A stretch of 35,213 nucleotides of DNA from Sphingobacteriales bacterium (GTDB lineage: Bacteria; Bacteroidota; Bacteroidia; Chitinophagales; Chitinophagaceae). The notes beneath the pieces were generated by a model. The model was not told the DNA's origin and made no database searches. It saw nothing but the letters and a program-made list of their open reading frames with translations. A program made the translations under genes and the position numbers. Below are positions 1-35,213 of the stretch, in pieces. Where the stretch lies: the NCBI GenBank assembly GCA_024642285.1, contig JAHEBJ010000025.1:1-35213 (forward strand), read 5' to 3'. The number at the start of each line of letters is the position of its first letter. Position 1 is the first letter of the stretch.

Positions 1-788
1 TTGCTTTGATAATTGGTAGAAATATTTGTCTTGATGGTATTTACCGGCACGGGCACATTGGTAATAATATTTACCACACCGGCCATGGCATCGCTGCCGT
101 AAATTATTGAAGCAGGGCCTTTCAACAGTTCAATTTTATTTACACTGGCTTCGTCAATTTCAATACCGTGTTCGTCGCCCCATTGCTGACCTTCCTGGCG
201 CACACCATCGTTAATGGTAAGCACCCGGTTATAACTTAAACCACGTATCACCGGTTTTGAAATGGCCGGTCCTGATGCCAAAGTAGCAACACCACCTATC
301 TTCGTAAGCGATTCGATAATGTTAGAAGATGTGTTCCTGAAAAAATCTTCCCTGCGCATTACGCTCACTGCAAACGGAACTTTCTTTAATTGTGTAGCAC
401 CGGTTACTCCTGTAACCACCACGGCGTTGTTTTCAATAATTGATTCCGTTAGTGAATAATCTCTTTTTATGTCGGCATTAAAATCAATGGTCTCAACAAT
501 ATAGCTGTAGGCGATATGCGATATCTCCACAAGATGTTTGCCGGGAGGGATATTGCTGATCATAAAATGACCCTTCATATCAGTTGCAGTTCCCGAACGT
601 ATATCGGTGATATAGACAGAAACTCCTTCAATGGCTTCGCCGGTCTTTGCATCGGTGATGGTGCCGGAAAATGTTCCGTTGATGGTATTGGTGTATCGAA
701 GGGTTGAATAATATGAATCGCCCTGTGCAAACAATTGATTGCCGGCCAATGATTGAAAAAAGATGAATAGTATTAAATAGAAACGCAT
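1..788 (-). CDS. TonB-dependent receptor, N-terminal part (cut by window edge)
   Basis: Outer-membrane active transporter that would take up a ligand using TonB energy; the ligand cannot be told from this part. About 262 residues are visible, reading leftward from ATG at 786-788. In order: a signal peptide (residues 1-22, ending LFAQ), a carboxypeptidase-regulatory-like beta-sandwich (about 37-110, starting GTFSGTITDAKTGEAIEGV), a TonB box-like stretch (NNAVVVTGVTG), and a plug domain with IRGLSYNRVLTINDGVRQEG and the IELLKGPASIIYGSDAMAGVVN signature. The barrel lies outside the window. The gene is 70 bp downstream of a small secreted Cys/His protein on the same strand, so the two are probably co-transcribed. 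The family call is firm; the link to metal transport is inferred only from the small neighbour. Confidence 0.93.
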   Translation of the reverse strand, partial: MRFYLILFIFFQSLAGNQLFAQGDSYYSTLRYTNTINGTFSGTITDAKTGEAIEGVSVYITDIRSGTATDMKGHFMISNIPPGKHLVEISHIAYSYIVETIDFNADIKRDYSLTESIIENNAVVVTGVTGATQLKKVPFAVSVMRREDFFRNTSSNIIESLTKIGGVATLASGPAISKPVIRGLSYNRVLTINDGVRQEGQQWGDEHGIEIDEASVNKIELLKGPASIIYGSDAMAGVVNIITNVPVPVNTIKTNISTNYQS

Positions 789-815
789 AAATGTTGTTTT
801 AATAAATGTGCAGAT

Positions 816-847
816 AAGGATTCGATATATTATAATGAGGAATCCTT
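816..847. repeat. 8-bp inverted repeat in the leader of the TonB receptor gene
   Basis: AAGGATTC (816-823) and GAATCCTT (840-847) form a perfect 8-bp stem around a 16-nt AT-rich loop. It lies between the small secreted gene and the receptor gene. On the minus strand no T-run follows, so it is not a normal terminator for that unit. It could be an RNA-processing or stability element, or chance. Confidence 0.4.
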
Positions 848-858
848 TTTACGGTTCA

Positions 859-1194
859 TTAAACAACGGGAGGGCCTCGCAGGCTGCAGGTTATTTTTAC
901 GGCGGAAGCAAACCAAACAGGTTTGTCAGTATTTACTACTGCGAAGATTTGTTTTACAGGCTGAATATTGTAAAGGGGAGTACCGGTAAATGGTGACTCT
1001 GCAACAATATGATCACAGTGGCAATTGAACAATTTTTTGCCCACCTGTTCCTTGCTGCAGTCAGTAGTTTTTTCGATTGAATCAGTATGGCCGGCAAAAG
1101 CATCATGAAAAACAATAACAGGTGTTATGCTGATGGCAAATACAATCAGCATGAAAGCGGCGCTAAGTTTTTTTATGATTTTGTTTTTGATCAA
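859..1194 (-). CDS. small secreted Cys/His protein, possibly metal-related
   Basis: Unrecognised small exported protein of about 111 residues. I place the start at TTG 1192-1194 because it gives a compact signal peptide (basic KNKIIKK, a hydrophobic stretch, cleavage near AFAG). An upstream in-frame TTG at 1219-1221 lies inside an exact TAnnTTTG promoter box and is unlikely to be translated. The mature part carries C46, then a cluster C58-H59-C60-D61-H62, and C103 followed by LRGPP near the end. The Cys/His cluster and the R-G-P-P tail recall small secreted proteins (DUF2946-like) found beside copper-type TonB receptors; this is a resemblance, not an assignment. The TonB receptor gene follows directly. 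Coding is supported by the signal peptide and neighbour, but the start is uncertain. Confidence 0.7.
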   Translation of the reverse strand: MIKNKIIKKLSAAFMLIVFAISITPVIVFHDAFAGHTDSIEKTTDCSKEQVGKKLFNCHCDHIVAESPFTGTPLYNIQPVKQIFAVVNTDKPVWFASAVKITCSLRGPPVV

Positions 1195-1218
1195 TGATTG
1201 ATTTTTGCTACGGTGTTG

Positions 1219-1226
1219 CAAATATA
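1219..1226 (-). promoter_or_regulatory. -7 box TATATTTG for the small secreted protein / TonB receptor unit
   Basis: On the minus strand this reads TATATTTG, an exact match to the Bacteroidota -7 consensus TAnnTTTG. Transcription would begin a few bases downstream, leaving room for the TTG start at 1194 but not for the one at 1221. No clear -33 TTG is seen. Confidence 0.5.
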
Positions 1227-1318
1227 ATTATTCTTTTTCATCGCAGCCATTTAGGAGCTTCTTTTTTACAAAGGGATGATTTGTTATTTTCAGCTAACTT
1301 CAAAATAAAATCTAAACA

Positions 1319-2809
1319 ATGTTGCAATATATTTTAGCTCTCGATCAGGGAACTACCAGCAGCCGTGCCATTATTTTTGATGAGAAAGGAACCATCATCG
1401 CAACAGCGCAGAAAGAATTTACACAAATCTTTCCGCAACCGGGATGGGTTGAGCATGATGCCAATGAAATATGGAGTACTCAATTGGGAGTGGCGGCTGA
1501 GGCAATTACCAAGGCGGGTTTACATCCTGAGAATATTGCAGCCATTGGAATCACCAATCAAAGAGAGACTACAGTTGTTTGGGAAAGAACAACAGGCAAA
1601 CCCATTTACAATGCCATTGTTTGGCAGGACAGGAGAACAGCATCTTTTTGTGATGAACTCAGGGCAAAAGGATTAGATAAGATGATACAGGAAAAAACAG
1701 GCCTGATCGTTGATTCTTATTTTTCGGCCACTAAAGTAAAATGGATTTTGGATAATGTGGAAGGTGCAAGAACCAAAGCCGAAAAAGGCGAATTGTGTTT
1801 TGGTACGATAGATACCTGGCTGATCTGGAATTTAACTAAAGGACAGATTCATGTTACTGATGTGTCCAACGCATCACGTACCATGATTTGCAATATTCAT
1901 ACCCTGCAGTGGGATGGAGAGCTGGAAAACATGTTCGACATACCCGGTAATATGCTGCCGCAAATACGCAGCAGCAGCGAAGTGTATGGCAGCACACAAA
2001 ATATACTCACATCACACAATATTCCTATTGCCGGAATCGCCGGTGATCAGCAGTCGGCTTTATTTGGGCAGATGTGTACCCAACCCGGCATGGTAAAAAA
2101 TACTTACGGCACCGGTTGTTTTATGCTGATGAATACCGGGGAGAAACCGGTTGTATCGAAAAATAATTTATTAACAACGGTTGCCTGGAAAGTTAATGGC
2201 ATTACTCATTATGCTTTGGAAGGAAGTGTGTTTATCGCCGGTGCTGTGGTGCAATGGTTAAGAGATGGATTGGGTATTATAAAAAATTCCGCCGATGTAG
2301 AAGAACTGGCGCTGAAAGTTAAAGATAATGATGGCGTGTTTGTAGTGCCTGCATTTACCGGCTTAGGTGCACCGCACTGGAAGCAGGATGCAAGGGGAAT
2401 AATTACCGGATTAACAAGAGGAAGCAACGCCAGTCATATTGCCCGTGCTGCTCTGGAAAGCATTGCTTACCAAACCATGGATGTATTAAAAGCGATGGAA
2501 GCCGATTCAGGTATTTCCATAAAAGAACTACGGGTTGATGGTGGAGCTACGGCCAATGATCTGCTGATGCAGTTTCAGGCAGATATTTTAAATACAAAGG
2601 TTTTGCGGCCAAAGGTTACCGAAACAACCGCATTGGGTGCAGCTTATCTGGCCGGACTTGCAGTGGGTTACTGGAAAAGTATTGACGATATTCAGCAGCA
2701 ATGGCAGATTGATAAATCTTTTGAGAATGAGATGGATGATGAGAAAAGAAAGGTTTTGTCAAAAGGTTGGCAGAATGCTGTGAATACAACGATCACCAAT
2801 ATCAAATAA
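1319..2809 (+). CDS. glpK: glycerol kinase
   Basis: Cytosolic FGGY-family kinase that phosphorylates glycerol to sn-glycerol-3-phosphate with ATP. At 496 residues it has the usual length. Visible motifs: the N-terminal phosphate loop [16 protein letters not shown] (about 6-21), substrate residues in PGWVEHD and NQRETTVVW, the first FGGY signature ([13 protein letters not shown]), the catalytic Asp in [13 protein letters not shown] (about 242), the second FGGY signature ([16 protein letters not shown]) and the adenine-binding [18 protein letters not shown]. Start ATG at 1319. The next gene, glpD, begins 24 bp downstream, so the two form an operon that glpF probably once joined directly. Identification is secure. 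Confidence 0.98.
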
Positions 2810-2833
2810 CAAATCAGCAACAAAAATCAGTGC

Positions 2834-4390
2834 ATGAACAGGAATGAAATGTTGCGACAGCTTCATGAAGTGGAAGAATGGGATATCGTTATCATCGGCG
2901 GGGGCGCAACCGGACTTGGTACTGCTGTTGATGCTGCCAGCCGTGGTTATAGAACATTATTGCTGGAGCAACATGATTTTGCAAAAGGAACATCCAGCCG
3001 CTCCACCAAACTGGTACATGGCGGTGTGCGTTACCTGGCACAGGGAAATATTAAACTGGTAAGAGAATCTTTAAAAGAACGAGGGCTATTACTGAAAAAT
3101 GCACCACATGTCTGCAGCAGCCTTTCTTTTGTTTTGCCCTGTTATGATCTCTGGCAGAAAATATATTATGGTATCGGTTTAAAACTATACGATTTGATGT
3201 CGGGGAAGTTAAGTCTGGGCAAAACAAAAATCATTTCTTCTAAAAAAGCAAAAACACTATTGCCAACAATCAACGCTGCAAAATTAAGTGGAGCCATTGT
3301 TTATCAGGACGGTCAGTTTGATGATGCAAGGCTGGCTTTAAACCTTGCCCAGACAGTGGCAGAACATGGAGGAGTCGTTTTGAATTATTGTAAATTAATC
3401 AGCCTGATTAAAACTGATAAGAAGATCACTGGCGTAAAACTGTTTGATGAAATTGATGGCAAAACTTATGAGGTAAAATGTAAAGTGGTGATAAATGCCA
3501 CCGGCGTTTTTACAGACGAAGTATTGAAAATGGATGATGGAGCAGCTAAAAATATCATCCTGCCTTCGCAGGGTATTCACCTCGTATTTGATAAAAAATA
3601 TTTCCCCGGTAATGCAGCGATGATGATTCCCAAAACATCAGATGGACGTGTTTTGTTTGCAGTGCCCTGGCATGATAAAGTAATTGTTGGAACCACGGAT
3701 ACCGAAATTAAAATGCTTTCATTGGAACCCAAGCCTTTGGAAGAGGAGATTGAATTTATTCTGCAACACATGAATAAATATCTGCAGGTTGATGTACATC
3801 GAGACAATGTTTTAAGTACTTACGTCGGTTTACGTCCGTTGGTAATAAAAAACAAATCGCAGAAACCATCGATGATGTCACGCAGTCATACTTTTATTGT
3901 AAGTAACAGCGGACTGGTTACCATAACCGGTGGCAAATGGACGAGTTACAGGAAGATGGGAGCGGATGCGGTTAACAATGCCATCTTCTCTGCAAAACTG
4001 GAGAAGAAAACATGTGTGACAGAAGATTTAAAAATTCACGGCTGGAAAAATGATACAGATAAAAATGATGTCCTGCATATTTATGGCAGCGATGCACCAG
4101 ACATAAAAAATCTTTGCAACGAAAATGCTTCATGGGATGAGCCAATTCATCCGGCATTCCCAAATATAGAAGCTGAAATTATTTGGGCGGTACGTAATGA
4201 AATGGCGATGACTGTTGAAGATGTACTGGCCCGCCGCACAAGGATTTTGTTTTTGGATGCAAAGACAGCAATAGAATCTGCACCTCAAGTTGCAAAACTT
4301 ATGGCAACAGAAATGAACAAAGACAACAACTGGCAGCAACAACAAATTAATGCCTTTAATGAACTGGGTAAACAATATTTATTATCTTGA
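2834..4390 (+). CDS. glpD: FAD-dependent glycerol-3-phosphate dehydrogenase
   Basis: Membrane-associated flavoprotein that oxidises glycerol-3-phosphate to dihydroxyacetone phosphate and passes electrons to quinone. The 518 residues show the Rossmann FAD site IVIIGGGATGLGTAVDAASRG (about 19-38), the family signature ending SRSTKLVHGGVRYL, a second FAD contact VVINATGVFTDEV, the substrate-domain motifs VGTTDTE and YVGLRPLV, and the FAD-closing NSGLVTITGGKWTSYRKMG. The C-terminal helical cap domain includes NEMAMTVEDVLARRTRILFLD. It follows glpK by 24 bp. No transmembrane helix is present, as is usual for the family. The coding region is followed by REP-like hairpins and a RAYT transposase rather than directly by glpF. 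Confidence 0.97.
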   Translation: MNRNEMLRQLHEVEEWDIVIIGGGATGLGTAVDAASRGYRTLLLEQHDFAKGTSSRSTKLVHGGVRYLAQGNIKLVRESLKERGLLLKNAPHVCSSLSFVLPCYDLWQKIYYGIGLKLYDLMSGKLSLGKTKIISSKKAKTLLPTINAAKLSGAIVYQDGQFDDARLALNLAQTVAEHGGVVLNYCKLISLIKTDKKITGVKLFDEIDGKTYEVKCKVVINATGVFTDEVLKMDDGAAKNIILPSQGIHLVFDKKYFPGNAAMMIPKTSDGRVLFAVPWHDKVIVGTTDTEIKMLSLEPKPLEEEIEFILQHMNKYLQVDVHRDNVLSTYVGLRPLVIKNKSQKPSMMSRSHTFIVSNSGLVTITGGKWTSYRKMGADAVNNAIFSAKLEKKTCVTEDLKIHGWKNDTDKNDVLHIYGSDAPDIKNLCNENASWDEPIHPAFPNIEAEIIWAVRNEMAMTVEDVLARRTRILFLDAKTAIESAPQVAKLMATEMNKDNNWQQQQINAFNELGKQYLLS

Positions 4391-4429
4391 ATTACCAAAC
4401 AGGTATATTAAAAATATCGCCTTCATCAA

Positions 4430-4442
4430 GCCCTGTAAGGGC
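4430..4442. repeat. REP-like hairpin 1 (GCCCT-GTA-AGGGC)
   Basis: Perfect 5-bp GC-rich palindrome with a 3-nt loop, upstream of the RAYT gene. It shares this geometry with three other hairpins at 4482, 5003 and 5052. Confidence 0.65.
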
Positions 4443-4481
4443 GGTATTTTGGTAGAATCAGAATCGCAGAAGAGAAGTATA

Positions 4482-4494
4482 GCCCCATCGGGGC
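4482..4494. repeat. REP-like hairpin 2 (GCCCC-ATC-GGGGC)
   Basis: Perfect 5-bp stem with a 3-nt loop, 35 bp before the transposase start. Its arms are identical to those of the downstream hairpin at 5003, so the two bracket the gene. Confidence 0.75.
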
Positions 4495-4529
4495 GACATT
4501 TTTTCTGTTGAATTTGGGCTTTAAAAATC

Positions 4530-4991
4530 ATGGCCAATACATATTCCCAAATAACGATTCATGCTGTGTTTGCTGTAAAGCACAGAGAAAATTTTATTTT
4601 GAAAAGCTGGCGTGATAATTTACATAAATATATTGCCGGAATTATAACAAAAGCCGAGTCAAAGTCTTTGGCTGTTGGTGGCTGGAAAGATCATGTTCAT
4701 ATTTTATTTGGAATGCCGGTAACAACATGGATTGCTGATTTTATGAGTATTGTAAAAGCAAACAGCAGCAAATGGATAAATGAACAGGAATTTGTAAAGG
4801 GTAAGCTTGAGTGGCAGGCAGGTTATGGCGCTTTTTCTTTAGCAAAGAGCCAACGGGATATTGTTATAAAATATATCATGAACCAGGAAGCGCATCATAA
4901 AGCGAAAACATTTAAGGAAGAATATTTAAAAATGCTTTCAGATTTTGAGGTGGAGTATGATGAAAAATATCTTTTCGAATTTTATGATTGA
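4530..4991 (+). CDS. REP-associated tyrosine transposase (RAYT, IS200-like Y1 family)
   Basis: Single-strand DNA transposase-like HUH endonuclease of 153 residues. Visible active-site parts are the metal-binding HUH motif in DHVHILF (H55-V56-H57) and the likely nucleophile Tyr115 in IVIKYIMNQE, followed by AHHK. The segment WQAGYGAFSLAKSQ is typical of the chromosomal IS200-like/RAYT branch rather than of full IS605 elements, and no tnpB is present. GC-rich 5-bp palindromes with 3-nt loops lie on both sides (4430, 4482, 5003, 5052), matching the REP/RAYT arrangement. It interrupts what is normally a compact glpK-glpD-glpF set. The gene is full length and intact. The family is secure; current activity is unknown. 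Confidence 0.9.
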   Translation: MANTYSQITIHAVFAVKHRENFILKSWRDNLHKYIAGIITKAESKSLAVGGWKDHVHILFGMPVTTWIADFMSIVKANSSKWINEQEFVKGKLEWQAGYGAFSLAKSQRDIVIKYIMNQEAHHKAKTFKEEYLKMLSDFEVEYDEKYLFEFYD

Positions 4992-5002
4992 GGAAAAATT
5001 TC

Positions 5003-5015
5003 GCCCCGAAGGGGC
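5003..5015. repeat. REP-like hairpin 3 (GCCCC-GAA-GGGGC)
   Basis: Perfect 5-bp stem with a 3-nt loop, 11 bp after the transposase stop codon. The arms equal those of the hairpin at 4482, while the loop differs (GAA versus ATC). Confidence 0.75.
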
Positions 5016-5051
5016 TTGGTTTCCGTTTTTGTATCAAGCTACCATAATGAC

Positions 5052-5064
5052 GGCCCGATGGGCC
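5052..5064. repeat. REP-like hairpin 4 (GGCCC-GAT-GGGCC)
   Basis: Perfect 5-bp stem with a 3-nt loop, outermost on the glpF side. Same geometry as the other three with different arm sequence. It lies about 85 bp before the glpF start. Confidence 0.65.
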
Positions 5065-5103
5065 TGAATACTTTGCAAGAAAAATAAAAGAAATTGAAAT
5101 TTA

Positions 5104-5111
5104 TAATTTTG
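5104..5111 (+). promoter_or_regulatory. possible -7 box TAATTTTG before glpF
   Basis: Exact TAnnTTTG match 37 bp before the glpF ATG, so glpF may have its own promoter downstream of the RAYT insertion. No TTG at the usual -33 spacing is visible; the region is AT-rich, so chance is possible. Confidence 0.35.
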
Positions 5112-5147
5112 AAAACGTATTTAAACATTAACCATTAAACTTTTCCC

Positions 5148-5870
5148 ATGTCTCCATTTCTTGCAGAAATCATTGGCACCGCATTTTTAATTTTATTGGG
5201 CAATGGCGTAGTAGCCAACGTGGTATTAAATAAAACCAAAGGCAATAACAGCGGCTGGATTGTGATAACCTTGGGTTGGGGAATGGCCGTTTTTGTGGGT
5301 GTTTATGTTTCTGCGGCTTACAGCGGCGCCCATATTAACCCTGCCGTAACCATTGCTTTGGCTGCTGCTGAAAAATTTGATTGGGCGCTGGTGCCTGCCT
5401 ACATCGGCGCACAATTTATTGGCGCTATGCTGGGTGCCTTTTTAGTTTGGGTGGCTTATAAAAAACATTTTGATGAAACCGAAGACGCCAATACCAAACT
5501 TGCGGTGTTTTGTAACAGTCCGGCCATACCCAATGTGCCGTTTAATTTAGCTTCAGAAATCATTGGAACATTTGCCCTGGTGTTTGGTGTGTTTTATATT
5601 GCCGGTGCACATATAAATGATGTGGAAGTAAAACTCGGTTCACTGGATGCCTTGCCGGTTGCACTTTTGGTATTGGGTATTGGTTTAAGTCTGGGCGGAC
5701 CAACTGGCTATGCCATTAATCCGGCAAGAGACCTTGGGCCAAGAATTATGCATTTTATTTTACCCATAAAAGATAAGGGCAGCAGCGGCTGGGGTTATAG
5801 CTGGATAACGGTTGTGGGGCCAATTGTTGGAGGATTATTAGCGGCAGTTATTTATAAATTGATAATGTAG
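5148..5870 (+). CDS. glpF: glycerol facilitator / aquaglyceroporin
   Basis: Inner-membrane MIP-family channel that lets glycerol diffuse in, feeding GlpK. It has 240 residues and six hydrophobic segments. The two pore loops carry NPA motifs at N64-P65-A66 (SGAHINPAVT) and N191-P192-A193 (AINPARD). Asp195 after the second NPAR is the residue typical of glycerol facilitators as opposed to strict water channels. Early residues GNGVVANVVLNKTKG and GWGMAVFVGVY also fit the GlpF branch. Start ATG at 5148 after an AT-rich leader. It belongs functionally with glpK and glpD upstream, from which it is separated by the transposase and hairpins. Confidence 0.96.
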   Translation: MSPFLAEIIGTAFLILLGNGVVANVVLNKTKGNNSGWIVITLGWGMAVFVGVYVSAAYSGAHINPAVTIALAAAEKFDWALVPAYIGAQFIGAMLGAFLVWVAYKKHFDETEDANTKLAVFCNSPAIPNVPFNLASEIIGTFALVFGVFYIAGAHINDVEVKLGSLDALPVALLVLGIGLSLGGPTGYAINPARDLGPRIMHFILPIKDKGSSGWGYSWITVVGPIVGGLLAAVIYKLIM

Positions 5871-5911
5871 AAAAGGGCACAACAGTAATTCAACCGTCCA
5901 CGGGCTGCCGG

Positions 5912-5933
5912 ACCTGTCTGCCGGCAGGCAGGT
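5912..5933. repeat. palindromic repeat, copy 1
   Basis: Near-perfect palindrome built on CCTGtCTGCCGGCAGGCAGG with flanking A and T. It is closely related to the copy at 5947. Confidence 0.75.
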
Positions 5934-5946
5934 TGAAGCGGAAATC

Positions 5947-5966
5947 CCTGCCTGACGGCAGGCAGG
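5947..5966. repeat. palindromic repeat, copy 2
   Basis: CCTGCCTGaCGGCAGGCAGG, a near-perfect 20-bp palindrome in the same family as copy 1, 13 bp further on. Such palindromes are common dispersed repeats in Bacteroidota genomes (general knowledge, not checked here). Confidence 0.75.
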
Positions 5967-5993
5967 CTTTGCGACGAAGGAGCAAAGATTGCA

Positions 5994-6009
5994 TCCGCCA
6001 GCTGACGGA
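5994..6009. repeat. palindromic repeat of a second type
   Basis: TCCGCCAGCTGACGGA is a 16-bp palindrome with one mismatched pair, centred on CAGCTG. It differs in sequence from the two copies upstream but lies in the same short cluster. Confidence 0.6.
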
Positions 6010-6169
6010 CGGAACAAATGCCCATCAGCGCTCAAAAAGCCTACAACCCATAATCATATTGGCAATTTTGGACAATTAAGGCTTCTTATTAACCGGTAAA
6101 ACTCATGTCCGGCAGCTCTTTCAGCAGTAATCTGCCATCGGTATAAAAAACTTCCTGACTAATTTTTAA

Positions 6170-7726
<1,557 letters not shown>

Positions 7727-7730
7727 GGGC

Positions 7731-7756
7731 AGTATTGAGTATTGAGTATTGAGTAT
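7731..7756. repeat. 7-bp tandem repeat (AGTATTG)x3 plus AGTAT
   Basis: Three exact AGTATTG units and a partial fourth, starting 4 bp after the atpD stop. Inverted counterparts lie before the next gene (AATACT at 7791, 7805 and 7813) and after it (CTCAATACT at 8195). The left AGTATTGAG and right CTCAATACT form a perfect 9-bp inverted repeat around the inserted gene. Confidence 0.85.
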
Positions 7757-7822
7757 AAAGACAAAGAGCTGCTTCATCAGTTAATTTCTGAATACTAAGT
7801 ACTGAATACTAAAATACTCAAT

Positions 7823-8185
7823 ATGGGAATGCATAATTTTAGAGAGTTGAAGATTTGGCAAAGGTCAATTGATTTAGCGGAGGCGATATATAAAATTACT
7901 GCCGATTTTCCCAATGAAGAAAAATTTGGGTTGATTTCACAATTACGTAGATGTGTAGTCTCGGTTCCAAGTAATATTTCGGAAGGAGCAGGAAGAGCAA
8001 CTAACAAGCAATTCAAATATTTTCTGGAAATTTCAATGGGCTCTTGCAATGAAGTACAAACGCAATTAGAACTTTCATTTAGATTTAATTTTATCCCGAA
8101 AGAAACACTGGATAAATTGAATGATGAAAATTTACAGATATATAAAATGATTTTAGTTTTTTATAATTCTTTAAAAAGCGAATAG
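7823..8185 (+). CDS. four-helix-bundle protein (S23 / 23S intervening-sequence type)
   Basis: Small helical protein of 120 residues in the family first met as the protein encoded in 23S rRNA intervening sequences and related to Avd of diversity-generating retroelements. Its biochemical role is unsettled. Family marks: FRELKIWQRSIDLAEAIYKIT near the start, FPNEEKFGLISQLRRCVVSVPSNISEGAGR in the middle (residues about 31-59), and KQFKYFLEISMGSCNEVQTQLEL. The helices carry many basic residues. ATG at 7823 is followed by a second ATG two codons on (7829); either could be used. It sits between atpD and atpC and is flanked by inverted AGTATT/AATACT repeats, which points to insertion as a unit. Confidence 0.9.
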   Translation: MGMHNFRELKIWQRSIDLAEAIYKITADFPNEEKFGLISQLRRCVVSVPSNISEGAGRATNKQFKYFLEISMGSCNEVQTQLELSFRFNFIPKETLDKLNDENLQIYKMILVFYNSLKSE

Positions 8186-8194
8186 CTTTTTAGT

Positions 8195-8224
8195 CTCAAT
8201 ACTAAAATCTAAATACTCTATACT
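8195..8224. repeat. right-hand AATACT repeats of the inserted unit
   Basis: CTCAATACT at 8195-8203, AATACT at 8212-8217 and TATACT at 8219-8224 are inverted relatives of the AGTATTG array at 7731. They end just before the atpC start at 8228. Confidence 0.65.
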
Positions 8225-8227
8225 ATT

Positions 8228-8479
8228 ATGACATTAGAAATTCTTACACCCGAACAAAAAATTTTCAGCGGCGATGTATACGGCGTTATTCTGCCGGGCA
8301 TTGGTGGTTTGTTTGAAGTACTTGACAGGCATGCGCCCATGGTGAGTGCTTTGAAAGAAGGCAAACTGAAAATTTTAAAAGACAAAACGCAAACTGCCGG
8401 TTACAATATTAAAAGCGGTTTTGTGGAAGTTTTGAATAATAAGACGACGGTGTTAGTTGAAGGAGCTGTGGAAGCGTAA
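8228..8479 (+). CDS. atpC: F1 ATP synthase subunit epsilon (one-domain form)
   Basis: Central-stalk subunit that couples gamma rotation to the ring. Only 83 residues: the N-terminal beta-sandwich is complete (MTLEILTPEQKIFSGDVYGVILPG, then GLFEVLDRHAPMVSALKEGKLKI), while the C-terminal pair of helices that inhibits ATP hydrolysis in many bacteria is absent. Short forms of this kind are usual in Bacteroidota, so this is not taken as a truncation. The start ATG immediately follows the AATACT repeats left by the upstream insertion, so its translation signal now derives from that repeat. A rho-independent terminator follows at 8511. Confidence 0.95.
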   Translation: MTLEILTPEQKIFSGDVYGVILPGIGGLFEVLDRHAPMVSALKEGKLKILKDKTQTAGYNIKSGFVEVLNNKTTVLVEGAVEA

Positions 8480-8510
8480 TTAAGTAAATAAAGTAATTAA
8501 AGGATAAAGG

Positions 8511-8536
8511 AACCCATGCAATTGTGTGGGTTTTTT
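8511..8536 (+). terminator. rho-independent terminator after atpC
   Basis: AACCCA pairs with TGGGTT (extendable inward with G-T pairs through CAATTG) and is followed directly by six T. It ends the atpD-atpC transcript. No T-run follows on the other strand. Confidence 0.75.
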
Positions 8537-8551
8537 ATTGCCTGCTATATT

Positions 8552-9514
8552 TTAGTCCAGCTGTTTTTTTAACTGAACAAATGACCACGCAGTAAATGGC
8601 AAAACCAGCATGTTGGCAAAGTACAGCCAGTTGTTGGTCAAGGAAAATAAAACCGTGCTTATCGTTATCAGAAATAAAGGATATAAAATAAAAAGAAAAG
8701 CGATCATTTTTGCATCGTAATGGCCTTCTTCTTTTATAGAAATTTTACCCACCCATTTTACAAAATAATACAAGGGAGCATGCACAACTAGACCAACTAA
8801 AGCAGGAACAAAAAGTAATATTTTTTTTAACAGTGATTGGTTTACATAAAATTTTTTGAACAGCGTTTCTTTATCGGTTGCTTCAATTTCAAAAACATAT
8901 TTACTTAACTGCGGCTTAAGGGTTTCATTAAAATGTTTAATGGCATTCCCATGTGTGTCATTATAATTGATATCCTCTTTGGTAATGATGTCGCCAAACG
9001 AAAGTTTAATGTTCTTGCCAAATTTTCTGAACGAACTGTAGTTGATCGCAACGGGTAAAACTTTCACATCAATTGCTGCCTGCCAGCTGCTGATGGCCAG
9101 TCTGGCTGTCCCTTTCTTTAACGGACGTAAATGCCATTCATTGATGCAACGGCCTTCGCTGAAAATCAGAACAATGCCTTTTTTCTCAAATAACTTCTTA
9201 CAAAGATCGAAGGTGATATAATTTTCTTCCAGGTTCTCAGCGCCTTCACTAACGCGGTACACCGGGAACATTTTAAACAAGGTTAGTATTTTAGCAAACC
9301 ATTTATTTTTAAATGCATCGCCACGGGCAAGGGAGTAAATAGTTCCATCAAACAAAGTGCAAAGTATGATGGCGTCTAAAAAGGAATTGGGGTGATTGGC
9401 AGCAAGTATTAGTGGTCCCTCATGTTTTAGAAATTCTTTTTTATTGATTGATAAATCCCTGCAATATAGAGGAAAGGCAAGCCGGGCGATAATTTTTACT
9501 GATGAATAAAGCAA
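8552..9514 (-). CDS. PlsC-like glycerolipid acyltransferase, membrane-bound
   Basis: Member of the lysophospholipid acyltransferase superfamily, predicted to acylate glycerol-3-phosphate or a lysophospholipid; the exact substrate is not clear. It has 320 residues. The catalytic motif reads NHPNSFLD with five residues between His and Asp, unlike the usual HX4D but like the HANQFVD form of eukaryotic GPATs. The second and third blocks are FPVYR and IVLIFSEGR. Two hydrophobic C-terminal segments (about 228-250 and 270-312) anchor it in the membrane. The start is TTG at 9512-9514; a stop lies two codons upstream, so no earlier start is possible. It is 80 bp downstream of yqgE on the same strand. 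The family is firm; the substrate is open. Confidence 0.85.
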   Translation of the reverse strand: MLYSSVKIIARLAFPLYCRDLSINKKEFLKHEGPLILAANHPNSFLDAIILCTLFDGTIYSLARGDAFKNKWFAKILTLFKMFPVYRVSEGAENLEENYITFDLCKKLFEKKGIVLIFSEGRCINEWHLRPLKKGTARLAISSWQAAIDVKVLPVAINYSSFRKFGKNIKLSFGDIITKEDINYNDTHGNAIKHFNETLKPQLSKYVFEIEATDKETLFKKFYVNQSLLKKILLFVPALVGLVVHAPLYYFVKWVGKISIKEEGHYDAKMIAFLFILYPLFLITISTVLFSLTNNWLYFANMLVLPFTAWSFVQLKKQLD

Positions 9515-9594
9515 TTGATGTTAGTTTGAGCAGGGAAGATAATTATTAATTGAAGACAAATAAGGAATACAGGATGCAAAAAAAATATCTGTAT

Positions 9595-10146
9595 TTAATT
9601 TAATTGCGGATCAATAGGAAAGTTAATCATCATTTCATATTCACCACCCAATTCCTGCAAGCTTCTTTTCCAGATTTCGTTATGTTCAGTATTAAAAACC
9701 AGCTTGCGATTTGCTGAAACCGTAAGCCAGCTTTTTTCTTCAAGTTCTCCTTTTAACTGGCCACCGCCCCAACCGCTGTATCCAACAAAAAATTTTATTC
9801 TGTTCAGGTTGAGACTATTGTTTTTTATCAATGCCGTTACCGTTTCAAAATTTCCTCCCCAATAAATATCTTTACTGACTTCTATGGAATCCGGAATCAA
9901 ATCGGGGTATTGATGTACAAAATGTATTGTATTCATTTGCACCGGTCCTCCATAATAAACAGGCAGGCTGTACCCATCCAGTTCGGTGACCAGTTCATCT
10001 AATGTCTGTTCTATCTGCTTGTTTAAAACAAATCCAAAACTGCCTTCTTCCTGGTGCTCACACAAAAGAATAACTGTCCGTAAAAAATTCGGATCCTTTA
10101 AAAACGGGTCTGCTATCAACAATATACCAGCGGCAGGTTCAATCAT
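9595..10146 (-). CDS. yqgE: YqgE/AlgH family protein
   Basis: Cytosolic protein of the UPF0301 (DUF179) family, 183 residues, whose molecular role is not established; AlgH was named for an effect on alginate genes in Pseudomonas. Family marks: an N-terminal AAGILLIADPFLKDPNFLRTV, then VILLCEHQEEGSFGFVLNK, a central YYGGPVQMNTIHFVH, and FFVGYSGWGGGQLKGELEEKSW near residue 130. ATG at 10146. It is divergent from the histidine kinase gene across a 140-bp AT-rich gap, and the acyltransferase follows on the same strand. Family assignment is secure. Confidence 0.93.
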   Translation of the reverse strand: MIEPAAGILLIADPFLKDPNFLRTVILLCEHQEEGSFGFVLNKQIEQTLDELVTELDGYSLPVYYGGPVQMNTIHFVHQYPDLIPDSIEVSKDIYWGGNFETVTALIKNNSLNLNRIKFFVGYSGWGGGQLKGELEEKSWLTVSANRKLVFNTEHNEIWKRSLQELGGEYEMMINFPIDPQLN

Positions 10147-10286
10147 ATTTCTAAATTAATATTTTAATGGAAATAATGGCGGCACGATTGTAACTTTTTC
10201 TCTAAAAAAATTTAAACCTTAGTTAAATTTACGGTTTATACGTTTTGGTGTATTTTACGCACAGTAACTGAATTACCTTTACAGCA

Positions 10287-11609
10287 ATGAAGAAAATTTT
10301 TCCAATTATTACGATTTTGATACTGTTCTCTTTGCTGGGATTAATTTTCTTTCAATACCTCTGGATAAAAAGTGCGAAGGACATAAAAGATAAGCAGGTA
10401 GAAGATAATATTGTTCGGGCGCTTTACTATGCAGCCTCCGTGCTTACTCAGGAAAAGAATGCTTTAATGCCTTTGCCACGAAAAAGCGACCTGCTTTTTC
10501 CGGGAGACAAACTGCAAATGCAGTATTTCAAGCCTTCAGTAATAAAACGATTTTCAAAGGATGAGATTTCGGATATCATCAGGATGGGTTTCGACAAAAA
10601 TAACCTGAAAGATTATCCTTTTGAATTTAATGTAAGCGTGAATTCCATTAATGGCGATCAGGTGTATAGTGAGAAATTTTACAATTATTATATCGACTCA
10701 GCCAACAATCTCAATCATGTATTACCCCTTGAACCGGCAAGCGGCAGTAATTTCGAAAACCTTGCAAGCGAAGAATTATTGTCTGTAATTGTACCCAATC
10801 AAAAAACCAGGATATGGAAAGAAATGATCTGGTTTATTTTAGGAGCGATTGTTTTTACGCTGATCATCACAACTGCGTTTTTCATCACTATCCGAACTTT
10901 ATTAAAACAGAAAAAACTCAGTGAGATAAAATCTGATTTTATCAACAATATGACGCATGAGTTTAAAACACCATTGGCAACCATTTCCCTTGCCGTTGAT
11001 GCTTTGAAAAATGAGAAGGTGACCGGCGATAAAGAAAAGACCGGCTATTTCACCGCAATCATTAAGGAGGAAAATAAACGCATGAATAAGCAGGTAGAAA
11101 CCATACTGCAAGCGGCTTTGCTGGATAAGCAGGAAGTGCAATTGAATCTTAAACGATCAGCCGCACACGACCTGATTGTTGGTGCACTGAATAATATCAA
11201 CCTGCAGGTGGAAGAAAAAGGAGGCACACTGGAAGTGGAAATGGATGCTGAAAATGATGTGATTAATGCGGATGAAGTTCACTTTACCAATCTCATCAAT
11301 AACCTGCTCGACAATGCGGTTAAATATTCAAAAGAAAATCTGCATATTAAACTCACAACAAAAAGTACCGGTAACCAGTTTAAAATTAAAATTGAAGACA
11401 ATGGAATAGGGATGAACAAAGAAACCCTCCATCGGATATTTGAAAAATTTTACCGTGCTCATACCGGTAATGTGCACAACGTAAAAGGTTTCGGCCTTGG
11501 CTTAAGTTATGTAAAAACAATGGTTGAAGCCCATCGTGGCACTATTAAAGCAGAAAGCGTTTTAGGCAAAGGCAGCAGCTTTTGTATTACCCTGCCTTTG
11601 GCTAAGTAG
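10287..11609 (+). CDS. sensor histidine kinase
   Basis: Membrane sensor kinase of a two-component system, 440 residues. Transmembrane helix 1 lies at about 5-25 and helix 2 at about 178-203, leaving a periplasmic sensor of roughly 150 residues with no domain I recognise. The dimerisation domain has the phospho-accepting His224 in MTHEFKTPLATISLAVDAL. The ATPase domain shows the N box around N343 (NLLDNAVKYSK), the G1 box DNGIGM (371-376), the F box FEKFYRA and the G2 box GFGLGLSYVK. No response regulator gene lies on either side within the window, so its partner must be elsewhere. The stimulus is unknown. Confidence 0.93.
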   Translation: MKKIFPIITILILFSLLGLIFFQYLWIKSAKDIKDKQVEDNIVRALYYAASVLTQEKNALMPLPRKSDLLFPGDKLQMQYFKPSVIKRFSKDEISDIIRMGFDKNNLKDYPFEFNVSVNSINGDQVYSEKFYNYYIDSANNLNHVLPLEPASGSNFENLASEELLSVIVPNQKTRIWKEMIWFILGAIVFTLIITTAFFITIRTLLKQKKLSEIKSDFINNMTHEFKTPLATISLAVDALKNEKVTGDKEKTGYFTAIIKEENKRMNKQVETILQAALLDKQEVQLNLKRSAAHDLIVGALNNINLQVEEKGGTLEVEMDAENDVINADEVHFTNLINNLLDNAVKYSKENLHIKLTTKSTGNQFKIKIEDNGIGMNKETLHRIFEKFYRAHTGNVHNVKGFGLGLSYVKTMVEAHRGTIKAESVLGKGSSFCITLPLAK

Positions 11610-11780
11610 AATAATCCTTTAAAACCGAAACCAGAGGGTTCAGTTTCTGCCCAAGCCTTTTTTCATTTTCCATCCAATTTTTTTTATTACTGAAAATTCA
11701 GCTAACGCAAAACTTTGAATTCAAACCAAGATACACAGGTAGCTTTTCAATTTTTTTTTGTTGGGCCACCTAAATCTGAC
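11610..11780. other. AT-rich spacer after the histidine kinase
   Basis: No coding sequence is seen on either strand. T-rich runs occur (11686-11693, 11749-11759), and GAAAC/GTTTC can pair near 11625-11645 without a following T-run, so no terminator is called. Box arrays for the dcw cluster begin just after this stretch. Confidence 0.5.
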
Positions 11781-11783
11781 TAT

Positions 11784-11819
11784 TCACACTAATCCACAGC
11801 TTTCCACAGTCAATTCACA
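11784..11819 (-). promoter_or_regulatory. phased TGTGR box array upstream of mraZ
   Basis: On the minus strand four TGTGA/TGTGG units lie one helical turn apart: plus-strand TCACA at 11784-11788, CCACA at 11794-11798 and 11804-11808, and TCACA at 11815-11819 (steps of 10, 10 and 11 bp). The units can be read as weak DnaA boxes (TAATCCACA at 11790 differs from TTATCCACA by one base) or as a second, inverted MraZ-type array. An exact DnaA-box match lies at 11872. Confidence 0.5.
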
Positions 11820-11871
11820 TCAAATTTCATTGTTTTTGTCCTATAAGTATACTAATACAGCAATACGGGCT

Positions 11872-11880
11872 TGTGGATAA
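11872..11880 (-). promoter_or_regulatory. exact DnaA-box match TTATCCACA
   Basis: The minus strand reads TTATCCACA, the E. coli-type DnaA consensus. It lies 28 bp before the first MraZ box and 96 bp before the mraZ start. With the array at 11784 it could allow DnaA or a TGTGG-reading protein to act on the dcw promoter. A single 9-mer can occur by chance in AT-rich DNA. Confidence 0.4.
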
Positions 11881-11897
11881 AAAACTTTCCACTAAAA

Positions 11898-11929
11898 TTG
11901 ATTATAAAGTGGGAAAAAGTGTTATTTTG
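11898..11929 (+). promoter_or_regulatory. candidate promoter of the dcw cluster
   Basis: TTG at 11898-11900 and TATTTTG at 11923-11929, spaced 22 bp, resemble the Bacteroidota -33 and -7 elements; the -7 is one T short of TAnnTTTG. The -7 overlaps the second and third MraZ boxes, so MraZ binding would block it. Confidence 0.4.
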
Positions 11930-11934
11930 TGGGA
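11910..11934 (+). promoter_or_regulatory. MraZ operator: three TGGGA-type boxes at 10-bp spacing
   Basis: TGGGA (11910-11914), TGTTA (11920-11924) and TGGGA (11930-11934) are direct repeats separated by 5-bp spacers. This is the architecture known for MraZ operators in E. coli (TGGGN repeats with 5-nt spacers), located 34 bp before the mraZ start. The outer boxes are identical and the middle one is degenerate. Autoregulation of the cluster by MraZ is inferred. Confidence 0.8.
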
Positions 11935-11967
11935 GTATATATGAATTAATACGCTAAATACCTGAAA

Positions 11968-12429
11968 ATGATAGGTTTCCTCGGTGAATATGAGGCCACT
12001 TTAGATGCTAAAGGGCGCTTCCTTTTACCGGCAGGCTTTAAAAAGCAATTGCCGGAAGAGGGTGCTACGCATTTTATTATAAACCGGGGTTTTGAAAAAT
12101 GCCTCACATTATATCCCCAGCAAAGCTGGGATCCTATTTTTTCTGAGATCAGCAAACTGAATGATTTTGATCCCAAGGTAAGAGAATTCAGGCGTTATTT
12201 TTTAAACGGTGCTACCCAACTGGAATTAGATTCAGCAGGGCGGCTGCTGGTTCCGAAAAACCTGACCGAACATGCTGGTTTGGAAAAGGAAATTGTGTTG
12301 GTGTCGGCGGTTAACAAAATTGAGATATGGGATAAAAGTAAGTATATGCAGTTCTTTGAAACTTTTACACCACAATCATTCAGTGATTTGGCAAACGAAG
12401 TGATGAACAGGAAGGAAGGCGATTTGTAA
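11968..12429 (+). CDS. mraZ: transcriptional regulator MraZ
   Basis: DNA-binding regulator with two AbrB/SpoVT-like swapped-hairpin halves, usually forming a ring and repressing its own cluster. The 153 residues carry the two signature loops DAKGRFLLPAGFK (about 14-26) and DSAGRLLVPKNL (about 91-102). First gene of the dcw cluster; its likely operator is the three-box array ending 33 bp upstream. The start ATG gives MIGFLGEYEATLDAKGR, the usual beginning of the family. rsmH follows within about 20 bp. Identification is secure. Confidence 0.97.
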   Translation: MIGFLGEYEATLDAKGRFLLPAGFKKQLPEEGATHFIINRGFEKCLTLYPQQSWDPIFSEISKLNDFDPKVREFRRYFLNGATQLELDSAGRLLVPKNLTEHAGLEKEIVLVSAVNKIEIWDKSKYMQFFETFTPQSFSDLANEVMNRKEGDL

Positions 12430-12449
12430 ACGGTAATTTGAAAAATGGA

Positions 12450-13394
12450 ATGAAAAAAGAAAAGGCCGATAAACAAATTCCAAATTCCAAATTCCCTGAT
12501 TATCATACGCCTGTTTTGCTCGATGAATGCCTGGTAGCTTTAAACATTAAGCCCGATGGCATTTATGTGGATTGCACATTTGGAGGCGGCGGCCATAGTC
12601 GTGCTGTCTTAAAGCAGTTGAGTAAACAGGGAAAATTGATTGTTTTTGACCAGGATGAAGAAGCCGCAGAAAATTTGCCAGAGGATGAACGGATTTTATT
12701 TATTCCACAAAATTTCAGGCACCTGCAACGTTTTTTGAGATTGCACAAGATTGCTAAGGTCGACGGCATTCTTGCTGACCTCGGTGTATCCAGTCACCAG
12801 TTTGATGAAGCCGAACGAGGGTTCTCAATTCGTTTTGATGCTGCACTTGACATGCGCATGGATCAACGGCAAACGGGTACGGCGGCAGATGTCCTGAAAA
12901 CATTTTCCGAATTGCAGTTACACAAAATGTTTGAACAGTATGGCGAAGTAACCAATGCAAAAACACTTGCAAAAACCATCGTTGCACAGCGATCCATATC
13001 TCCCATCAGAACAATCAATGAATTTAAAGCTGCAGTTCAAACCATAGTAAAAGGTAATCCCAATAAATATTTCGCGCAGGTTTTTCAGGCATTGCGGATT
13101 GAAGTGAATGATGAGCTGGGGGCATTAAAGGAAATGCTGCAACAGTCCATAGCAGTATTAAATTCTGGTGGCCGCATCTCAGTGATTACTTTTCATTCTC
13201 TGGAAGACAGGTTAGTGAAAAATTTCTATAAGGCGGGAACTTTTGAGGACACAGTAATAGACGATGTGTATGGGCACCGGTTTGAAAATCCTCTTAAAGT
13301 AATCACAAAAAAACCAGTAACAGCAACTGAAAAAGAGTTGAAAGAAAATTCCCGGTCACGTAGTGCAAAGTTGAGGGTGGCTGAAATGAAGTAA
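12450..13394 (+). CDS. rsmH: 16S rRNA m4C1402 methyltransferase RsmH
   Basis: SAM-dependent methyltransferase (formerly MraW) that methylates N4 of C1402 in 16S rRNA. Motifs: YHTPVLLDECLVAL near the start, the SAM-binding loop DCTFGGGGHSRAVL, DQDEEA, ILADLGVSSHQFDEAERGFS with LDMRMDQ, VFQALRIEVNDELGALKEML, and the C-terminal SVITFHSLEDRLVKNFYK. I chose ATG 12450; an in-frame TTG at 12438 would add four residues. It is co-directional with mraZ and the ftsL-like gene. Confidence 0.97.
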   Translation: MKKEKADKQIPNSKFPDYHTPVLLDECLVALNIKPDGIYVDCTFGGGGHSRAVLKQLSKQGKLIVFDQDEEAAENLPEDERILFIPQNFRHLQRFLRLHKIAKVDGILADLGVSSHQFDEAERGFSIRFDAALDMRMDQRQTGTAADVLKTFSELQLHKMFEQYGEVTNAKTLAKTIVAQRSISPIRTINEFKAAVQTIVKGNPNKYFAQVFQALRIEVNDELGALKEMLQQSIAVLNSGGRISVITFHSLEDRLVKNFYKAGTFEDTVIDDVYGHRFENPLKVITKKPVTATEKELKENSRSRSAKLRVAEMK

Positions 13395-13430
13395 AAGTTT
13401 TGAAATAAAAAATTTGAACCACAAGTATAA

Positions 13431-13763
13431 ATGGCAGAGGAGAAAAATATTGAAGAATCACAACCGGTCAGTCCTAAGACCGACTGGAGGAAATTTATCA
13501 GCCACAAATGGGTGGTAAGAAATATCCCGTTCTTTTTGTTTTTGACCCTGCTTGCTGTGTTATATATATATAACGGGCATTATACCGATAAATTGATCTT
13601 GAAAATAAACACAACCGAAAAAGAAATAAAAGAACTGGAATACGAATACAAAACAATTAAGAGCGATGTGATTTTCAGAAGTAAAGCCAGTGAGTTAATA
13701 AAGGCTGTTGAACCATTGGGTTTGAAAGAACTTACTAAACCACCCGTTTTATTGGGTGAGTAA
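13431..13763 (+). CDS. ftsL: FtsL-like divisome protein
   Basis: Small bitopic protein of 110 residues: a cytosolic tail (about 1-32), one transmembrane helix (about 33-52, IPFFLFLTLLAVLYIYNG), and a periplasmic coiled coil rich in K/E (KINTTEKEIKELEYEYKTIK). This is the size, topology and position expected of FtsL, which bridges FtsQ and FtsB-like proteins to FtsW and FtsI. Sequence conservation in this family is low, so the call rests mainly on its place between rsmH and ftsI. It ends LKELTKPPVLLGE. Confidence 0.8.
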   Translation: MAEEKNIEESQPVSPKTDWRKFISHKWVVRNIPFFLFLTLLAVLYIYNGHYTDKLILKINTTEKEIKELEYEYKTIKSDVIFRSKASELIKAVEPLGLKELTKPPVLLGE

Positions 13764-13805
13764 ATAAGAACTCAATAAATATAAATATAAAAGCAATTGG
13801 AATAG

Positions 13806-15929
13806 TTGGAAATAAAGAATGACATATTATGGCGGGTTTATCTCAGTTTTCTCGGGATGGTGATCCTTGGATTGATTGTGATTGGCAAGGCATTCTATAT
13901 CCAGCGTGTAGAGGGAAAATTCTGGACTAATATGGATAGCAGTATGCATTTGAAATACTTACCCATCGATGCAGAACGGGGTACAATTTACAGCGAAGAT
14001 GGAAACATGCTGAGTACATCTATTCCGGTTTTTGATGTGTATGTTGATTTTGGCGCAGAAGGATTAAGAGAAAAAGACGGAAAGAGGTTCAAAGATCATG
14101 TTGACACATTAAGTATACGTCTGTCTAATTTATTCAACGATAAAACCCCTGCTGAATATTTAAAAGAAATGCAACTGGCCTATAAAAATAAAGACCGGTA
14201 CTATCCATTAAAAAAGAAAATATCATTTACTGACTATAAAGAGCTACGGGATTTCCCGTTGGTGAAACTCGGGAAAAACAGAAGTGGATTTATCATCAGT
14301 GCCAAAGACAAACGCATTAATCCCTATGTGCTTTTAGCTAATCGAACTATAGGCCTGGCCAGACCAAATGCAAGTAACGTTGGGTTGGAACAGCGTTACG
14401 ACAGTTTACTGAAAGGTAAGACTGGTACCCAGTTGGTAAGATACATGGCCGGTGCCTATATGCCGGTTGACGGTGGTGATGTAGATCCTGAAAACGGGAA
14501 GGACATCATTTCAACCTTGGATACCTACATTCAGGATGTTACAGAATCTGCTTTAATGAAGATGATGGTTGACAACAATTCTTTGCACGGTACAGCCATT
14601 GTAATGGAAACAGCAACGGGAAAAATAAAAGCCATTGCCAACCTTGGAAAGCAACCCGATGGCACTTATACTGAAGACCTGAACTATGGAATTGGTAAAG
14701 CAACTGAACCCGGCTCGGTTTTCAAGCTGGCCACTTTGTTGAGTTTACTTGAAGATAAATATGTGACCAATAACACAATTGTGAATTGCGAAGGTGGTGT
14801 GAAAAGTTTTCATGGCTTGAGAATTAAAGATTCCCACCTGGGAACACAGGACATAACCGTAAAAGATGCCTTCGAAAGAAGCAGCAATGTGGCTTTTGCT
14901 AAACTGGCCGATCAATATTATGGCAGTCAGCCTTCTAAGTTCACAGCTCACCTTCATAAATTCAGGTTAGATACACTTACTGGCGTCGACCTAACGGCAT
15001 CGTCTGGCCGGCCAACAATTAAGAACCCAACTAACCGAAGCTGGTCAAAAACAACGATTCCCTATATGGCGCATGGTTATGAGGAACTGGTTACTCCGCT
15101 TCACATGCTGATGTTATACAATGCTGTTGCCAACAATGGCAGGATGATGAAACCCTATCTCGTAAGTTCAATTCAACAATATGGTGTTGAAGTAAAAGCC
15201 ATTCAACCTGTAGTACTTGTTGAAAAAATATGCAGCGACGAAACTTTGGCTCAGGTTAAAGAATGTTTACTGGCAGTGGTCAACGGAGATCATGGAACAG
15301 CCCGAAAAATAAAAGATACTACATACCTCATTGCCGGAAAGACAGGCACTGCAGTAACCGCATTGGACAACAGAGGATATAATAAGGGTAACAAAATATA
15401 TCAGGCATCATTTATCGGTTATTTCCCGGCCAATCAACCAAAATATTCGGTTGCAGTAGTTATTCAAAACAGCCGGGAATCAAGAAAAATTTATGGCGCC
15501 GATGTTTCGGGCACTGTATTCAAGGAGATCAGCGACAGGATCTATGGCAGCTATCTGGGTACTCAAAAATATTCAATGGTTAACACAGCCGACAGTACTC
15601 AATATAATTATTTTGGAATGAAGAATGAATTGAGTTCAATATTCAGTTCACTAAATCTTCCGTATACCGATTCTGGTATTTCGGGTTTCTGGCGTGCAAC
15701 ACAAATGAAATATAATACAGGAATATTACGTACACCGTCAATTTCAACTTCAACATCCGGTTCTGTAACCCCTAACGTTGTCGGAATGGGCTTGAAAGAT
15801 GCGGTGTATTTATTAGAAAACATGGGACTGAAAGTTACTGCCACCGGTCGTGGAAGGGTAATGAACCAGTCCCTTTCAGCAGGAACAAATTTTAATAAAA
15901 ACCAAAACATTGCTTTACTACTGAATTGA
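13806..15929 (+). CDS. ftsI: septal peptidoglycan transpeptidase FtsI (PBP3) with PASTA domain
   Basis: Class B penicillin-binding protein that cross-links septal peptidoglycan together with FtsW. It has 707 residues. A transmembrane helix lies at about 9-30, followed by the dimerisation domain with ERGTIYSEDGNMLSTS. The transpeptidase domain has the catalytic S304-V-F-K307, S359-S-N361 and K512-T-G514 motifs, all intact. A C-terminal PASTA domain (about 652-707) starts TPNVVGMGLKDAVYLLENMGL. Translation must begin at TTG 13806: the next in-frame Met lies inside the membrane helix. The stop overlaps the murE start. Beta-lactams should bind it, by family knowledge. Confidence 0.96.
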   Translation: MEIKNDILWRVYLSFLGMVILGLIVIGKAFYIQRVEGKFWTNMDSSMHLKYLPIDAERGTIYSEDGNMLSTSIPVFDVYVDFGAEGLREKDGKRFKDHVDTLSIRLSNLFNDKTPAEYLKEMQLAYKNKDRYYPLKKKISFTDYKELRDFPLVKLGKNRSGFIISAKDKRINPYVLLANRTIGLARPNASNVGLEQRYDSLLKGKTGTQLVRYMAGAYMPVDGGDVDPENGKDIISTLDTYIQDVTESALMKMMVDNNSLHGTAIVMETATGKIKAIANLGKQPDGTYTEDLNYGIGKATEPGSVFKLATLLSLLEDKYVTNNTIVNCEGGVKSFHGLRIKDSHLGTQDITVKDAFERSSNVAFAKLADQYYGSQPSKFTAHLHKFRLDTLTGVDLTASSGRPTIKNPTNRSWSKTTIPYMAHGYEELVTPLHMLMLYNAVANNGRMMKPYLVSSIQQYGVEVKAIQPVVLVEKICSDETLAQVKECLLAVVNGDHGTARKIKDTTYLIAGKTGTAVTALDNRGYNKGNKIYQASFIGYFPANQPKYSVAVVIQNSRESRKIYGADVSGTVFKEISDRIYGSYLGTQKYSMVNTADSTQYNYFGMKNELSSIFSSLNLPYTDSGISGFWRATQMKYNTGILRTPSISTSTSGSVTPNVVGMGLKDAVYLLENMGLKVTATGRGRVMNQSLSAGTNFNKNQNIALLLN

Positions 15930-17389
15930 TATTGCAGGATTTACTATACAAGGTTTCTATACGCACCATAAAGGGTAATACCAATGTGGAAGTAAACGAC
16001 CTGCTGATTGATTCACGAAAAATAAAAAGCGGCAACTGTTTTATTGCTTTAAGAGGATCTAATACAGACGGACAGGAATACATTGAAAGCGCCATTAAAA
16101 ATGGAGCGCTGGCAATAATCTGCAAAACATTTCCCGGGCAGATGAATGATAAGGTTACTTATGTGCAGGTTGAAAATGCAGCAGAGGCGGCAGGATATAT
16201 GGCCCATAATTTTTATGGTGAGCCTTCTTTGAAATTGAAGTTGATTGGTGTTACCGGAACAAATGGAAAAACAACCATCGCAACTTTACTGTGGAAACTA
16301 TTTACTGCACTTGGTTATAAATGCGGGCTGGTAAGTACAGTACAAAATCAGGTTGGCAGTAAAGTTATTGCTTCTACTCATACTACTCCGGATGCAGTTT
16401 CTGTGAATGCTTTGCTAAATCAGATGGTCGATGAAGGATGCGAATTTGTATTTATGGAATGCAGCAGCCATGCCATTCATCAGGACCGCATAACAGGGTT
16501 ACAGTTTACCGGCGCATTGTTCAGTAATATCTCTCATGATCATCTTGATTATCACAAAACATTTGATGAATACATCAGGGTGAAAAAATCATGGTTCGAT
16601 AAACTTCCTTCAACTGCATTTGCCATCAGTAATGCTGATGACAAAAGAGGAGCCGTGATGCTGCAGAATACCAATGCAAAAAAATATTTCTATAGCCTGA
16701 AGACCATGGCTGACTTTAAAGGAAAAATACTTGAGAACAGCCTTGAAGGTTTGCACATGACAGTGAATGAAAAAGAGGTTTTCTTCAGGTTGATAGGTGA
16801 ATTCAATGCGTATAACCTGCTGGCTGCGTATGCTACAGCCGTTTGCTTGGGGGAAGAAAAAGATAATGCTTTACAGGTTTTGAGCAGCCTGGATGGCGCC
16901 GAAGGCAGGTTTGATTATACCATCAGCGATAAAGTAAAAGTTACCGGTATAGTCGATTACGCACACACACCAGATGCATTGTTGAATGTTCTGGCTACGA
17001 TAAAAAATTTGAGACAGGGTAACCAACAGATCATCACTGTTGTTGGTTGCGGTGGGGACAGAGACAAAACCAAACGGCCGGTAATGGCCGAAGTGGCTTG
17101 TGAGTACAGCGACAAAGTAATCTTTACTTCTGATAATCCACGAAGCGAAGATCCGCTGGAGATTTTAAATGATATGCAGGCCGGTGTTAATGCGGTTACA
17201 AAAAAAAAAGTCATTTCCATTGCCGACAGGAAAGAAGCGATTAAAACAGCAGTGAGTCTGGCGAACAGCGAGGATATTGTTTTGATAGCGGGTAAAGGAC
17301 ACGAAAAGTACCAGGAAATAAAAGGCGTGAAGTATGATTTTGATGATAAGAAGATTTTAAATGAAATGTTTGCATTGTTAGAGAAATAG
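15926..17389 (+). CDS. murE: UDP-MurNAc-L-Ala-D-Glu:meso-diaminopimelate ligase
   Basis: Cytosolic Mur ligase that adds the third residue of the peptidoglycan stem peptide using ATP. Of its 487 residues, the ATP loop is GTNGKTT (111-117), and the carbamylated-lysine region is around 220 (VKKSW). The substrate motif is D403-N-P-R406-S-E-D-P, whose Arg is the mark of meso-diaminopimelate specificity (lysine enzymes lack it). The C-terminal GKGHEKYQE is typical. The start TTG at 15926 shares the bases TTGA with the ftsI stop, so translation is probably coupled; another TTG two codons on (15932) is possible. Confidence 0.97.
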   Translation: MILQDLLYKVSIRTIKGNTNVEVNDLLIDSRKIKSGNCFIALRGSNTDGQEYIESAIKNGALAIICKTFPGQMNDKVTYVQVENAAEAAGYMAHNFYGEPSLKLKLIGVTGTNGKTTIATLLWKLFTALGYKCGLVSTVQNQVGSKVIASTHTTPDAVSVNALLNQMVDEGCEFVFMECSSHAIHQDRITGLQFTGALFSNISHDHLDYHKTFDEYIRVKKSWFDKLPSTAFAISNADDKRGAVMLQNTNAKKYFYSLKTMADFKGKILENSLEGLHMTVNEKEVFFRLIGEFNAYNLLAAYATAVCLGEEKDNALQVLSSLDGAEGRFDYTISDKVKVTGIVDYAHTPDALLNVLATIKNLRQGNQQIITVVGCGGDRDKTKRPVMAEVACEYSDKVIFTSDNPRSEDPLEILNDMQAGVNAVTKKKVISIADRKEAIKTAVSLANSEDIVLIAGKGHEKYQEIKGVKYDFDDKKILNEMFALLEK

Positions 17390-17467
17390 AACGAGTTGGT
17401 AATTCGCAGTAAACAGTTGGCAAAAATGCTGCCGCAAATTGCAAACTTCAATCTGTAAACTGAATAT

Positions 17468-18769
17468 ATGTTGTATCACATTTTTGATTGGCTTGCAAAA
17501 GAAGGATTCCGGTTTCCCGGTATCAATCTTTTTCAATTTATCACCTTCAGGGTGATGCTGGCCATGATATTGAGTTTGGTGATAACAACTGTGTATGGTA
17601 AAAAGCTGATTAAATATTTACAGAGAAAGCAATTAGGGGAATCGGTTCGTGATCTTGGTTTGGAAGGCGAAAAAGAAAAGAAGGGCACACCAACCATGGG
17701 CGGTATCATCATTTTACTCGCAATTTTAATTCCAACATTATTATTGGCCAACCTCGACAAAGTTTACATAAGGCTTATGCTATTGTGTACTGTCTGGCTG
17801 GGTGCAATTGGATTTATTGATGACTATTTAAAAATACGAGCTAAAAGAATTGCGCAGGCAAAAGGGGTTGCTTATAAAAAAAGTGACAGTGACGGCTTAG
17901 CCGGCAGGTTTAAAATATTCGGTCAGGTAATGCTGGGAATAATTGTAGGAACTACGCTATATTTTACACCTAGTGTAGTTGTTAAAAGAGAAGTAATAAA
18001 ATCTCCTGATACAGTAGTCATTCAGCCTGTAAATCCAGATGCAAAATTTGATACAGTTTTTGTAGATGGACAAGAACGGATTTTTACAGATGCACGCAAA
18101 ACAATAATTACAACAATTCCTTTTGTAAAGAATCATGAGTTTAATTATGCCAAACTATTACCCAAGGCTTGGGAAGATTATGCATACATTTTGTACATCA
18201 TAATTGTAATTGTAATTGTAACTGCTGTAAGTAACGGCGCCAATATAACTGATGGTTTGGATGGCCTGGCAACAGGTGTGAGTGCCATAATCGGTATATG
18301 CCTCGGCATATTTGCTTACGTAAGCGGCAACATAAAGTTTGCAGAATACCTCAATATCATGTATATCCCCAACCTTGGAGAGTTATCTATTTTTATAGCT
18401 GCTTTTGTTGGCGCATGTATCGGCTTCCTTTGGTACAATGCTTACCCCGCACAGGTTTTCATGGGCGACACAGGTAGTCTTGCTCTTGGTGGTATCATTG
18501 CTGCCCTTGCAATTATTGTACGTAAAGAATTATTAATTCCCATTTTCTGTTTTGTGTTTTTGGTAGAAAATTTAAGTGTGATGATACAGGTGGGATACTT
18601 TAAATACACGAAACGAAAGTATGGCGAAGGCCGACGGGTATTCTTAATGAGCCCGCTGCATCACCATTACCAGAAACTCGGATATCACGAAAGTAAGATA
18701 GCCGTGCGTTTCTGGATAATAACAATATTAAGTGTGGTTTTAGCAATAGTAACGCTCAAGCTGCGATAA
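17468..18769 (+). CDS. mraY: phospho-MurNAc-pentapeptide translocase
   Basis: Integral membrane enzyme that transfers phospho-MurNAc-pentapeptide to undecaprenyl phosphate, making lipid I. It has 433 residues, about 70 more than the E. coli enzyme. The surplus lies mostly at about 170-235, a polar, lysine- and aspartate-rich insert between membrane helices, as seen in other Bacteroidota. Conserved catalytic parts are present: [18 protein letters not shown] (D118, D119), [26 protein letters not shown] and [12 protein letters not shown]. It follows murE after 78 bp. Identification is secure. Confidence 0.97.
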
Positions 18770-18949
18770 ATAAGTTTTGGAAAACCAAACAGGCATGTGT
18801 TAATGCATGTGCTTTGTTTTTCAACCGGTCCACTATCCTTTGTAAGACAACCAAATCAGGCTACTTGAAAACTTGACCTGTTAAATTCTATGCTGTTGAA
18901 GAACCATTTTTTACTTCCTGTTGAAGTAGAAAGACCCGTTTAAAAAAAA
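18770..18949 (+). promoter_or_regulatory. 180-bp gap with possible internal promoter
   Basis: The longest gap inside the cluster. TTTG (18813-18816), a 17-bp spacer, then TATCCTTTG (18834-18842) resembles a Bacteroidota promoter, with one base too many in the -7. A direct repeat GCATGTG occurs at 18793 and 18805, 12 bp apart. Nothing codes here. murD and the genes after it may therefore have extra transcription. Confidence 0.3.
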
Positions 18950-20290
18950 ATGAAAAAAAGATTAGTCATACTGGGTGCAGGCGAAAGCGGTGTAGGAGCT
19001 GCATTGCTGGCAAAGCAAAAAGGGTATGACGTGTTTGTAAGCGATGGCGGCCCCATCAAAGAAAAGTACCGCACGGAGCTACAGGAAAATGAAATTGATT
19101 TTGAAGAGAATCAACACAGCGCCGAAAGAATTCTGAATGCCGGCGAAATAATGAAGAGCCCCGGCATTCCCGAAAAAAACGAATTGGTAAAAAAGATCAG
19201 AGCCAAAGGAATTAACGTGATCAGTGAAATTGAATTTGCTTATCGCTACAAAGGCAACAGTAAGATCATTGCCATTACCGGAAGCAATGGAAAAACTACA
19301 ACCACTGCGCTAACCTACCATATCTGTAAAACCGGTGGTGCTGATTGTGCGATGGTTGGTAATGTAGGTTTTTCTTTTGCCAAGCAGGTCGCTATGCATC
19401 CAAAAGAATTATATGTAGCCGAGATCAGTTCGTTTCAGCTGGATGATATCAAAACATTCCGTCCGGATGTGGCGGTGCTGACCAATATCACCGAAGATCA
19501 TCTTGACAGGTATGAATATAAATTTGAGAATTACATAAACAGCAAGTTCAGGGTTACAATGAACCAACAACCCGAAGACATATTTATTTATAATCTGGAT
19601 GACGATGTAACTGTGAAAACAATCAGCAACTATCCCATTAAATCAACACTAGCCCCAATTACTATGAGTAAAGAACTGCCACAAGGCGCCTATTTGCTGA
19701 ATGCAAAAATGCACCTCAAATGGAAAACCGAAGAGATGCAGATGAGTATTGAAGACTTTGCTGTAAAAGGCAAACACAATCAGTACAACAGTATGGCTGC
19801 AGGTTTAGCTGCTTCGGCGGTTGATATCCGAAAGGAAAAAATAAGAGAAGCCCTGCAAACTTTTGAAAGTCTGGAGCACCGCATGGAGCCAGTGGCAACT
19901 ATAAAGAATGTTGAGTTCATCAACGATAGCAAAGCCACCAACATCAACAGTACGTGGTTTGCATTAGAGAGTATGGAGAAGCCTGTGATATTGATATTGG
20001 GAGGCGTTGACAAAGGCAATGATTATGATTTATTAAAAGATCTGGTAAAAGAAAAAGTAAAAGCTATTGTTTGCATGGGTACCGAGAACCGGAAAATTCA
20101 TGAAGCGTTTGGTGATATTGTTTCATTAATGGTGAACACTGATAATACCAAAGATGCAGTGCAGTCGGCATTTCATTTTGCCAACAGTGGCGATGTTGTG
20201 TTGTTAAGCCCTGCCTGTGCAAGTTTCGATCTTTTTAAAAATTATGAAGACAGAGGAAATCAATTTAAACAAGCTGTAAAAGAACTGTAA
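18950..20290 (+). CDS. murD: UDP-MurNAc-L-alanine:D-glutamate ligase
   Basis: Second Mur ligase of the pathway, adding D-Glu to UDP-MurNAc-L-Ala in the cytosol. The 446 residues have an N-terminal Rossmann-like domain (LVILGAGESGVGAALLAKQKG), the ATP loop GSNGKTTTT (111-119), NITEDHLDRYEYKFENYINSK in the central domain, and the C-terminal domain with HRMEPVATIKNVEFINDSKATN, ILGGVDKGNDY and LLSPACASFDLFKNYEDRG. The start ATG 18950 follows an A-rich leader. It is separated from mraY by the cluster's longest gap and is closely followed by ftsW. Confidence 0.97.
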   Translation: MKKRLVILGAGESGVGAALLAKQKGYDVFVSDGGPIKEKYRTELQENEIDFEENQHSAERILNAGEIMKSPGIPEKNELVKKIRAKGINVISEIEFAYRYKGNSKIIAITGSNGKTTTTALTYHICKTGGADCAMVGNVGFSFAKQVAMHPKELYVAEISSFQLDDIKTFRPDVAVLTNITEDHLDRYEYKFENYINSKFRVTMNQQPEDIFIYNLDDDVTVKTISNYPIKSTLAPITMSKELPQGAYLLNAKMHLKWKTEEMQMSIEDFAVKGKHNQYNSMAAGLAASAVDIRKEKIREALQTFESLEHRMEPVATIKNVEFINDSKATNINSTWFALESMEKPVILILGGVDKGNDYDLLKDLVKEKVKAIVCMGTENRKIHEAFGDIVSLMVNTDNTKDAVQSAFHFANSGDVVLLSPACASFDLFKNYEDRGNQFKQAVKEL

Positions 20291-20301
20291 ATAAATTTTA
20301 G

Positions 20302-21567
20302 TTGTCTGAACCAATAAACATAAAAAATTTCTTTACACCCAACATTAGTAACATGGGTGGCAACCTGGTTAGTAAAACCAAAGGCGACCGTGTTATTTGG
20401 GGTATAGTGGTCATTCTTACTTTGGTGAGTTTGCTTGTCGTATACAGCAGTACCGGTTCGCTTGCCTATAAGTATAGCCGTAGTACCGAGAGTTACCTGT
20501 TCAAACAATTTGGATTTATTATACTTGGTGTGTTGATCATTTATTTTGCACACAGGGTAAATTATACCATTTATTCCAGGATAGCATCTGTGTTGTTTGT
20601 GGCTTCAATAATTTTATTGATTTACACATTCTTTTTCGGAGTGCGTATGAACGAAGGAACCCGCTGGATAAAGCTCCCTGTCATCAACATGACATTTCAG
20701 ACTTCTGATATGGCGAAACTGGCGCTGTTCATGTATATGAGCCGACAGCTCAGCCGTAAGCAAGCTGTTATTAAAGATTTTAAAAAAGGATTTTTACCAA
20801 TCATCATTCCTGTTGTTGTCATCTGTTTATTGATTGCTCCGTCAAATCTTTCCACCTCTATTTTAATTGGAGGCACCAGCATACTGATCATGTTCATTGG
20901 AAGAATAAGTACCAAGCATATTTTACTAACGATGGGTATTGCTATGATACCGGTTGCGATTTTATTCGCAGTTGCTGTTGGTACTTATGATAAAAAAGAA
21001 CAACGTGCAAAGGAAATTCCGGCAGCGTTTGCTGTGGGACGTGTGCCTACCTGGATTGGCCGTATACAAACATTTATGTACAGCAAGAAGGAAGACTCTA
21101 ATGAAAAACTGTACCAGATAAATCAGGCAAAAATTGCCATTGCGAAAGGAAGCTGGGTAGGATTGGGACCAGGCAACAGCCAAGCCCGGAATTTTTTACC
21201 GCATTCATACAGCGATTTTATTTACGCAATAATTCTTGAAGAGTATGGATTAATGGGCGGCATATTTATGGTTTTCATTTACCTGTTGTTTTTATACAGG
21301 TGTATCAGGCTTTATCGAAAATGTCCTTATGCATTTGGAGCATTTCTGGCGCTGGCACTGAGTTTTATGCTGGTCATTCAGGCCATTGCCAACATGGGTG
21401 TGAATGTAAATGTATTTCCAAACACAGGGGTAACCTTGCCGTTGGTGAGCATGGGCGGTAGTAGTTTTTTATTCACCTGCTTGTCCATTGGAATTATTTT
21501 AAGTGTAGCACGAAACGTTGAGCAGCTTGAAGGAAAAGAACAACCCGTTGTTACAAATGAGCAGTAG
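20302..21567 (+). CDS. ftsW: septal peptidoglycan polymerase FtsW (SEDS)
   Basis: Polytopic SEDS-family glycosyltransferase that polymerises lipid II at the septum with FtsI. It has 421 residues and about ten membrane helices. Conserved motifs: GTRWIKLPVINMTFQTSDMAKL, the extracellular GPGNSQARNFLPHSYSDFIYAI and EEYGLMGG, and NTGVTLPLVSMGGSSF in the C-terminal half. The catalytic Asp of SEDS proteins should be the one in HSYSDF or near it. The start is TTG 20302 or the in-frame ATG 20353 (18th codon); the N-terminal tail before the first helix is long either way. The 3' end overlaps murG by 11 bp. Confidence 0.95.
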   Translation: MSEPINIKNFFTPNISNMGGNLVSKTKGDRVIWGIVVILTLVSLLVVYSSTGSLAYKYSRSTESYLFKQFGFIILGVLIIYFAHRVNYTIYSRIASVLFVASIILLIYTFFFGVRMNEGTRWIKLPVINMTFQTSDMAKLALFMYMSRQLSRKQAVIKDFKKGFLPIIIPVVVICLLIAPSNLSTSILIGGTSILIMFIGRISTKHILLTMGIAMIPVAILFAVAVGTYDKKEQRAKEIPAAFAVGRVPTWIGRIQTFMYSKKEDSNEKLYQINQAKIAIAKGSWVGLGPGNSQARNFLPHSYSDFIYAIILEEYGLMGGIFMVFIYLLFLYRCIRLYRKCPYAFGAFLALALSFMLVIQAIANMGVNVNVFPNTGVTLPLVSMGGSSFLFTCLSIGIILSVARNVEQLEGKEQPVVTNEQ

Positions 21568-22645
21568 AATTATTATAGCAGGAGGAGGAACAGGCGGTCA
21601 TATTTTTCCGGCAATTGCAATTGCAAATGCCATTTTGAAACAACAACCACAAACAGAATTTTTGTTTGTTGGCGCAAAAGGAAAAATGGAAATGGAAAAA
21701 ATACCGCAGGCAGGATTTAAAATCGTTGGGTTGGATATAGCAGGTTTCAACAGAAGTTCTTTGATAAAAAATATTGGTTTGCCATTTAAGTTGATCAAAA
21801 GTTTTTTTCAGGTCAGAACGATCTTTAAAGACTTTAAACCTAACGCGGTAATAGGCGTAGGAGGTTATTCCAGTTTTCCGGTATTGCGGTTGGCGCAGGC
21901 AAAAGGAATTTCAACTTTTATTCATGAGAGTAATTCATTTGCCGGCAAAGCAAATATAATGTTGGGAAAAAAAGCTAAGAAGATCTTTACTGCAAGTACT
22001 GGAATGGAAAAGTTTTTCCCTGCGGAGAAGATACTGATTACAGGTAATCCCGTTAGAGCTGACATTTCAGGAACGGCAGTTACCAGGGAAGATGGGGTAA
22101 AGTTCTTTGGATTGGATCCGGCAAGAAAAACAGTCTTGTCAATTGGAGGAAGCCTTGGAGCAAAAAGCATTAATGAAGCGCTGGAAAAAAATCTGGAAGT
22201 ATTTGAGAAAAATAATCTCCAGTTGATTTGGCAAACAGGAAAGCCTTATGCAGATAAGGCGAAAGAAAGAGCAGCCGGTAAAACTAATATTTGGACAAAT
22301 GATTTCATTAACAAGATGGAGAATGCATACGCCGCCGCCGACCTTGTCATCAGCAGGAGTGGAGCCATGGCGATTGCAGAATTATCTGTGATGAAAAAAG
22401 CCGTTGTTTTTGTGCCTTTTCCTTATGCTGCAGAAGATCATCAAACGGTTAATGCACAAAGTTTAGTTAATAAAAATGCAGGCATAATGATAAAAGACAA
22501 CGAGGCGTTAGAATTACTGATACCGGCAATTATTGCATTATCTAACGATGAAGGGAAACAGCTTGTATTGAAGAGCAACATTAGCAAAATGGCTATAACA
22601 AATGCAGACGAAAAAATAGCAACAGAAATTTTGAAATTGATTTAA
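21557..22645 (+). CDS. murG: lipid II synthase, GlcNAc transferase MurG
   Basis: Peripheral membrane GT28 glycosyltransferase that adds GlcNAc to lipid I, giving lipid II. I chose ATG 21557, giving MSSRIIIAGGGTGGHIFPA, the standard N-terminus; a longer reading from 21518 adds only residues that overlap ftsW. The protein is 362 residues, the normal size. Motifs: the GGGTGGH loop (about 9-15), GVGGYSSFPVLRLAQAKGI, HESNSFAGKAN, SIGGSLGAKSIN, and the UDP-GlcNAc site SRSGAMAIAELSVMKKAVVFVP with FPYAAEDHQTVNA. It overlaps ftsW by 11 bp, and the murC ATG shares its stop (TAATG). Confidence 0.96.
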   Translation: MSSRIIIAGGGTGGHIFPAIAIANAILKQQPQTEFLFVGAKGKMEMEKIPQAGFKIVGLDIAGFNRSSLIKNIGLPFKLIKSFFQVRTIFKDFKPNAVIGVGGYSSFPVLRLAQAKGISTFIHESNSFAGKANIMLGKKAKKIFTASTGMEKFFPAEKILITGNPVRADISGTAVTREDGVKFFGLDPARKTVLSIGGSLGAKSINEALEKNLEVFEKNNLQLIWQTGKPYADKAKERAAGKTNIWTNDFINKMENAYAAADLVISRSGAMAIAELSVMKKAVVFVPFPYAAEDHQTVNAQSLVNKNAGIMIKDNEALELLIPAIIALSNDEGKQLVLKSNISKMAITNADEKIATEILKLI

Positions 22646-24000
22646 TGACAGATTTAAAGGATATAAAAAGAATTTATTTTTTGGGCGTAGGAGGAATTGG
22701 CATGAGCGCCATTGCAAGGTATTTTATTTCGCAGGGAGTTGTGGTAAGTGGCTATGATAAAACCGAAACCACTTTGACAAAACAATTGATTGAGGAAGGG
22801 ATAGCAATTCACTTCGAGGATAATGTTGAGTTCATTGACAAAGAAGCAGAATTGGTGATTTATACTCCGGCGGTGCCCAAAGACCACAAGGAGTATAATT
22901 ATTTTTTACAGAATAATTACACACTCGTAAAGCGAAGTGAAGTGTTGGGTGCCATAACAAACAGTTCTTATAATATATGTATAGCCGGTACACATGGTAA
23001 AACCACAACCAGTACAATGGTTGCACATATTTTACGGCACAGTGGATATAGTTGCAATGCTTTTCTAGGTGGAATTGCAGTGAACTACAACTCAAATTTT
23101 TGGGCCGGCGAAAAAAATGTAAGTGTGGTTGAAGCGGATGAATACGACAGAAGTTTTTTGAAATTAAGTCCCGATGTAGCCATCATAAGTTCCATGGATG
23201 CCGATCACCTGGATATTTACGGTACCACCGAAAATATGCAACAGGCATTCATCGATTTTTCGGCTCGGATAAAAAAAGATGGCATGTTGATGAGTAAGTA
23301 CGGACTGGCACGAACTGACGATCTGAATGGAGACGAACATCTGACTTATCACCTGCATAATGAAAACGCAAGTGTATATGCCGCAAATATTCAGTCGGAG
23401 AAGGGCAGTTACAGGTTCGACGTAATAATGCAGTACTGGGAATTGAAAGATGTTCTTTTAAATATGGGAGGTCTTCATAATGTTGAGAATATGATAGCCG
23501 CTATTTCTGTTGCGCATTATCTGGGAATAGAAAATGATAAGATCAGAAAAGCGGTTGCAGATTTTAAAGGAGTGAAAAGGCGGTTTGAGTATATCGTGAA
23601 GAATGAGAAGCAGGTAATGGTTGATGATTATGCACATCATCCGGAAGAGTTGAGGGCATTGATTGACGGAGCAAAAAAATTGTTTCCGCAAAAAAAATGC
23701 ACAGTGATATTTCAGCCGCACCTGTACAGCCGCACAAGGGATTTGGCTGATGGCTTTGCCGAAGTGCTTGACCACGCGGATGAAGTCATACTGTTGCCTG
23801 TTTATCCTGCAAGAGAATTACCCATTGCAGGTGTGGAAAGCGAAATGATAGTAACAAGAATGAAAAATAAAAACAGTAAAGTATTAGATAAAACAGCATT
23901 GCTGAACTGGATAAAAGAAAATAAAACTGAATTATTAATTACAGCCGGTGCAGGAGATATTGACACATTGGTGGAACCGATTAAAGAATTATTAAAATAG
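22645..24000 (+). CDS. murC: UDP-MurNAc:L-alanine ligase
   Basis: First Mur ligase, attaching L-Ala to UDP-MurNAc. The 451 residues carry the N-terminal UDP-binding motif FLGVGGIGMSAIARYF, the ATP loop AGTHGKTTTS (G115-T121), DADHLDIYGT, and C-terminal MVDDYAHHPEELRALI and FQPHLYSRTRDL. The ATG shares its A with the murG stop, which implies translational coupling. It ends one base before the TTG start of ftsQ. Identification is secure. Confidence 0.97.
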   Translation: MTDLKDIKRIYFLGVGGIGMSAIARYFISQGVVVSGYDKTETTLTKQLIEEGIAIHFEDNVEFIDKEAELVIYTPAVPKDHKEYNYFLQNNYTLVKRSEVLGAITNSSYNICIAGTHGKTTTSTMVAHILRHSGYSCNAFLGGIAVNYNSNFWAGEKNVSVVEADEYDRSFLKLSPDVAIISSMDADHLDIYGTTENMQQAFIDFSARIKKDGMLMSKYGLARTDDLNGDEHLTYHLHNENASVYAANIQSEKGSYRFDVIMQYWELKDVLLNMGGLHNVENMIAAISVAHYLGIENDKIRKAVADFKGVKRRFEYIVKNEKQVMVDDYAHHPEELRALIDGAKKLFPQKKCTVIFQPHLYSRTRDLADGFAEVLDHADEVILLPVYPARELPIAGVESEMIVTRMKNKNSKVLDKTALLNWIKENKTELLITAGAGDIDTLVEPIKELLK

Positions 24001-24001
24001 A

Positions 24002-25129
24002 TTGGAAACAAAAAAACGATATAGTTTAAAAAGTATTCTCTTGGCAACTATTTGGGTTGCCTTGGGCGGAGCTGCAATCTTTTTACTCGTTGCTGCTATT
24101 AAAAGCAAAGACGAACAGCGTTGTAAAAAGATTGAGATAACAATTCACGGTGTTAGCAATAATTTTTTTGTAGATAAAAAGGATATCCTGCAAGTAATTA
24201 CGGCTACTGAAAAAATTACTCCCGTAGGTAAAGCCATCGGCAGTTTTAATTTAAGGAAGATGGAAACGGAGCTGGAAAAAGACGTCTGGATAAAGTCAGC
24301 CGAACTGTTCTTTGATAATAATGAGACCCTGCAGGTAACGGTACATGAACGTGAACCGGTAGCAAGAGTATTTACGACTGCAGGTTCTACTTTTTATATT
24401 GATAATGAATTGGCAATGCTGCCGCTTAGTGAGAAGTTTTCGGCTAGGCTTCCGGTGTTCACCGGTTTTCCATCGGATAAAAAAGTTTTATCAGCCGCCG
24501 ACAGCAGTTTGCTGAATGAGGTAAAGAATATCAGCCTTACAATTCAAAAAGACAGTTTTAGTATGGCTATGATTGAGCAGATCGACATAACTGCGCAACG
24601 AAATTTTGAAATGATGCCTAAAATAGGAAACCAGTTGATCGTGTTTGGTGATGGAAAGGATGTTACCAGAAAACTAGATAAGCTGAAGTTATTTTATAAA
24701 GAGATTATGACAAAAGCTGGATGGAATAATTACAGCGTAATCAATGTGCAGTATAAAAATCAGGTAGTAGCAAAAAGAAAAGGAGCCGAAGATATAGCTG
24801 CAGATTCCTTACGAACCCTACAATTGATGCAGCTGATTGCTGACCGGGCAGAACAGGCTGCTGGCGATTCATTGCGTAACATAAGTCCCAACGATGATCG
24901 GAACACCGTTGACAGCACAATGATTCAGCAATCGATACAGCGGGATGATAATTACGAAGCACCACTAATCAACGATTTACCGGCGCAACCGGTAATTAGT
25001 TCTAAACCTGTTGATCTAAAAAAAGATATAGTTATAAAGAAAGATAACAAGCCAGTGCAAAAACCCGATACAGGAAAGAAAGCAGCAAGGCAACCAAAAG
25101 CAATTATGCAAAAGAATAATGATTACTGA
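24002..25129 (+). CDS. ftsQ: divisome protein FtsQ
   Basis: Bitopic division protein linking early and late divisome parts. It has 375 residues: a short cytosolic tail, a membrane helix (about 11-33, ILLATIWVALGGAAIFLLV), a POTRA domain (about 44-120, starting KKIEITIHGVSNNFFVDKKDIL), the FtsQ beta domain (to about 260), and a long polar tail rich in K, D, N and P with no recognised domain. The start is TTG 24002, one base after the murC stop; no ATG lies before the membrane helix. Assignment rests on topology, POTRA-like sequence and the position between murC and ftsA. Confidence 0.9.
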   Translation: METKKRYSLKSILLATIWVALGGAAIFLLVAAIKSKDEQRCKKIEITIHGVSNNFFVDKKDILQVITATEKITPVGKAIGSFNLRKMETELEKDVWIKSAELFFDNNETLQVTVHEREPVARVFTTAGSTFYIDNELAMLPLSEKFSARLPVFTGFPSDKKVLSAADSSLLNEVKNISLTIQKDSFSMAMIEQIDITAQRNFEMMPKIGNQLIVFGDGKDVTRKLDKLKLFYKEIMTKAGWNNYSVINVQYKNQVVAKRKGAEDIAADSLRTLQLMQLIADRAEQAAGDSLRNISPNDDRNTVDSTMIQQSIQRDDNYEAPLINDLPAQPVISSKPVDLKKDIVIKKDNKPVQKPDTGKKAARQPKAIMQKNNDY

Positions 25130-25185
25130 TCGCAATGTTAAAACAAAAAATATAAAACACAAACACAAACTCAAAACATACAATT

Positions 25186-26556
25186 ATGAATCAGGAACAA
25201 CCCATCATCGTAGGTCTCGACATAGGCACAACAAAAATTGCTGCTATTGCCGGGCGTAAAAACGAACACGGCAAGCTGGAAATACTAGGCTTTGGCCGTG
25301 CCAACAGTAATGGTGTACAACACGGCATGGTGTTGAACATCGATCAAACAATTAAAGCCATTGAGCAGGCTTTAAAAAACTGTTACGACTCCAACCCCAA
25401 CCTGGAAATAGGAGAGGTATATGTGGGCATTGCCGGCCATCATATAAAAAGTTTACAAACACGTGGTGATATTGTTCGACAGAGTATTGAAGAAGAAATA
25501 AGACAGGAGGAAATTGACCGGCTGGTTGCCGACCAGTACCGCACCTATATTCCGGCCGGAGATCAAATCATTGATGTTATACCGCAGGAATTTACGGTTG
25601 ATAATTTTCAGAACATTCCAAACCCAATTGGTTACAGTGGAGTAAAAGTGGGTGCGAATTTTCATATTATAACCGGCGATAAAAATGCGATTCGAAATAT
25701 AAACCGAAGCGTTGATAAAGCCGGATTGAAAACCAAAGATCTCGTGTTGCAACCGCTTGCCTCTGCAGCCGCTGTTATGTGCGACCAGGATTTAGAGGCT
25801 GGTGTCGCCATTGTTGATATAGGTGGCGGCACCACCGACCTGGCTGTTTTTTATGAAGGCATATTAAAACACACGGCGGTGATTCCTTTCGGTGGTGAGA
25901 ATATTACCAACGATATAAAAAATGGTTTAGGTGTTTTAAAAACACAGGCTGAGCAAATGAAAATTCAGTTTGGCAGTGCATTAAGCGATGAAGCAAAAGC
26001 AAATGCCTTCATTACCATTCCCGGATTACGTGGTATGGCGCCAAAAGAAATTTCTGTAAAGAATCTTGCAGGTATCATTCAGGCACGTATGAGTGAAATC
26101 ATGGATTTTGTTACCTATCATTTAAAGCAGGTTGGTTTGGATAACAGGATGTTGAATGGCGGTGTAATACTTACGGGTGGCGGATCACAGCTGAAGCATC
26201 TGATTCAGTTGACAGAGTATGTAACGGGCTTGAATGCAAGGATAGGTTATCCAAATGAACATCTTACCGGTGGTCATATAGAAGAACTGGCAAAGCCTAT
26301 GTACAGTACATGTATAGGTTTAATTCTGAAAGGGTACAATGATTATGAGAATAAAAACAAGCAGTTTGATGAGCAATTTAGAAAAGTTGATGTTCCAGGC
26401 TCATTAAAAAATAAACCTATTGATGAAACAATAGATGCAGAAGAAGAAAACGGCGAGGTAAAGGTTAAGCAACGTAAATCCTTAAAAACATTTATGGATG
26501 GATTTAAGAATGGCTTGATTGACCTGTTCAAGGAAGAAGAAGACGCAAAATTATAA
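25186..26556 (+). CDS. ftsA: cell division protein FtsA
   Basis: Actin-like ATPase that tethers FtsZ to the membrane. In its 456 residues: the phosphate-1 motif GLDIGTTKIAAIAG (about 10-23), the FtsA-specific 1C subdomain with DQIIDVIPQEFTVD, the phosphate-2 motif VAIVDIGGGTTDLAVF (around 208), and the adenosine motif VILTGGGSQLKHL. The C-terminus ends in an amphipathic helix (SLKTFMDGFKNGLIDLFKEE), the expected membrane-targeting sequence, after an acidic linker. It precedes ftsZ by 74 bp. Identification is secure. Confidence 0.97.
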   Translation: MNQEQPIIVGLDIGTTKIAAIAGRKNEHGKLEILGFGRANSNGVQHGMVLNIDQTIKAIEQALKNCYDSNPNLEIGEVYVGIAGHHIKSLQTRGDIVRQSIEEEIRQEEIDRLVADQYRTYIPAGDQIIDVIPQEFTVDNFQNIPNPIGYSGVKVGANFHIITGDKNAIRNINRSVDKAGLKTKDLVLQPLASAAAVMCDQDLEAGVAIVDIGGGTTDLAVFYEGILKHTAVIPFGGENITNDIKNGLGVLKTQAEQMKIQFGSALSDEAKANAFITIPGLRGMAPKEISVKNLAGIIQARMSEIMDFVTYHLKQVGLDNRMLNGGVILTGGGSQLKHLIQLTEYVTGLNARIGYPNEHLTGGHIEELAKPMYSTCIGLILKGYNDYENKNKQFDEQFRKVDVPGSLKNKPIDETIDAEEENGEVKVKQRKSLKTFMDGFKNGLIDLFKEEEDAKL

Positions 26557-26630
26557 GAATACAAAACTAACTAACCCATTATTTAATGAACGCCGCGTTG
26601 TAAAATGCAGCAGTTCACAAAAAAAAAACT

Positions 26631-28529
26631 ATGATACATTTTGATTTGCCAAAAGATCAGTCATCCATCATCAAAGTAATTGGTGTGGGCGGCGGCGGAA
26701 GCAACGCGGTAAACCACATGTTTTCGCAAAATATCGAAGGCGTGAATTTTATTATTTGTAATACCGATGCACAGGCCATTGCCCAAAGTAAAGTGCCCAA
26801 TAAAATTCAGCTGGGGCCGCATTTAACGCAGGGTCTTGGTGCAGGTGCCAATCCCGAGATTGGTAGACAAGCAACAGAAGAAAGTCTTGAAGAAATAAAG
26901 CGTATACTGGAAGTGAATACGAAAATGGCATTCATCACTGCCGGTATGGGCGGCGGAACCGGAACAGGGGGAGCTCCCATCCTTGCAAAAATCTGTAAGG
27001 ATCTTGGCATACTTACCGTTGGTATAGTTACTACGCCTTTTGCTTATGAAGGTAAAAAAAGAATTGCCCAGGCAGAAGAAGGTGTGATGTTATTAAAGAA
27101 TCATGTTGATACTTTACTGGTGATCAGTAACGATAAACTGCGCCATCAGTTTGGAAATCTAAAAATGAAGGAAGCTTTTGCCAAAGCTGATAATGTGTTG
27201 GCCACGGCTGCTAAATGTATCACAGATGTAATAAATACTACAGGTCAGATCAACGTGGATTTTGCGGATGTATGTACAGTAATGATAAACGGTGGTGTCG
27301 CTATTTTAGGAAGCGCTGCAGAAGAAGGAGAAGAAAGGGCACAGACTGCAATTGAGAATGCCATCAATTCTCCATTGCTGAATGATAATGATATCAGAGG
27401 AGCAAAATGGATATTGATCAATATTAATTCGTCCGAAGGTGAGCATGAGTTTACAATGGATGAAGTAGAAGTGATACAAAATTATTTGTTGAGTCAGGCT
27501 GGAGAGGATACCGATGTGATCCTTGGTTTGGGTTATGATAACAGCCTGGATGCAAAGATCGGCATTACATTAATTGCAACCGGATTTGAACATAAAGATC
27601 CATTTGAGAAAAAACCGGAGATGAAAAAGGACGAGAAGAAAGATGAGAAAATTGTGATGACGCTGGAGATGCCGGTTAAAGAAGAAATTAAAAAAGCAGA
27701 GCAACCGGTACTTCAGTTTGATGAAAAAGATGAAGACGAAGCCATAGCCGAAATTACTGAGCAACCAGCTATGTTAAATGTTGAGGAGCAGGTGGATGAC
27801 TTGATGCCAACCTTAAAAGAAACAACTGAAGAGCCACCTGTGGTGAAACTACCAAGTAAAACTACTGGGGATAAATTAGATGAAGCACCGGAGTTTTTTG
27901 AAATATCTTCGGCCACTGATCAGATTCCTGTAATAGAATTTGATTTGCCCCAAGATCCTCCTCCCGTTGATAAACCAGCAAACAAAACCAAAGTTTATAA
28001 AGAGATTTCTGATGTAGCTAAAGATGCTAGCAACCCTCCTTCGTCTGGAGGGTATCTGGCCAAACCTTCGCAAATCTATGTGGAGGAGAAGCCGGAGCCA
28101 AAATCCAATTCGATTGATGAGCTACCCCAGGCGCAGGAGAGAGAACAGGAAGACGAACCTGTGATTGAAATGCAACTGGTGGTAAAATCCCATCAAGCGG
28201 CGGAGGAAGAGCAACATGTACAACCAGCTCAGCCCATCATGATTTCCGATGTTGAGGAACCTGCCATGCAGGACGAAGCAGAGGATCTTAGGCGCAGGGC
28301 GATAGATCGGATTACAAAACTGCGAAACTTGTCGTTCAACATTAACGCAGCCGATCCTAACAATGAGTTTGAAACGGTGCCTGCTTACCTTCGCCGCAAC
28401 ATGGAATTGCACAATTCCATTGCCGATGTAGAAAGTTTTTACAGTAACTACACGGTAAAGACCGACGAGAATAACCAATCTGAGATCAGCACGATCAATA
28501 GTTTTCTGGAAGGGAAAAAACCTGATTAA
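26631..28529 (+). CDS. ftsZ: cell division protein FtsZ with extended C-terminus
   Basis: Tubulin-like GTPase that forms the Z-ring. At 632 residues it is far longer than the usual ~380. The GTPase core (about 1-320) has VIGVGGGGSNAVNHM, the GTP signature GGGTGTGG (107-114) and VDFADVCTVMINGGVAILG. A disordered linker rich in E, K, P and Q follows (about 325-545), then a conserved-looking block RRRAIDRITKLRNLSFN and the motif VPAYLRRN (583-590). The latter resembles the FtsA/ZipA-binding C-terminal peptide (IPAFLRKQ in E. coli), but 42 residues follow it rather than a few. Two hairpins follow the gene. Core function is certain; the role of the tail is inferred. Confidence 0.97.
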   Translation: MIHFDLPKDQSSIIKVIGVGGGGSNAVNHMFSQNIEGVNFIICNTDAQAIAQSKVPNKIQLGPHLTQGLGAGANPEIGRQATEESLEEIKRILEVNTKMAFITAGMGGGTGTGGAPILAKICKDLGILTVGIVTTPFAYEGKKRIAQAEEGVMLLKNHVDTLLVISNDKLRHQFGNLKMKEAFAKADNVLATAAKCITDVINTTGQINVDFADVCTVMINGGVAILGSAAEEGEERAQTAIENAINSPLLNDNDIRGAKWILININSSEGEHEFTMDEVEVIQNYLLSQAGEDTDVILGLGYDNSLDAKIGITLIATGFEHKDPFEKKPEMKKDEKKDEKIVMTLEMPVKEEIKKAEQPVLQFDEKDEDEAIAEITEQPAMLNVEEQVDDLMPTLKETTEEPPVVKLPSKTTGDKLDEAPEFFEISSATDQIPVIEFDLPQDPPPVDKPANKTKVYKEISDVAKDASNPPSSGGYLAKPSQIYVEEKPEPKSNSIDELPQAQEREQEDEPVIEMQLVVKSHQAAEEEQHVQPAQPIMISDVEEPAMQDEAEDLRRRAIDRITKLRNLSFNINAADPNNEFETVPAYLRRNMELHNSIADVESFYSNYTVKTDENNQSEISTINSFLEGKKPD

Positions 28530-28538
28530 TATAATTGT

Positions 28539-28569
28539 CCCGATGCCGTTGAAACGGCATCGGGATTTT
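28539..28569 (+). terminator. hairpin after ftsZ, likely terminator
   Basis: CCCGATGCCGT and ACGGCATCGGG form a perfect 11-bp stem with loop TGAA, followed by ATTTTA. The stem is very stable and the T-run is short (four T). It begins 10 bp after the ftsZ stop. Confidence 0.75.
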
Positions 28570-28600
28570 ACGTTCGTTTGTGTTTGGTGTTTTGAGTAGC

Positions 28601-28628
28601 GCTCCCCGATTTATCGGGGGGCATTTTT
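28601..28628 (+). terminator. second hairpin after ftsZ
   Basis: GCTCCCCGA pairs with TCGGGGGGC (one T-G pair) around TTTA, followed by CATTTTTATTATT. It probably backs up the first hairpin. On the minus strand no T-run follows, so it does not terminate the opposing gene ending at 28642. Confidence 0.7.
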
Positions 28629-28641
28629 ATTATTCGTAAAG

Positions 28642-28947
28642 TCAGTTTAATACTTCAGTGCCTTGTTTTGCCAGCCATCTGTTTATTAATTCCGGAATTT
28701 CAACTGTATGCTTCCCCGCAATTGGTTTTGGCTTTTTCTGTTCTTCCAGCAAAAGCAAAAGTTGCTGTCGGGTGGCGGCTTCCTGCACACCGGCAATTTT
28801 ACAGGCTTTTTCAAAATCGGTATGCATACCATAGCCAACAACAATTTCTGCTAACCCTTTGAATTCGGGAAGCGTGAGAATTTTTTTTACAAAATAGTAA
28901 GTTTTACCTTCTATTGATTTTGTGTCTGCAGTGTACAAATGTTCCAT
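28642..28947 (-). CDS. hypothetical protein, 101 residues
   Basis: I do not recognise this protein. It is 101 residues, soluble, with no signal peptide, membrane helix or Cys-rich motif. The N-terminal half (ADTKSIEGKTYYFVKKILTLPEFKGLAEIVVGYGMHTDFEKAC) looks like a compact alpha/beta fold. The second half is helical and Gln/Leu/Lys-rich, ending IPELINRWLAKQGTEVLN. ATG at 28947; codon use looks like that of its neighbours. It is convergent with ftsZ and separated by 417 bp from the next gene on its strand, so it is probably transcribed alone. Coding is likely from its length and composition, without homology support. Confidence 0.6.
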   Translation of the reverse strand: MEHLYTADTKSIEGKTYYFVKKILTLPEFKGLAEIVVGYGMHTDFEKACKIAGVQEAATRQQLLLLLEEQKKPKPIAGKHTVEIPELINRWLAKQGTEVLN

Positions 28948-29364
28948 AGTTTCTGTTTTAAAAGTGAGTACAATCTATTTTCAAATACGGGTAATAGAGC
29001 TTAATAAAAACCATGGTTTTAAACTAAAGGAAGAGGATTGGTCACTTTTTTATTGCACCATTCTACGATAGGACACAATACAGCGAACCTGCAGAATTTC
29101 GAAGGATAGAATTGGAATAATTATTTGTTTTGGGGGAAACTAAAATGGGTACGGCTATTCAAAGGATGGCGGACGTTGCTGTTAAGCTTTGGTAAAAATA
29201 GAGGTAACTATTGAACCAGCAAATAATATTCGACGAATGACATGATTAAATCACTATGGGAACAATTGCAGTTGTGAGTTAATCCTGTGTTTTATAATGT
29301 TTTATCTGTAAATATAAGAGTTGGTAATGTTGATAAGTTAACAACAGTTAATAAGTCCTGCTTT
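28948..29364. other. gene-free stretch
   Basis: No supported coding sequence, RNA gene or strong hairpin on either strand. Short open frames here lack ordered composition and start signals. The left end must hold the promoter of the minus-strand gene at 28947, but no exact TAnnTTTG box is seen. Confidence 0.5.
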
Positions 29365-30126
29365 TTATTTTCTCTGAAGATCGAGATTGAGGTTGGCAGC
29401 AATCAGGAACCCGTTGTTGTATTGGAAAACCGGATTGTTATTGACTCGTCGTCCTTGCTGCAAGGTTTGATTGATATACCCTGCTTCCAGCTTTACAGTT
29501 TTGTTTAGTTTATACCCAATGAGCAAACCAATCCGGTTTTGATCGAAAACATTGGCACCAATATTTTTTCCCCAACCGATAAATATTTCATCCTGTGCAA
29601 TAATACTCCAGGGTTTTTTAGCCGCCGATTTTTTGTGCAAAGGTAATTCACCTCTAATCCGGTATCGCATCCTGTTTAAAAAACTATAGTCGGTGTTTTT
29701 AATTCCGTTGGGCATGGTTACCCTGCCCACAAACCGTTGCTCAAGAATAAAACGGTGAGAAAGATCCAGACTTCCAAGAGGGTTTTTAACAATGGCCATT
29801 TGAAAGATCCTGTGCTCAGGAAAACGAAAGGTTGCGGGGTAGTCTCCATACACATACGTATCAGCAAATGCATAACCAACAACAATATTGAGGTTTTTGC
29901 CTGCGGTGTAGTTAACTCCGGTTCTGAACAATCCTTGTTGCCAGTTTTTAACCACATCGGTCCTGCGCCATTGGTATTCGGTATGAATGGCGAATTTGGG
30001 ACTTATTTTAATTGTACCTGTATAGACAAACCAGCCAATTGAATTCCTGTCGGTAAGTCTTTGTTCCTGCGCTGTTGAATAATGGCAGATTAATAAAAAA
30101 GAAAAGGCTGCAAAAAGATTTTTCAT
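29365..30126 (-). CDS. DUF2490 outer-membrane beta-barrel protein
   Basis: Secreted protein predicted to form an outer-membrane beta-barrel; the function of DUF2490 is not known. I start it at ATG 30126, giving a clean signal peptide (MKNLFAAFSFLLICHYSTAQ). A longer reading from 30189 would translate the terminator hairpin of the gene upstream. The mature 230 or so residues alternate in amphipathic strands (IGWFVYTGTIKISPKFAIHTEYQWRR..., HRFILEQRFVGR, NRIGLLIGYKLNKTVKLEAGYINQT) and end in an aromatic-poor strand LNLDLQRK. It is third in the order sulP - carbonic anhydrase - DUF2490, but a terminator lies directly before it. The DUF assignment is from pattern memory. Confidence 0.78.
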   Translation of the reverse strand: MKNLFAAFSFLLICHYSTAQEQRLTDRNSIGWFVYTGTIKISPKFAIHTEYQWRRTDVVKNWQQGLFRTGVNYTAGKNLNIVVGYAFADTYVYGDYPATFRFPEHRIFQMAIVKNPLGSLDLSHRFILEQRFVGRVTMPNGIKNTDYSFLNRMRYRIRGELPLHKKSAAKKPWSIIAQDEIFIGWGKNIGANVFDQNRIGLLIGYKLNKTVKLEAGYINQTLQQGRRVNNNPVFQYNNGFLIAANLNLDLQRK

Positions 30127-30139
30127 TATGGGTAAAAAT

Positions 30140-30171
30140 AAAAAAACAGGCTGCAAAAATCCCGCAGCCTG
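30140..30171 (-). terminator. rho-independent terminator between carbonic anhydrase and DUF2490 genes
   Basis: On the minus strand CAGGCTGC and GCAGCCTG form a perfect 8-bp stem with a 9-nt loop, followed by seven T and then ATTTTT. It lies 20 bp after the carbonic anhydrase stop and only 14 bp before the DUF2490 ATG, whose ribosome-binding region therefore falls in the T-run. Confidence 0.85.
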
Positions 30172-30190
30172 AAGACAACTTAGTTGCAAA

Positions 30191-30832
30191 TTATTTAATT
30201 ATAGTTGCATCATCGTAAAACTGTACTTCACCATTTGATATATCATGGGTTCCTCCAACAATGCCAATCTCACCTTTCTCAATCATTTCTTTTAAGATCG
30301 GGCTTCGTTGCATAATCGCCTGAACGGTTCTTTTTACATTGATAGTGGAAACTTTTTCAACAAACTCTTCATTGCCGGAACTTCGGTCTCCTGTTTCGGT
30401 TTTTTCATCATAAACAGCAGGCTGTATTTTACTTAAGAGTGCGGTAAGGTTTCCCATTTCCACATGATCGCATGCACCTTTTACTGCTCCACATTTTGTG
30501 TGTCCCAGTACCACAATGATTTTTGAACCGGCAACTTTACAGGCAAATTCCATACTTCCCAGTATGTCTTCGTTTACAATATTTCCTGCAATACGTGTAC
30601 TGAAGACATCGCCCAATCCCTGATCGAATATTAATTCGGCCGATGTACGGGAATCAATACAGCTAAGTATTACAGCGAAAGGATGCTGTCCATCTGAAGT
30701 CTCATTTGCCTGCTGCAGCAAATTACGGTTTGCTTTAAGGTTGTTTACAAACCTGTGATTACCTTCTTTCAAAATTGACAAAGCTATAGCTGGTGTAATG
30801 GCGTCCTGCAATTCTTTTGTTAATGTTTTCAT
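30191..30832 (-). CDS. beta-class carbonic anhydrase
   Basis: Cytosolic zinc enzyme interconverting CO2 and bicarbonate. The 213 residues carry zinc ligands C58, H111 and C114, with the catalytic Asp-Arg pair D60 and R62 in ILSCIDSRTSAELIFDQGLG, then STRIAGNIVNEDILGSMEFA and VVLGHTKCGAVKGACD. The C-terminus has GIVGGTHDISNGEVQFYD. No signal peptide is present. It lies 21 bp downstream of the SulP transporter gene, a pairing that suggests bicarbonate import coupled to interconversion. A strong terminator follows. Identification is secure. Confidence 0.96.
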   Translation of the reverse strand: MKTLTKELQDAITPAIALSILKEGNHRFVNNLKANRNLLQQANETSDGQHPFAVILSCIDSRTSAELIFDQGLGDVFSTRIAGNIVNEDILGSMEFACKVAGSKIIVVLGHTKCGAVKGACDHVEMGNLTALLSKIQPAVYDEKTETGDRSSGNEEFVEKVSTINVKRTVQAIMQRSPILKEMIEKGEIGIVGGTHDISNGEVQFYDDATIIK

Positions 30833-30853
30833 TTGTTTATTTTGTTGTTTGAT

Positions 30854-32404
30854 TTAAGCTGGTTCAATAAAATTTATTTTTTCTACAGTTATATTTTTTG
30901 TTTTTGCGTTGCTTTCGTAATCATTAATAAGTTCCACTACATCGTGTGCAATAGATTTTGATTGGGTACAATCTATGATCACTTTTGAATTGGCAGGAAT
31001 ATTGTCCAGTGCTTTTATTACGCTGGCTTTATTAAAGAATGAAACTTCCTCCGCCAAAACCAGATGATGAAGTTCATGCCCTTCTTCAGTGGTAACCTTA
31101 TCCTTCATATGATAGGCGTTGCGGTAACTGTGCCGAAGGGTGTAAAATATACCAAATAAAATTCCAATAGTAATACCTTTTAACAGGTCGGTGGTGAGAA
31201 TACCAACAACAGTTGCAACAAATGGTATGAATTGCTCCCATCCTTCTTTGTATATTTTTTTGAATAATGCGGGTTTTGCCAGTTTATAACCTACCATCAA
31301 TAATATGGCGGCCAAACTTGCCAGTGGTATCATGTTTAAAACCGAAGCCAGAGTCAATGCACTCAGTAGAAGGAATACACCATGTAAAATGGCCGACATT
31401 TTTGTTTTACCTCCAAAAGCTATATTAGCAGAGCTTCTTACAATTACTTGAGTAACTGGTAAACCTCCAATAAAACCCGATACTAAATTTCCTAATCCCT
31501 GGGCTTTTAATTCACGATTGGTTGGCGTAATTCTTTTATCCGGATCCATTTTATCGGTTGCATCAACACATAATAAAGTTTCCAGACTGGCAACTACAGC
31601 AAGAACAACGGCTACTATATAAACGTTGGGGTTTGCCAATGCCGAAAAGTCGGGAAAAGTAAATTGCCTAAAAAAGCCTGAGATATCTTCAGGAACCGGT
31701 ATGCTCACCACTTGCTTAGCAGAAAGGGAAAAGTCAAGCGTACCAGACTGGTAAAGATTAAACATGACAATACCCAAAACAACCACTACAAGCGGACCTT
31801 GAATTAGCTGAAATATTTTGTGTTTCTTTGAAAGTACGGTATCCCATAAAATAAGAATGGCAAGTGAAATACCTGCGATAAGTAAAGCTCCGGGTGTAAT
31901 TTTATTTAATGCAGTTAAGATCGCCGAAAATGTATTGTCGCCATCAATCTGAAAGAATGCAAAATCGCCTTCAGCATCTTTATCGTACCCAAGTGCATGA
32001 GGTATTTGTTTAAGTATGATCAGCAATCCAATACCAGTAAGCATTCCCTTAATAACCGACGAGGGAAAAAAGTAGGCGATAAAACCTGCTTTGAGGTACC
32101 CCAAAGCCAGCTGAATAATACCTGAAATAACTACTGCAAGTAAAAATGCTTCAAATGAACCTAAAGTTGCAATTGCTGAAAATACAATTACTGCCAACCC
32201 GGCCGCAGGCCCACTTACACCCAGCGGTGATCCGCTTGCCATACCAACCACGATGCCTCCAACGATACCAGAGATGATACCGGTAAATAGCGGTGCACCA
32301 GAAGCAAGAGCAATTCCCAGACATAAAGGAACAGCTACGAAGAACACCACAATACTTGCTGGCAGGTCGCTTTTGATCTCTTTAAATACGTTTTTAAAAA
32401 TCAT
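30854..32404 (-). CDS. SulP-family anion transporter with STAS domain
   Basis: Inner-membrane anion carrier of 516 residues with about ten to twelve hydrophobic segments and a C-terminal STAS domain (about 430-510, VIIDCTQSKSIAHDVVELI). N-terminal family marks: IVVFFVAVPLCLGIALASGAPLF and SGPAAGLAVIVFSAI; also ASLETLLCVDATDKMDPDKRITPTNRELKAQGLGN, typical of SulP. SulP members carry sulfate, bicarbonate or other anions; the adjacent beta-carbonic anhydrase argues for bicarbonate, as an inference. An exact TAnnTTTG -7 box lies 26 bp upstream and a palindrome further out. It is divergent from a TetR regulator. Confidence 0.93.
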   Translation of the reverse strand: MIFKNVFKEIKSDLPASIVVFFVAVPLCLGIALASGAPLFTGIISGIVGGIVVGMASGSPLGVSGPAAGLAVIVFSAIATLGSFEAFLLAVVISGIIQLALGYLKAGFIAYFFPSSVIKGMLTGIGLLIILKQIPHALGYDKDAEGDFAFFQIDGDNTFSAILTALNKITPGALLIAGISLAILILWDTVLSKKHKIFQLIQGPLVVVVLGIVMFNLYQSGTLDFSLSAKQVVSIPVPEDISGFFRQFTFPDFSALANPNVYIVAVVLAVVASLETLLCVDATDKMDPDKRITPTNRELKAQGLGNLVSGFIGGLPVTQVIVRSSANIAFGGKTKMSAILHGVFLLLSALTLASVLNMIPLASLAAILLMVGYKLAKPALFKKIYKEGWEQFIPFVATVVGILTTDLLKGITIGILFGIFYTLRHSYRNAYHMKDKVTTEEGHELHHLVLAEEVSFFNKASVIKALDNIPANSKVIIDCTQSKSIAHDVVELINDYESNAKTKNITVEKINFIEPA

Positions 32405-32429
32405 AGTTTGCGTTTTTTATTTCGAGTGA

Positions 32430-32437
32430 CAAATATA
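32430..32437 (-). promoter_or_regulatory. -7 box TATATTTG of the sulP unit
   Basis: Exact TAnnTTTG on the minus strand, 26 bp before the sulP ATG. No TTG is found at -33; instead a palindrome (32456-32468) covers that region, consistent with a regulated promoter. Confidence 0.55.
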
Positions 32438-32455
32438 GGGTAATAATCTGAAATG

Positions 32456-32478
32456 ATAGTAATACTATTTCATGAAAT
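32456..32478. promoter_or_regulatory. overlapping palindromes, candidate TetR operator
   Basis: ATAGTA-A-TACTAT (32456-32468) and ATTTCATGAAAT (32467-32478) are both perfect palindromes, overlapping by two bases. A further GAAAT half-site lies at 32450-32454. They occupy the -33 region of the sulP promoter and lie upstream of the tetR -7 box, the usual place for a TetR-family operator. Which palindrome would be bound cannot be told. Confidence 0.5.
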
Positions 32479-32493
32479 TGTAAAACTTTTAAG

Positions 32494-32501
32494 TATTTTT
32501 G
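32494..32501 (+). promoter_or_regulatory. -7 box TATTTTTG of the tetR-like gene
   Basis: Exact TAnnTTTG match on the plus strand, 64 bp before the regulator's ATG. A TTG at 32478-32480 lies 13 bp upstream, closer than the usual -33 spacing. Confidence 0.4.
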
Positions 32502-32565
32502 CTTTTTAAACTGAAAATCTGGTATCATCCCGGGAGGTTTACAGGCTATACATATAACATATACA

Positions 32566-33243
32566 ATGGAAATGCAGCTGCATATTAAAATGAATGAAAA
32601 ACTTTTTTTGCGTGATCCAGAACAAACCGATCTGGGAAAAAAGATTATTCAACACGGAATTCTGGTAATGTATCGAAACGGGTTTGAATCCTTTACTTTT
32701 AAGAAACTGGCTAAAGATATTGGAACAACCGAAGCTGGTATTTACCGGTATTTTGAAAACAAGCATAAAATGCTGATGTATATATCAGCATGGTACTGGA
32801 GTTGGCTTGAGTACAGGGTTACTATCCATACGCTTAACGTATCAGACCCGATTGTGAAACTAAAAAAGACAATTGAATTACTGGCAACAAATGTTGAAGA
32901 TGATTTAACTACCAGTTATGTTAACGAAAGTGTGCTGCACAAGATTATTATTGCTGAAGGATCAAAAGTGTATTTAACCAAAGAAGTTTCGGAAGACAAT
33001 AAAGCACATTTTTTTAAGCCCTATAAAGATCTTTGCGCAAGAATAGGAGATATCATACTTGAGTGCAATCCTGCCTATCATTACCCACGCTCATTGTCCA
33101 GCACAATTGTAGAGATGGCCCATTTTCAAAACTTCTTTATGATGAACTTACCTGCCTTAACCGATTTCGGTACGGTTAAGGATGAGAAGAATGTTGTGGC
33201 TTTCCTCGAAGAACTGGTATTTGCCGCCATCAGAAAAAACTAA
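32566..33243 (+). CDS. TetR/AcrR-family transcriptional regulator
   Basis: DNA-binding regulator of 225 residues. The N-terminal helix-turn-helix (about 27-70) reads KKIIQHGILVMYRNGFESFTFKKLAKDIG then TTEAGIYRYFENKHKML, matching the TetR pattern. The C-terminal ligand domain is not assignable (LEYRVTIHTLNVSDPIVKLKKTIELL onward) and holds several aromatic residues. It is divergent from sulP with 161 bp between them, and palindromes occur in that gap, so control of itself and of the sulP - carbonic anhydrase unit is likely but inferred. It converges with the lipoprotein gene, leaving only 4 bp between the stops. Confidence 0.88.
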   Translation: MEMQLHIKMNEKLFLRDPEQTDLGKKIIQHGILVMYRNGFESFTFKKLAKDIGTTEAGIYRYFENKHKMLMYISAWYWSWLEYRVTIHTLNVSDPIVKLKKTIELLATNVEDDLTTSYVNESVLHKIIIAEGSKVYLTKEVSEDNKAHFFKPYKDLCARIGDIILECNPAYHYPRSLSSTIVEMAHFQNFFMMNLPALTDFGTVKDEKNVVAFLEELVFAAIRKN

Positions 33244-33247
33244 ACAA

Positions 33248-34000
33248 TTAATTTTTTAAGCTATCAGGTTTAACCGGCGCTAAAAGTGGCGGTACCGATG
33301 TTGTTTTGGAATCTGTAGTATTCGCTGCAGCCGGTTTGCTGTTAAGTGGCGCCCCAACTGCAATATCACAACGGTGGCCCGGTTCCCCGTGAGGAGGGTT
33401 CATTCCTGGTAATGTAACAGCAGCAGGTTGCTGGGTTGTCACAACGTTTTGGGCAGGCTGTTGAGTAGTAACAACATTTGGCTGACTGGCATTATTTGCA
33501 GCCGGTTTGCTATCCAAGGGAGCACCAACGGCAATATCACATCTATGTCCTGGTTCGCCATGTGCCGGATTCATACCCGGAGCAGTTTTATTTAAAGTAG
33601 GAACCTGGGTAATGGTAACCGGTGAAGGTGATGGCGTAGTACCTGCATTTACCTGTTGAACATTTGCCGGTGCCGGTTTACTGTCCAAGGGAGCACCAAC
33701 GGCAATATCACAACGGTGTCCGGGTTGTCCGTGCGCAGGATTAATATTTCCGGTAACTGTGCCGGATTGGCCAATAGCAACTGGAGTTGCTTGCATTGCC
33801 GGGTTAACAATTCCAGGAATAACGGGGGTGGCCGTTCCTGTGTTTATATTTCCTGCAGCTGAATCATACGCAGCAGCTCTTTTTTCTGCCTCAGGGGTGA
33901 TTATAGATTTATCTACGTAATCTTTATTGTTATTTCCTCCACATGAAGAAAGCAATATCAATCCTGTAAAAGCGGTTATAGAGTACAATTTAATAATCAT
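33248..34000 (-). CDS. lipoprotein with three HGxPGHRCD repeats
   Basis: Exported lipoprotein of 250 residues: a signal peptide with lipobox LLSSC (Cys20), then a Pro/Thr/Asn/Gln/Ala-rich, probably unstructured chain. Three near-identical 23-residue units stand at 87-109, 144-166 and 201-223, with core HG(Q/E)PGHRCDIAVGAPL; each has two His and one Cys. Their period is exactly 57 residues, with 34-residue linkers of unrelated sequence, the second containing a doubled NVVTTQQPA. I know this motif as recurring in Bacteroidota lipoproteins without a known function. The His/Cys content invites metal or thiol chemistry, but this is conjecture. It stands alone on its strand; no exact promoter box is seen. 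Confidence 0.85.
   Translation of the reverse strand: MIIKLYSITAFTGLILLSSCGGNNNKDYVDKSIITPEAEKRAAAYDSAAGNINTGTATPVIPGIVNPAMQATPVAIGQSGTVTGNINPAHGQPGHRCDIAVGAPLDSKPAPANVQQVNAGTTPSPSPVTITQVPTLNKTAPGMNPAHGEPGHRCDIAVGAPLDSKPAANNASQPNVVTTQQPAQNVVTTQQPAAVTLPGMNPPHGEPGHRCDIAVGAPLNSKPAAANTTDSKTTSVPPLLAPVKPDSLKN
33332..33742 (-). repeat. three 69-bp coding repeats with 171-bp period
   Basis: DNA encoding the HGxPGHRCD units of the lipoprotein: 33674-33742, 33503-33571 and 33332-33400. The start-to-start distance is 171 bp in both intervals. Synonymous differences between copies show they are not very recent duplicates. Confidence 0.85.
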
Positions 34001-34098
34001 TATTTATATTTTGAGAACATGCAAAGTACGTTTTTTTCGTCGATTAATAAAAATGATGTTCAGTAGTTATGTATGTTAAAAATGAGTAAACGGATATG

Positions 34099-34567
34099 TT
34101 ATTTTTGAAACTGAAGAATAATATTTCCTGTTTTCTTTTTAGCATCAGCCAGATTCTTGCCCCGTCTTTCTTCTTCCAAAGCGAATATTTATGACGTAAG
34201 CGGAATTTCAGCCAATTTAAATTGTTTATAATTTGTTTTCAACAACAAAAAATCATCCCATTCTTTTTCATCATATTCATACAATACAATGATACTCTTC
34301 AAGGGTAGATTGGGTATTTGTTCTCCTGGCACAAGGTCTTTAATTTTACAGCTTTAATAGCAAAACCTTTTCTGTGGGCATTTTCAACAACACGTTGCCA
34401 TTTGTCTTTCATTTTAGCACTACTCGGTCCGAGCCAGCTTTTCAGCAATGAGAAGTTTTTTTGTCCTGAACTGATTTTGAAAATGCTTCGGCAAACACCT
34501 GTTCTGTTTGAGCAAAAATCTGGAACTATACCAGAACCAGTAACAATGTGATAATTTTTTTTATAAT
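34099..34567 (-). pseudogene. decayed gene for a small secreted protein
   Basis: A coherent protein of about 155 residues can be read only by mending four lesions. From 34567: IIKKIITLLLVLV, TAG stop (34526-34528), FQIFAQTEQVFAEAFSKSVQDKK (signal peptide ending FAQ, same frame). After a one-base loss in an A-run near 34460 it continues NFSLLKSWLGPSSAKMKDKWQ, then RVVENAHRKGFAIKAVK. After another one-base loss in an A-run near 34340 it reads DLVPGEQIPNLPLKSIIVLY, then EYDEKEWDDFLLL up to IPLTS, TAA stop (34189-34191). The same frame goes on FALEEERRGKNLADAKKKTG to a final TAA at 34099. The start codon also seems lost (ATT where ATG is expected). I do not recognise the family. Confidence 0.75.
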
Positions 34568-34720
34568 TCTGTTTTGATCTTTAAAGATAACGGGCTTTCC
34601 TTTACTGCATATACCCTTGTAACGGTATTTTTTGCAATGGAAGTTGTTTATATCATAGTAAATAGTCATTTTAATTATTTGTAACTTTATAAACGTTGCA
34701 AAATGGAATAAACCATCCAT

Positions 34721-35213
34721 ATGAAAAAAATAATAGCCTTGTTAAGTTTGATAATGGTTGTAAGTCTTAATCCGGCTGCAGCCCAAACTTCTACTGAATT
34801 TAATAACCAGGGTCTGGCAAAATTTAAAGCCAAAGATTATAATGGCGCTTTACAGGATTTTAATAAAGCAGTTGCCATTGATAAAAACAATGAAAAGGCA
34901 TTGCACAATCGTGGTTTGGTAAAATATTCGTTAAAGGATTATGAAGGCGCTATCAGCGATCATACCATGGCAATCAAACTTAATCCTTCGTACTCTAATG
35001 CATATAACGACAGGGGATTTGTGTATTACCGAATGGGCAATAAAAAAAATGCATTGCTGGATTATGATAAAGCTATACAGTTTAATGAAGCGTATTTCAG
35101 GGCCTATAAGAACAGGGCGATGCTTCAGTATGCCGAAAAAAACTATGATGCTGCAATTAAAGATTATGCAAAGTGTATTGAACTGGAACCTAAAGAAGCA
35201 GATGGCTATGTGG
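34721..35213 (+). CDS. secreted TPR-repeat protein (cut by window edge)
   Basis: At least 164 residues, running off the right edge. A signal peptide (MKKIIALLSLIMVVSLNPAAAQ) is followed by tandem tetratricopeptide repeats with the 34-residue period: EFNNQGLAKFKAKDYNGALQ, ALHNRGLVKYSLKDYEGAIS, AYNDRGFVYYRMGNKKNALL and AYKNRAMLQYAEKNYDAAIK, each followed by D(F/H/Y)-x-(K/M)A(I/V)-type helices. Such repeats bind partner proteins; no enzymatic part is visible here. ATG at 34721. It is transcribed away from the pseudogene. The full domain set and role cannot be judged from the visible part. Confidence 0.92.
   Translation, partial: MKKIIALLSLIMVVSLNPAAAQTSTEFNNQGLAKFKAKDYNGALQDFNKAVAIDKNNEKALHNRGLVKYSLKDYEGAISDHTMAIKLNPSYSNAYNDRGFVYYRMGNKKNALLDYDKAIQFNEAYFRAYKNRAMLQYAEKNYDAAIKDYAKCIELEPKEADGYV

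Follow-up and report, generated by a model that had tools for sequence, protein, structure and literature searches.

A phased array of DnaA-like boxes lies upstream of the MraZ operator in sampled Chitinophagaceae

Results

The window, a stretch of 35,213 nucleotides (contig JAHEBJ010000025.1, positions 1 to 35,213), comes from a Ferruginibacter-like member of the Chitinophagaceae, and its nearest named relatives are records of Ferruginibacter, a genus of this family. On its plus strand it carries mraZ (11968..12429; PF02381, E 4.2e-35), followed directly by mraW/rsmH (12438..13394; PF01795, E 2.3e-98). The reading frames beyond mraW/rsmH have the appearance of division and cell-wall genes. 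Further upstream, at 7823-8185, lies an ORF of 120 aa which we take to resemble the four-helix-bundle proteins linked to 23S rRNA intervening sequences.

The MraZ operator AAAGTGGGAA AAAGTGTTAT TTTGTGGGAG is located before mraZ on the plus strand (11906..11935) and consists of direct repeats with a 10-bp period, whose GTG cores begin at 11909, 11919 and 11929. The repeats are similar to the core site (AAAGTGKN3)3 given for the MraZ of Mollicutes in the available text of PMC5282649, with a third box that reads TTTGTG and not AAAGTG. The original prediction had assigned three TGGGA-type boxes to the operator, which is correct for the outer two (GTGGGA) but not for the middle one (GTGTTA). Across the family this middle box is nearly always GTGTTATTTT, while boxes of the GTGGTAAAA type were seen by eye elsewhere in the phylum, and the middle box may overlap a promoter element. 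The Bacteroidota-type promoter reads TTTG / TANNTTTG, and inspection by eye of the surroundings of the operator gave only a loose fit to it. By eye, the stretch just 5' of the mraZ start (11950-11967, CTNNTGNNAATG-like) looks conserved across the family.

About 90 bp 5' of the operator lies a second array, which reads CTATTCACA-N-TAATCCACA-N-CTTTCCACA-NN-CAATTCACA on the plus strand. Its four boxes occupy positions 11780..11788, 11790..11798, 11800..11808 and 11811..11819, and their CAC cores begin at 11785, 11795, 11805 and 11816 (steps of 10, 10 and 11 bp), corresponding to TGTGA/TGTGG on the minus strand. Compared with TTWTNCACA, which is stated as the DnaA consensus in the available text of two sources (PMC12371093, PMC6070618), the first three boxes have one mismatch each and the fourth has two, so that none of the four matches perfectly. 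An exact match, TTATCCACA, is found between the array and the operator on the minus strand (11872..11880; plus strand TGTGGATAA). This proximal box is inverted relative to the array, and its GTG lies 36 bp ahead of the first GTG of the operator. Re-reading of the window thus recovered both opposed arrays, the four upstream boxes with their spacing and the exact box in between at the positions where they had been reported. Right after the proximal box, CTTTCCACT at 11885-11893 is a further near match to a DnaA box, which by eye is missing in the relatives inspected.

Phased chains of TNCAC were counted in 20,000 dinucleotide shuffles of positions 11610-11967. Chains of three boxes arose in 3 shuffles and chains of four, the length present in the window, in none. 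The GTG triple did not occur in any of the 20,000 shuffles, and the exact TTATCCACA was found on either strand in 133 of them; a single such box, taken alone, is therefore only mildly unlikely by chance. Within its own genome (3.18 Mb), the triple pattern with 10-11-bp steps matches at this one place only (two overlapping matches). A scan of 90 whole genomes from the genus for three TGTGNA boxes at 10-11-bp steps gave 62 matches in 44 genomes. Of these, 54 are located 147-207 bp upstream of the mraZ start on the opposite strand and 8 elsewhere; the 54 belong to 41 of the 90 genomes, which is a lower bound, since the strict triple pattern overlooks arrays with one poor box. The backward pattern, serving as a control, gave 1 match in the same 90 genomes. 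A pattern with 9-10-bp steps yielded 12 matches against 11 for its backward control over 24 genomes, the match in the own genome being the sole one there and the sole one at mraZ, and carries no weight because it performs no better than the control.

Conservation was analyzed in a set of 138 mraZ loci, of which 135 had the full upstream stretch (3 were dropped) and 87 remained after removal of near-duplicates. To these close family regions were added 20 further ones, namely 19 chosen from the lower part of the family matches listed plus that of the complete genome G114, and 4 from a draw across the phylum; membership in the Chitinophagaceae is inferred for this set from named loci. The 10-10 GTG triple of the operator was present in 86 of the 87 close regions in a search set for that spacing. 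In these 86 regions, the four bins that span -130 to -91 (counted from the operator) held about 11-25 times as many YCACA as expected from shuffling and a single TGTGR; in the -40 bin, TGTGR was counted 73 times (0.9 expected). Counting TNCAC at 10- or 11-bp steps within the last 300 bp upstream, at least two phased boxes were detected in 78/87 close, 16/20 further and 4/4 phylum-draw regions (98/111 in total) and at least three in 68/111, while 13/111 family regions had no phased pair. Conservation of the spacing among relatives was one half of the test set by the original prediction, and its outcome did not refute the prediction.

Outside the family, at least two phased boxes were found in 1/30 regions of another family of the order, 0/15 of the class and 2/30 of the phylum (3/75 in total), and none of the 75 had three or more. 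These outside sets are samples, made up of the best matches among those listed for each search together with 20 regions fetched by place, with start codons assigned by script. The GTG triple was nevertheless present in 23/30, 11/15 and 14/30 of the order, class and phylum regions, respectively, and a GTG pair in 29/30, 13/15 and 28/30. Phased pairs on the opposite strand occurred in 1/111 family regions and in 6/75 regions outside, all six in the order set, and none of them reached three boxes. Since the array is found in 98/111 regions of the family but in 3/75 outside, where MraZ boxes stay common, the upstream array is, in these samples, an addition characteristic of the family to an MraZ operator that is more widely distributed. 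As a separate observation, one other family of the phylum (f24) showed no MraZ match in any of the 9 genomes listed, the completeness of which is 99-100.

The shuffles, the enrichment of YCACA, the specificity of the triple pattern and the counts inside and outside the family led us to reject a chance origin of the array. The array was also considered as a control site of the upstream neighbour. Among the 84 regions with enough flank, the nearest upstream ORF, defined by a mechanical ORF rule, was on the plus strand in 42 and on the minus strand in 42, and it matched the histidine kinase of the window in 32. This candidate was rejected, as the neighbouring genes and their strands vary, and the array therefore follows mraZ and not its neighbour.

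The proximal box shows a similar distribution. TGTGGAWAA was found in 77/87 close, 17/20 further and 3/4 phylum-draw regions of the family, and outside it in 3/30, 1/15 and 1/30 of the order, class and phylum regions. A TGTG was present in the interval in 78/86 regions and absent from 8, and in 70 of the 78 the proximal GTG lies 36 bp before the operator. Array and proximal box occurred together in 70 of the 87 close regions, the array alone in 8, the box alone in 7 and neither in 2.

The boxes of the array have the consensus [TC][TA]ATNCACA, in which CAC is the search core, A3 is present in 75%, T4 in 90% and the final A in 75% of cases, and position 5 can be any base. Judged by its bases, this consensus is nearly that of the DnaA box TTWTNCACA. 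Among the 268 chained array boxes, 34 match TTWTNCACA exactly, 138 have one mismatch and 96 two or more, compared with 0 exact matches and 11 with one mismatch among 150 background CACs. For the step statistics, chains were sought with steps of 9-12 bp, and the 159 steps between same-direction boxes measured 11 bp in 85 cases, 10 bp in 72, and 9 and 12 bp in one case each, with a mean of 10.53 bp and gaps of mostly 1-2 bp. Neighbouring steps compensate each other: of 82 double steps, 56 add up to 21 bp, while 5,000 permutations gave 40.1 +/- 4.4 and at most 55. Array and proximal box also sit in phase on the helix (R 0.69 in 69 regions, against a mean of 0.11 and a maximum of 0.32 in the jitter control), although these phase figures overstate the certainty, as the regions share ancestry and are not independent events. 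The phase is kept even though the distance from the last array box to the proximal box ranges from 45 to 97 bp, and part of this variation may reflect gain or loss of end boxes.

The DnaA protein encoded in the same genome aligns with solved DnaA structures over the DNA-binding domain IV, GGRDHTTVIH included. The fuller domain IV motif is present in 22 of 24 dnaA loci, and one other reads GGFDHTTV. Upstream of dnaA, the array was found on the coding strand in 0/23 regions, and a phased pair was present on the other strand in 2/23 (one of the 24 loci was too short).

GC skew was followed along three genomes. That of G114 turns somewhere from 540 to 700 kb and, in 10-kb bins, changes sign noisily at 640 kb; mraZ lies at 41 kb. 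At 640 kb, two copies of TTTTCCACA, one TTATCCACA, one TTTTTCACA and two near variants are clustered within ~370 bp, ~600 kb away from mraZ. There is no tight 10-11-bp array in this origin-like cluster, and the mraZ gene of G114 is preceded by a proximal box and an array of its own, the latter with three phased boxes. For G002, the turn falls within 880-1030 kb and mraZ at 545 kb, and no more than a weak box cluster was seen, near 925 kb. The skew of G001 is noisy: in 10-kb bins it changes sign at the contig ends, ~0.53 Mb away from mraZ, and only three boxes were seen, near 17.8 kb. To judge from one clear case, that of G114 among the three genomes sampled, the DnaA boxes of the family look standard.

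The G114 cluster (L219:269-580; G114 ~640,268-640,580) lies near the skew turn just 5' of a 720-aa ORF and is a likely candidate origin. A similar box cluster is present in G210 (L262:3997-4138) beside a gene related to this ORF. Among six loci with relatives of the adjacent protein, box clusters were seen in G114 and G210 only, and in this set the protein did not mark an origin in other genera.

Discussion

We propose that the array and the proximal TTATCCACA probably make up a module on which DnaA oligomerises within the promoter region of mraZ. This module would be distinct from the MraZ operator and would regulate mraZ and the dcw genes; we put the probability of this reading at about 0.64. 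DnaA would occupy both the proximal box, which matches the consensus, and the weaker boxes of the array, which share one direction and are 1-2 bp apart, and would grow into an oligomer along a single face of the helix. The replication cycle would then be reflected in the transcription of mraZ and the dcw genes, alongside the autoregulation of MraZ at its operator. As the boxes lie upstream of the operator, our guess is that the effect would be activation or a relief of repression by MraZ. The sites, their conservation, consensus and phase, and their restriction to the family in the samples are observed; binding by DnaA, its oligomerisation, and the direction and timing of any effect are inferred. 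Of the two explanations offered by the original prediction, a DnaA site and a repression loop formed by MraZ, it is the former that is favoured by the consensus, the gap length, the conservation and the phase with the consensus box. Against the DnaA reading speak the imperfect boxes, the 13/111 family regions with no phased pair, the finding that neither dnaA nor the origin-like cluster of G114 has an array of this kind, and the reported ability of Mollicutes MraZ to bind a GTG repeat of 11-bp period (PMC5282649).

Alternatively, the array might bind DnaA in order to titrate it or to exchange its nucleotide, like datA or DARS, and might lie beside mraZ by chance, with little effect on transcription. 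Four boxes within 40 bp are denser than the clear origin-like cluster with its six near matches in ~370 bp, and the strict triple is found in the genus mostly at this single place, as might be expected of such a site. However, the proximal box is mostly at a fixed 36 bp from the MraZ operator and the array is in phase with it, and the array remains at mraZ even though the neighbouring genes change and dnaA lies nearer or farther away in different genomes. We therefore regard a site of this type as unlikely.

That the array is bound not by DnaA but by another regulator of the Chitinophagaceae with a CACA-type motif seems rather improbable. Such a protein could account for an array that is limited to the family in the samples, whereas DnaA is general, and for the lack of a tight array upstream of dnaA (coding strand) or at the G114 origin-like cluster. 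The consensus, its free fifth position, the gaps of 1-2 bp and the exact TTWTCCACA partner, on the other hand, all fit the habits of DnaA.

The repression-loop explanation takes the upstream array for another MraZ operator, inverted, with MraZ rings on the two sites closing a loop. Both arrays have GTG cores at near-10-bp steps. The known MraZ operator of the dcw cluster, as described in the available text of PMC7761207 and PMC5282649, has the same GTG repeats and 10-bp period as the operator before mraZ here, and the upstream array differs from it in register, base preference and spacing. The MraZ of Mollicutes binds the HsdC site (GTGTTAN5)2, which has an 11-bp period, about as strongly as its own site (PMC5282649, available text), so spacing alone is no ground to dismiss MraZ on the array. 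The bases after GTG differ clearly: the array has mostly G/A, A and T (GTG-N-A), while the operator has T/G, mostly T/G, and A (GTG-K-K-A). At position +1 we counted G118 A94 C34 T22 in the array and T146 G111 A1 in the operator, so that A is present in 94/268 and 1/258 boxes, respectively; A occupies +2 in 243/268 array and 17/258 operator boxes, and +3 in 38/268 and 239/258. The array boxes thus differ in base preference from the operator boxes of the same genomes at all three positions. The operator also keeps its exact 10-10 spacing in 86/87 regions, in contrast to the mixed 10/11 steps of the array, and in the samples from outside the family MraZ boxes are retained where the array is missing. 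A loop is accordingly disfavoured, and we consider it improbable. Finally, an array that is itself the chromosome origin, as many DnaA-like boxes in an A+T-rich intergenic region might suggest, is highly improbable and was rejected for the sampled genomes, because the skew turns lie far from mraZ in G114 and G002 (G001 being noisy).

The DnaA module proposed here has counterparts in known systems. In Bacillus subtilis, ftsL sits in an operon beginning with mraZ. PMC8203912 cites in vivo binding of DnaA at the ftsL promoter region of this bacterium (Goranov 2005) and, in Caulobacter, binding of DnaA at the promoter region of ftsZ. Both cases share with ours the presence of DnaA, here predicted, at the promoter region of a division gene. 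B. subtilis, however, belongs to a different phylum and the Caulobacter case concerns another gene, and the available text of PMC8203912 describes neither a conserved phased array or paired MraZ operator for the former nor such an array for the latter. According to the same text, no major effect on the timing of cytokinesis has been shown in any species.

With regard to geometry, E. coli oriC has low-affinity DnaA sites in two groups of four, with 2 bp between neighbours (PMC6070618). The DnaA of Thermotoga recognizes another box sequence, and its two-box complex forms best when the boxes point the same way with 2 bp between them (PMC10316083). As far as the available text of these sources goes, the oriC arrays have in common with the mraZ array their rows of sites at 2-bp gaps and, in E. 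coli, stronger consensus sites close by. In contrast, the gaps before mraZ mix 1 and 2 bp, most boxes are one base off the consensus and not two or more, and the module sits before a gene, away from the origin in the genomes sampled. By analogy, it would resemble an oriC-type array joined by an inverted consensus box. A family-wide phased array before mraZ was not described in the titles and abstract openings of the papers listed by our searches of open-licence literature. DnaA and its type of box are known, and the arrangement of the array before mraZ would be the new part.

More tentatively, and at somewhat less than even odds, the family may have placed an origin-type DnaA module off-origin beside the MraZ operator, where the state of DnaA would directly gate the synthesis of division and cell-wall proteins. 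If true, this would amount to a transcriptional link from replication to division, with two regulators on one promoter region. As the array is family-wide, almost locus-specific and located beside the MraZ operator, such a link would be directly testable in a single promoter region of the Chitinophagaceae.
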